Of a stretch of DNA of 64,000 nucleotides, positions 1 to 64,000 are shown one piece after another. The translations under genes and the position numbers were made by a program. Every line of letters begins with the position of its first letter. The first letter of the stretch is position 1. The notes beneath the pieces were generated by a model. It saw nothing but the letters and a program-made list of their open reading frames with translations, was not told the DNA's origin and did not search any database. The DNA comes from Nitrococcus mobilis Nb-231 (lineage in GTDB: Bacteria > Pseudomonadota > Gammaproteobacteria > Nitrococcales > Nitrococcaceae). The stretch is taken from contig NZ_CH672427.1 of the NCBI RefSeq assembly GCF_000153205.1, positions 3,464,596 to 3,528,595 on the forward strand, written 5' to 3'.

Positions 1-1740
1 CATGCGTTGAGCCGCGCGGATCTCGAGGGCATCCATGAGCTGAGCGATTTCCGCCACACCGGGTCTCGGTTGCTTACGACCGCCGATTTTGTCTACCAAA
101 TCAAACGCCTCGCTCATCCGGGTCTGAACTCACCCATTTTCGGGCTTATGAGTGAGTATATCCTCGGCCTCGATCAGTACGCGAAGCGGCTGCGCCCGAT
201 CTACGACGAGCTCAAACGGGAGCAGGGCACGAGCGCTTTCCTCGACCTCCGCGAATACCCGCTCGAGGGGGCCCAGGTGGTGGATCGCACCACCTACCGG
301 ATTACGATCAAAGGCAAATATCCGCAGTTTCGCTATTGGCTGGCGATGGCGTTCTTCGCTGCGGTGCCGTGGGAGGCCGACCGATTCTATTCGCAGCCCG
401 GGATGGCGGAACGCAACCTCACCCTGGATTGGTATCCTGTGGGGAGCGGTCCTTTCATGCTCACGCAGAACAATCCCAATCTGCGGATGGTGTTAACGCG
501 CAACCCGAATTTCCATGGCGAGCGTTATCCGCACGCGGGAGTTCCGGCTGATGCGCGCGCGGGGCTGCTGGCGGATGCCGGCCGACCGCTACCGTTCGTC
601 GACAAAGTGATATTCAGTCTCGAGAAGGAATCCATCCCCTATTGGAGCAAATTCCTCCAAGGTTATTACGATGCCTCAGGGGTGAGTTCGGATAGCTTCG
701 ATCAAGCCATCCAGTTCTCTGGCCAGGGCAGTCCGGAAGTGACTCCGGTGATGCGCCGCAAGGGCATCGAACTCGAGACCGCCGTCACGACATCCATCTA
801 TTACATGGGCTTCAATATGCTCGACGAGGTGGTGGGCGGCCGCAGCGAGCGCGCGCGCAAGCTGCGCCGCGCGATCTCCATCGCCGTCGATTATGAAGAG
901 TACATTTCCATCTTCGCTAATGGCCGCGGCATGCCAGCACAGGGCCCGATTCCGCCTGGAATCTTCGGCCATCGTAAGGGGCAGGCGGGTATCAATCGCT
1001 ACGTCTATGACTGGGTGGACGGGCAACCGCGGCGCAAGCCCATCGCGGAGGCGCGCCGGCTGATGGCTCAGGCGGGTTACCCGGGTGGCCGTGACGCGAA
1101 CACGGGAGAACCGCTGGTACTGTATTTCGACACCGCGGCCGCCGGCCCCGACAGCAAGTCCCGACTGGATTGGTTTCGCAAGCAATTCGCAAAACTCGGT
1201 ATCCAACTCGTGGTGCGGGCGACGGACTATAACCGCTTCCAAGACAAGATGCTCAAGGGAACGGAGCAACTTTTCGAATGGGGGTGGGTCGCCGATTATC
1301 CAGATCCGGAGAACTTCCTGTTCCTGCTCTATGGACCCAATAAGAAGGTGAACGGGAACGGCGAGAACGCCGCGAATTATTCCAATCCGGAGTTCGACCG
1401 GCTGTTCCGGCGCACGAAGAACATGGACAATAACGCTGAGCGTCGGCGGCTCACCGCCCGCATGGTGGATATTGTCCAGCGCGACGCGCCCTGGATCTGG
1501 GGATTCCACCCCGAGCTGTTCGTGCTTCACCATGTTTGGTATCACAACCTGAAGCCGAACACCATGGCGAACAATACCGTCAAGTACATTCGCATCGACC
1601 CGGCGCTGCGGGCTGAGCAACGCCGCGCGTGGAACCAGCCGGTCATATGGCCTCTGATCGTCGTGGCTGCGCTCGTGCTGGCGAGTTTGGTGCCGGGTGT
1701 CGTGGCCTATCGGCGCCGAGAGCGTGCGGCGGCCTTATGA
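1..1740 (+). CDS. ABC transporter peptide-type substrate-binding protein (5' partial)
   Basis: Periplasmic binding protein of the SBP_bac_5 (OppA/DppA/YejA) family, expected to capture peptides or related solutes for the permeases encoded next. The reading frame is open to the first base of the window, so the N-terminus and signal peptide lie upstream. About 579 residues are visible. Features typical of the family include the FQDKMLKG...FEWGWVADYPDPENF stretch in the C-terminal lobe. Unusually, the protein ends with a hydrophobic segment (from about base 1640) followed by a basic tail YRRRERAAAL, which suggests a C-terminal membrane anchor rather than a free periplasmic protein. The stop overlaps the next start (ATGA). 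Confidence 0.9.
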   Translation, partial: HALSRADLEGIHELSDFRHTGSRLLTTADFVYQIKRLAHPGLNSPIFGLMSEYILGLDQYAKRLRPIYDELKREQGTSAFLDLREYPLEGAQVVDRTTYRITIKGKYPQFRYWLAMAFFAAVPWEADRFYSQPGMAERNLTLDWYPVGSGPFMLTQNNPNLRMVLTRNPNFHGERYPHAGVPADARAGLLADAGRPLPFVDKVIFSLEKESIPYWSKFLQGYYDASGVSSDSFDQAIQFSGQGSPEVTPVMRRKGIELETAVTTSIYYMGFNMLDEVVGGRSERARKLRRAISIAVDYEEYISIFANGRGMPAQGPIPPGIFGHRKGQAGINRYVYDWVDGQPRRKPIAEARRLMAQAGYPGGRDANTGEPLVLYFDTAAAGPDSKSRLDWFRKQFAKLGIQLVVRATDYNRFQDKMLKGTEQLFEWGWVADYPDPENFLFLLYGPNKKVNGNGENAANYSNPEFDRLFRRTKNMDNNAERRRLTARMVDIVQRDAPWIWGFHPELFVLHHVWYHNLKPNTMANNTVKYIRIDPALRAEQRRAWNQPVIWPLIVVAALVLASLVPGVVAYRRRERAAAL

Positions 1741-2714
1741 TTGCCTACATCATCCGCCGGACGCTCTATGCCGTGCCGATCCTCATCGGAGTGAATCTGC
1801 TCACGTTTTTTCTGTTCTTCGTCGTTAACAGTCCGGATGATATGGCACGCATGCACCTTGGCATGAAACGCGTCACACCGGCGGCGGTGGAGCAATGGAA
1901 GCACGCACACGGCTACGACCAGCCTTTGCTTTGGAACGCAGCGGCGGGAGGGGCCGCAAAGCTGACCGATACCATCTTCTATGCGAAGTCCGTACGGCTG
2001 TTCATGTTCGATTTTGGCCGCTCCGATGAGGGCCGTGACATCGGCTACGACATTCGCCAGCGCATGTGGCCGAGCTTGGCGATTGCGATTCCGACGCTGC
2101 TCATCGGCTTGCTGGTGAACATCACCTTCGCGATGTTGATCGCCTTTTTTCGGGGGACTGCTTTTGACCTTGCGGCGGTGGTGTTGTGCGTGATGATGAT
2201 GTCGGTCTCCACGCTTTTCTATATCATCGGCGGCCAGTTTCTGATCGGTAAGATATTCGATCTGGTACCGATCTCGGGCTATCTGCCGGGGATCGAAGCG
2301 TGGAAATTCCTGATTCTTCCAGTGGCGGTGGGGATAGTGAGCGGCATCGGCATGGGCACGCGTTGGTACCGCACCATTTTCCTCGAGGAGCTCGGCAAGG
2401 ACTACATTCGCACGGCGCGGGCGAAGGGCCTATCGGAGCGGTTGGTGCTTTTTCGCCATGCTTTGCGCAATGCCCTGGTACCCATCCTCACCGGGATTGT
2501 CGCCGTGCTGCCACTGCTGTTCATGGGGAGCCTGTTGCTCGAATCGTTCTTCGGCATCCCCGGGCTCGGCAGCTACACCATCGACGCCATCAACAGCCAA
2601 GATTTCGCCATCGTGCGTGCCATGGTGTTCCTTGGTTCGGCGCTCTACATCATCGGCTTGCTGCTGACCGATATCTCCTACACCGTAGTCGATCCCCGAG
2701 TGCGGCTGCGGTGA
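1737..2714 (+). CDS. ABC transporter permease, DppB/YejB type
   Basis: Inner-membrane permease of a peptide-type ABC importer, 325 residues. The start is the ATG at 1737, which overlaps the preceding stop as ATGA and gives the usual family N-terminus MIAYIIRRTLYAVPILIGVN. The binding-protein-dependent permease domain carries the EAA loop around bases 2390-2480 (EELGKDYIRTARAKGLSE), which contacts the ATPase. The C-terminal pattern, including FGIPGLGSYTIDAI and ending in VDPRVRLR, is classical for DppB/OppB. A 110-bp gap containing no convincing gene separates it from the second permease. Confidence 0.93.
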   Translation: MIAYIIRRTLYAVPILIGVNLLTFFLFFVVNSPDDMARMHLGMKRVTPAAVEQWKHAHGYDQPLLWNAAAGGAAKLTDTIFYAKSVRLFMFDFGRSDEGRDIGYDIRQRMWPSLAIAIPTLLIGLLVNITFAMLIAFFRGTAFDLAAVVLCVMMMSVSTLFYIIGGQFLIGKIFDLVPISGYLPGIEAWKFLILPVAVGIVSGIGMGTRWYRTIFLEELGKDYIRTARAKGLSERLVLFRHALRNALVPILTGIVAVLPLLFMGSLLLESFFGIPGLGSYTIDAINSQDFAIVRAMVFLGSALYIIGLLLTDISYTVVDPRVRLR

Positions 2715-2824
2715 TGAACGCTCCTGCATCCCAGCGCTTGGCCGGTTGCCTAGGTTGGCCGATCAGCCGTGCCTATGACGAGCAAGCCACGAATGTGACA
2801 GCGCGCAAGGCGAGGAACTGAACG

Positions 2825-4213
2825 ATGCCGGTGGTGTTGTGGACCGATGCCCTGCTTTACCTGCTCGTACTGATGGTCTTGGTCTATGCGTTGCGCGTGC
2901 GCCGCCGTGAGCATCTGCGCGCCCCGTGGCGGCGAGTCATGCAAAGTCCGCTCGCCGTGGGCGCGGCGGTAGTGTTGGGGGTGTACGTCCTGATTGCGCT
3001 CGCCGACTCGTTGCACTTTCGCCCCATGGCAAAGGGGGGCGGGCACGGTGAGGTGATCAGCGTGTTCGACTATCTGGTCACGCCATTGCGCACCCGCACG
3101 GAGAAGACCTATTCCGCGCCGTTCGCCACACACCTGTACGCTAAGGAGATAATCGAGCTCGGCGATGGCCGCGAGGTGCGGGGCTACCCGCGCCTTGTAT
3201 ACGGCGGTGCGCACCTGAATGAGCCGCAGGCACAACGTGCCTGGGATATCCTACGTACTTCGCTGCGTGCGCTAGTTGAGGCGGCGCTGGTGAGCCTTAT
3301 GCTGAGCCTACTCGTGCTCACGATACTTGCGCGCCGTTCCGGCACGACTTTGCGGGAGAGCCTGCGGCGCGTGCTAGGCGGGCGCACCCGCGGGCCTTGG
3401 CGAACCTTCCTGGGAACCACGGCGCTGCTCATCGCGCTGCTGTTTCTATTGGTGGAACTCAGTGCCGACTACCATGTGCTCGGCACCGATAAAGTCGGTC
3501 AGGACGTGCTTTACGAAGCGATCAAGAGTATTCGCACGGGTCTGATCATCGGCACGCTCTCCACGCTGGTTATGCTGCCGTTCGCGATCATCCTAGGGGT
3601 GGCGGCCGGTTATTTCCGCGGCTGGGTGGACGATATCGTCCAGTACCTCTATACGACCCTCAATTCGATTCCGAGTGTGCTGCTCATCGCGGCGGTGATC
3701 CTGATGATTCAGGTGTACATGGCCAATCACCCCGAGAGCTTCAGCAGTGTCACGCAGCGTGCGGATCTGCGCCTGCTTTTTCTCTGCATCGTCCTTGGCA
3801 TCACGAGTTGGACCAATCTTTGCCGTCTGTTGCGCGGCGAGGTGCTCAAGTTGCGCGAGGTAGATTATGTGCAGGCTGCCGCGGCCTTCGGCGTGCGGCA
3901 CGGCAATATCATGCTGCGCCACCTGGTGCCCAACGTGATGCATATCGTGCTGATCATGGTGGTACTCGATTTCAGTGGCCTGGTGCTGGCCGAGGCGGTG
4001 CTCTCCTATATCAATATCGGTGTGGATCCCTCCACCAGCAGTTGGGGCAACATGATCAATAGCGCGCGGCTGGAGCTCGCCCGGGAGCCGGTGGTGTGGT
4101 GGTCGCTGGCGGCCGCGTTCGTCTTCATGTTCGCGCTGGTGCTCGCGGCCAACCTGTTCGCCGATGCGGTGCGTGATGCCTTCGATCCGCGACTGCGAAG
4201 AGAGACGGCATGA
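2825..4213 (+). CDS. ABC transporter permease, DppC/YejE type
   Basis: Second permease of the importer, 462 residues, longer than usual DppC/OppC proteins (about 300). The extra length is an N-terminal half with two or three hydrophobic segments and a hydrophilic insert before the conserved core, which starts near HVLGTDKVGQDVLYEAIKS (about base 3475). The EAA loop (REVDYVQAAAAFGVRHGN) is near bases 3855-3905, and the C-terminus ends DPRLRRETA. An in-frame TGA at 2819 fixes the ATG at 2825. The stop overlaps the ATPase start (ATGA at 4210), indicating translational coupling. Confidence 0.92.
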   Translation: MPVVLWTDALLYLLVLMVLVYALRVRRREHLRAPWRRVMQSPLAVGAAVVLGVYVLIALADSLHFRPMAKGGGHGEVISVFDYLVTPLRTRTEKTYSAPFATHLYAKEIIELGDGREVRGYPRLVYGGAHLNEPQAQRAWDILRTSLRALVEAALVSLMLSLLVLTILARRSGTTLRESLRRVLGGRTRGPWRTFLGTTALLIALLFLLVELSADYHVLGTDKVGQDVLYEAIKSIRTGLIIGTLSTLVMLPFAIILGVAAGYFRGWVDDIVQYLYTTLNSIPSVLLIAAVILMIQVYMANHPESFSSVTQRADLRLLFLCIVLGITSWTNLCRLLRGEVLKLREVDYVQAAAAFGVRHGNIMLRHLVPNVMHIVLIMVVLDFSGLVLAEAVLSYINIGVDPSTSSWGNMINSARLELAREPVVWWSLAAAFVFMFALVLAANLFADAVRDAFDPRLRRETA

Positions 4214-6300
4214 GCGAGCCCTTATTGGAGGTGCGCGGCCTCAAGACCTGGTTCGATACAGCCGGGGGACCAATACGCGCGGTGGAAGGAGTCGATCTCA
4301 GCATCGCGCGTGGCGAGACCTTCGCGTTGCTCGGCGAATCCGGCTGCGGTAAATCCATGACCGCGTTGTCCATCATGCGGTTGCTGCCGGCCGCTGGGCG
4401 TGTCGTGGCCGGAGAGGTCCGTCTCGGCGCGCGTAATTTGTTAGCGCTGCCGGAGATGGCAATGCGCGGGGTGCGCGGCCGGCAGTTGGCGATGATCTTC
4501 CAGGAACCCCAGAGCTCGCTCAATCCGGTGTTGAGCGTGGGCACGCAGATCGCCGAAACCCTGCGCCGGCGCGGTAAGGGCTCGCATGAGCGGCGCGTGT
4601 TGGATCTGCTCGATGCGGTCGGAATTCCGGACCCGCCGCGCCGTGCGCGGGAATACCCGCATCAGCTCTCCGGGGGTATGAAACAGCGGGTCATGATCGC
4701 CATCGCTTTGGCTGGCGAGCCAGAGCTGCTGATCGCCGATGAGCCGACCACGGCACTCGATGTGACCATCCAGGCACAGGTCCTTGCACTGTTGCGTGAC
4801 TTGCAGCGGCGTACCGGGATGGCGTTGCTGCTCATCACCCACGATTTAGGCGTGGTCGCCGAGATGGCGGATCGGGTGGCGGTAATGTACGCGGGGCATG
4901 TGGTGGAGCAGGCTCCGGCCACCGCATTCTTCGCCCAGCCCGCCCATCCCTATTCACGCAAGCTTTTCGCCTCGTTGCCCAACCTCGGCAAGCGTGCAAC
5001 GCGCCTTGCGGTGATTCGCGGTTCGGTACCTTCACTGGCCCATGAGTTCAAGGCTTGCCGGTTTGAGGCGCGCTGCGATTACGCTTGGTCCGCTTGCCGT
5101 GAGACGCTACCGCGCTGGCTCGAGCACGAGCCGGGGCGCCGCGTCCGCTGCCACCTCTACGATCCGGCCCAGGCCGGCGAATCGCTCACCGACCGTGATT
5201 TTGTCGGCGACACTGGTAAGCCGATGGCCGGTACTGAGCCCATACCGGTGCGGGGATCGCTGCTGCAGGTCGACAATCTCAAGGTCCACTTTCCGATTCA
5301 CGCCGGGTTGTTCAAGCGCGTGGTGGGCCACGTGCGCGCGGTCGATGGGGTCTCGCTCGCGATCCCGCCCGGCCGAACCCTGGCTTTGGTCGGTGAATCG
5401 GGCTGCGGCAAGACGACGGTCGGCAAGGGCATTCTGCAGCTGCTGCGTCCTAGCGCCGGATCCGTGCAGTACGCTGGTGAGGAACTGACGCGGCTCGGTG
5501 GCCGTGCGCTGCGCCGTCGCCGCAAGGAGCTGCAGATCATCTTTCAAGACCCCTACTCATCGATGAATCCGCGCATGATGATCGGGGACATCCTCGAGGA
5601 GGGGATGATCGCGCAGCGCATCGGTCGGACGCGGGCGGCGCGCCTGGAGCGCGTGGCTGCGCTGCTCGCTCAGGTGGGGTTAGACGCGGATGTGATGCGG
5701 CGTTACCCGCATGAATTCTCCGGCGGACAACGGCAACGGATCTGCATCGCCCGAGCGCTCGCCGTAGATCCCAAGCTCATTATCTGTGACGAGCCGACGA
5801 GCGCGCTGGACGTTTCGGTGCAGGCGCAAATCCTGAACTTACTCCAGGAGCTGCAGCAGCGCCTGGGGCTGTCCTATCTTTTCATCACCCACAACCTCGC
5901 GGTGGTCGAATACCTCGCCCACGAGGTGGCCGTGATGTACCTCGGGCGCGTCGTCGAGCAGGGGACGGTGGAGGAAGTTTTGCATGCTCCGCGGCATCCG
6001 TATACGCGCGCGCTGCTCTCCGCCGTACCGACGGTGGATCCACAATCGAAGCGCGAGATCATTCGGCTCGCCGGTGACCTGCCTTCACCGGCGAACCCGC
6101 CCGCCGGCTGCCATTTTCATCCCCGCTGCCCGCAGGCCATGCCCCAATGTCGGGAGGGGTATCCCGGCGCCACCCACTTCAGCACGACCCATAGCGCCCG
6201 CTGCTATCTCTACGGTGATGGGGCGTATGCCCAGGACGCCGAGAACGGTGCCTATGCCGCTACGGAGAAAACCGAGCGTCATGTCATCCGATCTCGCTAA
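4210..6300 (+). CDS. Fused double-ATPase subunit of peptide-type ABC importer (YejF type)
   Basis: Two complete ABC nucleotide-binding domains in one 696-residue chain, so this protein supplies both ATPases of the transporter. NBD1 has Walker A GESGCGKS (residues 42-49), signature LSGGMKQRV and Walker [16 protein letters not shown]2 has Walker A GESGCGKT (about residue 394), signature FSGGQRQRI and Walker [13 protein letters not shown]. Each is followed by an oligopeptide-transporter C-terminal region with cysteines ([22 protein letters not shown]). The order binding protein, permease, permease, fused ATPase matches yejABEF (microcin C/peptide uptake) rather than dpp/opp, where the ATPases are separate. 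The substrate cannot be told from sequence. Confidence 0.93.
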
Positions 6301-6525
6301 GGTGGAACAGGATCCTCCTCCGGGGGCACCTCGCCAGTAGCCTACTTCGCTTGATGAGGGAGGATAGGTCAATGAAACTATGCATCGGTTAGTGAGACAC
6401 CGCCAGACGAAAGGGCGGCAGCAGATAGGCCGATGCTACGGGGATGGAAACCTGTCCTCAACTCTACCTAATTAAGGTTCCTCAACTCCTCTGAACCCGC
6501 TAAAGAGATCTCCAGTCGGCCTTCC
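6301..6525. other. Convergent intergenic gap
   Basis: A 225-bp gap between the convergent ABC operon and the PEP-CTERM gene. I see no gene and no convincing intrinsic terminator (no GC stem followed by a T run). Confidence 0.5.
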
Positions 6526-7176
6526 TTATCGCCGGTTAGCCCTATTCAATCCGAATAATCCGGCGAGACCGAGACTCAAGAGGGCGAGGGTTGTCGGCTC
6601 TGGGACCATCATGAGTACATCCCTCGGGACATCGAACATTGCGATGGGAACGTCACCGCCAGCATTCGGGGCGAGCAACGAATCAATCAGACCAACACCT
6701 TCGGCGACTGTGTCCAGATCGCCGATAGGGACAACGTCTAGCATTGTGGGTGCGAACGTACCAATGCCATCGAACTCGATCTCGATTGCCAGCAGCGAAA
6801 CAAAACCATCTGAATCGAACCCTGTGAAGTCGAGGGTGGAGGAATCGAGATCAGAATCCGCAACCATGGCAAAGGTAAATTTGGGCAGCTCGTTCTTGTC
6901 CTCGGGCCACGTCACGTGAGCCAGATGCCTGACGCCGACTACCTTGTCCCCCTGCTTCACGACAGTCTTTCTAATCACACAGGGGTTGAGCGTCCCATTG
7001 TCATTACTGAACTTGCCTGTCAAGTTACTGCAGGGCTGGGTAACGTCGTTCGCGTTTTTGTCGTTTTCGTCCTTTACTGCTGACCACTGAACGGTAAACG
7101 GGTAGGAGCTAGTTGGAATAGCAATCAAGATTACGAGAAACACCGCATTAAACAACGACAACCTTTTCATGCCCAT
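6526..7176 (-). CDS. PEP-CTERM sorting-domain secreted protein
   Basis: A 216-residue exported protein. It has an N-terminal signal peptide (hydrophobic stretch after MGMKRLSL, ending near PTSSYPF) and a C-terminal PEP-CTERM tripartite signal: the motif VPEPTTLALLSLGLAGL followed by a basic tail (NRANRR). PEP-CTERM proteins are processed by exosortase (EpsH/XrtA) in bacteria that make extracellular polysaccharide. No exosortase is in the window, but the EPS-type MarR genes and polysaccharide cluster nearby fit that lifestyle. The middle (about residues 30-180) is a soluble domain I do not recognise. Two Met codons are possible starts (7176 and 7170). Confidence 0.88.
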   Translation of the reverse strand: MGMKRLSLFNAVFLVILIAIPTSSYPFTVQWSAVKDENDKNANDVTQPCSNLTGKFSNDNGTLNPCVIRKTVVKQGDKVVGVRHLAHVTWPEDKNELPKFTFAMVADSDLDSSTLDFTGFDSDGFVSLLAIEIEFDGIGTFAPTMLDVVPIGDLDTVAEGVGLIDSLLAPNAGGDVPIAMFDVPRDVLMMVPEPTTLALLSLGLAGLFGLNRANRR

Positions 7177-7650
7177 GTGATGGAAACCCGTCTTCTACTC
7201 ATAAGAATAATTTGCGGCATGCCTATGAACTATTTACAGACTACCTATGCGTCTACTCAACGCTTGTATGGACCATGCGCCCGTTCCGCCTGGCGGCTGA
7301 GAAAGGTTAACAGGCATGACTTGTGAAGGCTTAGTCAAAACAGGTGCTAGCGCAAAAAAGCTAACTGGCGGATAAGAGGCAAGATAAATGCCACATTAAA
7401 TTTTTATTTATTTTTAAATAGATTATAAAACTACATTTAGTATTTTTTACAAGGCCCGACTTGCAAGTGTTAAATCATTTAACATTTACGATGGAATTTA
7501 GAGCGCGCCAGGGGACAGGCCAGGGCCGTTCAATACTAGATTTGGATCGAACGCTGCTTTGGTAGGTGGCGGACGCTAGAAGGGGGCGTTTACCAGGCGT
7601 CGGCCGACGCGGCATCCGTTAGGAAGACTGAGCAATCACGTTCTCCTCAT

Positions 7651-7703
7651 TCCGGCGAAAGCCGGACAAATCCGTAGGAACGGATTTGAACTGCCGAAGG
7701 CAG
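7651..7703. repeat. Three consecutive short perfect hairpins
   Basis: Three perfect stem-loops in tandem: TCCGGC-GAAA-GCCGGA (7651-7666), CAAATCCGT-AGGA-ACGGATTTG (7667-7688) and CTGCC-GAA-GGCAG (7691-7703). They are followed 9 bp later by the 26-bp palindromic repeat at 7713-7738. The first resembles the ATTCCGGCGAAAGCCGGA class of dispersed bacterial repeats. A structured RNA or a mosaic of small repeats are both possible. Confidence 0.6.
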
Positions 7704-7712
7704 CAGCGGTAG

Positions 7713-7738
7713 GGCGCAACAGCGAAGCGTATTGCGCC
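7713..7738 (+). repeat. 26-bp palindromic repeat, copy 1
   Basis: Imperfect palindrome with arms GGCGCAA and TTGCGCC around a GC-rich loop. The same unit recurs at 7914-7939 (inverted), 9408-9433 and 12103-12128, with a truncated copy at 41126-41146. Longer shared flanks (TAGGG before, GGAC after) show these are copies of one dispersed element. Confidence 0.7.
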
Positions 7739-7913
7739 GGACTTATTGACCTCAGCGTCGATCGCCGATGAGGCAAGCGTAATCGCTGGCTTACCCGAAA
7801 TATCGGCTCACCATCCACAGACAGGCACTTGCCGAAGGTGTTTATTCTGCCAATTGGGTTGAGCGTGTCACGGTGGACCTCCTTGCATACGTGGCATACG
7901 TGGATTGGCATTC

Positions 7914-7939
7914 GGCGCAATACGCTTTGCTATTGCGCC
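7914..7939 (-). repeat. 26-bp palindromic repeat, copy 2 (inverted)
   Basis: Arms GGCGCAATA and TATTGCGCC are perfect over 9 bp, followed by CTAC, the reverse complement of the GTAG that precedes the other copies. Confidence 0.7.
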
Positions 7940-8127
7940 CTACGTGCTATGAAGCCAGCTCCGAAGAGCGCAGTGCGGGAAAACCGCTCGCTACGTTCTG
8001 TGAGAGCCGGGGGCGGGAGGTGCCCGCTAGCGCCGTCGTCTACCCGACTCGCTTAAGTCGAACTTCTTGCCGGCCGTGACCGGTGCTATAAGCAGTACTG
8101 CTTTCCAGTACCAAATACGGTAATTTG

Positions 8128-8415
8128 ATGGACAACGTCATCTCGGCTCAGGAACTCAAGCGCCGCGGTATTGGCGCCATCGACGCGGCACTGCGCGATG
8201 GGCCGGTGCACGTGATACGGCGAAACCGGCCGTGCTACGTCATACTCAGCGAGGAAGACTACCAGCGTCTCGTGGATCGACGGCGTGCCTCGGAACGGCT
8301 GTGGGAGCGCCTGTTGACTCCTGCGTCGACGGATGGGCGCAGTGCACGCGAGATCAACGCGGAGCTGGAGGCCGAGCGAGGGGCCTGGGATGATCCCCAC
8401 GCGGACGGCTTTTGA
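8128..8415 (+). CDS. Phd/YefM-type antitoxin
   Basis: A 95-residue antitoxin-like protein. The N-terminal half (ISAQELKRRGIGAIDAALRD through PCYVILSEEDYQRLVD) has the Phd/YefM DNA-binding fold pattern; the charged C-terminal tail (SAREINAELEAERGAWDD) would bind the toxin. Start chosen at ATG 8128 rather than the TTG one codon earlier. A PIN-domain gene follows 39 bp downstream, so the two likely form a VapBC-like operon whose antitoxin autoregulates. Confidence 0.8.
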   Translation: MDNVISAQELKRRGIGAIDAALRDGPVHVIRRNRPCYVILSEEDYQRLVDRRRASERLWERLLTPASTDGRSAREINAELEAERGAWDDPHADGF

Positions 8416-8454
8416 GGACGATTGGTGCGGTCTGTCAGGGATTGATTCGGCCCC

Positions 8455-8871
8455 GTGATATTTCTCGACGCGAGCGCCATCATCTACCTGTTCGAGGGCG
8501 ATGTGGAGGCGCAAGCTGCGGTTCGCCGCGCGCTGACGGAGCTATACACGCCGGGGCCTTCATCGCCGTTGGCGGTCTCCGCGCTCAGCCGGCTGGAGTG
8601 TCGCATCCGGCCGCTGCGTGAAGGCAACACGGCCTTGCTCAAGCGCTATGATGCCTTTTTCATGGATCCGGGGTTGGAAGTGATTACCCTGGACACGTCC
8701 GTGATCGACCGTGCCGCGGAGCTGCGTGCCCATCAGCGGCTGCGAACGCCGCACGCTTTGCAGGCGGTATCATTGCTGGTGGCGAACGATCGGGGCCACT
8801 TCGTGACCGGAGGCAAGGATTTTGCGGCGGTGCCCGGTTTGCGCGTGCGTTGTCTGTGGGATCAAAAATAA
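8455..8871 (+). CDS. PIN-domain toxin (VapC-like) with degenerate active site
   Basis: A 138-residue PIN-domain protein, partner of the upstream Phd-like antitoxin; start is GTG 8455. The N-terminal acidic residue (MIFLDAS, D5) and the glutamate in SRLECRIR are present. The third canonical acid, usually in a PDA motif, appears as PHA (TPHALQAVSLL), and the last (usually TxD) as TGGKD. Two of four metal-binding positions are therefore altered, and the toxin may be inactive. VapC proteins are Mg-dependent RNases cutting tRNA or rRNA. Confidence 0.8.
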   Translation: MIFLDASAIIYLFEGDVEAQAAVRRALTELYTPGPSSPLAVSALSRLECRIRPLREGNTALLKRYDAFFMDPGLEVITLDTSVIDRAAELRAHQRLRTPHALQAVSLLVANDRGHFVTGGKDFAAVPGLRVRCLWDQK

Positions 8872-9087
8872 TGCCGCAGTGGGTTGCTGTCGGCGCGGCG
8901 GGTGCTAGCCGCGCTGCTGCGACGGGCGCCGGGGGTGTGCGCTCGACCGGGCGCCGCGCGCCCAGCTCCGGCGCCTGCAGGTCTCCAATCTGCTCAATCG
9001 TCTGCCGAAACTGGCCGAGGTGCTGACGCATCGCGATGGTCTGGCGGGTGCCGGGGGAAGGCAAATACCGAAACGGCCAGGGCAAGT
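8872..9087. other. Unassigned stretch before the asnB remnant
   Basis: GC-rich sequence with no intact gene. It lies directly upstream of the asparagine-synthetase-like remnant and may be more of the same debris, but I cannot match it in any frame. Confidence 0.4.
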
Positions 9088-9267
9088 GGTTTCGGCGTGC
9101 CCATCGAAGAGCACTGGCTGCGCGGCCCGCTGCGGGAGTGAACGGAAGAATTGCTCGACGAGCGGCGTATGCGCGAAGAGGGCTTTTTCAATCCGGTGCC
9201 GATCCGGCGAATGTGGGGAGAACATGTCTTCGGAAAGCGTCGCTGGCACTGTCATCTGTGGGACGTC
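9088..9267 (+). pseudogene. Asparagine synthetase (AsnB-type) C-terminal remnant
   Basis: In one frame the sequence reads GFGVPIEEHWLRGPLRE, a stop, then TEELLDERRMREEGFFNP and later WHCHLWDV. This is the conserved C-terminal block of class B asparagine synthetases (K.GFGVP...WLRGPLR.W...LL and the HLWD ending). The stop at 9139-9141 (TGA) sits where the family has Trp, so a single TGG to TGA change is likely. The gene has lost its N-terminal glutaminase and most of the synthetase domain, and abuts the Rpn fragment. AsnB-like amidotransferases are frequent in exopolysaccharide loci. Confidence 0.7.
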
Positions 9268-9402
9268 CGGCCGAGCCGTCCCTACACAGCGACAATCTGG
9301 TCGCGCGCTTGAACCATGCCGAACATGGCCTATCCCGCGGCGCGCAAACCGGAGATTTTCGCGCAGGCGCTGCGGGGTCTGCTAGCCTGGAGCCGGACCC
9401 GG
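9268..9402 (+). pseudogene. Fragment of Rpn-family nuclease gene (duplicate of the gene at 11166)
   Basis: About 135 bp closely matching bases 11599-11732 inside the intact Rpn-like gene: both encode PAEP-LHSDNLVARLN, and the DNA is near-identical through the GGAGATTTTCGCGCAGGCG stretch. An extra A after the Asn codon (TTGAACCATGCC versus TTGAACCTGCC) shifts the frame. The 3' end of the gene is deleted; the fragment runs straight into the 26-bp repeat that lies downstream of the intact gene too. Confidence 0.85.
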
Positions 9403-9407
9403 TGTAG

Positions 9408-9433
9408 GGCGCAATAGCGCAGCGTATTGCGCC
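9408..9433 (+). repeat. 26-bp palindromic repeat, copy 3
   Basis: Arms GGCGCAAT and ATTGCGCC. Identical over more than 40 bp, including flanks, to the copy at 12103 (both continue GGACGAACCGTTTTCGACCT), so this copy is part of a larger duplication together with the Rpn fragment. Confidence 0.8.
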
Positions 9434-9543
9434 GGACGAACCGTTTTCGACCTGTCGATCCCAGCGCCCTTTGAGCACAACCGTCCTGTCTTTGGCGCAA
9501 GGTTATTGTGTAAATCACCTCTGTTCATACGCGAGCTGGGCGC

Positions 9544-9822
9544 GTGTGGATACACATACCGGGTTTGGTCAGGGTCGCGGCATTCAGCCATACTGCATAT
9601 GGCAATCGCGGGTTTTTCCAGATAAGAGCTTGCCGGCCGAGGTGCCGGAGACGGTTATTCGGGAGCGGCACGGGCGAACGGATGCGCACAGCGGCTGCGT
9701 CGCGCTGCAGGCACCCAGCCCGTTTCGCTGTAACCAGCGGGTGCGCATCATCGAAGGGCCGTTTGCCGGCTGCGAGGCGCTCTTCTCCTCTCCTTGCGGC
9801 GAGGAGCGCGCGGATATCCCAG
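9544..9822 (+). pseudogene. Decayed RfaH/NusG-type antiterminator gene
   Basis: Pieces of a NusG/RfaH-like protein are readable in two frames. IPGLVRVAAF (from 9556) fits the end of the NGN domain. LPAEVPETVI, then PFRCNQRVRIIEGPFAGCEA and GEERADIP, fit the linker and KOW domain (consensus PF..GQ.VRI.EGPFAG.EA). The frame changes between them, the N-terminus is missing, and the KOW domain is cut off exactly where an ops-like core begins (9822-9831). RfaH-type factors stimulate long polysaccharide operons through ops sites, and a perfect ops core lies upstream of the polysaccharide cluster here. Confidence 0.7.
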
Positions 9823-9831
9823 GCGGTAGCG
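9822..9831 (+). promoter_or_regulatory. ops-like core GGCGGTAGCG
   Basis: Ten bases identical to the first ten of the ops element, preceded by CCCA as at the full site 14105-14116. It lies at the truncation point of the rfaH/nusG-like pseudogene, so it may mark an old recombination junction between two JUMPstart-like leaders rather than a working site (the next two bases are GG, not TG). Confidence 0.45.
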
Positions 9832-9942
9832 GGCCCGAGTGGATCGCATGTAACCTGCATCCGCAGCCTGGAGTTTTTGTCAGCTTAGGCGTCCATCATG
9901 GTTACGATGAACGCGATAGTGGCGTTATGCGACAATGGTTTT

Positions 9943-10350
9943 ATGAGCACGGAATCGAATGCCCCGCTTCTGGCTCGCCTAGCGGCATTGCTCGCCGAGC
10001 AACCGGATATCCAACTCGCAATCGTCTTCGGCTCCCTCGCGTCGGGCCGGTTGCGGTCGGATAGCGACGTTGATGTGGCAGTACTGGCTGATGAGCCTAT
10101 CAGCCAGGAGCGCAAGGCGCGTCTGATCGAATTGCTTGCGCAAACAAGCGCTCGCCCCGTGGATCTGGTGGACCTGCGCACGGCCGGTGTGCCGATCAGG
10201 CGCTCAGTATTGCTTGGTGGAAGGCGGCTGCTATGTCGAGACAAGGCCGCCTACGCTTCCCTCCTGTCACGAATGCTCGCGGACAGCGCCGATTTCCTTC
10301 CTTACCGGGAAAGGCTGCTACGGCAACGCAGGGACGCATGGATACGTTGA
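9943..10350 (+). CDS. mntA: MntA-type nucleotidyltransferase antitoxin
   Basis: A 135-residue minimal nucleotidyltransferase. The catalytic signature is GSLASGRLRSDSDVDVAV with D42 and D44. In the MntA-HepT system this enzyme transfers AMP to a tyrosine of the HEPN toxin and neutralises it. ATG 9943 is chosen because the conserved domain starts about 20 residues later; an upstream in-frame ATG at 9898 would add 15 atypical residues. It overlaps the HEPN gene by 13 bp, the usual arrangement of this module. Confidence 0.87.
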   Translation: MSTESNAPLLARLAALLAEQPDIQLAIVFGSLASGRLRSDSDVDVAVLADEPISQERKARLIELLAQTSARPVDLVDLRTAGVPIRRSVLLGGRRLLCRDKAAYASLLSRMLADSADFLPYRERLLRQRRDAWIR

Positions 10351-10772
10351 TTTTGCAGGAGAAGCTTGAGGCCCTTCGCCGCTGTGTCCGCCGCATAGAG
10401 GAGAGGCGAGCCGACTCAGCCGGTGAGCTGGGTAAGGATCTTGATCGCCAGGACATCGTGACGCTCAATTTAACGCGTGCAGTCCAATTGTGCGTGGATA
10501 TGGCCGTGCATGTCATCGCCGAGTCCGAGCAGATGGCACCACAGACGATGGGAGAAGCATTCGAGGGTCTTGCCAAGCTGGGATTAATCAGCGAGGCTTT
10601 GTCCTTGCGGATGAAGGCAGCGGTGGGTTTCCGCAATATCGCTATTCACCAATATCAATCCATCGATTGGGACATCGTCCATGCCATTACCTGGAAGGGC
10701 TTGGAAGATTTCCGCAATTTCGCGCGTGCTATGGCAACCTTGACCGACAACGGCCCAAATACCTCGGTCTAG
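10338..10772 (+). CDS. hepT: HepT-type HEPN toxin (DUF86)
   Basis: A 144-residue HEPN-domain protein following the MntA-type gene. It carries the RX4HXY motif of HepT RNases as R99-NIAI-H104-Q-Y106; the Tyr is the known AMPylation target in this family. Start ATG 10338 lies within the end of the antitoxin gene. Expected activity is cleavage of tRNA or mRNA, held inactive by the partner. A truncated EPS-MarR copy follows 180 bp downstream. Confidence 0.88.
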   Translation: MDTLILQEKLEALRRCVRRIEERRADSAGELGKDLDRQDIVTLNLTRAVQLCVDMAVHVIAESEQMAPQTMGEAFEGLAKLGLISEALSLRMKAAVGFRNIAIHQYQSIDWDIVHAITWKGLEDFRNFARAMATLTDNGPNTSV

Positions 10773-10865
10773 CAATGTGCCGGACTACCGCCTTCCACCC
10801 GCCAACCCACTGCACCTTCGGGGCGAAGTCCCTGCGTTCGGAGCAGGGCTGGATATAAATTTTCT

Positions 10866-10953
10866 ATGTTCATTTTCTGAACGTAGATAGCACTCGCCCG
10901 TCTGCCGACGCGAGCCGCCGATATCGGCAACAGCCGATGCGGAAGACCGAACC
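10866..10953 (+). repeat. Duplicated leader of the EPS-MarR gene, copy A
   Basis: This stretch before the MarR copy at 10954 is clearly similar to bases 12212-12302 before the second copy: both share a TGTTCAT...TGAACG start and the block GAGCCGCCGATATYGGCAAC followed by GAAGACC. The third, intact copy lacks this leader. Confidence 0.65.
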
Positions 10954-11121
10954 ATGCATCCCGAGGATCTGCGCTTCCAGGTGCTGCGTCACCTGGAGCA
11001 AAAGCCGGATATGACACAGCGCGAGCTTGCCGCCGCGCTCGGCATCAGCCTCGGGCGGGTCAACTATTGCGTGCAGGCGCTGATCGAGCGGGGCCTGGTC
11101 AAGGCGGCGAATGAAGCCTGA
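10954..11121 (+). pseudogene. EPS-associated MarR-type regulator, truncated copy A
   Basis: 55 codons reading MHPEDLRFQVLRHLEQKPDM and on to ALIERGLVKAAN, then EA and a stop. It is nearly identical to the first half of the intact gene at 13420 but lacks the second half of the winged helix and the coiled C-terminus. It keeps the recognition-helix region, so a short product could still bind DNA or interfere, but it is best read as a remnant. Confidence 0.8.
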
Positions 11122-11165
11122 AGCCCAGCGCCGCTCGTTTTGGCCAAGGAAGAGAAGGCAATCGT

Positions 11166-12068
11166 GTGAGTCACGACCAGAACTTCAAAAACCTCATCCT
11201 GGACTACCCGCACCAGGCGCTTCGCTTCTTCGCCGCCGAAGAAGCAGGCGGCATTGACCAGGCCACCAGCATCCTCCCGGTGCGCCAGGAACAACTCCAG
11301 GAACGCTTGGGGGAGCGGTTTCGCGAGCTCGACGTGCCCTTGCTGGTGGAGTGGCCGGACGGCCGGCGCGAGGCGATGCTGTTCGTAGTGGAGGAGGAAA
11401 GCGACCCACGGCGTTTTTCCATCCACCGCCTGGCCCATTACTGTCTGGACCTCGCGGAGCTGCTCGACCTCACCCGAGTGGTGCCGGTGGTCATCTTCCT
11501 GCGCGGCACCGGCGCGCCGCGCGCGCTGGCCCTGGGCGGCGATCGCCATGAGTACCTGCGCTTCCGCTATCTGGCGTGCGAGCTTGCCTCGCTACCGGCC
11601 GAGCCGTACCTACACAGCGACAATTTGGTCGCGCGCTTGAACCTGCCGAACATGGCCTATCCCGCGGCGCGCAAACCGGAGATTTTCGCGCAGGCGTGGC
11701 GGGGCCTGCTGAGTCTGGAGCCGGAGCCGGAGCGCCAGGCCAAGTACCTGGATTTCATCGACATCTATGCCGCGCTGGATGATAATGAGCGGCGTGTGTT
11801 TCAGGCACACTATCCCGACGAGGTACACGCCATGAGCACATTCGCCGAGCGCTTCACGGAGCGCGGTCTAAAGCAGGGCCTGCAGCAAGGCCTCGAGCAG
11901 GGCCTACAGCAGGGCGAGGCGGCTGTCTTGATCCGCCAGATGGAGCGCAAATTCGGCGCGCTTAGCGAGGCGCAGCGCCGGCGCATCGAGACGGCGGACG
12001 CCGAGACGCTGCTTACCTGGTCCGAGCGCATTCTCGTGGCTCAAAGCCCGGAAGAGGTGCTGCGCTGA
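11166..12068 (+). CDS. Rpn-family recombination-promoting nuclease / putative transposase (PD-(D/E)XK)
   Basis: A 300-residue protein of the Rpn/YhgA-like PD-(D/E)XK group with a C-terminal DUF4351-type segment. The nuclease part spans about residues 1-120, with acidic positions in WPDGRREAMLFVVEEES. The C-terminal third contains a low-complexity helix of QGLQQGLEQGLQQGE repeats (residues about 236-254), then QMERKFGALSEAQRRRIE and a short terminal helix. Start is GTG 11166, matching the usual MSHDQNFKNLILDYPHQAL N-terminus. Rpn proteins are DNA endonucleases, some proposed to act in recombination or phage defence. A broken duplicate lies at 9268. Confidence 0.85.
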   Translation: MSHDQNFKNLILDYPHQALRFFAAEEAGGIDQATSILPVRQEQLQERLGERFRELDVPLLVEWPDGRREAMLFVVEEESDPRRFSIHRLAHYCLDLAELLDLTRVVPVVIFLRGTGAPRALALGGDRHEYLRFRYLACELASLPAEPYLHSDNLVARLNLPNMAYPAARKPEIFAQAWRGLLSLEPEPERQAKYLDFIDIYAALDDNERRVFQAHYPDEVHAMSTFAERFTERGLKQGLQQGLEQGLQQGEAAVLIRQMERKFGALSEAQRRRIETADAETLLTWSERILVAQSPEEVLR

Positions 12069-12102
12069 TCCTTCGAGGCCAGCTACTAACGAGCAACGGT
12101 AG

Positions 12103-12128
12103 GGCGCAATAGCGCAGCGTATTGCGCC
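12103..12128 (+). repeat. 26-bp palindromic repeat, copy 4
   Basis: Arms GGCGCAAT and ATTGCGCC, 35 bp after the Rpn-like gene stop. Shares extended flanks with copy 3, showing that the Rpn gene 3' end and downstream leader were duplicated together. Confidence 0.8.
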
Positions 12129-12211
12129 GGACGAACCGTTTTCGACCTGCCGATCCCAGCGTACTTTGAGCACAACCCCTTGCCTTTGGTCCGCAGTTGT
12201 GGTCTAAATGA

Positions 12212-12302
12212 CCTCTGTTCATCCATTGAACGCATAGAGCGTTCCACGCGCCGCCTCATAGAGCCGCCGATATTGGCAACAGCCGCTGTAGAAGACCAAG
12301 CC
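12212..12302 (+). repeat. Duplicated leader of the EPS-MarR gene, copy B
   Basis: Homologous to 10866-10953. It precedes the frameshifted MarR copy. Confidence 0.65.
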
Positions 12303-12591
12303 ATGCGCCCCGAGGATTCTGCGCTTCCAGGTGCTGCGCCACCTGGAGCAAAAGCCGGACATGACCCAACGCGAGCTTGCTGCCGCACTTGGCGGCAGCG
12401 TCGGGCAGGTCAACTACTGCATGCAGGCGCTGATCGAGCGGGGCTTGGTAAAGGCGGCGAACTTTCGCAACAGCGGCAACAAGCGTGCCTATCTCTATAA
12501 GCGGATCCTGCAGGGTTTGGCCAAGAATGTGGCGCCGCGCTTTTTTTCAGTAAAGCGTGTCCGGTGCGACTGGCAAGTCATTGAAGGGTAA
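12303..12591 (+). pseudogene. EPS-associated MarR-type regulator, frameshifted copy B
   Basis: Starts ATGCGCCCCGAGGATTCTGC: one extra T compared with the intact copy at 13420 (GAGGATCTGC) shifts the frame after five codons. From 12331 the correct frame resumes with LRHLEQKPDMTQRELAAALG through FRNSGNKRAYLYK. The last third diverges from the intact copy (ending RCDWQVIEG), so the C-terminal helix is lost as well. Confidence 0.8.
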
Positions 12592-12596
12592 GCGCA

Positions 12597-12896
12597 ATGC
12601 GCCTGACGCTCGAGCAGGTTCGAGTCATTCGTGAGAAAGTGCAAGCCGCCTTCGGAGCGGGCGCGCGCGTTTACCTGTTCGGCTCGCGACGGGATGACAC
12701 CGCCCGTGGGGGCGATGTGGATCTCTATGTCGAGGTGCCTCATTTTGTGGAGAACCGTGCCGCAGCGGCAAGTCGGTTGACGGCCGAACTGCAGCTCGCG
12801 TTCGGCGATCAGCATATCGACATTCTTATGGCCGATCCAAATACAAGGCGACAGCCGATCCACGAGATGGCCAAGGCGAAGGGCATCCCCCTATGA
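12597..12896 (+). CDS. MNT-type nucleotidyltransferase antitoxin
   Basis: A 99-residue minimal nucleotidyltransferase with the signature YLFGSRRDD and GGDVDLYVE (D40 and D42 as catalytic acids). It differs in sequence from the first MntA-like protein (9943), so the two modules are separate acquisitions. It overlaps the HEPN gene as ATGA at 12893, which indicates translational coupling. Expected role is AMPylation and silencing of the downstream HEPN protein. Confidence 0.85.
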   Translation: MRLTLEQVRVIREKVQAAFGAGARVYLFGSRRDDTARGGDVDLYVEVPHFVENRAAAASRLTAELQLAFGDQHIDILMADPNTRRQPIHEMAKAKGIPL

Positions 12897-13420
12897 ATAA
12901 CCCGGTGGATAGTGCCCGTTTATTGTTCCTCATGGATACCGTAGAGCGGCAAGGGCGTCACCTACTCACGACCACGGGCCGGTTGTTCAGTCAGCCCATC
13001 GACGCCAACTGGGTTGAGGCTCTAGAGGAGAACCCCGGCCTTGCCGAGAGGCTCGACGCCTTCGTCGCCCGATTCGCACAGATGCAGGACACCATTGGCG
13101 ATCGGCTGATCCCGGAGCTGAGGCGGCAGTTGCTCGAGACCCCCGGAGCGGCCTTGGACAACCTGAATCGGATGGAGAAGCTGGGATTGTTATCGTCCGT
13201 CATTGATTGGGTCGAGGCGAGGAATCTGCGCAATCGCCTGGTTCATGAATACATGCGTGATCCTGAGGAGTTCGCCGCCGCCTTGAAGCGTGCCCATGCG
13301 TTGGTGCCCTTATTGATCGAAACGTACAACGCCCTCAACGGCTATGCGAAGGCCCGTTTCGGTAACCACGCGAGTCAATGGCCGGACACCCTGGATAATA
13401 GGCACATAAAGGTCCCTTAA
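12893..13420 (+). CDS. HEPN-domain toxin of MNT-HEPN pair
   Basis: A 175-residue HEPN protein. The RX4HXY motif is R113-NRLV-H118-E-Y120 (RNRLVHEYMRD). It is longer than the first HepT-like protein and has an extra N-terminal helical segment. Its stop TAA shares a base with the start of the intact EPS-MarR gene (TAATG), so toxin, antitoxin and regulator are probably co-translated from one mRNA, an unusual coupling to a polysaccharide regulator. Confidence 0.85.
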   Translation: MNNPVDSARLLFLMDTVERQGRHLLTTTGRLFSQPIDANWVEALEENPGLAERLDAFVARFAQMQDTIGDRLIPELRRQLLETPGAALDNLNRMEKLGLLSSVIDWVEARNLRNRLVHEYMRDPEEFAAALKRAHALVPLLIETYNALNGYAKARFGNHASQWPDTLDNRHIKVP

Positions 13421-13767
13421 TGCGTCCCGAGGATCTGCGCTTCCAGGTGCTGCGTCATCTGGAGCAAAAGCCCGACATGACCCAGCGCGAGCTTGCCGCC
13501 ACGCTCGGCATCAGCCTCGGGCGGGTGAATTACTGCGTGCAGGCATTGATCGAGCGGGGTTTTGTAAAGGCGGCCAACTTTCGCAATAGCCGTAATAAGC
13601 GCGCCTATCTCTACAAGCTGACCCCAAATGGGCTCACGGAGAAGGCGGCGCTTGCGCTGCGCTTTTTAAGGCGCAAAGAGCAGGAGCGTCAGGCACTGCT
13701 CCAAGAGATCGAGGCGCTGCGCGCCGAGCTCGGTGAGGCCTCATCGCATGAGCAGGGAGAGCAATGA
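13420..13767 (+). CDS. EPS-associated MarR-family transcriptional regulator (intact copy C)
   Basis: A 115-residue winged-helix protein of the MarR-like group found upstream of exopolysaccharide clusters. The helix-turn-helix lies at about residues 22-45 (TQRELAATLGISLGRVNYCV), the wing at FRNSRNKRAYLYKLTP, and the C-terminal helix RRKEQERQALLQEIEALRAE is likely a dimerising coiled coil. It is the only intact one of three copies. It overlaps the HEPN stop by one base and lies 505 bp upstream of the polysaccharide cluster, so control of that cluster is a reasonable inference. Confidence 0.85.
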   Translation: MRPEDLRFQVLRHLEQKPDMTQRELAATLGISLGRVNYCVQALIERGFVKAANFRNSRNKRAYLYKLTPNGLTEKAALALRFLRRKEQERQALLQEIEALRAELGEASSHEQGEQ

Positions 13768-14019
13768 TTATGCGGTGCCGGCACGCCGTTCATTGCAAGC
13801 CGCGCGAGGAGGGGGCGCCTGAGTTGCTAAGTTATGGGGTCTTCACCTGATGGTCCGGCTGCGTCGGTGCCGCGGTGGTCGAAGGATGCCACTCATCGAT
13901 TTGATTTTCCAGGCATCTGTTCGTGCCTCTGGATGAGCTTACCGGAAACGCGGCTCCGTCCGCTCCATGCTCGTGGTGACGGGCTTATGGCCTTTGGTAA
14001 AGGCCCGTCCTAGCTGGAG

Positions 14020-14049
14020 GCGGTTATTCGCGGCCTAACCGCGGCTTTT
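14020..14049 (+). terminator. Possible intrinsic terminator
   Basis: Stem GCGGTTA / TAACCGC with a 9-nt loop, followed by GGCTTTT. It would separate the MNT-HEPN-MarR transcript from the polysaccharide operon. The T run is short, so the call is weak. Confidence 0.3.
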
Positions 14050-14077
14050 GAAGGCGCAGCGCCCAGAAAATCAATAT
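14048..14077 (+). promoter_or_regulatory. Candidate sigma-70 promoter of the polysaccharide operon
   Basis: TTGAAG at 14048-14053 and CAATAT at 14072-14077 with 18-bp spacing. Transcription would begin about 20-25 bp before the ops element, as expected for a JUMPstart-type leader. The -10 match is only partial. Confidence 0.25.
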
Positions 14078-14104
14078 TCTTGTCGCTTGGAGGTCGATAC
14101 CCCA

Positions 14105-14116
14105 GGCGGTAGCGTG
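14105..14116 (+). promoter_or_regulatory. ops element (RfaH recruitment site), GGCGGTAGCGTG
   Basis: A perfect match to the 12-base ops core of JUMPstart sequences, on the coding strand, 157 bp before the first gene of the polysaccharide cluster. In enterobacteria RNA polymerase pauses at ops and recruits RfaH, which suppresses termination over long O-antigen and capsule operons. Position and orientation are right for this 26-kb cluster. The upstream part of the classical JUMPstart is not conserved. Confidence 0.8.
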
Positions 14117-14272
14117 CGTGGATGAGGATGAAGCGCATGTCTTTATGTCCACAAATTACGCTGCCATTGCAAGGTGGCGTAATCGGTTATTACTTATGCA
14201 GCATTCCACCGAGAATGCCGGCGAACGATGCTCGTGTATGCATAAAGGCAAATGACAGGGAGCCAAAAGCAT

Positions 14273-15337
14273 ATGCAAAAAGCCACGCCCGACGCCATTC
14301 GTGATCGGCAGATTCGTTTTGGTTTAGTCGGTTGCGGACGTATTGCCCAGAAGCACATTGAGGCCATTCAGCAGCATGCAGACCGCGCCGTGCTGGCAGC
14401 CGTCTGCGACACCGACCCGCAAGCGCTGCAAATAGCGCAGGGGAAAACGGATGCCCCGGGTTATCCGGATATGGAAGACCTCTTGGAACGCGGCGAGGTG
14501 GACGCCGTATGCCTATGTACTCCGAGCGGCTTACATTCGGATCAGGCGGTTGCTGCCGCGGAGGCCGGACTTCATGTCATCACCGAAAAGCCCATGGCTA
14601 CTCGTTGGGCGGATGCCAAGCGCATGGTTCGTGCCTGTGACGAGGCTGGCCGTTATTTGTTCGTAGTCAAGCAGAACCGCCGCAATGCCACCCTGCAGTT
14701 GCTCAAACGCGCCATTGAGCAAAAGCGCTTTGGCCGCATCTATATGGTCAATCTCAACGTTTTCTGGACGCGTCCCCAGGCGTACTACGACAGCGCGCGC
14801 TGGCGCGGCACCTGGGAGTTCGATGGCGGCGCACTGATGAACCAAGCTAGCCACTATGTGGATCTGATCGATTGGCTTATCGGCCCGGTTGAAAGCATCC
14901 AGGCCTATACGGCCACGCTGGATCGAAACATCGAGGTCGAAGATACGGCGGTCATGAACATTCGCTGGCGCAGCGGTGCTCTAGGTTCCATGAACGTCAC
15001 TATGCTTACTCATCCCAAGAACTTCGAGGGCTCGATAACCATTCTCGGCGAGAAAGGCACCGTGCGGGTAGGAGGGGTTGCCGTAAACGATATCCAGCAC
15101 TGGGAGTTTGCCGAGCCGCATCCGGACGACGAGTGGGTTGCAGAGGCGAATTACGATACTACTTCCGTTTATGGTTATGGGCATCCTTCGTATTACGATA
15201 ACGTAATTATGGCCCTAAACGGTGAAGCCGAGCCGGAGACTGACGGGCGGGAGGGCCTTAAATCCATGGAAGTTCTCATTGCCAGCTACCTCTCCGCCCG
15301 GGACGGGCGGCAAGTCGCCCTCCCGCTGGAATATTAG
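14273..15337 (+). CDS. wbpB: UDP-GlcNAcA 3-dehydrogenase, WbpB/WlbA type (Gfo/Idh/MocA)
   Basis: A 354-residue NAD-dependent dehydrogenase that oxidises the C3 hydroxyl of UDP-N-acetylglucosaminuronic acid, the first committed step toward UDP-2,3-diacetamido-uronic acids. It has the Rossmann motif GLVGCGRIAQKHI, the Gfo/Idh EKPMA motif, and a C-terminal domain with YYDNVIMALNG. Start ATG 14273 is chosen because AGGGAG (14257-14262) lies 10 bp upstream; an in-frame ATG at 14252 has a poorer site. Followed by wbpD- and wbpE-type genes, interrupted by a GxxExxY insert. A WbpA-type 6-dehydrogenase is not in the window. Confidence 0.87.
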   Translation: MQKATPDAIRDRQIRFGLVGCGRIAQKHIEAIQQHADRAVLAAVCDTDPQALQIAQGKTDAPGYPDMEDLLERGEVDAVCLCTPSGLHSDQAVAAAEAGLHVITEKPMATRWADAKRMVRACDEAGRYLFVVKQNRRNATLQLLKRAIEQKRFGRIYMVNLNVFWTRPQAYYDSARWRGTWEFDGGALMNQASHYVDLIDWLIGPVESIQAYTATLDRNIEVEDTAVMNIRWRSGALGSMNVTMLTHPKNFEGSITILGEKGTVRVGGVAVNDIQHWEFAEPHPDDEWVAEANYDTTSVYGYGHPSYYDNVIMALNGEAEPETDGREGLKSMEVLIASYLSARDGRQVALPLEY

Positions 15338-15393
15338 CCACGGACGCACACGGAAATAGATTTATATAGTTACCTTCCGTGTACTTCCGTGGC
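15337..15393. repeat. Inverted repeat GCCACGGA...TTCCGTGGC
   Basis: Left arm GCCACGGACGCACACGGAA (15337-15355) and right arm TTCCGTGTACTTCCGTGGC (15375-15393) match at 17 of 19 positions. A third, direct copy of the right arm, TTCCGTGTCCTTCCGGGGC, lies at 15801-15819 just after the GxxExxY gene, so the gene is bracketed by direct 19-bp repeats. Confidence 0.8.
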
Positions 15394-15414
15394 AAAAGGC
15401 TTTGGAGTTCGACT

Positions 15415-15782
15415 ATGGATGGTCTGCTGGAAGAGGATCTGACCTATCGAATCCGCGGCTGCGTATATGAAGTAGCGCGCCATCTTGGGGGGGCCTCGAG
15501 AAGGTCTACGAAAATGCCCTGCTCAATGAGATGCACAGGCAGCGTATTGCCGCCGAGTCTCAGGTTCCTGTATCGGTTTACTACAAGGGCATGGTTGTCG
15601 GTCAATACAGCGCGGATCTACTGGTAGAAGATAGAGTTCTCCTGGAGCTTAAGGCGGTGAAGCAGATTTTGCCGGAGCACGAAGCCCAAATACTCAACTA
15701 TCTGAAAGCAACCGGCGTTAGGGTGGGTTTGCTAGTGAATTTCTCGCACCCTAAAGCTGTCATCAAAAGATTCGTCTTATGA
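15415..15782 (+). pseudogene. GxxExxY-family protein gene, frameshifted in a G tract
   Basis: The first frame gives MDGLLEEDLTYRIRGCVYEV then ARHLGG. After a run of seven G (15487-15493) the frame must shift by one base to continue with the hallmark GLEKVYENAL (GxxExxY), then YSADLLVEDRVLLELKAVKQ and NFSHPKAVIKRFVL. With one more G the gene would be a normal protein of about 122 residues. It may be a true frameshift, a phase-variable tract or a sequencing error. The family is PD-(D/E)XK-like, function unknown. It sits between wbpB and wbpD within matching 19-bp repeats, so it looks like a late insertion. Confidence 0.75.
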
Positions 15783-15800
15783 AAAGAGCCTTTCCGTCTA

Positions 15801-15819
15801 TTCCGTGTCCTTCCGGGGC
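15801..15819 (+). repeat. Direct repeat downstream of GxxExxY gene
   Basis: TTCCGTGTCCTTCCGGGGC, 17 of 19 identical to 15375-15393. Likely right border of the inserted module. Confidence 0.7.
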
Positions 15820-15844
15820 AAAAAATGTATTTGAGTGATTTGGT

Positions 15845-16432
15845 ATGACGGATATTCAGGTACATCCCAACGCCATAATCGATGAAGGCGCCAGCATAGG
15901 CACCGGCACACGCATCTGGCACTGGGTTCATGTCTGCGGTGGCGCAACCATCGGCAGCCGCTGCTCGTTGGGCCAGAATGTCTTTGTCGGCAATAAGGCC
16001 GTCATCGGCGATAATGTCAAGATTCAGAACAACGTGTCTGTCTACGACAACGTCACCCTAGAGGACGACGTTTTCTGTGGTCCGAGCATGGTTTTCACTA
16101 ACGTCTACAATCCGCGCTCGGCGGTTTCCCGCAAGGATGAATACAGAGATACGCTGGTCAAGCAAGGGGTGACCTTGGGCGCCAACTGCACCATTATCTG
16201 CGGTGTCACCATTGGTGAGCACGCCTTCATCGGTGCGGGTGCCGTCGTTACCAAAGACGTGCCGGCCTACGCGCTGATGGTGGGCGTTCCGGCTAAGCAA
16301 ATTGGCTGGATGAGTCGCCACGGCGAACGCTTGCCTCTCCCTCTCAACGGTGAAGGCGACGCCGCCTGCCCAGCCACCGGCGAGCGTTATCGTCTCCGCC
16401 AGGGCCGAGTCGAAATACTGGAGAGCCAGTAA
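15845..16432 (+). CDS. wbpD: UDP-3-amino-sugar N-acetyltransferase, WbpD/WlbB type
   Basis: A 195-residue left-handed beta-helix acetyltransferase that acetylates the 3-amino group made by the WbpE-type aminotransferase. Hexapeptide repeats run from about residue 10 to 150 ([39 protein letters not shown]). The family-typical [10 protein letters not shown] loop and [12 protein letters not shown] ending of the helix are present, followed by a short C-terminal tail resembling a zinc-free CxxC-lacking remnant. The stop is 2 bp before the antitoxin gene. Confidence 0.88.
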
Positions 16433-16434
16433 CC

Positions 16435-16728
16435 ATGCAAGTGGAAATGATCTGGGAAAATGGCGTGCTGCGTCCCGTGCGCCCGCTCCGCTTCAAGCGG
16501 CGAATGGTAACGGTTGAGGTGGCCGACGCGGACGTGGAGGCAGTTGCCCGACCCCAGCCAGCTCCCTCCACCAGCGATGCGATAATCGATACCGGGACGA
16601 CCGGTGTTGGTGCAGAACTAAACGCCCTCATGAAAGGCTACCGAGGTCGGATTCCGGCCGCCAAGCCGCGAGAGGATAAGGCCGCCTGGCACCAGCACCT
16701 GGAAGAAAAGTACTTGAACCGTGACTAA
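16435..16728 (+). CDS. AF2212-type antitoxin
   Basis: A 97-residue antitoxin-like protein. Its N-terminus (MQVEMIWENGVLRPVRPL) is the AF2212-like fold signature (short beta-rich domain with E.G.L.P), followed by an acidic and Pro-rich linker and a charged C-terminus. It overlaps the PIN-containing gene by 8 bp, the classical layout of a vapBC-type pair. It sits inside the wbpD-wbpE interval of the polysaccharide operon. It presumably restrains the PIN domain of the next product. Confidence 0.75.
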   Translation: MQVEMIWENGVLRPVRPLRFKRRMVTVEVADADVEAVARPQPAPSTSDAIIDTGTTGVGAELNALMKGYRGRIPAAKPREDKAAWHQHLEEKYLNRD

Positions 16729-18277
16729 CAAGAACCTTGTCCTTGATATCAACGTTATCCTGGATCTTTGGCTAGGTCGGCCCGGTGCCAAAACGATAGA
16801 GGCCTTGGTGGATCAGGCCTGTGCCCTCAATGCTCGGCTGTGGGTGAGCGCCAGCAGCCTCCCGACGCTGGATTACCTGGCCCGGCGTGCCCTAAAGCAA
16901 GCGGGTATGCCGCCGGAAGACACCGATGAGGCTGCGAAAGGGGCCATGGCGAGCCTGTTTCGTCGAGCTGGGGTGCTTACGAACCACGGGCACAATCAGG
17001 TCGATCTATACCGCCAGGCTCGCGATTACGAGGATGCACAGATCGCGGCCAGCAGTGCGGTTCTGGTGGGCGGCGAGACACGCATTGTTACCCGTGACGC
17101 CCATTTCGATGCGCTGGATGTGGTATCTACGGCCACGCCGCAAGAGGCCCTGGACTGGTTGATCAGCCAGGACATTGAGGCCGGGCAGACAACTCACATC
17201 GACTTCATCGATCTCAAGACCCAGCAGGACCGGCTGCTCCCAGCTCTGGAGCGCAATATCCAGCGTGTACTCCATCATGGTAAATACATCCTAGGGGCCG
17301 AGGTCGGTGAGCTAGAAGAACGGCTCATCGAATTCACCGGTAGCCGCTATTGCATCACCTGCGGCAACGGCACCGACGCTTTGCAAATCGCCCTAATGGC
17401 GTTGGGCGTTGGCCCCGGCGACGAAGTCATCACCCCGGCCTTCAGCTTCATCGCCACGGCGGAGGTCATCGCCGTGCTGGGTGCCAGGCCCCTATACGTG
17501 GACATCGACCCGCGCACCTACAACCTGGATCCGAACAAGTTGGAAGCTGCCATCACGCCCAAGACCCGCGCCATTATGGCCGTCTCTCTCTACGGCCAGT
17601 GCGCCGACTTCGACGCCATCAACGCCGTTGCCGAAAAGCACGGACTGCCGGTGATCGAGGACGCCGCCCAGAGCTTCGGCGCCACTTACAAGGGCCGCCG
17701 CTCTTGTAATCTAACCACCATTGGCTGCACTAGCTTTTTCCCCAGCAAGCCTTTGGGCGCTTACGGTGATGGCGGGGCCATCTTCACCAATGAAGAAGAA
17801 CTCGCCGCTGTCATTCGTCAGATTGCGCGGCATGGCCAGGACCGTCGCTACCACCATGTGCGCGTCGGTGTGAACAGCCGGATCGACACTCTGCAGGCTG
17901 CCATCCTGCTGCCTAAGCTTGAGATTCTCTCCGAGGAAGTCGAAATGCGCCAACAGGTGGCCCACCGTTATGACCACTTGTTGAAGAAAGCAGAGGTAAA
18001 CACTACGCCTTATATAGAATCATACAATCTCAGTGTCTATGCCCAATACACCATTAGGGTAAAAGATCGCGAGGCGGTCCAGGCGCGATTAAAGGAGGCG
18101 GGCGTACCGACGGCAGTACATTATCCGGTTTCATTAAATCAGCAGCCAGCGGTTAAGGCTCCCACGGCCAATCTACCTGTTGGCGACGAGATGGCGCGCG
18201 AGGTCATCTGCCTCCCGATGGGGCCTTATTTGAGCGTGACCGACCAGGACCGAGTGGTATCCGCTCTAGCCAAATGA
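16721..18277 (+). CDS. PIN-domain toxin fused to WbpE-type UDP-sugar aminotransferase
   Basis: A single 518-residue reading frame encoding two normally separate proteins. Residues 1 to about 150 form a PIN domain (PIN_3 type): LVLDINVILDLWLGR with D9, D51, YEDAQIAA with D105 and RIVTRDAHF with D126. Residues from 158 (THIDFIDLKTQQ) to 518 align with the full length of WbpE-type DegT aminotransferases: GTDALQIALMALGVGPGDEV, PLP lysine K343 in SFFPSKPLGAYGDGGA, and NSRIDTLQAAILLPKLE. The WbpE start would be at residue 157, where the codon is ACA instead of ATG; no ATG lies at the junction, though a TTG at 17158 could be a weak internal start. WbpE converts the 3-keto sugar to the 3-amino sugar. 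Confidence 0.9.
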   Translation: MTNKNLVLDINVILDLWLGRPGAKTIEALVDQACALNARLWVSASSLPTLDYLARRALKQAGMPPEDTDEAAKGAMASLFRRAGVLTNHGHNQVDLYRQARDYEDAQIAASSAVLVGGETRIVTRDAHFDALDVVSTATPQEALDWLISQDIEAGQTTHIDFIDLKTQQDRLLPALERNIQRVLHHGKYILGAEVGELEERLIEFTGSRYCITCGNGTDALQIALMALGVGPGDEVITPAFSFIATAEVIAVLGARPLYVDIDPRTYNLDPNKLEAAITPKTRAIMAVSLYGQCADFDAINAVAEKHGLPVIEDAAQSFGATYKGRRSCNLTTIGCTSFFPSKPLGAYGDGGAIFTNEEELAAVIRQIARHGQDRRYHHVRVGVNSRIDTLQAAILLPKLEILSEEVEMRQQVAHRYDHLLKKAEVNTTPYIESYNLSVYAQYTIRVKDREAVQARLKEAGVPTAVHYPVSLNQQPAVKAPTANLPVGDEMAREVICLPMGPYLSVTDQDRVVSALAK

Positions 18278-19581
18278 AGACGAGGATGCTGAGAGCAGGA
18301 CGCGGGCTGCTTGGTGCTACGGGCATTTACGTTATTGGTAATATACTCAACGCTGCTATTCCGTTCTTCCTTCTTCCGGTGCTTACGCGTGTCTTGTCGC
18401 CGGAGGAATATGGCACCGTAGCGATGTTTACCCTGGTTATCGGCATTATGGGCGCATTTACCGGTTTGAGCGTTCACGGTGCCATCAGTGTTCGCTACTT
18501 CCAACTCAATGAGCGCGCCATCGCGCGCTACGTTGGAACGTGCCTTGCCATTCTCGCCGTCAGCACGGTCTTTATTTTGGCAACTGCGGCGCTAACTCGC
18601 CCGTGGCTAGAGGCTTTCACCCATGTCCCCGGTGATTGGTTGATGATTGCTGTTCTGGTCTCGGCTGCCCAATTCGTTGTCAATATCCGCTTGAGCCTTT
18701 GGCAGGTGAAGCGGCAGCCGATCGCGTACGGTCTCTTTCAAGTCTCGCAGAGTGTTTTGAATGCTTCACTTTCGCTTCTGTTGGTGCTTGGGACCACGAT
18801 GGCTTGGCAGGGGCGGGCACTGGGCCAAGCACTCGCCGCCGGTGGCTTCATGCTGATTGGTCTGCTGCTCCTCTGGCGGAACGGGGAAGTCTCCTCGCCA
18901 ACCAGCAAAGACGATGCACGCGACGCGCTTCGGTTCGGGGTACCATTGATACCACACGCACTGGGCGGTTTAATGATCGTCACTGTCGATCGTTTTATGA
19001 TCAGCAACATGCTGGATGTAGACCGGACGGGAATCTACATGGTCGCGCTGCAATTCGGCATGGTGCTTGGCTTGATAGCCGACTCTTTCAACCGGGCTTA
19101 CGCGCCCTGGCTGATGGGTGCGCTGGTCAATGAAGATCCCGTTCGCGATCACAAGATCGTCCGTGGGACTTATCTTTATTTTGCCATTGCCAGCGTGGCG
19201 GCGCTGGCAATGGCAGGTATGGCTCCATTTGTGTTGACGATACTGGCGGGCGAGCAATTTCAGCAGGCCGCAGACGTAGTGCCCTACATTGCGTTTGGCT
19301 ATGCCTTCTGCGGCATGTATTACATGGTGACGAATTACATTTTTTTCAGTGGCAAGACGGCCTATCTGGCGATGAATACCTTTATCACGGGATTGTTCAA
19401 CGTCCTCGCCACTTATTTTCTGATCAAGATGAATGGGCTTGTTGGCGCAGCACAGGCGTTCATGCTCTCTCAAGCCTTCCTATTTCTGGGAACCTGGTGG
19501 ATCGCATGTCGCGTAAGGCCGATGCCATGGCGTGCCGCGATCTTCCCCGTGCCGCACAGACGAGCTGGCCGGATAGTATGA
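18274..19581 (+). CDS. wzx: O-antigen flippase, Wzx type
   Basis: A 435-residue polytopic membrane protein of the polysaccharide-transporter (MOP) superfamily, with about 12 hydrophobic segments. N-terminal features include YVIGNILNAAIPFFLLPVLT and SPEEYGTVAMF, as in Wzx/RfbX proteins. It flips undecaprenyl-linked repeat units across the inner membrane. It overlaps the PIN-WbpE stop as ATGA (18274), so it is probably translationally coupled to the fusion gene. Wzx proteins diverge widely, so substrate cannot be inferred. Confidence 0.88.
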   Translation: MKTRMLRAGRGLLGATGIYVIGNILNAAIPFFLLPVLTRVLSPEEYGTVAMFTLVIGIMGAFTGLSVHGAISVRYFQLNERAIARYVGTCLAILAVSTVFILATAALTRPWLEAFTHVPGDWLMIAVLVSAAQFVVNIRLSLWQVKRQPIAYGLFQVSQSVLNASLSLLLVLGTTMAWQGRALGQALAAGGFMLIGLLLLWRNGEVSSPTSKDDARDALRFGVPLIPHALGGLMIVTVDRFMISNMLDVDRTGIYMVALQFGMVLGLIADSFNRAYAPWLMGALVNEDPVRDHKIVRGTYLYFAIASVAALAMAGMAPFVLTILAGEQFQQAADVVPYIAFGYAFCGMYYMVTNYIFFSGKTAYLAMNTFITGLFNVLATYFLIKMNGLVGAAQAFMLSQAFLFLGTWWIACRVRPMPWRAAIFPVPHRRAGRIV

Positions 19582-19695
19582 CCATGGTTGTCTTGTTTGG
19601 TTGAAGGTCTTGACAGTTAACCTGTTGCAGGAGCCGGAGACGCCTCCACATGACTCGTCAACTCGTCAGTGTCCACTCAAAAGTTAAGAGATACG

Positions 19696-20682
19696 ATGAC
19701 ATCTAAAAGAACTCTAATCACAGGTGCGGACGGCTTCATAGGCTCGCACTTGGTGGAACTTTTGGTCCGCGAAGGATATGAGGTCAAGGCTCTATCCCAG
19801 TACAATTCATTCAGCTATTGGGGTTGGCTGGAGGATGTGAATTGTCTGGATCGAGTCGAAGTGCTGACCGGAGATGTGCGCGACCCCCATTACTGCAAGA
19901 AAATTACTAAGGACGTGGACCTCGTTTTTCATTTGGCCGCGCTGATTGCTATTCCGTATTCTTACGTAGCGCCGGATAGCTACGTCGACACCAACATCAA
20001 GGGCACCCTGAACATCTGCCAGGCTGCGATGGAGAATGGCGTTAAGCGAGTGATCCATACCTCGACCAGCGAAGTCTACGGTACCGCGCAGTATGTGCCC
20101 ATTGATGAGAAGCATCCCCTGCAGCCGCAGTCACCCTACAGCGCCTCCAAGATCGGCGCGGATGCTATGGCGATGAGCTTTTACAATGCCTTCGGTCTAC
20201 CGATCACGATTGCCCGGCCGTTCAATACCTATGGCCCACGTCAGTCCGCGCGCGCGGTGATCCCCACCATCATCACGCAGATTGCCAGTGGCAACACGCA
20301 GATCAAGCTAGGTGACGTCTCGCCGACACGGGATTTCAATTATGTCGAAGATACCTGCCGGGGCTTTCTGGCCTTAGCGAGTTGTGAGTCAGCCGATGGC
20401 AAAGCCGTCAATATCTCTTCCAATCATGAAATCTCGGTTGAAGACACGCTGGCCATCATTCGTGAATTGATGTCCAGTGACGTAGAGTTCATTACCGAGG
20501 ATCAGCGTTTGCGCCCGCAAAGATCGGAAGTGTTTCGTCTTTGGGGCGACAATACTCTGATCCGCGAACTGACGGGCTTCCAACCCGAGCACGATATCTG
20601 CACCGGGCTGCAGAAAACTATTGACTGGTTTACACAGCCACAAAATCTCGCCAAGTACAAGATCGATCTCTACAATCTTTGA
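19696..20682 (+). CDS. legB: NDP-GlcNAc 4,6-dehydratase LegB (legionaminic acid pathway)
   Basis: A 328-residue extended SDR that converts NDP-GlcNAc into the 4-keto-6-deoxy sugar, first dedicated step toward legionaminic acid. It has the Rossmann motif GADGFIGSHL and the active-site Y-x3-K as YSASK; HTSTSEVYGTA and RPFNTYGPRQSARAVIPT are typical of LegB. ATG 19696 is preferred over the GTG at 19669 because AAGAG lies just upstream and the conserved start (KRTLITGA) follows at once. It begins the leg block, 114 bp after wzx. Confidence 0.9.
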   Translation: MTSKRTLITGADGFIGSHLVELLVREGYEVKALSQYNSFSYWGWLEDVNCLDRVEVLTGDVRDPHYCKKITKDVDLVFHLAALIAIPYSYVAPDSYVDTNIKGTLNICQAAMENGVKRVIHTSTSEVYGTAQYVPIDEKHPLQPQSPYSASKIGADAMAMSFYNAFGLPITIARPFNTYGPRQSARAVIPTIITQIASGNTQIKLGDVSPTRDFNYVEDTCRGFLALASCESADGKAVNISSNHEISVEDTLAIIRELMSSDVEFITEDQRLRPQRSEVFRLWGDNTLIRELTGFQPEHDICTGLQKTIDWFTQPQNLAKYKIDLYNL

Positions 20683-20691
20683 GCGGCCGCC

Positions 20692-21843
20692 ATGTTTGAG
20701 TCGCTGATCCGTTTCGTCCGCGAACAATATCGGACCAACGAATTCATTCCCCTGCACGCGCCAGTATTTAACGGGCGTGAGCGGGACTGCGTCATCGATA
20801 CGATTGATACCACTTTCGTCTCTAGCGTAGGCGCTTACGTCGATCGGTTCGAGCGCGATGTGGCGACATACACTGGGAGCGCCCGTGCGATCGCTACGGT
20901 AAACGGCACTGCGGCTCTCCATGTAGCCCTACGGCTGGCGGGCGTGCAGGCAGGAGATCTGGTTCTCACGCAACCCCTGACTTTCGTGGCCACTTGCAAT
21001 GCAATCGCCTACGGCGGCGCCGAGCCCGTTTTTATCGACGTCGATCGGGGGACTCTGGGGTTGTCTCCTATAGCACTCGAGGCTTGGCTGAGTGAACGGG
21101 CGTTTATCGACGATGCTGGATGCTGCCGCCTGAAAGCGGGTCTCAGGCCGATCCGTGTTTGCTTGCCGGTGCATACCTTTGGGCATCCCGCAGATCTCGA
21201 TGGACTGCTTGGCGTTTGTCAGCGCTGGAACCTTTTTCTGATCGAAGATGCCGCCGCGGCCGTAGGCAGTTTTTACAAGGGGCGCCACACTGGCACTTTC
21301 GGTCGGTTGGGTGTTTTGAGCTTTAATGGCAACAAGATAATCACTACCGGCGGCGGGGGTATGCTGCTTGCGGACGACGCACTTGGCACCCGTGCCAAGC
21401 ATCTGACGACCACCGCAAAACAACCCCACCCATATGAATACATCCATGACGAATTGGGTTACAACTACCGTTTGCCGAATCTGAATGCCGCCCTAGGCTG
21501 TGCACAGCTAGAGCAATTGGAGCGGTTTATTAGCCAGAAGCGAAAGCTAGCCGCGCGTTATGCAACTGAGCTCAACGGAAGCGCGCTGCAATTCGTCACG
21601 GAACCCATGGGTTGCCGCAGTAACTATTGGCTCAACGCTGTACTGTGCGAGGATCGGATGCAGCGGGAGGCGCTGTTGACTGCGACCAACGCGGCCGGAG
21701 TAATGACGCGGCCGGCGTGGCAGTTGATGAATCGGCTGCCGATGTATCACGACTGCTTACGTGGAGCGTTGGATAACGCCGAGTGGCTAGAAGCGCGCGT
21801 GGTGAATCTTCCCAGCAGCGTGCTACCGGACGGTTTGGTCTGA
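20692..21843 (+). CDS. legC: UDP-4-keto sugar aminotransferase LegC
   Basis: A 383-residue DegT/DnrJ/EryC1 aminotransferase that makes the 4-amino sugar from the LegB product. The opening IPLHAPVFNGRERDCVIDTI is characteristic of LegC; the PLP lysine is in SFNGNKIITTGGGGM. About 9 bp after legB; its stop overlaps the legG start (TGATG). Paralogous to, but clearly distinct from, the WbpE half of the fusion protein at 16721. Confidence 0.9.
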   Translation: MFESLIRFVREQYRTNEFIPLHAPVFNGRERDCVIDTIDTTFVSSVGAYVDRFERDVATYTGSARAIATVNGTAALHVALRLAGVQAGDLVLTQPLTFVATCNAIAYGGAEPVFIDVDRGTLGLSPIALEAWLSERAFIDDAGCCRLKAGLRPIRVCLPVHTFGHPADLDGLLGVCQRWNLFLIEDAAAAVGSFYKGRHTGTFGRLGVLSFNGNKIITTGGGGMLLADDALGTRAKHLTTTAKQPHPYEYIHDELGYNYRLPNLNAALGCAQLEQLERFISQKRKLAARYATELNGSALQFVTEPMGCRSNYWLNAVLCEDRMQREALLTATNAAGVMTRPAWQLMNRLPMYHDCLRGALDNAEWLEARVVNLPSSVLPDGLV

Positions 21844-22994
21844 TGAGAAGAGTCACCGTGTTCACTGGCACCCGCGCCGAATACGGGCTGCTCTACTGGC
21901 TAATGAAGGAGATCGATTCCAGACTGGGGCTCGAGCTCCAAATAATCGTCAGTGGAATGCACCTATCGCCCGAGTTCGGCGAAACTTGGCGTCAGATTGA
22001 AGCTGATGGTTTTAGGATCGATGCTAAGGTCGAGATGTTACTCTCCTCCGACACGCCGCTCGGCGTCGTCAAATCCATGGGTCTTGGCACCATCGGCTTT
22101 GCCGACGCGCTGGATCGATTGCGCCCGGACGTACTAGTCGTGCTGGGGGATCGTTTCGAGGCGCTTGCAGTGGTGCAGGCCGCCCTCATACTGCGGATCC
22201 CGGTCGCGCACCTCCATGGTGGAGAGATCACCGAAGGCGCATACGATGATGCGATCCGTCATGCAATTACAAAGATGGCCAGTCTCCACTTCGTGGCGGC
22301 GGAGCCGTACCGGCAGCGTGTCATCCAGATGGGCGAGTCGCCGGCGCGAGTTTTCAACGTCGGCGCGGTCGGGCTGGATCACGTTACCCGCAGTTCGCTG
22401 CTGAGTGCCGACGAACTGGCCCGGAGTCTGAAGTTTCCGCTACGCGCTCCCTACCTGCTAGTGACATACCATCCCGTTACGCTGGGGGAAGAAGACCCGA
22501 TAATCGCTTTTCAGGCGCTGCTGCAGGCGCTTGATGCCTTTCCTCACTGCCAGGTAATCCTGACCTATCCAAACGCGGATAACGGCAGTCGTACGATCAT
22601 TCCCTTGCTAGAAGATTACGCGCGGGCGCGACCCGAGCGCGTTGTGGCATTACCGTCATTGGGTTTTTATCGCTACCTCAGCGCGCTGGCAACGGCAAGC
22701 GCCGTCGTAGGCAACTCATCCAGTGGCATAATCGAAGCGCCGGCGTTCAAGGTCCCCACGGTGAACATCGGCACACGGCAGCGGGGGCGCCTTGCCGCGG
22801 ATTCCGTAGTTCACTGCGAGCCGGATTTTCCCGCTATCCAACAGGCGCTGGCCGAGGTACTTTCAACCGAATTTCGCGTGAAGTGCCAGGATGTCCGCAA
22901 CCCCTACGGTCAAGGCAGCGCGGCTGTAGCCATCACTGATGCCCTAACGCGTTTCGACAGCGCAGTTCAGAAGCACTTCCATGATTTGGGCTGA
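21843..22994 (+). CDS. legG: NDP-sugar hydrolase/2-epimerase LegG (NeuC family)
   Basis: A 383-residue NeuC/LegG-type hydrolysing 2-epimerase that releases the 2-epimerised free diacetamido sugar, the substrate of LegI. N-terminal MRRVTVFTGTRAEYGLLYWL and HLHGGEITEGAYDDAIRHAI are family hallmarks; GNSSSGIIEAP lies in the C-terminal lobe. ATG 21843 overlaps the legC stop, and the end overlaps legI by 14 bp, so legC-G-I are tightly coupled. Confidence 0.92.
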   Translation: MRRVTVFTGTRAEYGLLYWLMKEIDSRLGLELQIIVSGMHLSPEFGETWRQIEADGFRIDAKVEMLLSSDTPLGVVKSMGLGTIGFADALDRLRPDVLVVLGDRFEALAVVQAALILRIPVAHLHGGEITEGAYDDAIRHAITKMASLHFVAAEPYRQRVIQMGESPARVFNVGAVGLDHVTRSSLLSADELARSLKFPLRAPYLLVTYHPVTLGEEDPIIAFQALLQALDAFPHCQVILTYPNADNGSRTIIPLLEDYARARPERVVALPSLGFYRYLSALATASAVVGNSSSGIIEAPAFKVPTVNIGTRQRGRLAADSVVHCEPDFPAIQQALAEVLSTEFRVKCQDVRNPYGQGSAAVAITDALTRFDSAVQKHFHDLG

Positions 22995-24084
22995 TTCAAC
23001 GACCGTTTCACAACGTGTTCGCGTCATTGCCGAGGCCGGTGTAAACCATAACGGCTCCCTGGATCTTGCTCTGCGGCTGGTGGATGCAGCAGCGGAGGCG
23101 GGTGCCGACGCGGTCAAGTTTCAAACCTTCAAAGCCAGTGCGATCGTCAGTCGCTTCGCTTCCAAGGCCAGTTATCAAAAGGAAACGACCGGCACCAACG
23201 AGAGTCAGTTGGAGATGGTGCGCAAACTGGAACTCCCGCTACAAGATCATCACGCCCTTCTGACGCACTGCAAACAGCGCAGCATCGAGTTTCTCTCGAC
23301 GCCGTTCGACCGGCAGAGCGCTCGCTTTCTGATTTGTGAACTCGGTTTGGAGCGCATAAAGCTGGCGTCAGGCGAAATTACCAACGCTCCCCTGTTGCTC
23401 GCCGTCGCGCAACTGGGCAAGCCGGTTATTCTCTCCACCGGCATGAGCACCCTAGCCGAGGTTGAAAATGCGCTCGGTGTTCTCGCCTTCGGCTATCTCG
23501 GATCATTGGCGCCGCCCGATGGCGCGGTTTTTCGCGACGCTTTTGTTTCCTCTGCAGGTCAGTCCATGCTTGCCGAACGGGTCAGCCTCCTGCATTGCAC
23601 CACCGAGTATCCAGCACCCTTTGAGCAGGTCAACCTGCGCACAATGGATACTTTGGCGGTTGCCTTTTCCCTACCGGTGGGATTGTCGGATCACACACTT
23701 GGTATTGCCGTGCCCATCGCGGCGGTAGCCCGTGGTGCTTGCATTATCGAAAAGCACTTTACTCTGGATAAAACGATGCCGGGACCAGATCACCGCGCCT
23801 CGCTGGAACCTGCCGAGCTTGCCGCTATGGTATCCGGTATCCGGCAAGTAGAGGCGGCGCTGGGAAGCCCAGTGAAGCGGCCAAGCCAGGCGGAGCTGAG
23901 CAACCGCAGCGTTGCACGTAAGAGCCTAGTCGCACTACGGCCAGTGCAACGAGGGGAAGTATTCTCCGACGGTAACCTTGGATGTAAGCGGCCGGGTCAG
24001 GGTCTCTCTCCCTTTATGTTTTGGGATACTTTGGGCCGAGCCGCGGTTCGAGACTTTGACGAGGACGAGCCCATTGAGTATTGA
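22981..24084 (+). CDS. legI: Legionaminic acid synthase LegI (NeuB family)
   Basis: A 367-residue PEP-dependent nonulosonic acid synthase. The NeuB barrel covers about residues 15-280 (IAEAGVNHNGSLDLA, FKASAIVS, GMSTLAEVE, HCTTEYPAP, EKHFTLDKTMPGPDH) and a C-terminal SAF/antifreeze-like domain follows (ARKSLVALRPVQRGE). The partners legB, C, G and F make legionaminic acid the likely product rather than sialic or pseudaminic acid. Overlaps legG at the start and the next gene at the end. Confidence 0.91.
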   Translation: MIWADSTTVSQRVRVIAEAGVNHNGSLDLALRLVDAAAEAGADAVKFQTFKASAIVSRFASKASYQKETTGTNESQLEMVRKLELPLQDHHALLTHCKQRSIEFLSTPFDRQSARFLICELGLERIKLASGEITNAPLLLAVAQLGKPVILSTGMSTLAEVENALGVLAFGYLGSLAPPDGAVFRDAFVSSAGQSMLAERVSLLHCTTEYPAPFEQVNLRTMDTLAVAFSLPVGLSDHTLGIAVPIAAVARGACIIEKHFTLDKTMPGPDHRASLEPAELAAMVSGIRQVEAALGSPVKRPSQAELSNRSVARKSLVALRPVQRGEVFSDGNLGCKRPGQGLSPFMFWDTLGRAAVRDFDEDEPIEY

Positions 24085-24781
24085 CCAGGCGAGACAGTTG
24101 CAGCGTCTTCTTTTGGGCGCCGGCGGCCATGCTCGTGTGTTAATCGATGCGCTACAGGCGGCGGACGAAACCGTAGCCGGGGTGCTCGATCCGCGGCATG
24201 CGCCTGGCAGCCGCTTCGATGGCTTGCCCGTGTTGGGTGGTGACGAATGGTTAGAACAACAACCAAGCTCCTCTATTAGTCTGGTAAACGGCGTGGGTGC
24301 CAATCCTACGACTGCCTCGCGACGTGCCCTTTTCGAGCGCTGGTGCGCGCGGGGGTACCGCTTTGACACGGTTATCCACCCCAGCGCCGTCATCGCCATT
24401 AGCGCCCGCCTGAGTGAGGGTGTTCAAGTACTTGCACGCGCTGTGATACAGACCGGCGCAGTGTTGGCGGGAAACGTGGTTGTCAACACTGGCGCAATTA
24501 TCGAACACGATGTGGCGGTGGCAGCTCACGCCTTTATCGGTCCCGGTGTGGTCATCTGCGGTGACGTGCGCATAGGTGCCGCTGCGTTTGTGGGTGCGGG
24601 AGCGGTGGTCCTGCCCGGCGTGACGGTTGGCCCTGATTCCATTGTTGCAGCCGGTGCGACCGTGATCCGAGACGTTCCGGCTGGGCAATGCGTGATTGGG
24701 TCGTCGGCACGGGAGAGACTGCCATCTTCGGCTGCACCCGGAGTCGACGGGCAGGGGGAGGACTCGGTTGGATTGGCGTAG
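24074..24781 (+). CDS. NeuD/PglD-family acyltransferase (LegH-like)
   Basis: A 235-residue protein with an N-terminal Rossmann-like sugar-binding domain (LLLGAGGHARVLIDAL) and a C-terminal left-handed beta-helix (from about residue 100: GAIIEHDVAVAAHAFIGPGV, GAGAVVLPGVTVG, GAGATVIRD-like). In leg clusters this family supplies LegH, which N-acetylates the 4-amino sugar; O-acetylation of the finished sugar is the alternative. The start is TTG 24074, inside the end of legI, with GAGGACGAG upstream; no ATG is near the conserved beginning. Confidence 0.83.
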   Translation: MSIDQARQLQRLLLGAGGHARVLIDALQAADETVAGVLDPRHAPGSRFDGLPVLGGDEWLEQQPSSSISLVNGVGANPTTASRRALFERWCARGYRFDTVIHPSAVIAISARLSEGVQVLARAVIQTGAVLAGNVVVNTGAIIEHDVAVAAHAFIGPGVVICGDVRIGAAAFVGAGAVVLPGVTVGPDSIVAAGATVIRDVPAGQCVIGSSARERLPSSAAPGVDGQGEDSVGLA

Positions 24782-25814
24782 TGTTGTCGTACAGCCTGAG
24801 CTCGCGTTAGTGGAGACTATAAGACGCATCGATGAGGCGGGCCTGCAAGTCGCGCTGGTTGCCGACGACGCCCATCGTTTGCTCGGCGTGGTGACCGATG
24901 GTGATATCCGGCGCGCGATTCTGCGGGGAGTGGAGTTGCAGGCACCCACTTCAACAATCATGAACCCAAAGCCGCACACGCTGCCGCAGCATAAACCGCG
25001 CAGGGAGATCCTCGCCTATATGCGTCGGTACTCGCTGCGCCAGGTTCCTGTCGTCAATGTAGATGGCAAGCTGGTGGGTCTGGAGTTGCTCGATGCTCTG
25101 ATCGGGGCGGCCGAGTTGCCTAACGCTGTGGTGCTTATGGCCGGTGGGCTTGGTACACGGTTGAGGCCTCTTACAGAAACCTGCCCAAAGCCTTTGCTGT
25201 CGGTAGGTGGCAAGCCGATTCTGGAGCGCATTCTCGGTGCCTTTATCGAAGAAGGGTTCCGTCATTTTTACTTCGCCGTTAATTACAAAGCCGAGATGAT
25301 CATCGAACATTTCGGGGACGGAGGGCGCTGGGGGGTGCAGATCGAGTATCTCCGCGAAACTCGGCGACTCGGGACAGCGGGTGCGCTTTCGCTGCTGCCG
25401 ATATGGCCGGAGCACCCATTCTTCGTCATGAATGGTGATCTGCTAACGCAAGCCAACTTTTCACGCATGCTCGAGTTTCATGAGCAATACGGTGGTTTGG
25501 CTACGATGGCGGTGCGCGAGTATGACATTCGAATTCCGTACGGAGTGGTGCGTCTGGACGGCGATAAAATTCTGTCCATCAAGGAGAAGCCGCTTCACAG
25601 TTTTTTCGTGAATGCCGGTATCTATGTGCTCGAGCCGGAGGCGGTGGCGCATATTCCGGCCAATGACTATTGTGACATGCCGAGTTTGTTCAAGCGGTTA
25701 AACGGTGCTGGTTCGACGGCAGCCTATCCGTTGAGGGAGTACTGGTTGGATATCGGTAGGCAAGAAGAACTCGAGCGCGCTCATTCCGAGTGGACAAATC
25801 TGGAAGAGACATGA
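24768..25814 (+). CDS. ptmE: CBS-domain sugar-1-phosphate nucleotidyltransferase (PtmE type)
   Basis: A 348-residue protein with two CBS motifs (about residues 1-115: LVADDAHRLLGVVTDGDIRR and VVNVDGKLVGLELLD) followed by a nucleotidyltransferase domain (VVLMAGGLGTRLRPLTETCP). PtmE of the Campylobacter legionaminic pathway is a glucosamine-1-phosphate guanylyltransferase of this architecture, feeding GDP-GlcNAc to LegB. The start is TTG 24768, with AGGGGGAGG about 6 bp upstream and 14-bp overlap with the previous gene. Overlaps legF as ATGA. Confidence 0.84.
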   Translation: MDWRSVVVQPELALVETIRRIDEAGLQVALVADDAHRLLGVVTDGDIRRAILRGVELQAPTSTIMNPKPHTLPQHKPRREILAYMRRYSLRQVPVVNVDGKLVGLELLDALIGAAELPNAVVLMAGGLGTRLRPLTETCPKPLLSVGGKPILERILGAFIEEGFRHFYFAVNYKAEMIIEHFGDGGRWGVQIEYLRETRRLGTAGALSLLPIWPEHPFFVMNGDLLTQANFSRMLEFHEQYGGLATMAVREYDIRIPYGVVRLDGDKILSIKEKPLHSFFVNAGIYVLEPEAVAHIPANDYCDMPSLFKRLNGAGSTAAYPLREYWLDIGRQEELERAHSEWTNLEET

Positions 25815-26500
25815 ACGACGTTCCGCGTATTCTAGGCATTATTCCGGCACGCGGCGGTAGCAAGGGTGTACCAAGGAAAAATGTCCGCTGCGTCGCAGGC
25901 AAACCCCTTATCGGCTATACAATCGAGGCGGCGCAGGGGGCCTCACGCTTGTCACGGGTAGTGGTCTCTACCGAGGATGCGGAGATCTCAGCAGTAGCAC
26001 GTGCCTGTGGCGTCGAGGTTTTGCCGCGCCCCGTGGATCTCGCCGCTGACGATACGCCCGGTATCGCGCCAGTGCTCCATGCGATGGAGCAAATGTCGGA
26101 ATATGATTATGTGGTGCTGCTTCAGCCGACATCTCCACTTCGGACCGCGCTGGATATCGACGCAGCGATAGAAACCTGCATGAGCGCGCAGGCTCCAGCG
26201 TGCGTGAGCGTGAGCGAGGCTGCGCAGAGTCCGTACTGGATGTTCCGGATCGAAGCCGGCGGGAAGATGCAGCCGCTCCTTAGCGCATCGGCTGACGAGT
26301 ATTCCCGCAGGCAGAATGTTCCACCCGCCTATGCCCTCAATGGCGCGGTATACGTGGCGGTAACCGATTGGCTACGCGAACGACAAACCTTTCTCACATC
26401 CGAGACGGTTGCTTACACGATGCCGCAGGAGCGGTCGCTGGACATCGATTCCGAGTGGGATTTCCTCATCTTTGGCTTAGTGTTGGAAAAGAAGCCATGA
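25811..26500 (+). CDS. legF: CMP-legionaminic acid synthetase LegF (NeuA family)
   Basis: A 229-residue cytidylyltransferase that activates the nonulosonic acid for transfer. It has the signature IIPARGGSKGVPRKNVR, LLQPTSPLRTALDID and the C-terminal ERSLDIDSEWDF motif. ATG 25811 overlaps the ptmE stop as ATGA. Its own stop overlaps another ATG (26497), suggesting that a further gene once continued the operon. Confidence 0.92.
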   Translation: MNDVPRILGIIPARGGSKGVPRKNVRCVAGKPLIGYTIEAAQGASRLSRVVVSTEDAEISAVARACGVEVLPRPVDLAADDTPGIAPVLHAMEQMSEYDYVVLLQPTSPLRTALDIDAAIETCMSAQAPACVSVSEAAQSPYWMFRIEAGGKMQPLLSASADEYSRRQNVPPAYALNGAVYVAVTDWLRERQTFLTSETVAYTMPQERSLDIDSEWDFLIFGLVLEKKP

Positions 26501-26601
26501 TTTATATAGTGGAATCTGCTTATCAACTTAACGCAGCCGGTGGTTACCGAAGTCTCGCCTTCGTGGGAATAGCACACCGGAGTGGTGAAGCCGCCCTATA
26601 G
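26497..26601 (+). pseudogene. Interrupted gene start after legF
   Basis: An ATG at 26497 overlaps the legF stop as ATGA and begins MIYIVESAYQL, which resembles the N-terminus of polysialyltransferase/GT52-like glycosyltransferases. After about nine codons it runs into an inverted-repeat element and ends at a stop. A possible downstream piece of the same gene is EYRLRELVPITLLL...SRYL near 27055-27150, but that link is speculative. Confidence 0.4.
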
Positions 26602-26670
26602 ATGACGCTGCGATGAAGCCGAGAGGCGGGTTCATCCCGACATGACGTGATCAGCTGCGTTAAGTTGACA
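26521..26670. mobile_element. Putative 150-bp MITE-like element
   Basis: Perfect 15-bp terminal inverted repeats: TCAACTTAACGCAGC at 26523-26537 and GCTGCGTTAAGTTGA at 26654-26668, extendable with mismatches. The interior has no gene. No clear target duplication is visible. Its position within an apparently interrupted gene supports an insertion. Confidence 0.55.
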
Positions 26671-27541
26671 GGCAAATAATGGAAAGTTGTCGATTTAAGC
26701 CGAGGAGCAACCTTGATGAGGGAGCGCGCACACAAGGGATGCGTTCTGGGGCCGATCAGGGCGATCAACGGAGTTGTCAGTCTTTCCATCATTGCCTTGT
26801 GGCGGTGGGGTTGCGGCGCATCAATCAGTGGGAGAAGTTGTTCGTCAGAGCGGAGCTGATACTGTAACGATTGCACTATTTGCCTATGGCCCGTCAAACT
26901 CTTAGAGAGAAGCCCTTGCTAGTCGGTCTCTCGGTTCGCAGTTCGATGGATGGCGATACATAAGCTTCAAGCAAGTCGCCGTAGTGAATTACGTGTAATG
27001 AATCTATACTGCGGTGCGCTCATGAGAAGGTTGGCGCTGAGCTGAGTTTGGTTTCGAGTACAGGCTTCGCGAATTGGTGCCGATCACGCTGTTGCTCAAC
27101 TACTCTGCAATCGGCAAGCTCCCTAGTCGGTATCTGCGTGGAGATGCGATGGCTGTTCGATAGGAGTCAGGGTTACGGTGACCACCGAGGGTTGCACCTG
27201 ATTCCTGGCGGGGTCCGGTCCTTTCCTCGGACGCGAGCAGACGGCATGAATGCCAACGTGTGGCACATTGGCTGTAACAGCCGACCTGTGCGAGGCGAGT
27301 CCAACAAAGGTTGGTGGCAAACCGCTTTCGCTGATTTGTTTGCTGGCACAGCGGTGTACTTTGCTTATTCTTTCGCGGCTTATCCAAATAGCACCATAGA
27401 TACTCCTGCGGAGTGCGACTATTGTGGCTACCGTTTCGCTGTTCCCATCATGGGGCACAACATGATCGGCTGCCAGTTTCCGTCCGAAGAGAGTGGAGGT
27501 ATCCGGTTGCATGCCCTGTGCGGCTGGGTGGCGACCGCGAA
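26671..27541. other. Degenerate stretch between legF and the glycosyltransferase gene
   Basis: About 870 bp without a recognisable intact gene. A 165-codon open frame at 27048-27545 (with CDYCGYRF and ending CGWVATAK) resembles nothing I know and has no good ribosome site. The region probably holds the remains of one or two genes of the cluster. Confidence 0.5.
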
Positions 27542-29026
27542 ATGAACGGGATGGAGACAGGAAGCGAGATCGCTTCTCTTGCGGCCCTGCTCGAATTCGA
27601 GAACCACCCCTCACTTCTAGAGTTCGTTTGTCCTTCAACCGGAGTATTGCTTTGGCCGGCAATTCGCAACCAGGTCATCCGGTTAATGATGTCAGATTGG
27701 GTTTACACGACCCAGCCGTTGGTTCAGGTCCATGGAAGATTAGGCCTGGCTCGATCGGCCGGGGTTGCAGTGCGCGCCGTTGTCCATAATCTTACACGGC
27801 CGGCACGGCCGGCTCGTGTTCTGATGTATGCTACAGGAGCGGGCCTGATCGAGCGGGAAGGTAGTTATTTCAATCGCTATACGGGTTACTTCTCGGAAGC
27901 ACTCCGTGGAGACACATGGTCTGTCGAGGGTATTCCCTTTGATACGTGGCCTATGCCCCGCATAGACAATCGTGTCTCCTTTTCAACACCTGCGAAAACA
28001 TGGGCTTTCCTCAGAGCCAAGCTCGCACTCGGATCCAGCGAGATTCGGCAGGCGACCGAGCTGGTAACACTGGCGGAACGCCGTGCTCAGCAGGTGCTTG
28101 GCTGGCGCCTCGGCAACGCGCGTCGAAGCTGGCTGATACGCTTTTGCGCCAGGCAGCTGGCGTCATATCCTCTTCGCCGCAGAAATTTAGAGGTATGGTT
28201 GCGTCGCGTTCGGCCCCGTCTTCTACTCACTGAAGAGGGCTGTTACGGCCACATGGCGGTACTTAATGCGACTGCCCGTGAGTACGGCATCCCAGTGGCG
28301 GAATTTCAGCACGGCATAACGACGAGCGGGCACATCGCGTACAATGTTGCACCTGTTCTTGCCACGAATGCTAAGTACCGCGACACTCAGCCCAATTACT
28401 TCCTGGCTTACGGCTCGTGGTGGAATGCCCAATTTAACGCGCCAGTGAGCAAGGTTGTTGTCGGCAATCCCCACCGATCAGCGCTGCTTGAGCGCCGAGA
28501 GCGCCCCAGGGTGGAGGCGGCTCCTCTTGTATTGGTGCTCGGCGACGGCATTGAGACCGACCTATATATTGCCTTGTGCCGCGAATTGGGCGAATTGTTG
28601 CCAGCGCCATTCAAGGTTGTGTTTCGGCCGCATCCGCTAGAGCGAGATCGCGTTTTGGCGGGCAGGTGTACGAAGTTTGGCCGCGTGGCAATAGATCAAG
28701 GACGTGATATCTATCCGTCGCTCTTTAAAAGCCATGTCGTCGTCTCGGAGGTCTCCACGGGACTGTTCGAAGCGGCCGGGCTCGTCGAGCGGATCTTTGT
28801 TTGGAACACGCCCAAGAGCCGTTTCAGCCTGCCTGGGCACCCCTTCGCCCACTTTGGCACCGCGACTGAACTTGCGAACGCAATCCAGACGACCTCCGCG
28901 GGCTTTATTCGGGATTCAATGCAAAAAAGCCTCTGGGCACCGAACTGGCGAGCGCGGTTCACCCGGTTCACGGATTCCGTGATTAATGGCAACCAGGACA
29001 CCGAGACACGCCTATATTGCGAATGA
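27542..29026 (+). CDS. Putative GT-B type surface-polysaccharide glycosyltransferase
   Basis: A 494-residue soluble protein that looks like the capsule/CDP-glycerol transferase-like GT-B proteins often found in nonulosonic acid clusters. Supporting features are EFQHGITTSGHIAYN (central), FKVVFRPHPLERD and SHVVVSEVSTGLFEAAGL near the C-terminus, a typical donor-binding pattern of GT-B enzymes. I infer transfer of a nonulosonic acid or related sugar but cannot name the donor. ATG 27542 and ATG 27551 are alternative starts. Confidence 0.65.
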   Translation: MNGMETGSEIASLAALLEFENHPSLLEFVCPSTGVLLWPAIRNQVIRLMMSDWVYTTQPLVQVHGRLGLARSAGVAVRAVVHNLTRPARPARVLMYATGAGLIEREGSYFNRYTGYFSEALRGDTWSVEGIPFDTWPMPRIDNRVSFSTPAKTWAFLRAKLALGSSEIRQATELVTLAERRAQQVLGWRLGNARRSWLIRFCARQLASYPLRRRNLEVWLRRVRPRLLLTEEGCYGHMAVLNATAREYGIPVAEFQHGITTSGHIAYNVAPVLATNAKYRDTQPNYFLAYGSWWNAQFNAPVSKVVVGNPHRSALLERRERPRVEAAPLVLVLGDGIETDLYIALCRELGELLPAPFKVVFRPHPLERDRVLAGRCTKFGRVAIDQGRDIYPSLFKSHVVVSEVSTGLFEAAGLVERIFVWNTPKSRFSLPGHPFAHFGTATELANAIQTTSAGFIRDSMQKSLWAPNWRARFTRFTDSVINGNQDTETRLYCE

Positions 29027-29112
29027 AGCTTAGAGGATATTCCTGTGTGCAAAGTTGGCCATAGACGTTCGGCCCGACGCGTGGCGTGGTTATCGATGCG
29101 ACGGGGCTGCCA

Positions 29113-29721
29113 ATGACCATCGTGGACTTCGGCATGGGGAATCTCGGCTCAATTGCTAATATGATCAAAAAGGTGGGCGGGAAGCCGATGGTGACCTCTG
29201 ATCCGGAACGAATCGCTGCGGCCGAAAAGCTGATTCTGCCGGGTGTGGGAGCGTTTGATCACGGCATGAGGAGTCTTGAGGCGCTAGGCTTGGTTAGCGC
29301 CCTGGAGCAGGCTGTTAGGCAGCACAAGGCTCCGATATTGGGTGTCTGCCTTGGAATGCAGCTCATGCTCGATGCAAGTGAAGAGGGCGCTATCGCCGGC
29401 CTGGGTTGGGTGTCTGGGAAGGCGCGGCGCTTTCCCGGAGATAAGCCAGTGCTGAAGGTACCCCACATGGGCTGGAACGGCGTACGCGCCGTGAAGCTCA
29501 ATCCCCTGCTTGAGCTGAACGCCGCCGAACGGCCCCGCTTCTATTTTGTGCATTCTTATAAAGTAGAATGCGCTAGTAAGGAGGACGTGCTAGCGGTATC
29601 GAGTTACGGCGTAGAGTTCTGCTCAGCGTTTCAGCGCGAGAATATCTTCGGTGTTCAATTTCACCCCGAAAAAAGCCATATCTTTGGAATGCGGCTGTTT
29701 CAGAATTTCTTGGAGCTATAG
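29113..29721 (+). CDS. hisH2: HisH2-type glutamine amidotransferase for sugar amidination
   Basis: A 202-residue class I glutaminase similar to HisH. It has the start MTIVDFGMGNLGSI, nucleophile Cys in GVCLGMQLML, and His/Glu in FHPEKS, so the catalytic triad is complete. With HisF2 and the WbpG-type protein it supplies ammonia for conversion of an acetamido to an acetamidino group, as in the P. aeruginosa O5 cluster. ATG 29113 is chosen over GTG 29086 because homologues begin at this motif. Confidence 0.88.
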   Translation: MTIVDFGMGNLGSIANMIKKVGGKPMVTSDPERIAAAEKLILPGVGAFDHGMRSLEALGLVSALEQAVRQHKAPILGVCLGMQLMLDASEEGAIAGLGWVSGKARRFPGDKPVLKVPHMGWNGVRAVKLNPLLELNAAERPRFYFVHSYKVECASKEDVLAVSSYGVEFCSAFQRENIFGVQFHPEKSHIFGMRLFQNFLEL

Positions 29722-30483
29722 ATGTTCTTGCCTAGGGTCGTTCCATGCTTACTTCTCCACAGCAATGGCTTGGTGAAGACGAGAAGGTTCGGTTCGCCGA
29801 CCTATGTCGGAGATCCTATCAATGCGATTAAAATATTTAATGACAAGCGTGTCGACGAGCTTGTCTTTTTCGATATCGATGCGAGCCGGAATGCTGCCGA
29901 GCCCAACTATAGACTCATTGAACAGATCGCTAGCGAATGCTTCATGCCCGTCTGCTACGGTGGCGGCGTGAGAACCGTGAAACAGGCGCGGCGGATCACG
30001 AACATCGGCATAGAGAAGGTTTCGGTCAATTACGCAACGCTTACTGAGCCGGGGTTGATTCGAGAGCTGGCGAATCTGCTTGGCTCCCAATCCGTTGTTG
30101 CTTCAGTCGATATAAAAAGGAATTGGCTCGGAAAGTACCGCGTCTACGACTCAGTTCGGGGGAAGGTGACCAGGCACGAACCCTTGGCGCACATCGATAA
30201 TCTGATCGCGCAGGGCGCTGGGGAAATTTTCATTAACAATGTCGATGCCGATGGAATGCAGCAGGGCTACGATATCGGCCTCATCAGCGAGATCACACGG
30301 CGCGTCAATGTTCCGCTAATTGCCTGCGGAGGCGCCGGCTCACTGGAGCATATCCGCGCAGTAACTAAGGAGGCGGGAGCTTCTGCGGCCGCGGCTGGTA
30401 GTTTTTTTGTTTTCAAAGGTCCGCACCGGGCTGTGTTAATAAACTATCCCTCTTATAAGGAACTCGTGGAATTGCTTGCATAG
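29722..30483 (+). CDS. hisF2: HisF2-type cyclase-like partner of sugar amidotransferase
   Basis: A 253-residue (beta/alpha)8 protein of the HisF family. The N-terminus reads RVVPCLLLHSNGLVK: the position of the HisF catalytic Asp11 is Leu, while the second Asp is present in SVDIKRN. This substitution argues against a histidine-pathway role and for the HisF2 group, which channels ammonia to the WbpG-type enzyme. It starts on the base after the hisH2 stop. Confidence 0.88.
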   Translation: MFLPRVVPCLLLHSNGLVKTRRFGSPTYVGDPINAIKIFNDKRVDELVFFDIDASRNAAEPNYRLIEQIASECFMPVCYGGGVRTVKQARRITNIGIEKVSVNYATLTEPGLIRELANLLGSQSVVASVDIKRNWLGKYRVYDSVRGKVTRHEPLAHIDNLIAQGAGEIFINNVDADGMQQGYDIGLISEITRRVNVPLIACGGAGSLEHIRAVTKEAGASAAAAGSFFVFKGPHRAVLINYPSYKELVELLA

Positions 30484-30577
30484 AACCCAGCAACTGTTCC
30501 GCGAACTGCTGTAGCACCGTACGGCCCTGCATGTTCCATGCTCAGAGCATCAATTTTTTTTATCTAGGCCATGAGAT

Positions 30578-31696
30578 ATGAGTACGAGTTACCAGACCTG
30601 TTCCCGCTGCATAATGGATAGTACGGATCCGGATATCGTCTTCGACGAGCACGGTGTCTGCAACCATTGCTATCGCTATGATGATCAGGTGCGCCGCCGC
30701 ACCTTTCCGGCGGCAGAACGCCAGGGCCGGCTGGACGCATTGGTAGCTAGAATAAAAGAGCAAGGAAAGCGCAAGCCGTACGATTGTGTCATTGGTGTGA
30801 GCGGTGGCGTTGACAGTACCTATGTCGCCTACCTCACCAAGCAACTTGGCTTGCGGCCCCTCGCAGTTCACTTCGATAATGGCTGGGATTCGGAGTTTGC
30901 CGTTGCGAATATCGAGAAGACCCTAGATCGTTTGAGTATCGACCTCTACACTTACGTTGTCGACTGGGAAGAATTCAAGGATCTGCAGCTCTCATTTCTG
31001 AAAGCCTCGACGCCGGATGGCGAGGTGCCTACTGATCATGCCATCGTCGCGTTGCTATACCGGATGGCAGCGAAGTATGGCGTGAAGCATATTCTGTTAG
31101 GTACTAATGTGGCGAGCGAGGCCATCATGCCCATCAAATGGGGCTATGGCTACTCGGATTACCGCTATATAAAAGGGGTCCAACGCCAATTCGGTTCTCG
31201 TAAGCTGAAAAGCTACCCGCATTACACCTTGCCGAAGCTGTTTGAGTATATGGTATTACGCCGGATAAAAATAGTACCAATCCTTGATTACGTCGATTAT
31301 AGAAAGGAAGTTGCGATAAAAATAATTCAGGATGAGTTCGACTGGAAAGACTACGGCGGCAAGCATCACGAATCTGTATACACGCGTTTTTACCAGTCTT
31401 ATATACTTCCGCGTAAATTCAATATCGATAAGCGGCGGGCGCATAACGCGAATCTCCTGCTTTCCGGGCAGATTACTCGTTCCGAAGCCCTTCAGGGACT
31501 AGAAGCTCCTGCGTATCACGAAATGGCTATGCAAGAGGAGCTTGAATACGTAATTAAGAAGTTAGGTATTACAGAAGAAGAGTTTGAGCGCCTGATGGAG
31601 TTGCCGGTACAGACATTCTTCGATTATTCCTCTAACTACAAGACACTTAGTCAAGTGAAGTATTTCATGGGGCGACGTAAGGCCGAAAAAGCCTAG
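30578..31696 (+). CDS. wbpG: N-acetyl sugar amidotransferase, WbpG/PseA type
   Basis: A 372-residue PP-loop ATPase. It has a zinc-ribbon-like N-terminus (CSRCIMDST and CNHCYRY), the pyrophosphate loop GVSGGVDSTYVAYL, and the downstream block LGTNVASEAIMPIKWGYGYS. Together with HisH2 and HisF2 it makes acetamidino sugars. In this cluster the target could be the legionaminic acid N-acyl group (giving acetimidoyl legionaminate, known in Legionella) or the 3-acetamido group made by the wbpBDE-type genes. Confidence 0.9.
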   Translation: MSTSYQTCSRCIMDSTDPDIVFDEHGVCNHCYRYDDQVRRRTFPAAERQGRLDALVARIKEQGKRKPYDCVIGVSGGVDSTYVAYLTKQLGLRPLAVHFDNGWDSEFAVANIEKTLDRLSIDLYTYVVDWEEFKDLQLSFLKASTPDGEVPTDHAIVALLYRMAAKYGVKHILLGTNVASEAIMPIKWGYGYSDYRYIKGVQRQFGSRKLKSYPHYTLPKLFEYMVLRRIKIVPILDYVDYRKEVAIKIIQDEFDWKDYGGKHHESVYTRFYQSYILPRKFNIDKRRAHNANLLLSGQITRSEALQGLEAPAYHEMAMQEELEYVIKKLGITEEEFERLMELPVQTFFDYSSNYKTLSQVKYFMGRRKAEKA

Positions 31697-31703
31697 ATCG
31701 TCA

Positions 31704-32783
31704 ATGCGAACCAAGATCCCACCTACTATTAGAGTAAGTACGCTGATGGCGTGCAGTTATATTTTAGTGGGTGTGCTTTTTTTTGTATTAATCGGAAATG
31801 CGGCCTTAAATGGGAAGGTTGATCTTCAGTTCTTTGCAGACTCGCTGACTTACGCAAGCGCTGCGGAGGAGTGGCGGTTTGGCGATTTTTATAGTTTGGT
31901 GGGTGTAAATAAGAACTACCTTGGGCCCGTGCTTATCTTTAGGGCGCTTTTCATGGAGCATTGGGCAGTGTTGGTGTTCAATGCGGGTTTGTTTTTGATT
32001 AGTCTTGCCTTGCTCGGGAAAAACAACTTAGTTGATCGACGTGTTTTAGTTTTTACCCTTGCTTTAAGCCCGATAACGTTTTCGAGTTTACTTTCCATCA
32101 ATAAAGAGATTTTGTCTTTATTCGTTGTGGCATTGCTGATCTGTAACATCAGTCGGAAAAGCTTCGCTATTACCTTGTTTGCGATAGTAGTTTCATTTTT
32201 CGTTAGATGGCAGATGACAGTTTTTGTATTTGCCTTAGTTCTGCTTGACTCCCGTATTAATCCGGTTTTCAAGTCTCGTTGGTTAACATTAATAGGTGCT
32301 TTGGCTGGGCTTTCTATAGTGTATCCGTTAACGCTTTCACTCTTTAGTCATACAGATGCCGTTGCTGCTCTGGGCGCTGCGGAGAGTGAAGGGAGCGGAT
32401 TGTATTCGATGATGATAAAAATACAGAACATGGGTGGATATTTCATCGTATTTATCCCAAAAGTGTTGCAGAGCATGTTTGGGCTTGCAGCAAAAGTTGG
32501 AAATATCGATAGTTTAGGGTTTTATAATAGTATAGTAGTGGGTTTACATTCAGTTGTTGCTTTTCTGTTGTTTTTATTTTTATTGGTTTTGAGGCGGTTC
32601 TCGTTACAGAATGATGCCATATTTATGGCAATGTTGTATTGTGCAATATTCGGGCTTTCTCCAATTTATGCTCCACGGTACTATTATCCTGCATTCGTGA
32701 TGATGTGTTTCGCGTTGTCGATGCGTAGAAGAAGCGGCCATATAAAGTTTCGAGATAGTGATTCGAATGTAAAATGCCGTTGA
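31704..32783 (+). CDS. Putative O-antigen polymerase (Wzy-like)
   Basis: A 359-residue membrane protein with about 9-11 hydrophobic segments and a markedly lower GC content than its neighbours (many TTT, ATA and TTA codons), both typical of Wzy polymerases. A loop of charged residues follows the first segments (FADSLTYASAAEEW) and the block RYYYPAFVMMCFALSM is near the C-terminus. No other Wzy candidate is present in the cluster. Sequence identity among Wzy proteins is too low for a firmer call. It overlaps the next gene by 10 bp. Confidence 0.7.
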   Translation: MRTKIPPTIRVSTLMACSYILVGVLFFVLIGNAALNGKVDLQFFADSLTYASAAEEWRFGDFYSLVGVNKNYLGPVLIFRALFMEHWAVLVFNAGLFLISLALLGKNNLVDRRVLVFTLALSPITFSSLLSINKEILSLFVVALLICNISRKSFAITLFAIVVSFFVRWQMTVFVFALVLLDSRINPVFKSRWLTLIGALAGLSIVYPLTLSLFSHTDAVAALGAAESEGSGLYSMMIKIQNMGGYFIVFIPKVLQSMFGLAAKVGNIDSLGFYNSIVVGLHSVVAFLLFLFLLVLRRFSLQNDAIFMAMLYCAIFGLSPIYAPRYYYPAFVMMCFALSMRRRSGHIKFRDSDSNVKCR

Positions 32784-33967
32784 AAGTCCTTTTTTTTCAC
32801 CCAGCAGCTTCTTTTGGGGGTGCTTCCAAGAGCTTGGTAGAACTTGTGAAGGCATTCCCTACCGGCACGGTTGAGGCTACCGTGATTTGTCCGAAAGGCT
32901 CAGTCGTCCGCGCGTTTCAGGAAGCGGGCATGAAAGTTATCGCCGCTTGGGGCCTTTCACAATGGGACAATACGCTATTCAGTTACTATCGCGGCTGGCG
33001 GTGGGGTGTGCTGTTGCGAGAGCTGGTATTCCTTCCGCATTCACTGCACGCGCTGTGGCGAGCGTGGCGCATCGGGCCTTACGATCTGATACACCTCAAC
33101 GAGGTGACGCTATTGCCGGTCGGACTTCTTGCCCAGAAATTATTGCGGCTTCCGCTCGTGGTGCATGTGCGGTCCCTGCAGCGGGGTGAAGCCCGTGATG
33201 CCCGCACGCGCTGGTTCACCCGCCACCTGCTGAATCGTGCGGATGCCGTCATAGCCATCGATGAGACAGTGCGGCGGACTCTGCCGAATCGGTTGCCGGT
33301 GCGTATCGTACACAACGGTATACGGGTTTGTCCGGAGGAGCGAGGCCAGACCGCAAAAAAGAGGTTCCGGGTGGGTATGATAGGGGGCCTGCTGAAGGTC
33401 AAGGGCGTTTATGAATTTTTTGAGGCGGCCCGTATTCTCCTGAAGGAGCGGGAAATCGACGCAGAGTTCGTGGTGGCTGGCGAGAATGCGCGGGAGCTTT
33501 CAGGGCCTATGGGCTGGCTGTTGCGGAAACTCGATCTTGGGCATGACGTGCGAGCGGACCTCGAGAGCTTTGCGAAGGCGCATAATTTGGAGGAAAGAGT
33601 TCGCTTAGTCGGTTTCGTAAACGACGTACAGTCAATCTACAAGGAACTCGATCTGCTTTGTTTTCCTTCATACCTGGATGCGGCAGGGCGGCCTGTTTTC
33701 GAGGCAGCGTTCTTTTCGGTTCCGAGCGTGGTAGCAGTGCGGAATCCTCCTTCCGACACGATCGTACAGGGGGAGACAGGGTTGTGTATCGACTATCCCG
33801 ATGCTCGCAAGTTGGCGGAGGTCATTGAGTATTTTTATCGTAACCGTGACGAATGTATACGGATGGGGGAAAATGCAAAGCGGCTTGCCCACAAAAACTT
33901 CGTCATCGAAAATAACGCAATACAGATTTATTCTATTTATGAATCGATCCTCGCGCAGCGCTCTTGA
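32774..33967 (+). CDS. Glycosyltransferase family 4
   Basis: A 397-residue GT-B glycosyltransferase. The N-terminal lobe has ASFGGASKSLVELV; the C-terminal GT4 domain has VGMIGGLLKVKGVYEFFEAA, VRLVGFVNDVQSIYKELDLL and FPSYLDAAGRPVFEAAFF, including the acidic pair region that binds the nucleotide. It would add one sugar of the repeat unit on the cytoplasmic face. The start overlaps the end of the polymerase gene. Confidence 0.88.
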   Translation: MPLKVLFFHPAASFGGASKSLVELVKAFPTGTVEATVICPKGSVVRAFQEAGMKVIAAWGLSQWDNTLFSYYRGWRWGVLLRELVFLPHSLHALWRAWRIGPYDLIHLNEVTLLPVGLLAQKLLRLPLVVHVRSLQRGEARDARTRWFTRHLLNRADAVIAIDETVRRTLPNRLPVRIVHNGIRVCPEERGQTAKKRFRVGMIGGLLKVKGVYEFFEAARILLKEREIDAEFVVAGENARELSGPMGWLLRKLDLGHDVRADLESFAKAHNLEERVRLVGFVNDVQSIYKELDLLCFPSYLDAAGRPVFEAAFFSVPSVVAVRNPPSDTIVQGETGLCIDYPDARKLAEVIEYFYRNRDECIRMGENAKRLAHKNFVIENNAIQIYSIYESILAQRS

Positions 33968-33982
33968 CATGTTGGCGCGGCA

Positions 33983-35227
33983 GTGAATCTTTTAGTCGTT
34001 TCCCATTACTTTTGGCCAGAAGCTTTCATAATTACCGACCTGGTCAAGCGGCTTGTTAAGCACGGACATAATGTAACCGTGTTGACGGGGCGGCCGAACT
34101 ACCCGGATGGCGAGCTGTTTCCGGGTTACGCGGAGCCGAAACTGCGACACGAACAGCTCCCGGAAGGGATCGACGTCTTTCGTGTGCCGCTGCGGCCGCG
34201 AGGTGTGGGTGGGGCGTCGAACCTCATATTAAATTATCTCTCTTTCGTCTGGCTGGGACTTAGATATTTCCCGCGGTTGGTTAAGAATCGCGACTTCGAT
34301 TCCATCCTGGTTTTCGCGCCCTCTCCGATAACACAGGCCATCCCTGCCATTTTTCTCAAGTACTGCAAGCGAGCGCATCTTGCGATTTGGGTGCAGGACC
34401 TATGGCCGGAGAGCCTGGCCGCCACAGGCTTCGTGCGCAATCGCCTCATCTTGCGAGCAGTAGGTTGGATGGTGCATGGAATCTATGCTTGTACGGATAC
34501 CCTGCTGGTGCAGTCCCGTGCCTTTATCGCTCCTACGGCGCGTTTCGCACGCGCTGACAAGATTATTTATTATCCCAACTCGATTGACCCGCCCGGGCTC
34601 GATGCCGCGGGAGACAATCCATTGCCTCTCGATCTGCTAGAGCTGCTGGAAACACACTTCTGCGTTGTTTTCGCGGGCAACATCGGCAAGGCTCAGGCCG
34701 TCGAGACGTTGGTGGGAGCGGCGGCGCGACTCAAGGAGGTGAGCGGGTGCAAGTTCGTCCTGGTCGGTAGTGGTAGCATGGTAAGTTGGGTTCGCGAGCG
34801 GAAAGACACCTTGGGGTTGGACAACCTGGTGCTTGCCGGCCGCTTCCCGATGGACACGATGCCCCAGATCTTCCGGCGTGCGGCGGCGTTAGTCGTGACG
34901 CTGAAGGATGAAGAGATCTTCTCATTTACCGTGCCGAGTAAACTTCAGGCTTATTTGGCGGCGGGAAAGCCCATCATTGCAGCGTTAAACGGTGAGGGTG
35001 CACGGGTGGTTAGAGAAGCCGGTGCAGGGGTGAGCTGTGCGGCTGAGGACGCTGGCGCGCTGGCGCAGTGTGTGCGTGACCTTTACGTCTTACCGCGAAG
35101 CGAGCGGGAACGCATGGGTGCGGCGGGTTATGCGTATTTCCTCGAGCATTTTGAAATGAATCGGCAGGCGCGGCGGTTGGTGGAAATTCTGGAATGCCGG
35201 ATGGCACACACGCGAGGGGAGGGCTGA
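33983..35227 (+). CDS. wbuB: Glycosyltransferase family 4, WbuB type (L-FucNAc transferase)
   Basis: A 414-residue GT4 enzyme similar to WbuB: MNLLVVSHYFWPEAFIITDL, VLTGRPNYPDGELFPGY, IWVQDLWPESLAATG and FAGNIGKAQAVETLV are characteristic. WbuB transfers L-FucNAc, and genes for UDP-L-FucNAc synthesis follow directly, which supports the call. Start GTG 33983. The stop overlaps the next ATG (TGATG). Confidence 0.86.
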   Translation: MNLLVVSHYFWPEAFIITDLVKRLVKHGHNVTVLTGRPNYPDGELFPGYAEPKLRHEQLPEGIDVFRVPLRPRGVGGASNLILNYLSFVWLGLRYFPRLVKNRDFDSILVFAPSPITQAIPAIFLKYCKRAHLAIWVQDLWPESLAATGFVRNRLILRAVGWMVHGIYACTDTLLVQSRAFIAPTARFARADKIIYYPNSIDPPGLDAAGDNPLPLDLLELLETHFCVVFAGNIGKAQAVETLVGAAARLKEVSGCKFVLVGSGSMVSWVRERKDTLGLDNLVLAGRFPMDTMPQIFRRAAALVVTLKDEEIFSFTVPSKLQAYLAAGKPIIAALNGEGARVVREAGAGVSCAAEDAGALAQCVRDLYVLPRSERERMGAAGYAYFLEHFEMNRQARRLVEILECRMAHTRGEG

Positions 35228-36084
35228 TGCGGGTTTTGATCCTGGGTGTGACTGGAATGCTGGGAAGCGCTGTGTTCCGGGTGTTCGAAGCCGATGAGCG
35301 AAACGAGGTGTGGGGAACGATGCGCGACGCTACAGCGCGTCGCTTTTTCCCTGAGCGGGTCCATGATCGCTTACTCGGTGGTATCGATGTACTCGATCAG
35401 GACGCGCTCGCCGAGGCTCAGTCGCACGCTAACCCGGATCTCGTCATCAATTGCGTAGGCTTGATAAAACAGCGCAAGGAGGCGAAGAATCCGCTCCGCG
35501 TGCTGCCGATCAACGCCATGTTGCCGCATCGTCTCGCCAGGCTTTGCGCGCTGACGGATGCCCGCCTGATCCACGTGAGCACCGACTGCGTCTTTTCCGG
35601 AGGTTCAGGAAGGTATGCCGAAGCCGACCGTTCCGATGCGGAAGATCTGTATGGAAAGTCGAAGTTTATCGGCGAGCTGCACGATTCTCCCCATGCGATT
35701 ACTTTGCGGACATCGATTATCGGCCACGAGCTCAGCTCGAATCACGCGCTGGTCGACTGGTTTCTATCGCAAGAGAACGCAGTTAAGGGATATACCAACG
35801 CCGTATTCTCCGGCCTGCCGACAGTGGAGTTGGCGCGTGTGATGAGGGACTTCGTCGCGCCGCGCCCGCGATTGCATGGCTTGTATCACGTCGCCGCGCG
35901 GCCCATCGACAAGTTCTCTTTGCTGACGTTGATAGCCGAGGTGTACGGCAAGAAAATCGAAATTACGCCGGATGACAAGCTACGTATTGACCGCTCCCTT
36001 ATTTCAGAGCGCTTTACGGCGGCGACCGGCTACGTTGCGCCAGAGTGGCCGGATCTTGTCCGGCTCATGTACCAAAATCGTTGA
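35227..36084 (+). CDS. RmlD-like SDR reductase of the UDP-L-FucNAc pathway (FnlB/WbjC position)
   Basis: A 285-residue SDR. It has the Rossmann motif MRVLILGVTGMLGSAV, HVSTDCVFSGG and an active-site Y-x3-K as LYGKSKFIGE. It is RmlD-like and takes the place of FnlB/WbjC between WbuB and FnlA. Start ATG 35227 with GAGGGGAGGG immediately upstream. Role inferred from neighbours: reduction of the 4-keto intermediate. Confidence 0.82.
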   Translation: MRVLILGVTGMLGSAVFRVFEADERNEVWGTMRDATARRFFPERVHDRLLGGIDVLDQDALAEAQSHANPDLVINCVGLIKQRKEAKNPLRVLPINAMLPHRLARLCALTDARLIHVSTDCVFSGGSGRYAEADRSDAEDLYGKSKFIGELHDSPHAITLRTSIIGHELSSNHALVDWFLSQENAVKGYTNAVFSGLPTVELARVMRDFVAPRPRLHGLYHVAARPIDKFSLLTLIAEVYGKKIEITPDDKLRIDRSLISERFTAATGYVAPEWPDLVRLMYQNR

Positions 36085-36320
36085 CTCGCTTACATTGCTC
36101 CTTCGAAATCATGGTGGGTAAGGAGCCAAGCCACCGCAATACTTGATGGCCATGATCTTGTTGTTGAGCCCATCCGAGGCTGGTTGAGTGATATCTGGCT
36201 CGGTCGGAGCGGTGTGTGGCTTTACACTGCGGCGCCATTCAAAGGGCACATTGGCTGCATGGCATGGTTGGGACGCGATGCTGAGCAAGTTACGCGGCAG
36301 ATTAGGCAAAGAGAGCAGCC
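36085..36320 (-). other. Gap with possible transposase C-terminal remnant
   Basis: A 236-bp gap inside the fnl block. On the minus strand around 36135-36190 the translation SDGLNNKIMAIKYCGG resembles the end of DDE transposases (consensus S..IEG.NNKIK.IKR). No other part of a transposase is present, so this is a weak call. Confidence 0.3.
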
Positions 36321-37385
36321 ATGATTTTCGAGAATAAGTCGATTCTGGTCACTGGCGGGACGGGATCGCTGGGAAAGGTGCTCGTCCGGCGGATACTCGC
36401 GGGTGAATTTGGCACACCTAGGAAGGTGATCGTTTTGTCCCGGGACGAAGGCAAGCAGCACGACATGCGGTTGGCCTACCTGCACCAGCAGGTGACCACG
36501 GACGAGATCATTTATCGGAATTTTATGCAGGCGCTGGAGTTCCGCATCGGCGATGTGCGTGACTATGCGGATGTCTGCGGCGCCGTGCAGAGCGCAGACA
36601 TTGTCGTTAACGCGGCGGCACTGAAGCAGGTGCCGACCTGTGAGTACTTTCCCGAGCAGGCGGTGCTTACGAATTGCATGGGAGCCGCGAACATCGTTCG
36701 GGCTGTTCGGGAGCACGGTTATCCGGTCGAGACTGTTGTTGGCATCAGCACTGACAAGGCGTGCAAGCCGGTTAACGTCATGGGTATGACGAAGGCGCTA
36801 CAGGAGCGCATCTTTATCGGCGCGAATGTGCTAGTGAGCGATACGCGTTTTATGTGCGTGCGTTATGGCAATGTTTTGGCCTCGCGCGGATCCGTTATCC
36901 CGCTGTTCCATCACCAAATCCGCAATGGCGGCCCGGTCACTGTTACCTCGCCGAATATGACTCGTTTTCTACTGAGCCTCGATCAGGCGGTGGATACTGT
37001 ATTCGCGGCATTGCGGGGCGCCAAACCGGGTGAGACTTATGTGCCCAATGCGCCGGCGGCGACCGTCGAAAATATTGCTAATGTGTTGATCGGCGACCGG
37101 GATATCGAGATCCGGGTCACCGGTGTCCGCCCCGGCGAGAAGATGCATGAAATTATGGTTTCCGAGGAGGAGTGCCTGCACACTGTTAGGCGCGGCGATT
37201 ACCTGACGATCCTTCCCATGCTGCCGGAGCTTCGAGGTGAAAAAGGCGAAGGACCAGCCTTGAACAAGGAGTTTAGCTCCGCAGATAGGGTGCTGGATTT
37301 GGACGGCACGCGGGCACTGCTCGATCGCCACCGATTATTGAGGGGCCTAGAGGAACTCGCCGAGGGTGGAGAGTTGCTTCGCTGA
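36321..37385 (+). CDS. fnlA: UDP-GlcNAc 4,6-dehydratase/5-epimerase FnlA (WbjB/CapE)
   Basis: A 354-residue SDR catalysing the first step to UDP-L-FucNAc. Hallmarks are MIFENKSILVTGGTGSLGKV, LSRDEGKQHDMR, NAAALKQVPTCEYFPEQA and the MGMTKALQERI helix that replaces the usual YxxxK. RPGEKMHEIMVSEEE is also typical. The closely following fnlC-type gene completes the block. Confidence 0.93.
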   Translation: MIFENKSILVTGGTGSLGKVLVRRILAGEFGTPRKVIVLSRDEGKQHDMRLAYLHQQVTTDEIIYRNFMQALEFRIGDVRDYADVCGAVQSADIVVNAAALKQVPTCEYFPEQAVLTNCMGAANIVRAVREHGYPVETVVGISTDKACKPVNVMGMTKALQERIFIGANVLVSDTRFMCVRYGNVLASRGSVIPLFHHQIRNGGPVTVTSPNMTRFLLSLDQAVDTVFAALRGAKPGETYVPNAPAATVENIANVLIGDRDIEIRVTGVRPGEKMHEIMVSEEECLHTVRRGDYLTILPMLPELRGEKGEGPALNKEFSSADRVLDLDGTRALLDRHRLLRGLEELAEGGELLR

Positions 37386-37394
37386 GGGCTTTTT

Positions 37395-38528
37395 GTGAAA
37401 CGACTCAAAGTAATGACCTTGGTCGGCACGAGGCCAGAAGTTATAAAACTGAGCCGGGTAATCGCCGAGCTCGACCGCTACACGGATCACTTGCTTGTCC
37501 ATTCGGGACAAAACTACGACTACGAACTGAACGAGATCTTTTTCAACGACCTGGGCATCCGCTCGCCTGATCGTTTCCTGAATGTGGCCTGCGAAACCGC
37601 CGCAGGCACAATTAGCCAGGTGATAGCCCGAGCCGACGAGCTCATGGGAATCGAGCAGCCGGACGCGTTCCTAATCTATGGAGATACCAATACTTGTCTG
37701 GCTGTTATCGCAGCCAAGCGACGTCAGATCCCCATTTTTCATATGGAGGCGGGTAACCGGTGTTTTGATCAGCGCGTGCCGGAGGAACTGAATCGGAAGA
37801 TCGTCGATCACCTAAGCGATATCAATCTGCCGCTCACGGAGCACGCCAGGCGATACCTGCTTGCGGAGGGGATTCGCCCGGAGATGATAATTAAAACCGG
37901 TTCTCCCATGAAGGAGATCCTGGCTCATTACCGGGATCGAATTGAAAGTTCGGATGTGCTTGAGCGGCTCGGCGTCGAGACCGGAGGCTATTTCCTGGTA
38001 AGTGCGCATCGCGAAGAGAATGTGGATACGCCGCGCCGCCTGAGTGAACTTTTGGATTCGCTCAAGGCAATAGCCGCCGAATACCGCAAGCCGATTATCA
38101 TGTCCACCCATCCGCGTACCCGACACCGAATGGAAGGTTGGGATCTGAGCGGGCTTGCCAAGCATGTGCGTTTTCTCAAGCCGCTGGGTTTCCTCGACTA
38201 CGTGCAGCTCCAAAAATCGGCGCTGTGTGTACTTTCGGACAGCGGTACGATTACCGAGGAGGCGGCACTGCTCAACCTGCGCGGGGTGATGATCAGGGAC
38301 GCTCATGAGCGGCCGGAAGGGATGGATCGAGGTACCATAATTATGGCGGGCCTTGAGTCGAATCGCATACTCCAGGCCGTTGCCACCATTCTCCACCAGC
38401 ACCCGCATCGCCCCGCGGCGGCTGCCATGGTGCCGGACTACGATGTCGACCGGGTTTCGGAGCAGGTCGTGCGGGTCATCATGAGCTACGTGGACTATGT
38501 CAATCGGACGGTTTGGCATAAGAGCTGA
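37395..38528 (+). CDS. fnlC: UDP-N-acetyl-L-talosamine 2-epimerase FnlC (WbjD/CapG)
   Basis: A 377-residue non-hydrolysing 2-epimerase making UDP-L-FucNAc. KVMTLVGTRPEVIKLSRVIA, HSGQNYDYELNEIFF, HMEAGNRCFDQRVPEELNRK, SAHREENVDT and LSDSGTITEEAALLN match WbjD/FnlC closely. A WbpI (UDP-GlcNAc3NAcA 2-epimerase) assignment is less likely because the gene adjoins fnlA. Start GTG 37395, nine bases after fnlA. Confidence 0.9.
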   Translation: MKRLKVMTLVGTRPEVIKLSRVIAELDRYTDHLLVHSGQNYDYELNEIFFNDLGIRSPDRFLNVACETAAGTISQVIARADELMGIEQPDAFLIYGDTNTCLAVIAAKRRQIPIFHMEAGNRCFDQRVPEELNRKIVDHLSDINLPLTEHARRYLLAEGIRPEMIIKTGSPMKEILAHYRDRIESSDVLERLGVETGGYFLVSAHREENVDTPRRLSELLDSLKAIAAEYRKPIIMSTHPRTRHRMEGWDLSGLAKHVRFLKPLGFLDYVQLQKSALCVLSDSGTITEEAALLNLRGVMIRDAHERPEGMDRGTIIMAGLESNRILQAVATILHQHPHRPAAAAMVPDYDVDRVSEQVVRVIMSYVDYVNRTVWHKS

Positions 38529-38559
38529 GTATCCGAAACATTTCCAATCGTCTTCAGTT

Positions 38560-38664
38560 ATGAAAAGGCATGTTCTCGGTATCGGTGCGCGGGGGCTCGT
38601 CGGGTCGCACCTCTGTGGGCGGCTTGATCCGAATGGAAAGCGGGTGATGGCAGTGGCAACGTGA
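38560..38664 (+). pseudogene. SDR/epimerase N-terminal remnant
   Basis: A 34-codon frame reading MKRHVLGIGARGLVGSHLCG and then a stop. It looks like the Rossmann start of a nucleotide-sugar epimerase (consensus V.G..GFVGSHL), truncated after the first beta-alpha unit, directly before another SDR gene. Confidence 0.45.
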
Positions 38665-38702
38665 GACAAGTGGCCACGCAATTGGATAGTAGAGGAGCGC
38701 AC

Positions 38703-39659
38703 GTGGACAGACCCCTGCGCATTGGCGTCACGGGGGCTTCCGGTTTTGTGGGGCGTGTGCTTCTGGAGCGCCTTGCCCGGGAGGGCTATCAAATTGTTGC
38801 CCTCACGAGGCAGCCAATCGACCTGCAAATTGCGACGGTGCGGGCAGTCGGGGATCTGGGCACTGCCGAAGGGCTGGGCGAGGCGCTGGAAGGCGTGGAC
38901 GTGCTCATCCATTTGGCGGCGCGGGCACATGTAATGCGTGAGCATCGTTCTGATGCCGTGGCGCTTTATCGTGCGGTTAATGTCGATGGTACCGTGCGTC
39001 TGGCCGAAGCGGCGGTAGGAGCGGGTATCAAGCGGATTGTATTTGTCAGCAGCATCAAGGTGAATGGTGAGCAAACCACGGCACGTCCATTCACTGCGGA
39101 CGACGAACCCGCGCCCGAGGATGCTTATGGCCTCTCGAAGCGGGAGGCTGAGGCGGCGCTTTGGAGGATCGCCGATAAAACGGGCCTGGAGGTTACCGTT
39201 ATCAGACCGCCCCTTGTGTACGGCCCTTTGGTAAAAGGGAATTTGCGTCGTCTTGTATCCTTTGTCCAGCGTGGACTGCCGTTGCCGTTGGGGGCTGTGC
39301 GGAATCGGCGCAGCCTCGTCAGCGTCTACAATTTATGCGATTTGCTCGTTCGATGCGTCGAGCACCCTGCAGCGGCGGGACAGACCTTTCTCGCTTCAGA
39401 CGGAGAGGATCTTTCCACTCCCGGGTTGATTCGAGAGATTGCCGCCGCGCTTTCACGACCGGCGCGGCTGTGGCCCGTTCCGGTACCGGTTCTCAGGTTG
39501 GCGGGTCGGATAACCGGAAGGCTCGATGAAGTCGACAGGCTCTGCGGCTCGCTGCAGGTGGATATCGCAAAGACATGTAATGTGCTTGACTGGCATCCGC
39601 CGTTGTCGGTCCGAGAGGGTTTTCGCCGTGCCATGGGCCGGGGCATAGCAAATTCGTGA
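38703..39659 (+). CDS. wbpV: UDP-4-keto-6-deoxy-HexNAc C4-reductase, WbpV/WreQ type
   Basis: A 318-residue SDR. It has the Rossmann motif RIGVTGASGFVGRVLLERL, SSIKVNGEQTT and the active site AYGLSKREAE. In the WbpV group the enzyme reduces the 4-keto-6-deoxy sugar to UDP-QuiNAc or UDP-FucNAc for the WbpL-type initiating transferase encoded next. GTG 38703 is preferred over GTG 38661 because AGAGGAG (38691-38697) is correctly spaced for it. A UDP-glucose 4-epimerase-like role is the alternative. Confidence 0.83.
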   Translation: MDRPLRIGVTGASGFVGRVLLERLAREGYQIVALTRQPIDLQIATVRAVGDLGTAEGLGEALEGVDVLIHLAARAHVMREHRSDAVALYRAVNVDGTVRLAEAAVGAGIKRIVFVSSIKVNGEQTTARPFTADDEPAPEDAYGLSKREAEAALWRIADKTGLEVTVIRPPLVYGPLVKGNLRRLVSFVQRGLPLPLGAVRNRRSLVSVYNLCDLLVRCVEHPAAAGQTFLASDGEDLSTPGLIREIAAALSRPARLWPVPVPVLRLAGRITGRLDEVDRLCGSLQVDIAKTCNVLDWHPPLSVREGFRRAMGRGIANS

Positions 39660-39703
39660 AGCCAGGCCATTATGCCCTTGCCTCTCAGTAAAGATAATTT
39701 CCG

Positions 39704-40714
39704 ATGCTGCTATTGGTATTGCTGGCTGCAGCCTTCGTGCTCAGCGCTGCCCTGACCTACGTCCTTCGGCTGTATGCGCTAAGAGTGGACCTGCTCGATG
39801 TGCCGAATGCGCGGAGCTCGCATGATCGGCCGACACCGCGGGGTGGTGGAATGGCCGTGGTGGCGGTGGTTCTCGTCGCCGGCTCGTGGCTCTGTCTCAC
39901 AATCGGGCTGAAAGGGGGTATAGCCGCGGCGCTTCTGGGCGGTGGCGCACTGGTGGCGGCCGTAGGATACCTCGATGACCATGCGGATGTGCCTGCGCGC
40001 TGGCGTTTGGCGGTGCACGTCATGGCGGCTGTCTGGGCGGTGGCATGGACCTTACCTTGGCCGCCATTGCCCTTGCCCGGCGTTGAGCTGCCGCTTGGCC
40101 GGGTCGGAGCCGTGCTTGCGGTGCCGGCAATTGTCTGGGTGCTGAACCTCTATAATTTTATGGACGGCATCGATGGGATCGCCGGTATGGAGGCGGTGAC
40201 GGTTGCCGCCACGGGGGGGGCATTGCTGTGGTGGGGCGGCTCGTCTGGGTTGGCTATGGTGTGCGCGACGGTGGCCGCCGCGTCGCTGGGCTTTCTGATC
40301 TGGAACTGGCCGCCGGCCAAGATTTTCATGGGCGATGCCGGTAGTGGTTTTCTCGGATTCCTGTTCGGGGCGCTCGCGGTTGTCGGGTTCGCCGAGGGCG
40401 CGCTGGCACCCTGGGTGTGGCTGATCCTATTGGGGGCGTTCATCGTGGATGCTACCTGGACGTTGGCCCGGCGGGTCTTGCGCGGGGAGCGCTTCTACCA
40501 GGCCCACCGCAGCCATGCCTACCAGCGCGCGGCGCGCCGCTATGGCAGTCACTTGCCGGTGACGGTGGCGGTTGGGGCCATCAACCTCGTCTGGCTCGCT
40601 CCGCTGGCTTGGGCGGCGGCCGCCTGGCCGCAGTGGGGTATAGTGCTGCTGGCTGTTGCCTGGATGCCGTTAATGCTGCTATGTCTGTATTTCCGAGCCG
40701 GAATGCCGGAGTAA
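39704..40714 (+). CDS. wbpL: Initiating undecaprenyl-phosphate HexNAc-1-P transferase, WbpL/WecA family
   Basis: A 336-residue polytopic membrane enzyme with about 10-11 segments that links the first sugar-1-phosphate to undecaprenyl phosphate. Family motifs: DVPNARSSHDRPTPRGGGMA (cytoplasmic loop 1), GYLDDH, NLYNFMDGIDGIAGMEA with the catalytic acids, MGDAGSGFLGF and RAHRSHAYQRAAR-like HxH loop (AHRSHAYQR). It follows the WbpV-type gene, the order seen in Pseudomonas O-antigen loci. A WbpM partner is expected next but absent. Confidence 0.92.
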   Translation: MLLLVLLAAAFVLSAALTYVLRLYALRVDLLDVPNARSSHDRPTPRGGGMAVVAVVLVAGSWLCLTIGLKGGIAAALLGGGALVAAVGYLDDHADVPARWRLAVHVMAAVWAVAWTLPWPPLPLPGVELPLGRVGAVLAVPAIVWVLNLYNFMDGIDGIAGMEAVTVAATGGALLWWGGSSGLAMVCATVAAASLGFLIWNWPPAKIFMGDAGSGFLGFLFGALAVVGFAEGALAPWVWLILLGAFIVDATWTLARRVLRGERFYQAHRSHAYQRAARRYGSHLPVTVAVGAINLVWLAPLAWAAAAWPQWGIVLLAVAWMPLMLLCLYFRAGMPE

Positions 40715-40721
40715 CTTGACC

Positions 40722-41111
40722 ATGAGCGATTCAACCCGCAGTGGCGACGATAGCAAGGGGCAGAGCCGCCCGCGGTATGTGCCGGCCCCCGGGGCCTCGG
40801 ACCCTTCCAAGGGGATGGTGCCGGATGAGTCGCATCCCCCGGCCGAGCCGACCAATTATAAGAGCAGGCGTTCCGATCCCGACGTGGAGTACCGAGAGTA
40901 CTCCACACGCCAGCCGGCGAGGGCTTCTGGGCTCTCGCACCCGGGGCGGGTGATATCTCCGAAGGCATGGTCTGGGTCGCGATCCGACCTCGCGGTGAAT
41001 AGGTGCTCTACCGGTGGCCGGGGCGGATCGGCTGCGCGTCGGCTGATGGCGGATCAAAGGTGCACGCGCTTTTGTGGCGGAGCCGGTTTCTTTAAGGTCG
41101 GCTGGCTATAA
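40722..41111 (+). CDS. Doubtful hypothetical protein
   Basis: An open frame of 129 codons starting ATG 40722, 8 bp after wbpL. Its first half is hydrophilic and rich in Pro, Ser, Arg and Asp (SRPRYVPAPGASDPSKGMVP). I recognise no domain, and the second half looks like chance translation. It could be a small disordered protein or no gene at all. Confidence 0.25.
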   Translation: MSDSTRSGDDSKGQSRPRYVPAPGASDPSKGMVPDESHPPAEPTNYKSRRSDPDVEYREYSTRQPARASGLSHPGRVISPKAWSGSRSDLAVNRCSTGGRGGSAARRLMADQRCTRFCGGAGFFKVGWL

Positions 41112-41125
41112 CCCCATTACAGAAT

Positions 41126-41146
41126 AATACGCTTCGCTATCGCGCC
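41126..41146 (-). repeat. Truncated copy of the 26-bp palindromic repeat
   Basis: AATACGCTTCGCTATCGCGCC matches 20 of the 21 corresponding bases of the inverted form of the repeat (compare 7919-7939) with its first five bases missing. It lies exactly where the RelE gene lost its beginning. Confidence 0.6.
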
Positions 41147-41151
41147 CTTAT

Positions 41152-41346
41152 ATCTCTATTCTGCTTTATAAGGTCAAGGCGTTAGCCGCTGATCCTTACG
41201 CGCCGAACAACAACGCGGAGTCCTTGAAGGGCTCACAGTATTATCGGCTGCGGGTTGGGGACTGGCGTGTGATCTATGACATTCGTGACGACGAGCTGAT
41301 CATAGTCGTTTTGACGGTCCAGCCACGTGGAAGGGTCTACCGATGA
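41152..41346 (+). pseudogene. RelE/ParE-family toxin gene, 5' truncated
   Basis: In frame to the stop at 41344-41346 the sequence reads KVKALAADPYAPNNNAESLK, then YYRLRVGDWRVIYDIRDDEL and a final RGRVYR, the C-terminal two thirds of a RelE/ParE toxin. The N-terminal strand and helix (about 28 residues) are missing: upstream the frame meets a stop (41125) and the 26-bp repeat remnant, with no start codon. The catalytic Arg-rich strands survive but a stable fold is unlikely. The stop overlaps the antitoxin start. Confidence 0.8.
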
Positions 41347-41729
41347 CTGCACAGATTATCAAGCGTAACGGCAAGCCCGAGTACGCGGTGCTGCCCTATG
41401 ATGAGTATCAGGACATGGTGGCGCGGCTGGAGGACTTGGAGGATATTGCGGCGGCCGATGAGGTGATGGCGGCGTTGAAGCGCGGCGAGGAAGAGCTGAT
41501 TCCCGCCGAGCTCGGAGACGCCTTGATGCAAGGAGAGAGCCCGATCCGGGTCTGGCGCCAGTACCGGGGCGTGACCCAGGCCGCACTGGCGAACGCGGCT
41601 GGCATCACCGCGGCGTATGTTTCGCAACTGGAGGCAGGCAAGCGCCAGCCTTCGGTCGAGGTATTGCGGGCCATGGCACGCAAGCTGAGTGTGGACATAG
41701 ACGATCTGCTGTCCGCAGCGGCAGATTGA
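41343..41729 (+). CDS. RelB/HTH-type antitoxin
   Basis: A 128-residue two-part antitoxin. The N-terminal 60 residues (AQIIKRNGKPEYAVLPYDEY) resemble the toxin-binding/Phd-like part; the C-terminal half is a Cro/CI helix-turn-helix (RGVTQAALANAAGITAAYVS, LEAGKRQPSVEVL). It overlaps the truncated toxin stop as ATGA, so translation of the intact pair was coupled. It now stands beside a broken toxin and may serve as an orphan repressor. Confidence 0.82.
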   Translation: MTAQIIKRNGKPEYAVLPYDEYQDMVARLEDLEDIAAADEVMAALKRGEEELIPAELGDALMQGESPIRVWRQYRGVTQAALANAAGITAAYVSQLEAGKRQPSVEVLRAMARKLSVDIDDLLSAAAD

Positions 41730-41843
41730 GGGTATCGTTTTGGCAGTTGCGCGCGCACTAAGGCCGTTCGGGCTTCGCGATCTGCGGCGCTGGCGGGGCG
41801 ATGCTTATGCAATATGAGGGGGACTGAACGACAACCAGGCCTG

Positions 41844-41942
41844 ATGAGGGCGACCATGCTCCGTAAGCTCGCGGCTCTGCCGAGACCGCTCAAAAAGCTG
41901 ATCAGCGTGGTCAGCCCGTCGGTCGAGAGACGTCACCCCTGA
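41844..41942 (+). pseudogene. Possible WbpM/PglF N-terminal remnant
   Basis: A 32-codon frame, MRATMLRKLAALPRPLKKLI then SVVSP, resembles the N-terminus of WbpM-type membrane dehydratases (LR.KL..LPR..KR.I....D). In Pseudomonas-type clusters wbpM follows wbpL. Here everything after the first 25 residues is missing, and the similarity is short, so this is a hypothesis. Confidence 0.4.
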
Positions 41943-41954
41943 ACGGCCCCGGTT

Positions 41955-42035
41955 ATGCTCGCTGTTGGCGCCATCAAATTGCTCTGGTTGTTTCCCTTCG
42001 CCTACGTGGCGGTGGCAGGGTTACTGGCGTCGTAA
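41955..42035 (+). CDS. Possible 26-residue hydrophobic peptide
   Basis: An ATG-started frame of 26 codons reading MLAVGAIKLLWLFPFAYVAV and a few more hydrophobic residues, a single potential membrane helix. It lies 17 bp before the HTH gene at 42052. It could be a small membrane peptide (toxin-like) or a chance frame in decayed DNA; no clear ribosome site. Confidence 0.2.
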   Translation: MLAVGAIKLLWLFPFAYVAVAGLLAS

Positions 42036-42051
42036 GGGCGAGGATTGAACC

Positions 42052-42387
42052 ATGGCATTGACACGGAATTTTTGTGAAACGGTTCGAGAGCGGGCGCAGG
42101 CGGATGCGGCGTTCCGATCCGCGCTGCTCACCGACGCCGCGGATGCGCTTTTAGCCGGAGAGGCCGATGCGGCCCGCCGCATCCTGCGCGACTACATTAA
42201 TGCAACCGTAGGTTTCGAGGCTCTGGCGGCTGAGACTGGGATTGCCGTTAAGAGTCTGCATCGGATGTTCGGGCCGAGGGGGAATTCGACCTTATCCAGC
42301 CTGGCGCGGGTGTTTCGTGCGTTGGAGGCCCGAGAGGGGGTAACACTGCAAGCGACCGCGCGACCCTTAGAGACGCTTACGTCTTGA
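42052..42387 (+). CDS. HTH antitoxin-like regulator (orphan)
   Basis: A 111-residue HigA-like addiction-module antidote protein. It has an N-terminal helical region (ALTRNFCETVRERAQADAAF) and a helix-turn-helix (FEALAAETGIAVKSLHRMFG, followed by NSTLSSLARVFRAL). This family is normally preceded by a RelE/HigB toxin gene, but none is next to it here. A hairpin (42386-42406) immediately follows. Confidence 0.72.
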   Translation: MALTRNFCETVRERAQADAAFRSALLTDAADALLAGEADAARRILRDYINATVGFEALAAETGIAVKSLHRMFGPRGNSTLSSLARVFRALEAREGVTLQATARPLETLTS

Positions 42388-42406
42388 TACGCGAAGAGCG
42401 CGTATC
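42386..42406 (+). terminator. Hairpin after the HTH antitoxin gene
   Basis: Perfect 8-bp stem GATACGCG / CGCGTATC with loop AAGAG, starting at the stop codon. No T tract follows, so termination is uncertain. Confidence 0.3.
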
Positions 42407-42893
42407 CGATTCCTTCCATGTGGAGGGGCCTGTCGATGAGTGTATCGACTATCACGGATGACGCAATGGCCGGATGACTGGCTCAAACCACGTCACAAGA
42501 GCCGATTTCTGCGCGGGGCTCAAGGACGTACTGGAGAAGGCTTCGCTCTGAGGGTAGGCGCAATACACTTTCTGCGGGGCCGTTCTGAGGCGCGGATATT
42601 GGGAGCGTGCCTTCCTGGATCGGTTGCGGGTGGCTGATAGTGCTGATTTGAGACGGTAGGCTGTCCCGCTTTATGCTCAGAATCAGCCTTGGACAGTCAG
42701 GATGCTTTCCATCGTAAAGAGCGAATGCCGGCAGGCACTCGACTGAGCGCTATCGAACACGCCATCTTATTGGCGCCTCTCCGTAAAATGTCGATGGTGA
42801 TTGGTGGAGACTGAACATTGCCAAAGACATTGAGTAGGAATAATCTGGTCGTTTAGGCTAGTCTGTTGTTGCGTTCGGGTGCAGTGAATAAGT
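42407..42893. other. Gap without recognisable gene
   Basis: About 490 bp between antitoxin genes; short open frames only, none with a recognisable domain. Promoter for the Phd/VapC pair is expected near the 3' end, where the sequence becomes more AT-rich (about 42820-42880). Confidence 0.4.
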
Positions 42894-43145
42894 ATGGCCA
42901 AGGAACTCGAGATTGGTGCCTACGAAGCTAAGACCAACCTGGCTGCGTTTCTTCGTAAGGTGCAGTCCGGTGATCGCTTTACGATCACTCAGCGGGGCCG
43001 AGCCGTTGCTGAATTGGTGCCCTATGGCACCACGCAGCAACGGGCAAAGACGGCAGCAGCTACACAGATGCAGGCTTTTATGCACAAGCACCAACCGGTT
43101 ACGGGGAGCGATATAAAGACCCTGATCGAGGAAGGTCGTGATTAA
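42894..43145 (+). CDS. Phd/YefM-family antitoxin (VapB)
   Basis: An 83-residue antitoxin. The N-terminal domain AKELEIGAYEAKTNLAAFLR and ITQRGRAVAELVPYG is the standard Phd/YefM fold; the C-terminal tail is the toxin-binding part. The stop overlaps the vapC start (TAATG at 43143-43147), indicating coupled translation and probable autoregulation of the pair. Confidence 0.88.
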   Translation: MAKELEIGAYEAKTNLAAFLRKVQSGDRFTITQRGRAVAELVPYGTTQQRAKTAAATQMQAFMHKHQPVTGSDIKTLIEEGRD

Positions 43146-43567
43146 TGCGCTTTGTGCTGGATAATTCTGTTGCCATGCGCTGGCTTCTCGGCGACGGGAA
43201 CGAGGACGATCTTGCCTATGCAAGCCATGTGCTCGACGTGCTCGGCAACCCGGATGCACAAGCTACGGCGCCGGCGATTTGGCCTCTGGAAGTTGCCAAT
43301 GTTATCGCTACAGCAGAAAGCAAGGGGCTGCTAACTGAAGCCCGTAGCTCGGAGTTCGTTGGTTTGCTCGAAGGCCTGGCTGTCGATGTTGATGCCGACA
43401 CCGCCAGGCATGCGCTGAAGGACACGCTGCAGCTTGCCCGGCGCTTTAGTCTGTCAGCTTATGATGCGGCCTATCTGGAGCTCGCATTACGCAAGGGTTT
43501 TCCATTGGCGACGCTTGATGTCAATTTGCAAAAAGCCGCTGAAAAAACGGGTATAGCACGGCTATAG
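43145..43567 (+). CDS. vapC: VapC-family PIN toxin
   Basis: A 140-residue PIN-domain ribonuclease with all acidic positions kept: D6 (FVLDNSVAMRW), E in WPLEVANVI, D in SAYDAAYLELA and D in LATLDVNLQKA. In contrast to the degenerate PIN protein at 8455 it should be active. Partner of the upstream Phd-like antitoxin. Confidence 0.9.
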   Translation: MRFVLDNSVAMRWLLGDGNEDDLAYASHVLDVLGNPDAQATAPAIWPLEVANVIATAESKGLLTEARSSEFVGLLEGLAVDVDADTARHALKDTLQLARRFSLSAYDAAYLELALRKGFPLATLDVNLQKAAEKTGIARL

Positions 43568-43700
43568 TGCGCGGCTAATCTTGGCTCTTCTGCACTGATG
43601 TGAGCCACAAAGCCTCTGTCCGAGGCCCTCCCTAGAGGATAGTTGCCGTTTTCGCAAGCCGTCGTTTTGTCGATAGGAGTGCTGGCCTGCCTATGCCACC

Positions 43701-43814
43701 TCAGGAGTGGATCAGACGCACAGTGGGGAAGTACGTGCGGTAGCGTCCCGCATCTCGGGTGACCAGTGTGAAGCCTTCTACGGCGGCGTGGGCATCGATG
43801 AAGAAATCCGGTAA
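43701..43814 (-). pseudogene. VapC/PIN toxin C-terminal remnant
   Basis: On the minus strand 37 codons read LPDFFIDAHAAVEGFTLVTR, D, then RYRTYFPTVRLIHS and a stop: the last quarter of a VapC-type toxin. The rest is replaced by a truncated insertion-sequence gene whose frame runs into it at about 43815-43827. Confidence 0.7.
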
Positions 43815-43826
43815 GGGGGATCGTTC

Positions 43827-44059
43827 ATGGCCGCCGTCTCCAGCACCGCCGCAAACTTGTCTCTCGCCGTCCAGCCCTCGGGCCCATCGGCCTGAACATC
43901 GGGCAGGCGCTGGCCGCGATCACGAGCCCGTTTGCGCCAGTTATAGATCGTCGCCTTGGACACGCCTTCTTCGGCGGCAACCTCTGAGACCGTGCGGTTA
44001 TTCGGTGGCATCGGCTTGGCCAGTGCCGCCGCCCTGCGCTCGTTAGGATACTTGGACAT
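43827..44059 (-). pseudogene. IS3-type transposase orfA, 3' truncated
   Basis: From ATG 44059 on the minus strand: MSKYPNERRAAALAKPMPPN, a helix-turn-helix VSEVAAEEGVSKATIYNWRK and FAAVLETAAMN, all typical of the small DNA-binding protein of IS3-family elements. The frame then enters the vapC remnant, so the 3' part and orfB are lost. No terminal inverted repeats were identified. Confidence 0.7.
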
Positions 44060-44174
44060 CGTTTCCCCTATCGCCCCCCATCTTTATTAGAAGGATAACT
44101 CGGTGAGACGACATCTACCCTGACAGGGAGGGCGCTCAAGGAACTGCTCAAACAGTTTCCGATGTCGGCCCGTG

Positions 44175-44339
44175 ATGCGCCTGGCGATTTTCGCAGCGCT
44201 CCGCTCGTTGAACCTGGTGTTCATCGGAGCGCCCGGTACCGGCAAGTCGGGACTGGCCATCAGCCTGCTGCGCCAGACCCTGGTCAACGCCTTCTTCGTG
44301 AGTCTGTCCGACTCGGCTTGTTACTGTTTGGGCTTGTAG
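44175..44339 (+). pseudogene. IstB-like (IS21) ATPase fragment
   Basis: A 54-codon frame with LNLVFIGAPGTGKSGLAISL and LRQTLVNAFF, the Walker A region of IS21-type IstB helper ATPases. Both the N-terminal part and everything after the first helix are missing. Together with the IS3-type piece this marks a former insertion hot spot. Confidence 0.65.
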
Positions 44340-44905
44340 TTGAATTTCATGCCGGCGAGGGCGGCTTCATACATCAGGCCGCCGCGGGCTATGGTGAAGA
44401 CCGCCATGCCCTTGGTGTAGCTACCGATGGTTGCGGCATCGCCTCGGCCGCCGCTGATGCCCCCGGCGGTGCCCTGGGTCGAGGCGTGGGCCGATGCCCC
44501 GGCGGTGATCGCCACGGCGCTCGCCTGGGCGGAGAACTCGAACTCACCCGTGGTGAACTCGTTGAAGGCGCGTTCGTCCTTGAAAAAGATGATCATGCTG
44601 TAGGCCTGACCGCCAAGCTGGAAGCCGATGCTCAGTTGGACCATCGAGGAATTGCCGACCCATTCGCCTTGTTTGTAGACGCGGCCCTTGCCGAGCGCGC
44701 CACCGATGCCTACGCCGCCCTTGCCGACGGTCGGGAACACGGCATAGCCGTAGGCAGAATCGAAAAATTTGCCGCTTCCCCCGGCTTCCTTGAAGGCCTT
44801 GATCGTCTTCTCGTAGCTCTTGCTGTTCTCGTCTGCCCAAGCAGGGTTCGCCAGAAGCAACGCAAACAGCAAGGCCAGAAAATACCGCAAGTATTTTGTT
44901 TCCAT
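44321..44905 (-). CDS. SYLF-domain (YSC84-like) secreted lipid-binding protein
   Basis: A 194-residue protein with a clear signal peptide (YLRYFLALLFALLLANPAWA) and a SYLF domain: GGSGKFFDSAYGYAVFPTVG, VGIGGALGKGRVYKQGEWVG and a Gly/Ala-rich C-terminal region with GLMYEAALAGMKFNYKP. SYLF proteins bind phosphoinositide-like lipids in eukaryotes; the bacterial role is unknown. Its 3' end overlaps the IstB fragment by 19 bp on the other strand. Confidence 0.85.
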   Translation of the reverse strand: METKYLRYFLALLFALLLANPAWADENSKSYEKTIKAFKEAGGSGKFFDSAYGYAVFPTVGKGGVGIGGALGKGRVYKQGEWVGNSSMVQLSIGFQLGGQAYSMIIFFKDERAFNEFTTGEFEFSAQASAVAITAGASAHASTQGTAGGISGGRGDAATIGSYTKGMAVFTIARGGLMYEAALAGMKFNYKPKQ

Positions 44906-45139
44906 AAAAGTTTTCTCTCGTCATTGCTGTTGGCAGCTGGTGCCGGTTCAAGAATCACATCGGCGGGACGCGGGTTTTAATGCGTTCCTGCATAGGACGC
45001 CGAGACCGTCGGTGGTGGTATTGTCCCTTTCTCCCCAATCACTCGCAACGATTTCAGCTTTGTTCGAGTCTCGGGCCGGTTTTCGGTATGGGCGCGGCGC
45101 TATTGGACCCGCAGCTCAGGTCTACAACGTTGCGGCGAG

Positions 45140-46330
45140 TCATCGCGCTGGCGCTTCGGGATACTCGGGTAGCGTGAAACGGTCGACCAAACTGCGCGTA
45201 AGGAAGTGGCGCGCGACGGCCGGGATCACGAACGCATGCATGGCCTGATTGCGCACGAACAGGCCCAGCGCGGTGCGCGGCGCGAACGCGCCGGCGAACT
45301 TCACCGCCTCGCGCTGCTTACCGGCTAGGAATGCGCGCAAATGCTCCTCGTAGCGTGCGAAGGCGAGGGCGTAGTCGCCGGCGGCGGCATGGAGCTCGCC
45401 GGCTAGCACGTAAGCTGCGGTCATCGCGCGCGCCGCGCCTTCACCGGCAAGTAGGGATGGACAGGCCGCCGCGTCGCCGACCAGTGCGACACGCCCGTTC
45501 GACCACGTGTCCATGCGGATCTGGCTGACGCGGTCGAAGTAGAGTTCCGTATTGCGGTCCATTGCGGCGAGGATGGCGCGGCACTCCCAGCCCGCGGCGT
45601 CAAATTGCGTGTGCAGAAAGCGTCGGGCCGCCGCGTCGTCTGCAACGTTCTCGGTTCCGTCGCTCGCGCAGACGAATAGGAACATCGTGCGGTCAGCGCG
45701 CATCGCAAAGCGGGCGACCTGCTTGCCGGGCCGCGTGTAACCCACGTAGACGAGCTCGTCACGCGGCCGATAAGCCTCCGTCTCGAACGCGGCGACGTGG
45801 TAGCCGAGGAATTTCTCGAAGCGCTCTTCGGCGCCGAAGACCAGTGCGCGTACGCTTGAGTGCAGGCCGTCCGCACCGATCACGAAGTCGTAGCGGCGTG
45901 CCGGTATGTGCTCGAAGGCTACCTGGACACCGGCCGCATCCTGTTCGATCGCGCTGATGCGCTCGCCGAACAGGGTTTCCACGCGGGCGCCGAGCGATTG
46001 GTAGACCGCGGCGGCCAGATCGCCGCGGGCGATGCTGGTGTAGCGTCCCTGCATCGCATCGCGAAGCACCTCGGCTGTGAAGCCGCTGCGGCGATCCCCG
46101 TGGGTGTCGACCGTGCGCACTTCTTGGATGTCGTAGCCGAGGTGCCGAAGTTGCGGTGTAAGGCCCATGCGTTCAGCGACTTCGAACCCAGTGCCCCAGA
46201 AATCGATCACGTAGCCGCCGGTGCGCAGCCGCGGCGCATGCTCGACCAGGGTGGCACGGAAGCCGTAGCGCGCTAGCCAGTACGCGAGGGTCGGACCGGC
46301 AATGCCGGCGCCGCTGATCAGGACGTTCAT
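45140..46330 (-). CDS. FAD-dependent aromatic-type monooxygenase (PHBH fold)
   Basis: A 396-residue flavoprotein hydroxylase. It has the FAD-binding GxGxxG (MNVLISGAGIAGPTLAYWLA), the DG motif (VIGADGLHSSVR) and the GD motif (GRVALVGDAAACPSLLAGEG). It hydroxylates an unknown small molecule using NAD(P)H and oxygen. ATG 46330 is preferred over the preceding GTG. A decayed glyoxalase-fold gene lies just upstream in the same direction. Confidence 0.87.
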   Translation of the reverse strand: MNVLISGAGIAGPTLAYWLARYGFRATLVEHAPRLRTGGYVIDFWGTGFEVAERMGLTPQLRHLGYDIQEVRTVDTHGDRRSGFTAEVLRDAMQGRYTSIARGDLAAAVYQSLGARVETLFGERISAIEQDAAGVQVAFEHIPARRYDFVIGADGLHSSVRALVFGAEERFEKFLGYHVAAFETEAYRPRDELVYVGYTRPGKQVARFAMRADRTMFLFVCASDGTENVADDAAARRFLHTQFDAAGWECRAILAAMDRNTELYFDRVSQIRMDTWSNGRVALVGDAAACPSLLAGEGAARAMTAAYVLAGELHAAAGDYALAFARYEEHLRAFLAGKQREAVKFAGAFAPRTALGLFVRNQAMHAFVIPAVARHFLTRSLVDRFTLPEYPEAPAR

Positions 46331-46344
46331 CACATTCTGGCCCT

Positions 46345-46509
46345 TTTATCGCTTCTGGGGCGGTCTTGGCGGTGGCCGGAATCTCTTCCGGACTGACGTC
46401 GCGAATGTGGGTGGCCACCGACCATTCATGGCCGATGGGGTCGACGAGCTTGCCGTAGCGGAGTGAGGCTGTGCATTCCCGCGGGGATCGGCTTGACCTT
46501 GGTGCTCAT
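46345..46509 (-). pseudogene. PhnB-like VOC protein gene with internal deletion
   Basis: Minus strand from ATG 46509 reads MSTKVKPIPAGMHSLTP, the usual start of PhnB/YdcJ-type VOC proteins. It is then joined out of frame to YGKLVDPIGHEWSVATHIRD and VSPEEIP, the usual end. About 90 codons in the middle (most of the fold) have been deleted. Confidence 0.75.
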
Positions 46510-46622
46510 AGGGCTCTCCTGTAAGTCGAAGCTACTATGCGGGCATCGCCCAACTGCTGTGGGTTTGTTTCAACGACGAACGGCGCGACGCAAAACCAAG
46601 ATCTGCCGCCTACCATCCGCCA

Positions 46623-47030
46623 TCAGTCCGGTTTCCGATAGGCCACCGGTTCATCGGCGCTATTCGGCTGGGTGAGTGCTTCCAAAAGGTGACCGTTCGG
46701 ATCCTGAAAATACAAGCCGCGCCCACCGTTATGTAGATAAATCTCAGCGGGCCTCTGTCGGCCGGGGTCGGCCCAGTACGGGATGTGGTGATCGCCGAGG
46801 TGGGCGAAAATCCGGTCGAAGTCTTCCTCCGTCACCAGGAAGGCATAGTGCTGCATGGCGATATCACCATCGCGTTCATAGAAGTCGAGCGAGACGCCGT
46901 TGTCCAGCCTCACCACCAGCATCGGGCCAAAAGTTTCGGGCGATGGCAGCTGCAGGATTTCCGTGAGAAAGGCCGCGGAGCGGTGTTTGTCGCGGCACCA
47001 GACGATTGTGTGGTTGAGCTGTGCGGTCAT
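46623..47030 (-). CDS. VOC-family (glyoxalase-fold) protein
   Basis: A 135-residue protein with the beta-alpha-beta-beta-beta fold pattern of vicinal oxygen chelate enzymes: LNHTIVWCRDKHRSAAFLTE at the start and GRGLYFQDPNGHLLEALTQP at the end, with a metal-site-like H7 and E in LLEAL. Small dioxygenase, lyase or resistance functions are all possible; substrate unknown. Confidence 0.85.
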   Translation of the reverse strand: MTAQLNHTIVWCRDKHRSAAFLTEILQLPSPETFGPMLVVRLDNGVSLDFYERDGDIAMQHYAFLVTEEDFDRIFAHLGDHHIPYWADPGRQRPAEIYLHNGGRGLYFQDPNGHLLEALTQPNSADEPVAYRKPD

Positions 47031-47830
47031 TACGGGTGATCCTCGGTCAGCCGATGTGGCAGGGCGCGCATTCGCGCACCTCGATGGTGGAGAAACGCAC
47101 CGCCGGGTGCGCCGTTGCCGGTTCGCGCAAATTTCCGGTGCTACATCGGGGAAACTATTTCGCGAAGGCAGCGGCGAGATGCAAGGCGAAGCCAGGCACG
47201 ATCAGGCCGATGCTGCGCAGGATGGGTTGGTTGTCGGCAGCATTGATTTGGGTGCCCGAGGCGGCGGTGCGTCCGCGCCCCGGCAGTCAGATTTCGACCA
47301 GGATCAGCAGGGGCGCCACTAAAACAGCCCTGGGCTGGTGATCGACAGGTAGCCCGAGGCCATCGTCATCTCGCCGATGAAGCTGAGCATGGCACCGGCG
47401 AGGTCCAGATACCAGGCAAGATCACGCGCAGCCTGAACGGGGTCAGCAATAGCTCACTCGGGGAGGCCGGGCAGATAGCGGACTTGAGTCACAGTCGCCA
47501 CCTCGCCCAGCACCGGGGCGGTGAATCAGATGGTAAAGCCGCAAGCCTTGAGGCAGTAACCGCCGACCGGCAGCGTGTCTCGGAATTGGAGCGGACGCGC
47601 CAGTTGCGGGCCGAATAGCTCGCCGCGCAGCGCCGGGCGATGCCTCGATGATCGAAGAGTTGAAGCGGCAGACGGCTGGCTGAGCGAGACTATTAACCGT
47701 AAGCCTGAGCTCGGAAGGTGGGTTCGGGTGGCGGGCAGAAAATGCGGGCAGCAGCTAATGGTACTTAAGTTAAGGTTCTACTCTTGTTTTCGGCGTCAGT
47801 GCACTTTGGAACAGGAGTGTCGAGTGTGCT
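47031..47830. other. 800-bp stretch with decayed minus-strand coding traces
   Basis: No intact gene. On the minus strand (about 47320-47440) an open hydrophobic stretch LAWYLDLAGAMLSFIGEMTM then ASGYLSITSPG is preceded and followed by in-frame stops, so it looks like a broken membrane or metabolic protein gene that I cannot identify. Confidence 0.45.
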
Positions 47831-48445
47831 ATGAGCCTGCGAAAAGTTGGCATATTGTGCGGCCTATTCGGCCCGTTGTTGTGGCTGTTTCTCATCGGCA
47901 TTGCAGGTGTGATACAGCCGGAGTTCAATCACGTCACGCACTACATCAGCGAGCTCGGAGAGCACGGCAGCGTCGCAGAGTGGCTGGTGCGAATTGCCGC
48001 CTTCGGTTTCACTGGCGTGTTGTACCTTGGCTTTGCGGCGGCCTTGCTAGCGACCTTTCGGGGCGGATGGCCTTTTACAGTGGCGGCGGTACTGATCGGT
48101 CTTGACGGGGTGGGGCGGATCGGTGCTGGGGTGTTCGCCTGCGATCCGGGCTGCGCGGGGCTTTCAATGAACCAGGAGCTGCATCGACTGTTTGCGACGA
48201 TTGGCTTCCTGTCGGGCCTTTTGGCCGCTATTTTCTGGGGCATCGTGTTGTTGCGGCGTGGCTGGCTGAAGGGGTTTGGATGGTTCTCCGTATCCAGCGG
48301 TCTGCTGGCGTCGATATTCCTGCTGCTGATGTCCTGGACTCAAAACCCACTCAATGTTCCCGGACTCTATGAGCACCTAGCGAGCCTGGTGCTGTCAGTG
48401 TGGGTGCTGGTGTTCGCGGTGCGCTTACTGCGCTATCCGGCGTAG
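47831..48445 (+). CDS. DUF998 family membrane protein
   Basis: A 204-residue integral membrane protein with six hydrophobic segments. The N-terminal VGILCGLFGPLLWLFLIGIA and THYISELGEHGSVAEWLVRI, and the central CDPGCAGLSMNQELHRLFAT, are the DUF998 signature. Function unknown. AGGAG lies upstream, with somewhat long spacing to ATG 47831. Confidence 0.85.
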   Translation: MSLRKVGILCGLFGPLLWLFLIGIAGVIQPEFNHVTHYISELGEHGSVAEWLVRIAAFGFTGVLYLGFAAALLATFRGGWPFTVAAVLIGLDGVGRIGAGVFACDPGCAGLSMNQELHRLFATIGFLSGLLAAIFWGIVLLRRGWLKGFGWFSVSSGLLASIFLLLMSWTQNPLNVPGLYEHLASLVLSVWVLVFAVRLLRYPA

Positions 48446-48644
48446 TCCCTGCTGGGTACATTAACCCGACCAGCGCAAGTCCCCGCCTATGGCGGTGTGA
48501 CTAACAAAGGCTCTGCCGTTCCGGCGTGTGTTGAGGTAGATGACCTCTTTCCAAGCGAGAGAAGCGGAAGGAGGTCATCATGCGCGACTGGACAGTAAAC
48601 CTGACAGTTTGGCGTGACATGGCGAAGTCGGAAGACAGCCGGGT

Positions 48645-49235
48645 TCAACCCGGCGCCGCCAGCTCGTCCATGTGGTCATCGATCCAAAGCACGCGATCGG
48701 CCCGGGCCTGCAGATCCGTTGAAACACCCGTGGAGAACACGGCGAGCTCGATACGCTTGCCGTTCTCGCAGAGGTGCTCCACCGCGTCCAATAGATCCCC
48801 GTCACCGGAGGAAAGAACGAGACAGTCATAGCGCTCCTTGTGGGCGAGCGCCAGCGTGGCGAGTCCGACGTCTACTCCCATTTGGCGCTGGTTGACCAGA
48901 TGGTGGTCCGGTCCGCCATGCGGGCAGCAGACTTCGATTTTTGTGCCACAATCGACGCAGAAGGCGTTTTCGACCCGCTCGTTTTTGAGGCCGTAGAGTT
49001 TCACGATGAGATGCGGACCGTTGGGAGCCGCGCTCTGCAACCAGCTGTGAAAACGCTCGCGGGCACTGTGCGCATCGCTTTGCACGCTGTTGAGATAGTA
49101 GCCGCGCCACAGTACGCCGAGGTGTTCTTCGATCAAGCGCCGCAGCCTCAAGTAGTCAACCCGGGTATGGGGGCCGAAGCGTTGAATGTTATTGGCGTGA
49201 ATGTAGCTTCCATCAATAAGCCAAAGGCGTTTCAT
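48645..49235 (-). CDS. NYN-domain (PIN-like) putative nuclease
   Basis: A 196-residue NYN/DUF88 protein. Catalytic-type acids occur in MKRLWLIDGSYIHANN, MGVDVGLATLALAHK and LVLSSGDGDLLDAVEHL. An unusual feature is a Cys/His-rich insert FCVDCGTKIEVCCPHGGPDH before the second acidic motif, which could bind zinc. NYN proteins are usually RNases; no partner gene identifies the substrate. Confidence 0.85.
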   Translation of the reverse strand: MKRLWLIDGSYIHANNIQRFGPHTRVDYLRLRRLIEEHLGVLWRGYYLNSVQSDAHSARERFHSWLQSAAPNGPHLIVKLYGLKNERVENAFCVDCGTKIEVCCPHGGPDHHLVNQRQMGVDVGLATLALAHKERYDCLVLSSGDGDLLDAVEHLCENGKRIELAVFSTGVSTDLQARADRVLWIDDHMDELAAPG

Positions 49236-49490
49236 GAGGTGGTCCGCCGACGTGGTGGTGTCAGGGTGTTTATGAACGGTCTGAAATCTTTATTGGCCGT
49301 CGGTCAGTGCTGTTGCGCGAAAAGTGCTTCTATGTGGTCCGGTGTTTACCGCTGCCGGTAGGTGCCGGATCGCGGACGCGCATACCTCTTATCGATACCA
49401 ACCATGGCCCATCATGGCAAGTTTAAGAGTTAAATCAGAGTGAGAATATTTTTTTAGCCGGACAGGTAGGCGCAACCATGGGAGATGAAC

Positions 49491-50948
49491 ATGTCTGACA
49501 ATAACGGCCTCCTCATCGGCCTGGGGCAGTCGCGGGTTTGCCTGAACCCGCGTTACGCGAATCGACACGGATTGATCGCGGGAGCGACTGGAACGGGCAA
49601 GACCATAACCTTGCAGGTGCTTGCCGAGGGGTTTGCAAATCTCGGTGTGCCGGTGTTCCTTGCCGATGTAAAGGGCGATCTGTCAGGTATTTCACAGCCC
49701 GGTACACCGAACCCGAAGCTCGCTGAGCGCATCGAACGCATCGGTGTTGATGACTTTGCGTTCGGTGGTGCGCCAACGGTGTTTTGGGATGTATTCGGCG
49801 AGCAGGGCCATCCGGTGCGCACGACAATTTCGGAGCTCGGGCCGTTGCTCATTGCGCGCCTGTTGGAACTCAATGATACACAGGAGGGGGTGCTGAACGT
49901 CGCCTTCGAGTTTGCCGATGAGGAAGGCCTGCTGCTGCTCGATCTGAAGGATTTGCGCGCGACGCTGCAATACGTCGCCGAGCATGCCAAGGAGTTCAGC
50001 ATGCGCTACGGCAACGTCAGCCCGGCCTCGGTCGGCGCGATTCTCAGGCGATTGCTCAACATCGAGCGTGAAGGCGGTGAGCGGTTCTTCGGCGAGCCTT
50101 CCCTCGACATCGACGATTTTCTGCAGGTGGCGCCCGATGGCCGTGGCCGGGTCCATGTATTGGCGGCGTCGCGGCTCATGCACAACCCGAACCTCTATGC
50201 CACTTTCCTGCTCTGGTTACTCTCGGAGCTGTTCGAGCGCTTGCCCGAGGTGGGGGATCTGGATAAGCCGCGGCTCGTGTTTTTCTTCGACGAGGCGCAT
50301 TTGCTTTTCGACGACGCTCCCAAGGTCGTGCGTGACAAAGTCGAGCAGGTCGTGCGGCTCATCCGCTCCAAGGGCGTCGGCGTCTATTTCATCACCCAGA
50401 GCCCGCTCGATATCCCCGAGGACGTGTTGGGGCAGCTCGGCAACCGCGTCCAACACGCGCTGCGCGCTTTTACCCCGAAGGATCAGAAGGCCGTGCGGGC
50501 GGCGGCCGATACCTTCCGCGCCAACCCCGCGCTCGAGACCGCGCGTGTGATCACCGAGCTGGGTGTCGGCGAGGCGCTGGTATCCGTGCTCGAGGAGCAA
50601 GGCATACCCAGCATCGTGCAGCGCACCTTGATCCGCCCACCCGCCTCCCGCATCGGCCCTGTGAATGCCGCCGAGCGCGCGGCAATCTTGCGTGCGAGCC
50701 CGTTTCTCGGGCGTTATGATCAACCGCTTGACCGTGAATCGGCCTACGAACTCTTGAGCCAACGTGCCGCCGCAGAGCAGGCCGCGGCGGCATCGAGCGA
50801 ACCGGCTGTAGGGCGTTCGAGCCAGGTCCGCAGCCGCCGTCAGAGCGTCGGTGAGGCCTTCGTTAAAAGCGTTACGCGGACGATTGGCACCCAGCTTGGT
50901 CGTCAGATCGTCCGTGGTGTGCTGGGTTCGCTTCTGAGGCGCTTTTGA
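49491..50948 (+). CDS. HerA-like helicase, DUF853 (YjgR type)
   Basis: A 485-residue ATPase of the FtsK/HerA superfamily. It has Walker A GATGTGKTITLQVLAEG, Walker B LVFFFDEAHLLF, sensor-like VGVYFITQSPLDIPEDVLGQ and the arginine-containing VQHALRAFTPKD. The C-terminal 60 residues are Ala/Gln-rich then basic and hydrophobic. ATG 49491 is chosen because GGAG (49481-49484) is 6 bp upstream, while ATG 49485 touches it. Cellular role poorly known. Confidence 0.9.
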   Translation: MSDNNGLLIGLGQSRVCLNPRYANRHGLIAGATGTGKTITLQVLAEGFANLGVPVFLADVKGDLSGISQPGTPNPKLAERIERIGVDDFAFGGAPTVFWDVFGEQGHPVRTTISELGPLLIARLLELNDTQEGVLNVAFEFADEEGLLLLDLKDLRATLQYVAEHAKEFSMRYGNVSPASVGAILRRLLNIEREGGERFFGEPSLDIDDFLQVAPDGRGRVHVLAASRLMHNPNLYATFLLWLLSELFERLPEVGDLDKPRLVFFFDEAHLLFDDAPKVVRDKVEQVVRLIRSKGVGVYFITQSPLDIPEDVLGQLGNRVQHALRAFTPKDQKAVRAAADTFRANPALETARVITELGVGEALVSVLEEQGIPSIVQRTLIRPPASRIGPVNAAERAAILRASPFLGRYDQPLDRESAYELLSQRAAAEQAAAASSEPAVGRSSQVRSRRQSVGEAFVKSVTRTIGTQLGRQIVRGVLGSLLRRF

Positions 50949-51019
50949 GCTCACGAGGTCCAGTTGGGGGCGAATGACGTGCCTCGGCATTGCCCGTGGG
51001 ATTGGCTACCTACAGCGGC

Positions 51020-53206
51020 TCATGCAGTTCTACGCTGGGAGCGAGCAGACGGTGGTTCGGCCCGAACACTCCCGCGGCGCCAAGTATGGAAGCGCTCCAG
51101 CCAGGCCAGCGTTCGGGGCGAGGTGTTGGCTCGGCGCCAGGCGCCGGCGGCGTATTTGTTGGCTTCCGCGAGGGTAGGGTAGATGTGGATGGTGCTTAGG
51201 ATTTTGTTGAGCCCCAACTTCCAGCGCATGGCCAGCACGAACTCGGCGATCAGGTCGCCGGCATGCTCGCCGACGATGGTCGCTCCCAGAATTTTGTCTT
51301 TGCCCGGCACCGTGAGTATTTTCACTAAGCCGTGGGCTTCGGAATCGGCAATGGCTCGATCCAGATCGTCGATGCCGTAGGTCGTGACTTGGTAGGGGAT
51401 ACCTCGTTGCTTGGCCGCGCGCTCATTGAGCCCTACCGTAGCCACTTCCGGCTCGGTGAAGGTCGCCCAGGGGATCACGGAATAATCCACCTTGAAGCGT
51501 TTGAACGGGCTGCCGAACAGGGCATTGGCTGCGGCATACCATGCCTGATGGGCGGCCGTGTGGGTGAACTGATAGGGGCCCGCCACATCACCGCAGGCGA
51601 AGATGGTGGGATAGTTGGTTTGCAGGAAGGGATTCACGGCCACCGTGTGCCGCTCGCTCAGCTCCACCCCCAGCTCCTCCAGGCCGTAGCCTTTGACGTT
51701 GGCGGCTCGGCCCACGGCCACCAGGATCTCGTCACAGGCAAACTCAACGTCTTGGCCCGCGTGCTCACACACCAATATTTTGTGGTCCACCTGCCGGCGG
51801 GCCGCCTTGGCCTTGTGGGCGAGGTGCACATCGATGCCCTCGGCCCGGAAGCGCTCCAGCACGAGGGCGGCGATTTCGGGATCCTCGCGCGGCAGCAGGC
51901 GATCTTCCATTTCCACCTGAGTCACCGTACAGCCCAGCCGGGCAAAGGCCTGGGCTAACTCGCTACCGATGGAGCCGCCGCCGAGTACCACCAAACGCTT
52001 GGGTCGCGCGCGCAGATCCCAGAGCGTATCCGAGGTGAGATAGCCGACCTCCTGCAGACCTGGAATGGGGGGCACCAGGGGCGCGGCGCCGGCGGCGATG
52101 ATGATGCGCCGTGTGGTGAGGGTGCGACCGTTCACCTCGACGCTGTAGGGGGAGGTGATCTTGGCCGCGCCCTCGAGCACTTCTACGCCCAGCTCCGTGT
52201 AACGCGCCACCGAGTCGTGCGGCTCGATGCGTTGCACCACCTGCTGCACGCGCTCCATGACTTGGGCGAAGTCGAAGTCTACAGCCGCCGAGCGCATGCC
52301 GAACTCTTGCGCCCGGCGCACATGAGAGACGAACTTGGCCGAACGCAGCAGCGCCTTGGAAGGTACGCAGCCGGTATTGAGGCAGTCGCCGCCCATTTTG
52401 TGCTTTTCGATCAATGTCACTTTGGCCTTTACGGCGGCGGCGATGTAGGCGCTGACTAGGCCGGCGGAGCCGGCGCCGATCACGATGAGGTTGCGATCAA
52501 AGCGCCGCGGCTTGGTAAAGGCGCGCAGGGCTTTGCGTGATTGCATGAGGGTTACTCCCTTTTTGGCAAGCAGTGGAAACACGCCCAACAGGGCGAACGC
52601 GAACAGCAGAGCGGGGGAGAGGATGCCGGCGGCGGAGTCCAGACGGGCGAGTTGGGTGCCGGCGTTTACGTAGACGAGCGTGCCCGGCAGCATACCCACT
52701 TGGCTCACCCACCAGAAGGTGGCTGTTCTAAGCGCCGTCAGCCCCATCAGTAGGTTGATCACGAAAAAGGGGAACACCGGCACCAGCCGTAGGGTGAAGA
52801 GATAGAACGCCCCGTCTTTGGCTATGCCGCGATCGATGGCGGCCAGCCGCGCGCCGAAGCGGCGGCTGATCGCCTCGCGCAGCACAAAGCGGGAGATCAA
52901 AAAGGCCAGCGTGGCGCCTAGGGTGGAGGCGAAGGAGACGAGCAATGTGCCCCCCAGAAGTCCAAAGACCGCACCGCCTGCCAAGGTCATCACGGCGGCG
53001 CCGGGCAGGGAGAAAGCGGTCACGGCAACATAGAGCAGGAAATAAACCCCGGCGGCCGTTAACCAGTGCGCGGCTACCATTACCTGCAGGGCCGCTTGTT
53101 GCTCCTTGAGGTAGGTGAAGCTCAGGAAGCGGCCTAGATCGAACGCAAAGAAGGCCCCGATGACTAGGACGAGCAGTCCGAGCAGTAGCCACCTGCGCAA
53201 TTTCAT
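51020..53206 (-). CDS. TVP38/TMEM64 membrane domain fused to FAD-dependent disulfide oxidoreductase
   Basis: A 728-residue fusion. Residues 1 to about 225 are a TVP38/DedA-like membrane domain (FLSFTYLKEQQAALQVMVAA, FSLPGAAVMTLAGGAVFG). Residues about 235-728 are a pyridine nucleotide-disulfide oxidoreductase close to mercuric reductase/dihydrolipoamide dehydrogenase: FAD motif VIGAGSAGLVSAYIAA, redox pair GGDCLNTGCVPSKALLRSAK (C-x4-C), NAD motif VVLGGGSIGSELAQAFARLG and the dimerisation-domain IHIYPTLAEAN. No N-terminal HMA mercury domain. The start is ATG 53206, overlapping the DUF3047 gene stop (ATGA). Confidence 0.9.
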   Translation of the reverse strand: MKLRRWLLLGLLVLVIGAFFAFDLGRFLSFTYLKEQQAALQVMVAAHWLTAAGVYFLLYVAVTAFSLPGAAVMTLAGGAVFGLLGGTLLVSFASTLGATLAFLISRFVLREAISRRFGARLAAIDRGIAKDGAFYLFTLRLVPVFPFFVINLLMGLTALRTATFWWVSQVGMLPGTLVYVNAGTQLARLDSAAGILSPALLFAFALLGVFPLLAKKGVTLMQSRKALRAFTKPRRFDRNLIVIGAGSAGLVSAYIAAAVKAKVTLIEKHKMGGDCLNTGCVPSKALLRSAKFVSHVRRAQEFGMRSAAVDFDFAQVMERVQQVVQRIEPHDSVARYTELGVEVLEGAAKITSPYSVEVNGRTLTTRRIIIAAGAAPLVPPIPGLQEVGYLTSDTLWDLRARPKRLVVLGGGSIGSELAQAFARLGCTVTQVEMEDRLLPREDPEIAALVLERFRAEGIDVHLAHKAKAARRQVDHKILVCEHAGQDVEFACDEILVAVGRAANVKGYGLEELGVELSERHTVAVNPFLQTNYPTIFACGDVAGPYQFTHTAAHQAWYAAANALFGSPFKRFKVDYSVIPWATFTEPEVATVGLNERAAKQRGIPYQVTTYGIDDLDRAIADSEAHGLVKILTVPGKDKILGATIVGEHAGDLIAEFVLAMRWKLGLNKILSTIHIYPTLAEANKYAAGAWRRANTSPRTLAWLERFHTWRRGSVRAEPPSARSQRRTA

Positions 53207-53925
53207 CGCTTCCCCTTGGGCGCTTGGCTGAGAAATTCGATATCCCCGTACCAGGCTTCCGCGCGGCCGCCGGTGTTGTCGCAATCGGTCATGAGGGCGA
53301 CACCGTCGATGCGCTCTACGTCCTTGCCGTAGAAGCGCTTGAAGTCCTGCCGGACGTTACGGGCCTCCACTTCCCAGTGTTTGTTGTCAGCGCTGCCAGA
53401 GCGCAGTGCGACCATATGAGCGTTCCCAGTGTAGGCGTTGGGCCAGTCGGAGCCCTTGGGCTCGCGGCTTGCCCAAACGTAGTTCACAGCGCGGGTGCGC
53501 CAGGGCAGTAGCCCGCCGTCCGCCACCACGTATACTCGCGCCGGGTAGTCATCACCCTGCTTGCTGCGCTCGTCGACATTCGTGAAGGTGCGGGCCACCC
53601 GCCAGCGCCAACGCAACCAAGGTGTCTGCCGCAGGTCGATGTGGCGCTTGAGGTAGAGCACGGAGGCAGCGGCGTCGCAGCGGGCGTGCAGTACGGTCTC
53701 ACCATCCAGCTTGACCAATGTGTAGTCTGTGTGACCCTGAAACGATTTCTCCTCCCAACCATCCAGGTTGCCGTTGGAAAAACCCCTCAAGACTTCCGCG
53801 TGGAGCGGCGTGCCTACGATCGAGAGAATAAAGGCAGCGGCGGCGAGCGATCGGTACACATTGCGAATTACTGCGCGGTAGTAACGGCCGGCCAGGGTGG
53901 TCCAAACGGAGCTCAACACCTTCAT
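53203..53925 (-). CDS. DUF3047 family secreted protein
   Basis: A 240-residue protein with a signal peptide (VYRSLAAAAFILSIVGTPLH-A) and a DUF3047 domain: WLRWRWRVARTF, DYPARVYVV, VNYVWASREPKGSDWPNAYT, MVALRSG and ALMTDCDNTGGRAEAWYGDI. Probably a periplasmic sugar-binding-like beta sandwich; function unknown. ATG 53925 is 17 bp after the radical SAM gene stop, so the three genes form an operon. Confidence 0.86.
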   Translation of the reverse strand: MKVLSSVWTTLAGRYYRAVIRNVYRSLAAAAFILSIVGTPLHAEVLRGFSNGNLDGWEEKSFQGHTDYTLVKLDGETVLHARCDAAASVLYLKRHIDLRQTPWLRWRWRVARTFTNVDERSKQGDDYPARVYVVADGGLLPWRTRAVNYVWASREPKGSDWPNAYTGNAHMVALRSGSADNKHWEVEARNVRQDFKRFYGKDVERIDGVALMTDCDNTGGRAEAWYGDIEFLSQAPKGKR

Positions 53926-53942
53926 TGCAATCACCGGTGCGT

Positions 53943-54902
53943 CTACGGTGTGCCGCAACTCGCGCCGCCGAGCACACAGAACTTGGCGCAGTGCGGGTGA
54001 TTCAGCTTCACTTCGACAGCGGATTCCACGAGGGTATGGCCGAGTTCGAACCGCAGGTCGTGGGGCAGCAGAGTACAGGCGACGACCGTTGGCTGCGATG
54101 CGCCCTTGCGTTTGATCACCATGCGCGAGCTCGCGCACATCATTGCCTCCGGCGCGGTACCGAGCTGCGCCCAGCACGCCTCGGTTATCTCCGGGACATC
54201 GAGCCGTGCGTCCATCTCCGGAAACAACACCAGTGCGGCCGGGTCGTGGGCGTCGAGCTGGATGCCCTCGCGCTCAAATAGCCGTGCGAACCCTTCTCGC
54301 ACGGCTGCTTCCGGCTCTCCGGAGAACAGCCGCCCAGCGAGTTTTACGATAAAGCCATTGTCGATGAGCCAGCGTAGACCTGTCAGTGTCGGAGCCCAGG
54401 ATTTGGGACCCCGCTCCAGTTCGTGCAGGCCTTGCGTGTAATGGTCGATGGACACGCGCATCGTCAGGCGGGCGCCGTGACGCGAGTGGATATCCAGAAG
54501 CCGCGTGCTCACTTTTATCATGGGCTTCATGGCATTGGTCAGCACCAGCGCCTCGAAGCCGCGCGCGAGCACTTCTTCGAGTATCGCCGGCAGGTCCGGA
54601 TTCATGAACGGCTCGCCGCCGGTAAAGCCGATCAGTTTTGTGCCGTAACCCTCGCGCTCGATTTCCTCCAGGTAAGAGCGCACTTCGGCGTGGCTGAGAT
54701 AGACGAGCGCGTCGTTGCGGGGTGAGGACTCGATGTAGCAGTTACGGCAGGCGAGGTTGCACAGCGTGCCGGTATTGAACCATAGGGTATCGAGCCGCTT
54801 GAGTCTTACCCGCGCGCGGCGCTCGCCGCTGGCGGTGAATTCTGGGTCATGGAACTTGCGCGGATCCAGCAGGGGCGTCTTCGTGATTGCGGCATCGTGC
54901 AT
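53943..54902 (-). CDS. Radical SAM enzyme
   Basis: A 319-residue radical SAM protein. The iron-sulfur ligand motif is NLACRNCYIES in the context FNTGTLCNLACRNC (CxxxCxxC), with GFTGGEPFMNPDLP as the GGE motif. The C-terminal region has Cys at CWAQLGTAP, MMCASS, VACTLLP and a final CAKFCVLGGASCG, which may hold an auxiliary cluster. First gene of the radical SAM-DUF3047-TVP38/reductase operon. Substrate unknown. Confidence 0.88.
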   Translation of the reverse strand: MHDAAITKTPLLDPRKFHDPEFTASGERRARVRLKRLDTLWFNTGTLCNLACRNCYIESSPRNDALVYLSHAEVRSYLEEIEREGYGTKLIGFTGGEPFMNPDLPAILEEVLARGFEALVLTNAMKPMIKVSTRLLDIHSRHGARLTMRVSIDHYTQGLHELERGPKSWAPTLTGLRWLIDNGFIVKLAGRLFSGEPEAAVREGFARLFEREGIQLDAHDPAALVLFPEMDARLDVPEITEACWAQLGTAPEAMMCASSRMVIKRKGASQPTVVACTLLPHDLRFELGHTLVESAVEVKLNHPHCAKFCVLGGASCGTP

Positions 54903-55168
54903 GATGGCTCTTTACTCCTTCGAACAAAGGCACTGTGCTGGATCGGCGACACAGGGATAGCACAAGCGCGTGGTGCAAGGGTTGCAGCGTCCCGGCTGGT
55001 CGAACTGTAACGCCCATTAAAACCTCGCGAAGTCGTGAAACCAGTGACTTCCTCTTCATCAGTTCGTAGTTTGCGTTCCGGGCGACGAGCTGAACATCCG
55101 GGATAGTACGTAGCTCGGCGGGTACTCGTTGATCCTATTGCTAGTCTGCGTGGTTATCGAAATTATCG
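54903..55168. other. Intergenic region upstream of the radical SAM operon
   Basis: No gene seen. It should contain the minus-strand promoter of the radical SAM operon. Confidence 0.4.
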
Positions 55169-55457
55169 TCAGTTGTCCGCTCCGGCCTGCGCCTCAAGCG
55201 CTGCCTTGAAACCCCGTGCCAGTTCTGCAGCCGGACCTTTGCCCCAGAAGTGAGTGAAATAGTACGCAGGTTGCTCGCCAATCATGTGTTGGCAGCCCGG
55301 ATCTCCTTGATCGAATCCCACACCGCCTTGACGGCAGCCGCAAGCCCCGTCGTCGGCCCCTGTCCGCCGATGTGCATAAAATAAGCCTTGGGTTGTCATA
55401 GAAGAAGCGGTTGTGCAGGGCGGTGACCTCGAATCCGTGGGTAAATGTCGCGTCCAT
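55169..55457 (-). pseudogene. DUF1259 (LppY/LpqO-like) gene remnant
   Basis: Minus strand from 55457: FEVTALHNRFFYDNPRL, then after a one-base shift YFMHIGGQGPTTGLAAAVKA and VWDSIKEIRAANT with a stop. In another frame PAYYFTHFWGKGPAAELARG and FKAALEAQ follow. These are the ends of the two DUF1259 modules (ALHNH..., .PR..F.HfwG.G.a..LA). Most of the gene is gone and two frame breaks remain. Confidence 0.7.
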
Positions 55458-55554
55458 AGCGGTCCCCTGTAACCTTGAAATGCGACGCTAGGCTATACCA
55501 TGAACCCGGCAGTCAATAGAATCTCGATGATTTCAGCCATGCCGAGTGTGCGCC

Positions 55555-56556
55555 ATGCGAACGGGCTCCATTCCACTGTATGTGCCGGCCCTGCATGCCC
55601 TGCATCGACCGACGCAGGACCTCTCCGATGGCTACCCCGGGGTGAACCACCCGGAGGTGCCGAGCCGGGTCGATCGTGTGCTCGAGGGCTTTGCGACCGT
55701 CTGGGAGGTCACTGTCCGGACGGTTGAGCATCTGGCATGGGACGCCGTGAACGGGCTCCACGATCCGGAGTACGTACGTTTCCTGGGAGAATTGCGCGAG
55801 CTTCTGCAGGAAGGAGAGGAATACATCCCCTCCATTTTCCAGCCGGATCTTTCTGCGGCGCCGCTGCGGTTGCGCGGCGGCATGTATTGCCGCGAAATCG
55901 GTACGCCGCTGAGCGCCGCTACGCTGGGTGCGGCGCTTTCGTCCGCCGCTGCCGCCGAGTGGGCAGCCCGGGCAATACTCGAAACCGGCCGTGACGCCGT
56001 AGCGCTTTGCCGCCCCCCCGGCCATCATGCGGGCCGGCGCCGCTACGGCGGTTACTGCTTTTTCAACAACGCCTACGTCGCGGCGACGGTGCTCGCGGCC
56101 GCCGGGCGTTGTGCGGTGCTGGATCTGGATTACCATCTGGGGGAGGGCAGTGCAGAGTTGGCGAGCGAACAGGCGCCGTATTTTTCGCTGCACGCCGATC
56201 CGTGGCGCAATTATCCGTACCTGGATGCGGGTATGCAGCTAGAGACGGCCTTCGTGAACCTCGAATCTCTACCGGGGGGTGTGGACGGACGAGGCTACCT
56301 GGAGCGGCTGCGAGGCATGCTGGCACGCCTCGATGTCCTCGACCTGGATTTTCTGGTTCTCTCGCTGGGCTTTGATACTGCGGCGACGGATCCCATTCAG
56401 GACGATCCCGTGAGATTACGCCCCGAGGACTATTTTGCGATAGGCCAAGCACTGGCCGATCTGCGCCCGCGCCTGGCAATCGTGCTCGAGGGCGGCTACG
56501 ACCTGAACGGGCTTAAGGATTGCGCGCGGTATTTTGCAGCGGGGTTTTCCCGCTAA
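55555..56556 (+). CDS. Histone deacetylase-family (class II / acetylpolyamine amidohydrolase-like) enzyme
   Basis: A 333-residue arginase-fold deacetylase. Zinc and catalytic positions are visible: CRPPGHHAGRR (His pair), VLDLDYHLGEGSAE (Asp-x-His ligands), LSLGFDTAATDP (third ligand) and LEGGYDLNGL (Tyr). The second His of the usual DxHHGNG motif is Leu here (DYHLGEG), an unusual change just beside the metal. Likely deacetylates a polyamine or small amide. Its 3' end overlaps a convergent gene by 44 bp. GTG 55546 is an alternative start. Confidence 0.87.
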   Translation: MRTGSIPLYVPALHALHRPTQDLSDGYPGVNHPEVPSRVDRVLEGFATVWEVTVRTVEHLAWDAVNGLHDPEYVRFLGELRELLQEGEEYIPSIFQPDLSAAPLRLRGGMYCREIGTPLSAATLGAALSSAAAAEWAARAILETGRDAVALCRPPGHHAGRRRYGGYCFFNNAYVAATVLAAAGRCAVLDLDYHLGEGSAELASEQAPYFSLHADPWRNYPYLDAGMQLETAFVNLESLPGGVDGRGYLERLRGMLARLDVLDLDFLVLSLGFDTAATDPIQDDPVRLRPEDYFAIGQALADLRPRLAIVLEGGYDLNGLKDCARYFAAGFSR

Positions 56557-56851
56557 GGTCAGTGTCCGCTTCCACCGAATGGATCACCCAGTCTCGTTCG
56601 AAGTAGACGACGAATTCGGGATAGACCCAGCGCGTGATGGGCGGCTTGCCGACTGCGGGGAAAACTCGATCGGGCCTTCCAAAGCGTTGTTTTACTTCGG
56701 CCATGCTAGCGCCGCGGAGGGGGGGCGGGGCGATGAGTGGATCGGAGCGAAGGGGCTCGGCTGTGCTGACCAGCAATTGTTCGGCGTGGGTGGTGGTGAT
56801 CTGGCCAAGAACCCCCAGCAATGCGCCCAAGACAAAAGCAGCTCGGTTCAT
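56513..56851 (-). CDS. Small secreted BamE/SmpA-like protein
   Basis: A 112-residue protein with a signal peptide (NRAAFVLGALLGVLGQITTT-HA) and a short domain containing RGASMAEVKQRFGRPDRVFP and WVYPEFVVYFERDWVIHS, the pattern of BamE/OmlA-fold proteins (M..V...FG.P.......P...W.Y). No lipobox Cys is seen, so it is probably soluble periplasmic rather than the BAM lipoprotein. ATG 56851 chosen since it begins the signal peptide. Confidence 0.75.
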   Translation of the reverse strand: MNRAAFVLGALLGVLGQITTTHAEQLLVSTAEPLRSDPLIAPPPLRGASMAEVKQRFGRPDRVFPAVGKPPITRWVYPEFVVYFERDWVIHSVEADTDLSGKTPLQNTARNP

Positions 56852-57060
56852 GGTGGTCTGCTCCCTAATCAATCTTATCCTGACCCTGAAGCATTCCGCT
56901 CAAGCAGAACATCGAATGGCTCACATTTTCTGTCCAAAGCCGCCCGTGTCAGGGGCGCTGTACCAGCGCTATGCGATATCGCGACCATTTCCTGCTAACC
57001 TGTGAGCCGTCATTGCGAGTTTATTAGCCCTGTGCGTGCCGCCAGAGAGAGTGATGGGAC

Positions 57061-58308
57061 GTGTTTAGACCGCTGCAGCTATATATCGGCCTGCGTTACA
57101 CCAAGGCGAAGCGGCGCAATCACTTCGTATCCTTTATTTCTTTGACCTCGATGCTTGGTATTGCCGTCGGTGTGACGGCGCTGATTACAGTATTGTCCGT
57201 AATGAACGGCTTTGAACATGAGCTGCGGGAGCGCATTTTGGGGATGGTTGCGCATGCCACCGTAGCCTCTTTTGCCGGGCCGCTCGATCACTGGCAAGCG
57301 CTTACGCGCGATTTACGCGAGCAACCTTATGTGGAAGGTGCAGCACCGTATGTCTCTGGCGAGGTCATGTTGACTCGCGGCTCGGCGGTCACCGGAGCGT
57401 TGGTGCGGGGTATTCTACCGGCTGAGGAGCCCAGCGTATCCCAGGTGCTCGACAAGGTGGTGGCCGGCCGTGTCTCCGACCTCAAGCCGGGCACGTTCGG
57501 CATCATACTCGGCGGCGGGCTGGCGAGGGCGCTTGGGGTGGAGGTCGGTGATGACATCACCGTAGTCACTCCCGAGGCCCGGATTTCCGTGGCCGGTATT
57601 TTGCCTCGGATCCGACGCTTCCACGTCGTCGCTCTGTTCGAGGTGGATATGAGCCAGTACGATCGCTCGCTTGCGCTGATGCACCTTGATGACGCGCGTT
57701 TGTTATTTCGCACCGGTAAGGGCGTCACCGGGATTCGGCTGCGCTTCGATGACCTGTTGGCGGCGCCGCGTTTGGCGCGCAAAGCGGCCGCGCACCTACC
57801 CGGGTTCTATCGGGTGAGTGATTGGACGGAGCAAAACCGCAATTTTTTCCGGGCAGTAAGCACGGAAAAAACCGTGATGTTTATCATTTTGCTGCTCATC
57901 GTAGGGGTGGCGGCCTTCAACATCATCTCCACGCTGGTTATGGTGGTCACCGACAAGCAGGCCGATATCGCTATTTTGCGTACGTTGGGGGCGGCTCCGC
58001 AGACGATCATGGGCGTGTTTATCGTGCAGGGCGCGTTGATCGGGGTGACCGGAACGGTGCTCGGTGTCCTTGGGGGGGTGGGGCTTGCCCTCAATGTGGA
58101 GACGATCGTGCCGGCGATCGAGCATTTGTTCCATGTTCAGTTCCTGCCGGCAGATGTTTATTTGATTAGCGACTTGCCTTCGAAGCTGCAGCCGACAGAC
58201 GTCGTACACATCACCATTACCGCCTTGCTATTGTCGTTGCTTGCAACACTCTACCCAGCTTGGCGCGCGGCACGCACGGTACCTGCGGAAGCGTTGCGTT
58301 ATGAGTGA
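57061..58308 (+). CDS. lolC: Lipoprotein-releasing ABC transporter permease LolC/LolE
   Basis: A 415-residue inner-membrane protein with the LolC/E topology: one N-terminal helix ([20 protein letters not shown]), a large periplasmic domain, and three C-terminal helices ([20 protein letters not shown] and onward). [20 protein letters not shown] is the coupling-helix signature. With LolD it extracts outer-membrane lipoproteins toward LolA. Start GTG 57061. Overlaps lolD by 8 bp. A single LolC/E gene (LolF-like use) is seen here. Confidence 0.93.
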
Positions 58309-59038
58309 TTCGCCGCCGCCTGCACGGACTACACCGATTCTTCACTGCCGCCAGCTCTCCAAAGTGTTTCGGGAAGGGACGCTCAATGTCGATGTTCTAC
58401 GCGGGGTCGACTTGAGTGTGTATGAGGGTGAGCAGATTGCAATTGTCGGCCGTTCCGGTGCCGGCAAGAGCACTTTGCTGCATATCTTGGGTGGCTTGGA
58501 CGAGCCGTCGGAAGGTGCGGTGGAAGTAGTGGGAGAGCCGATGACCGCCTTGGGTGCGACCGCGCGCGGGCGGTTGCGCAACCGGGCGTTAGGGTTTGTC
58601 TATCAGTTCCACCATCTGTTGGCCGAGTTCACCGCGGTGGAGAATGTGGCCATGCCGTTGCTCATTCGTGGCACCCAACCGCGCCGTGCGGCCAAAGAGG
58701 CCGAGGCGCTCCTCGTTCGAGTTGGGCTGCGGGAGCGATTTGCCCACAAACCGGGAGAGCTCTCGGGTGGCGAGCGCCAACGGGTGGCGATCGCGCGGGC
58801 GTTGGTCACCCAGCCCGCCTGTTTGCTCGCCGACGAACCGACCGGCAATTTGGATCGGCAGGCGGAAGAACGGGTTTTCGACTTGTTGCTGGAGCTCAAT
58901 CGAGAGTTCAAGACCAGCATTGTCATGGTTACTCACGATCACTCGCTTGCGGCACGTATGGATCGTGTTTTGGTTTTGGACGATGGCATGCTGGCAGAGA
59001 TGATTATCGATGAAACGCCTCGCCAGGCCCGTAATTGA
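58301..59038 (+). CDS. lolD: Lipoprotein-releasing ABC transporter ATPase LolD
   Basis: A 245-residue ABC ATPase: Walker [21 protein letters not shown], LolD-type [20 protein letters not shown], signature [15 protein letters not shown] and Walker [13 protein letters not shown]. It powers lipoprotein release with LolC/E. ATG 58301 lies in the end of lolC. Confidence 0.95.
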
Positions 59039-59060
59039 AGGGGGCGGCACGAAGGTTTTT

Positions 59061-59077
59061 GCCCCAAGCTTTGGGGC
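59061..59077. terminator. Hairpin between convergent lolD and DUF2062 genes
   Basis: GCCCCAA-GCT-TTGGGGC, a perfect 7-bp stem in the 46-bp convergent gap. No T run follows on either strand, though GGTTTTT precedes it. Possible bidirectional terminator. Confidence 0.35.
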
Positions 59078-59084
59078 GTCGTAG

Positions 59085-59639
59085 TTAGTTCTGGCGGTTT
59101 TCTATGGCAGAATGTGGACGGGTGGCTCGGCGGTTACGCCGAACTCTGAGCTGGCGGATGATGTGCAGGCGCCACAGTAAGTGGACGGCGCCATAACCGG
59201 CTAGGGCGAACACGAAACCAATGCTGAGAGAGCCCACCATTAATGGTTTCCAGATGCGCTCGAATTGTTCCCAGAACCAATGCAGACTGGGCTCGAAACC
59301 GGCGTGGGCGGCCACTGGTGAGCCGATGATCCATGTTCCGACCACGTAGGTGAAATAAAAGATGGCCGGCATGGTCAGTGGGTTGGTGATCCACACTAAG
59401 GCGACCGCGAGAAGGAGATTGGCGCGCAGCAAGACGGCAAGCACGGCGGCGAGCGGCATTTGCACGGGTAGCGGGATGAACGCCACGAAAAGCCCGCAGG
59501 CGACGCCGCCGGCGACGGATCGGCGATTGAAGTGCAAAAGATAAGGATTCTCAAGCAGACGACCCAGCCAGCGAATCTCCCAGCGAGTTCGAAGAGTATG
59601 GAAATCTGGGAAATAGCGCTTGAGGAACCGCTTGGGCAT
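59085..59639 (-). CDS. DUF2062 membrane protein
   Basis: A 184-residue protein with three or four hydrophobic segments. RSVAGGVACGLFVAFIPLPV and VWITNPLTMPAIFYFTYVVG are the DUF2062 signature. Often encoded beside comEC and lol genes in gammaproteobacteria; function unknown. Confidence 0.88.
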   Translation of the reverse strand: MPKRFLKRYFPDFHTLRTRWEIRWLGRLLENPYLLHFNRRSVAGGVACGLFVAFIPLPVQMPLAAVLAVLLRANLLLAVALVWITNPLTMPAIFYFTYVVGTWIIGSPVAAHAGFEPSLHWFWEQFERIWKPLMVGSLSIGFVFALAGYGAVHLLWRLHIIRQLRVRRNRRATRPHSAIENRQN

Positions 59640-59708
59640 TTAGCATTCTCATCCGTGGCCGCAGTTGGGCATTGCTAATCTAGCATAGCTCGCATAGCGC
59701 GCAGAGGG

Positions 59709-62000
59709 GTGACCGGGGGCAGCGCAGGGATGGCGGCGTTTGCGATCGGAGTGATTGGCTTTCAGTTATTGCCTTGGCCGCTGGCCGGCTGGTTGGCATT
59801 GGCTACTCTGCCGTTGTTGGCGCTGTTGCTTGCCCGTACTCGAGCGCGCCAGCTTGGACTGTTCACCCTGGGTGTTGCTTGGGCCGCGGCGGCAGCTGCC
59901 TGGGCTTTAGAGTGTCGGCTGCCCAACGCGCTCGATGGCCGGAACCTAATCCTGGAAGGCGTAGTGATTGAACTGCCGGAGCGCACGGCGGTGCGGCAGC
60001 GTTTTCTGGTTCGGCCCATCCGAATCGTCGATTACCCTGCTAATCGTCCATTACCTCGGCGAATCCGTCTCGCTTGGTACGGCCGAACTCCGACGGTCCA
60101 TCCTGGCGAGCGCTGGCGCTGGCGGGTAAAGCTCAGACAGCCGCACGGTTTGATGAACCCGACCGGCTTCGACTATGAGCGCTGGCTGTTTCAAAATCGT
60201 ATTGATGCTACCGGCTATGTGCGGAATACATTGCAGGCGCGGCGACTCGATACGGCGTGGAGCGTAGATGCGCTGCGCGAGCGCATTTCCCGAGGCATCG
60301 CTACGGCATTGGAAGGGCAGGGCGCTGCGGCGGGCGTGCTCACGGCGCTGGTTACCGGGGACCGGCGCGGTATCGATCCCGCCACCTGGCGCGATCTCAA
60401 CGCTGCTGGCATCACTCATCTAATCGCTATATCGGGATTGCATATCGGGCTGGTGGCGGGCTTGGTCTACTGGTTGACCGGAGGTTTATGGCGGCGCTTG
60501 CCGCAAGTGCCGCTTTGGCTGCCGACGCCGATTGCCCAGACCGTCACTGGTACACTGGCGGCAATGGGTTATGCCACCCTGGCAGGCTTTTCGGTGCCCA
60601 CTCAGCGTGCGCTGATTATGCTCATGGTGCTGGCAAGTGCACGGCTGGCGCGGCGCCGAATCGGGCCTCTGCGGGCTTGGTGGGGTGCTATGGCGGCCGT
60701 GTTGGCCCTCGATCCGTTCGCTCCGCTCGGCCCCGGTTTCTGGCTTTCCTTTACCGCCGTCGCTGTGATCCTGCTGGTCGTGCGCCGCCGGCCCGGTGTG
60801 AGCCGTCGCCAGGAGCTAATCGGTTTGCAGTTCGCCCTCGCCGTGGGGTTGTTGCCGATCATGTCAGCCTGGTTCCAGCGCTGCTCTCTGATCGCTCCCT
60901 TCATCAATCTGGCGGCGATACCGCTAGCCGGCATGTTACTGGTTCCAGGGGCCTTGCTGGCTACCGCGGCGCTTTGGCTACTTCCGGGGCTCGGTTCGCT
61001 GTTGCTGCAGGGACTGGCGTGGCTGACCCAGAGCCTGCTGGCCGGTCTCGGACACTTGGTGCATGCGGTGCAACCGCTCGTTTTGTTGCCTACCCCCGAG
61101 TTTTGGACGCTTGCCTTGGCCGCGGTAGGTGCCACCTTGCTGTTGTTGCCGGCGGGTTTCCCCGGCCGGGTTTTAGCGGTGCCGCTCTGTGTTCCGCTGC
61201 TGGTGGGTGTGCGAGCGAGTCCGAGCCCGGGGACAGCCTGGATAACGGTGTTGGACGTTGGCCAAGGCAGCAGCGTGGTCGTGCGCACGGCAAGGCATAT
61301 CCTAGTCTATGATACCGGTCCGGCCTGGGGAGGGGGCAACGCCGCGGCGGCGAGCGTGTCATTGCTGCCTTTTCTGCGTTCTCGGGGAATTACAGTCGTG
61401 GATCGCGTGGTGGTGAGCCACGCGGACGACGACCATTCCGGTGGCTTGGCTGCGCTGCTTGCAGCACTGCCGGCCGCCAACGTGGTGATCGGCGAGCCGT
61501 TCGCGACCGCCCCATCCGGCGCGCGGCTGTGCCAACGTGGCCAAGCTTGGCAGTGGGACGAGGTGCGTTTCCGAGTGCTTGCTCCTCGCGGACGCGGCCT
61601 GCGCGGCAATGATGCCTCCTGCGTCATTCGAGTTGCGAGCGCGGGTGCGGCGCTATTGCTGCCGGGTGATTTGGAGCGCGCCGGCGAGCTGGAACTGTTG
61701 GAGCAACCTGGGAGCCTTTCGGCGGATGTGCTGTTGGTGCCGCACCATGGCAGCCGCACTTCTTCCAGCGCCGAATTCATCCGGCGAGTCCAACCGAGCC
61801 TTGCGCTGGTAAGCGTCGGTCGCAACAATTCGTATGGGCTGCCCGCCGCGGAGGTTATCAATCGTTATCGAAGGCACGGCGTGCGGGTGCTGCGAACCGA
61901 CCGTGACGGTGCTATCCAGCTGGCTTTGGGAGTCGACGGTTACCGCGTACGTGCCCGGTTACGGCGAGATCGACAAGCCTATTATCACATGCAACCGTGA
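59709..62000 (+). CDS. comEC: DNA internalisation channel ComEC/Rec2
   Basis: A 763-residue polytopic protein for DNA uptake in natural transformation. An N-terminal soluble OB-like part (ILEGVVIELPERTAVRQRFL), the Competence membrane domain (LNAAGITHLIAISGLHIGLV) and a C-terminal metallo-beta-lactamase-like domain (VLDVGQGSSVVVRTARHILV, VVSHADDDHSGGLAALLAA, LLVPHHGSRTSSSAEFI) are all present. The start may be GTG 59709 or ATG 59730. Located upstream of exbB-exbD-msbA as in many gammaproteobacteria. Confidence 0.93.
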   Translation: MTGGSAGMAAFAIGVIGFQLLPWPLAGWLALATLPLLALLLARTRARQLGLFTLGVAWAAAAAAWALECRLPNALDGRNLILEGVVIELPERTAVRQRFLVRPIRIVDYPANRPLPRRIRLAWYGRTPTVHPGERWRWRVKLRQPHGLMNPTGFDYERWLFQNRIDATGYVRNTLQARRLDTAWSVDALRERISRGIATALEGQGAAAGVLTALVTGDRRGIDPATWRDLNAAGITHLIAISGLHIGLVAGLVYWLTGGLWRRLPQVPLWLPTPIAQTVTGTLAAMGYATLAGFSVPTQRALIMLMVLASARLARRRIGPLRAWWGAMAAVLALDPFAPLGPGFWLSFTAVAVILLVVRRRPGVSRRQELIGLQFALAVGLLPIMSAWFQRCSLIAPFINLAAIPLAGMLLVPGALLATAALWLLPGLGSLLLQGLAWLTQSLLAGLGHLVHAVQPLVLLPTPEFWTLALAAVGATLLLLPAGFPGRVLAVPLCVPLLVGVRASPSPGTAWITVLDVGQGSSVVVRTARHILVYDTGPAWGGGNAAAASVSLLPFLRSRGITVVDRVVVSHADDDHSGGLAALLAALPAANVVIGEPFATAPSGARLCQRGQAWQWDEVRFRVLAPRGRGLRGNDASCVIRVASAGAALLLPGDLERAGELELLEQPGSLSADVLLVPHHGSRTSSSAEFIRRVQPSLALVSVGRNNSYGLPAAEVINRYRRHGVRVLRTDRDGAIQLALGVDGYRVRARLRRDRQAYYHMQP

Positions 62001-62078
62001 ACAAGATCATTTCGGCTTCGGTCGGAAATCCAGTATCATCGGCGCATTTCAGGGCCGATAGCGAGTGGGCGGCGCACC

Positions 62079-62714
62079 GTGTGGAAATTAATCGAGGCGG
62101 GAGGCTGGGTCATGCTGCCTATATTGGCCTGTTCCGTCGTGGCATTGGCTTTCACGATCGAACGCTGTTGGGCGTTGCGGCGTTCTCGGGTCGTACCGAA
62201 GCATCTGGTGGCTCAAGTATGGCATTTGGTGAAGAGCAACACCCTTGAACCAACGCAATTGCGCGAGCTCCGTGCAGGATCGCCGTTGGGTCGCATGCTT
62301 GCCGCCGGTCTCGTGAACATCCAGTACGGCCGCGAGATCGTGCTGGAGAGCATCGAGGACCGAGGCCGCCATGAGGCCCATGGCCTGGAGCGCTACCTCA
62401 ACACGCTAGGTACGATCGCGGCGGTAAGCCCTTTGCTCGGATTATTGGGCACGGTCATCGGTATGATCAAGGTGTTCAGCAGCATCAGTTCAGCCGGTCT
62501 GGGTAATGTGACTGCGCTTGCCGGCGGAATTTCGCAGGCCCTGTTCACCACCGCAGCGGGTCTCGTGGTCGCGATTCCGACTCTGATGGCTTATCGCTAT
62601 TTCCGCGGTAAAGTAGAAACTTTGGTGGTGGATCTGGAGCAGGAATCGCTCAAACTCGTAGAGGTGATCCACGCTCGGCGGGGTCAGGCCGGCAATGCGG
62701 AGAGCCAACCATGA
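62079..62714 (+). CDS. exbB: ExbB/TolQ/MotA-family proton channel protein
   Basis: A 211-residue inner-membrane protein with three helices: GGWVMLPILACSVVALAFTI, then LNTLGTIAAVSPLLGLLGTV and GISQALFTTAAGLVVAIPTL, with the conserved TVxGMI and AL..TA.GL motifs of ExbB. Forms a proton-driven motor with ExbD. Start GTG 62079; overlaps exbD as ATGA. Confidence 0.92.
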   Translation: MWKLIEAGGWVMLPILACSVVALAFTIERCWALRRSRVVPKHLVAQVWHLVKSNTLEPTQLRELRAGSPLGRMLAAGLVNIQYGREIVLESIEDRGRHEAHGLERYLNTLGTIAAVSPLLGLLGTVIGMIKVFSSISSAGLGNVTALAGGISQALFTTAAGLVVAIPTLMAYRYFRGKVETLVVDLEQESLKLVEVIHARRGQAGNAESQP

Positions 62715-63133
62715 ATCTGCGCCCACGCCGGCGCGATGAGCCGGAGATCAATCTGACTCCCTTGATCGATGTCGTTTTTCTGATGCTGATCTTTTTCATG
62801 GTGAGTACCACGTTCATCAAGGAAGCCAATCTCCAAGTCTCTCTCCCGCAGGCGAGTGTCCAGCCGGTCGTGCGCCCACACGAGCCGATCGAGGTTACGG
62901 TCAATCAGCAAGGCCGCTACTTCCTTGATGATCAGCCCTTGCCGGATAATCGGGAGGAGACTCTACGCCGGGTGCTCGCGCAGCGGCTCAGCGGGAGCGA
63001 TCCGCGGATGACCCAATTGGTGATCCGGGCGGATGGGCGCACCGAGCATCTACATATCGTCACGGCATTGGATGCCGCCAGCCGTGCCGGAATCCAACGT
63101 GTCGCAATCGCTACGATACCGCCGGGACGATGA
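62711..63133 (+). CDS. exbD: ExbD/TolR-family protein
   Basis: A 140-residue single-pass protein. RDEPEINLTPLIDVVFLMLI contains the conserved membrane Asp, followed by a periplasmic domain ending RVAIATIPPGR. Partner of ExbB. The stop overlaps the msbA start (ATGA at 63130). Confidence 0.93.
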   Translation: MNLRPRRRDEPEINLTPLIDVVFLMLIFFMVSTTFIKEANLQVSLPQASVQPVVRPHEPIEVTVNQQGRYFLDDQPLPDNREETLRRVLAQRLSGSDPRMTQLVIRADGRTEHLHIVTALDAASRAGIQRVAIATIPPGR

Positions 63134-64000
63134 GTAACTTGACTACCTGGAACGACACACCGAATGCGGGCCGATTCAATATCTACCGGCGTTTGTTCAG
63201 CTATGTCCGGGACTACTGGCTGATAGGGATTCTCTCTTTGATCGCCATGGTATTGAGCGGTGCGAGCCAAGCGGTATTCGCATGGTTGATCAAGCCCATG
63301 TTGGATGCCGGTTTTGTTGCTCGGGATCCCGTAATAATGCGGCTGATCCCGCTGGGATTGCTCGGATTGTTCGTGTTGCGGGGGCTGGCTAATTTTGGTG
63401 CCAGCTACGGTACGGCCTGGATTAGTCGTAGGGTCATCAAGCGGCTGCGCTCCGAGGTGTTCGAACGGTTGCTGACCTTACCCAAGCGCTTCTATGACGA
63501 TGCCTCTTCAGGACGGCTGCTCTCGAAGTTGACGTTCAACGTCGAGCAGGTTGCGAGTGCCGGTGCGGATGCTTTGATTACGGTGGTGCGCGATACGGCC
63601 ACGGCCGTATTTCTTATGGGCTACATGTTTTTTATCAGCTGGCAGATGGCATTGAGCTTGCTAGTCCTGGGTCCGGTGATGGCACTGGTGATCTGGTATA
63701 TCAGCAAGCGTTTCCGGCGCATCAGCCATAGGATACAAAAAAGCGTCGGTGGCGTGGCCTACGTCGCCGAGGAGGCCATCGAGGGCCACGAGGTGATCAA
63801 AATTTTCGGCGCTCAGCCTCACGAGCGGCATCGCTTCGAACAAGTTAACGAACGCAATCGTCGGCAGTTCATGAAGTTTGTCGCGATCAAGGCGCTGAGC
63901 ACACCGGTGGTGCAATTCGTGGCCGCGGTCTCGTTGACCATCGTAATTTACCTGGCTACCTTGGATGAGAACTTCACGACGATTACCGTCGGTGCTTTCG
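63130..64000 (+). CDS. msbA: Lipid A flippase MsbA (3' partial)
   Basis: Runs off the window end after 290 codons. The visible part is the transmembrane domain of MsbA: FNIYRRLFSYVRDYWLIGIL, FAWLIKPMLDAGFV, LPKRFYDDASSGRLLSKLTF, NVEQVASAGADALITVVRDT and EEAIEGHEVIKIFGAQPHE. The ATPase domain lies beyond. MsbA flips lipid A-core across the inner membrane. Translationally coupled to exbD. Confidence 0.93.
   Translation, partial: MSNLTTWNDTPNAGRFNIYRRLFSYVRDYWLIGILSLIAMVLSGASQAVFAWLIKPMLDAGFVARDPVIMRLIPLGLLGLFVLRGLANFGASYGTAWISRRVIKRLRSEVFERLLTLPKRFYDDASSGRLLSKLTFNVEQVASAGADALITVVRDTATAVFLMGYMFFISWQMALSLLVLGPVMALVIWYISKRFRRISHRIQKSVGGVAYVAEEAIEGHEVIKIFGAQPHERHRFEQVNERNRRQFMKFVAIKALSTPVVQFVAAVSLTIVIYLATLDENFTTITVGAF

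Follow-up and report, generated by a model that had tools for sequence, protein, structure and literature searches.

Enterobacterial LPS and capsule operons are headed by an ops/RfaH leader (JUMPstart). In other bacteria, NusG paralogues such as UpxY and TaA are encoded in cis within their target operons (PMC7593976), and a 2026 preprint on RfaH diversity (PMC13015549) describes RfaH relatives encoded beside long operons. About 60% of Pseudomonadaceae are without RfaH, and the authors of that survey infer its loss in some lineages (Wang et al. 2020, PMC7593976). The sections of the survey considered here also report HTH regulators in the neighbourhood of one RfaH cluster and refer to ops-like sequences as causing diverse RNA polymerases to pause; these sections contain no account of orphaned ops elements beside rfaH pseudogenes, and neither "pseudogene" nor "orphan" occurs in the main text of the preprint. 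In the open-licence literature, a study of the E. coli capsule was all that came up for RfaH and the ops element together with a pseudogene, no paper came up for RfaH and the ops sequence combined with loss of the gene, and Nitrococcus appeared alongside RfaH only in a reference list. The same literature gave no recognisable account, by name, of MarR_EPS as a partner of RfaH leaders, beyond the HTH mention in those sections of PMC7593976.

The locus described here lies in a 64,000-nucleotide stretch of the Nitrococcus mobilis Nb-231 genome, referred to as the window, to which all plain coordinates refer. It resembles the enterobacterial leader in that the same 12-nt ops core precedes a long operon for a surface polysaccharide, in coding-strand orientation within the leader. 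It differs in that no RfaH was found in Nb-231, where a formerly local (cis) rfaH survives only as a remnant. As with UpxY and TaA, an antiterminator gene would once have headed the polysaccharide cluster, whereas the Nb-231 gene is of the RfaH type, has the ops element behind it and is dead. As in the Pseudomonadaceae, the loss of RfaH from an RfaH-bearing ancestor appears to be lineage-specific, but here the remnants of rfaH and ops can still be recognised at several loci, decayed to differing degrees; both comparisons refer to the sections of PMC7593976 named above. We consider it probable, at roughly 85%, that the site at 14105 is an orphaned (fossil) ops element from a MarR_EPS-rfaH-ops leader whose antiterminator died.

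The sequence GGCGGTAGCGTG is exact at 14105-14116 on the plus strand, the non-template strand in the operon leader, and is the sole exact copy in the 64-kb window. The first-pass annotation is correct in reporting a perfect ops core with the same orientation as the polysaccharide genes; its distance of 157 bp to the first gene holds for the ATG at 14273 but becomes 135 bp for the in-frame ATG at 14252. The bare 12-mer count is weak evidence, because the two matches with at most one mismatch in the window (0.61 expected) are reached by 13 of 100 shuffles as well. An extended leader pattern was defined as GACACCCCA-ops-C, 22 nt long, with up to three mismatches allowed. In the genome it occurs only at 14096-14117 (one mismatch) and at 9813-9834 (three mismatches), the latter 4.3 kb upstream on the same strand. 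It was matched in nine of 59 genomes, Nb-231 included, and the reversed-pattern control gave 0 in all 59. Several relatives have (G)ACACCCCA upstream of ops in common. No sigma-70-like promoter was found in 13600-14400, against 0.4 expected from shuffles, so that this absence says little.

Two exact 12-mers occur in the 3.62-Mb genome, and the second (L001) was dismissed as a chance occurrence, being antisense within an unrelated 388-aa ORF. This pair of copies, one of them apparently fortuitous, is what could be cited for the 14105 site being a chance 12-mer too. However, the site lies between an rfaH remnant, which ends 95 nt before it, and the polysaccharide cluster; this placement, the homologous spacer in the congener G003 and the extended-leader match with its empty controls make such a coincidence barely credible. 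Judged by its context, the 14105 site is authentic, a genuine ops element by descent. The suggestion of an RfaH-type leader stands by descent, in a host that, judged by its relatives, is no enterobacterium.

With regard to a factor that could act at this site, one Pfam NusG-family gene was detected in the genome, the housekeeping nusG beside secE, rplK and rplA. The NCBIfam RfaH model TIGR01955 gave two genome matches at E<=10, both below the cut-off, namely NusG (49 bits) and a 58-position stretch at 9633-9815 (24 bits), which is the first of the rfaH remnants described below. As a control, the same model scored above the cut-off in 30 of the 59 genomes searched, Nb-231 being among the 59; G009 (140.2 bits against 144.5) was also counted as RfaH-positive. 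A search of the five genomes of the genus (G000, which is Nb-231, and G001-G004) at E<=10 with alignment A1 (166 positions), built from the intact RfaH proteins of 15 relatives' loci, returned only fragments of at most 85 of the 166 positions, and none in G002; no intact rfaH was found in any of the five. The first-pass annotation had proposed that an RfaH-type factor antiterminates the 26-kb operon and had named an intact rfaH-like gene as the thing to look for and the lack of an RfaH-like NusG paralogue as a refutation. No such gene and no RfaH-like NusG paralogue were found, and the adjoining rfaH is a pseudogene; with only one NusG-family gene and no intact rfaH, the antitermination reading is unsupported for the present-day genome. 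NusG itself is an improbable new reader of ops: it is 22% identical to an intact RfaH, and the alignment points to no RfaH-like change.

A functional ops element served by an RfaH encoded elsewhere, for instance on a plasmid missing from the assembly or within one of its gaps, would fit a perfect site in its proper place, and a hidden rfaH is conceivable because the assembly consists of nine contigs. This is nevertheless very unlikely, given that the genome is rated 100% complete, that the search of all five genomes in the genus turned up no intact RfaH and that both local rfaH copies are broken.

These two copies were recognised by tblastn with 30 intact RfaH proteins as queries, which matched 9633-9809 and, weakly but collinearly, 13782-13958, a short way ahead of the 14105 ops. 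In a purpose-written frameshift-aware alignment to an RfaH profile of 166 positions, remnant 2 (13770-14009, plus strand) covers positions 1-86 with six frameshifts and lacks the C-terminal domain (score 146.5). Remnant 1 (9633-9809, plus strand) covers positions 85-142 and lacks the N-terminal domain and the last 24 positions (score 166.4). The controls were far lower for remnants 2 and 1, respectively: the maxima of 200 dinucleotide shuffles per remnant were 53.0 and 62.9, and the reversed-profile scores were 29.5 and 37.9. No other place among 510 window tiles on both strands scored above 53.7, and 150 random 500-nt stretches of the window reached at most 51.2.

Remnant 1 sits inside a longer open frame of otherwise unrelated sequence, for which no Pfam match was obtained at 0.001. 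It also aligns in a single, stop-free frame of 218 aa, so that it is called dead because of its missing domains and not because of stops. At neither locus does one ORF carry both the NGN and the KOW domain. A working RfaH split into two halves was considered and rejected because the N-terminal half has six frameshifts, though the frame of the C-terminal remnant is open. As a sole cause, sequencing error was likewise discarded: entire domains are absent, and the lesions in other genomes of the genus are different ones. Behind remnant 1, at a distance of 12 nt, lies a second ops with one mismatch (9822-9833, plus strand). Behind remnant 2, the 61-nt segment 14057-14117 (plus strand) shares 75% identity with the spacer and ops that follow an rfaH remnant in G003. 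Given this identity, rfaH appears to have lost its C-terminal half by deletion while the old rfaH-to-ops spacer and the ops element were kept.

In front of remnant 2 lies an intact gene of the MarR_EPS family (TIGR04176; 13420-13767, plus strand), which scores 153.7 bits against a cut-off of 88 and covers positions 3-103 of 105. Its dN/dS is 0.069 against the G004 copy, 0.096 against the G002 copy and 0.273 against the more distant copy of G001. MarR_EPS is under purifying selection against G002 and G004, and these low values indicate that it was retained while rfaH was lost. The gene belongs to an island (9228-13767) of repeated leader modules in one direction, with 77-93% DNA identity between repeats. 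The island contains three MarR_EPS copies, the two others being partial (10954-11112 and 12310-12534, plus strand), an intact DUF4351 gene (11166-12068) and a DUF4351 remnant. Two nucleotidyltransferase and HepT-like pairs, toxin-antitoxin-like, lie within the island at 9898-10772 and 12597-13420, the ORF at 12597 having been named by eye; pairs of a similar kind are found near MarR_EPS in some relatives. An intergenic repeat (9404-9528 and 12099-12222, 87% identity) starts near GTAGGGCGCAATAGCGCAGCGTATTGCGCC, with similar text near 7710, and a gene for a small PEP-CTERM protein (6526-7176, minus strand) lies upstream of the island. The cluster content behind near-identical MarR_EPS genes varies among species, and for this reason the MarR_EPS leader may be an exchange anchor.

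The frameshift-aware alignment yielded ten rfaH remnants in the genus loci scanned. The best downstream ops-like site had no mismatch in three cases, one in one, two in one and three in two, and no credible site (4-5 mismatches) was found in three; a single site with three mismatches is marginal. The window remnants account for the values 0 and 1. The four remnants on contig 127 of G003 gave 0, 0, 2 and none credible (4), both exact ops copies there lying behind rfaH remnants. The best site had three mismatches both on contig 407 of G003 and on contig 252 of G001. Contig 3 of G001 retains a 13-position rfaH stub after MarR_EPS, with no credible ops (4), followed by Gfo/Idh, and contig 45 of G004 retains 39 positions with no credible ops (5). 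The two-mismatch site and one of the two three-mismatch sites lie 59 nt behind the remnant, like the perfect sites of G003 (59 and 60 nt).

No rfaH remnant above the alignment threshold was found on contig 185 of G004 or contig 77 of G002. Their MarR_EPS genes are 95% and 90% identical to the window copy, and DNA similarity to the window ends at 13803 and 13782, respectively, about 11 and 4 codons into rfaH; the next ORFs are Wzx-type flippase-like by eye. The G002 leader has AAAGGTAGCGTG, by eye an ops with three mismatches. At the loci seen, rfaH was thus lost by different lesions. At 1759-2818 of locus L065 (contig 127 of G003), the 5' part of a Gfo/Idh gene is joined to a C-terminal rfaH fragment followed by a perfect ops, a junction that may be a sign of recombination between leaders. 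Conservation of the site in relatives, another expectation of the first-pass annotation, was not borne out in the congeners G001, G002 and G004, which have no exact ops beside their full-length MarR_EPS.

The ancestral leader would have had the order MarR_EPS, rfaH, spacer, ops and polysaccharide operon. Locally made RfaH would have been loaded onto RNA polymerase at ops and would have carried the polymerase through the long operon. The gene then decayed or was deleted in the genus, leaving here two remnants that are both followed by an ops. Since RfaH is no longer made, the ops element would be unable to recruit an antiterminator and would at most still pause RNA polymerase, as ops-like sequences do alone. 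The intact MarR_EPS would be the more likely present regulator of the cluster.

What speaks against a fossil is that three of the ten genus remnants keep a perfect ops (14105 in the window and two in G003), a possible hint that such sites are still used, although its perfection is what drew attention to the window copy in the first place. An orphaned ops might have been kept for another use, as a pause site working with the housekeeping NusG, NusA, Rho or MarR_EPS in early operon control. This would explain why the core stays perfect, at 14105 and twice in G003, although the gene next to it has eroded. It would also fit the pausing that ops-like sequences impose on diverse RNA polymerases, as cited in the sections of PMC7593976 considered, and the purifying selection on the adjoining MarR_EPS. 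We regard such reuse as unlikely, since G001, G002 and G004 do without an exact ops beside a full-length MarR_EPS, the other ops sites behind remnants carry one to three mismatches or are gone, and NusG, 22% identical to an intact RfaH, gives no sign of RfaH-like change. The more specific version, in which ops was kept after the loss of RfaH as a stand-alone pause element heading the 26-kb operon together with the housekeeping elongation machinery and MarR_EPS, appears slightly less likely again. The fossil leader remains the preferred reading.

Full-length MarR_EPS matches were obtained in 26 of the 59 genomes, two of them (G029 and G035) below the model cut-off; G003, with partial MarR_EPS only, was left out of this comparison. 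An exact ops within 1 kb of a full-length MarR_EPS on the same strand was present in 19 of 20 RfaH-positive genomes but in only two of six RfaH-negative ones (Fisher p = 0.005, for genomes that are related and not independent). The RfaH-positive exception is G031. The two RfaH-negative genomes with such an ops are Nb-231 and G021, the latter 87% complete and without even NusG in the RfaH search. The frequency among RfaH-positive genomes points to MarR_EPS as a partner of RfaH leaders, and MarR_EPS and an exact ops, where they occur together, may be a marker of polysaccharide operons under RfaH control throughout the order.

The nearest ops lies upstream of MarR_EPS in 14 of these 19 genomes, by 57-85 nt in 12 of the 14, and downstream in the other five (G006, G029, G032, G035 and G043). 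In G032 and G043 rfaH lies between MarR_EPS and ops, which is the order of the window. Four of the 30 intact rfaH loci (G005, G011, G032 and G043) have an exact ops 102-282 nt downstream of the gene, so that the cis order rfaH-ops is known among the relatives but is a minority arrangement. The other 26 intact loci had no exact ops in the roughly 0.6-1.5 kb downstream examined, and in G008 and G012 an exact ops occurs about 2.1-2.2 kb behind an intact rfaH. In five genomes (G026, G028, G036, G038 and G050), two or more exact ops copies share a strand with no more than about 1-7 kb between them, which suggests multi-ops leaders or several short operons.

Downstream of the leader, the polysaccharide cluster (14252-40714, plus strand) was delimited by its ORF run and family matches, and the gene run of about 26 kb in the first-pass annotation was confirmed in that long plus-strand ORFs continue to about 40.7 kb. 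The last two ORFs (38661-40714) had no match at 1e-40, so that the end at 40714 is set by ORF continuity only. The first gene (14252-15337, plus strand) encodes a dehydrogenase of the Gfo/Idh/MocA family by family match. LegB, LegC, NeuC, NeuB, HisH, HisF2, WbuX and WecB were identified above curated cut-offs, and weaker matches were obtained for an acetyltransferase, an aminotransferase, glycosyltransferases and Wzx-like, PseF-like, RmlD-like and PseB-like proteins. The matches above the cut-offs represent a legionaminic-type and acetamidino-sugar pathway. For the best 80 of 580 Gfo/Idh relatives, the upstream flank, taken up to 1 kb (L149 and L192 have much less), contained one exact ops (L151) and one with a single mismatch (L193). 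The flanking ORFs of at least 60 aa in the same best 80 of 580 included no RfaH (E 1e-3) and a MarR_EPS relative (E 1e-5) in ten cases. Given that almost none of these 80 has an ops, the element does not travel with this first gene.

A perfect ops on its own is no proof of RfaH control. The Nb-231 cluster, if used, must be expressed without RfaH, and if the site does still act in pausing, it would be an antiterminator site that has outlived its antiterminator. The genus thereby offers a natural experiment on RfaH-type operons after the loss of RfaH. Because the stepwise loss is still readable in its genomes, the means by which lengthy polysaccharide operons of the RfaH type stay expressed without RfaH become a testable question.
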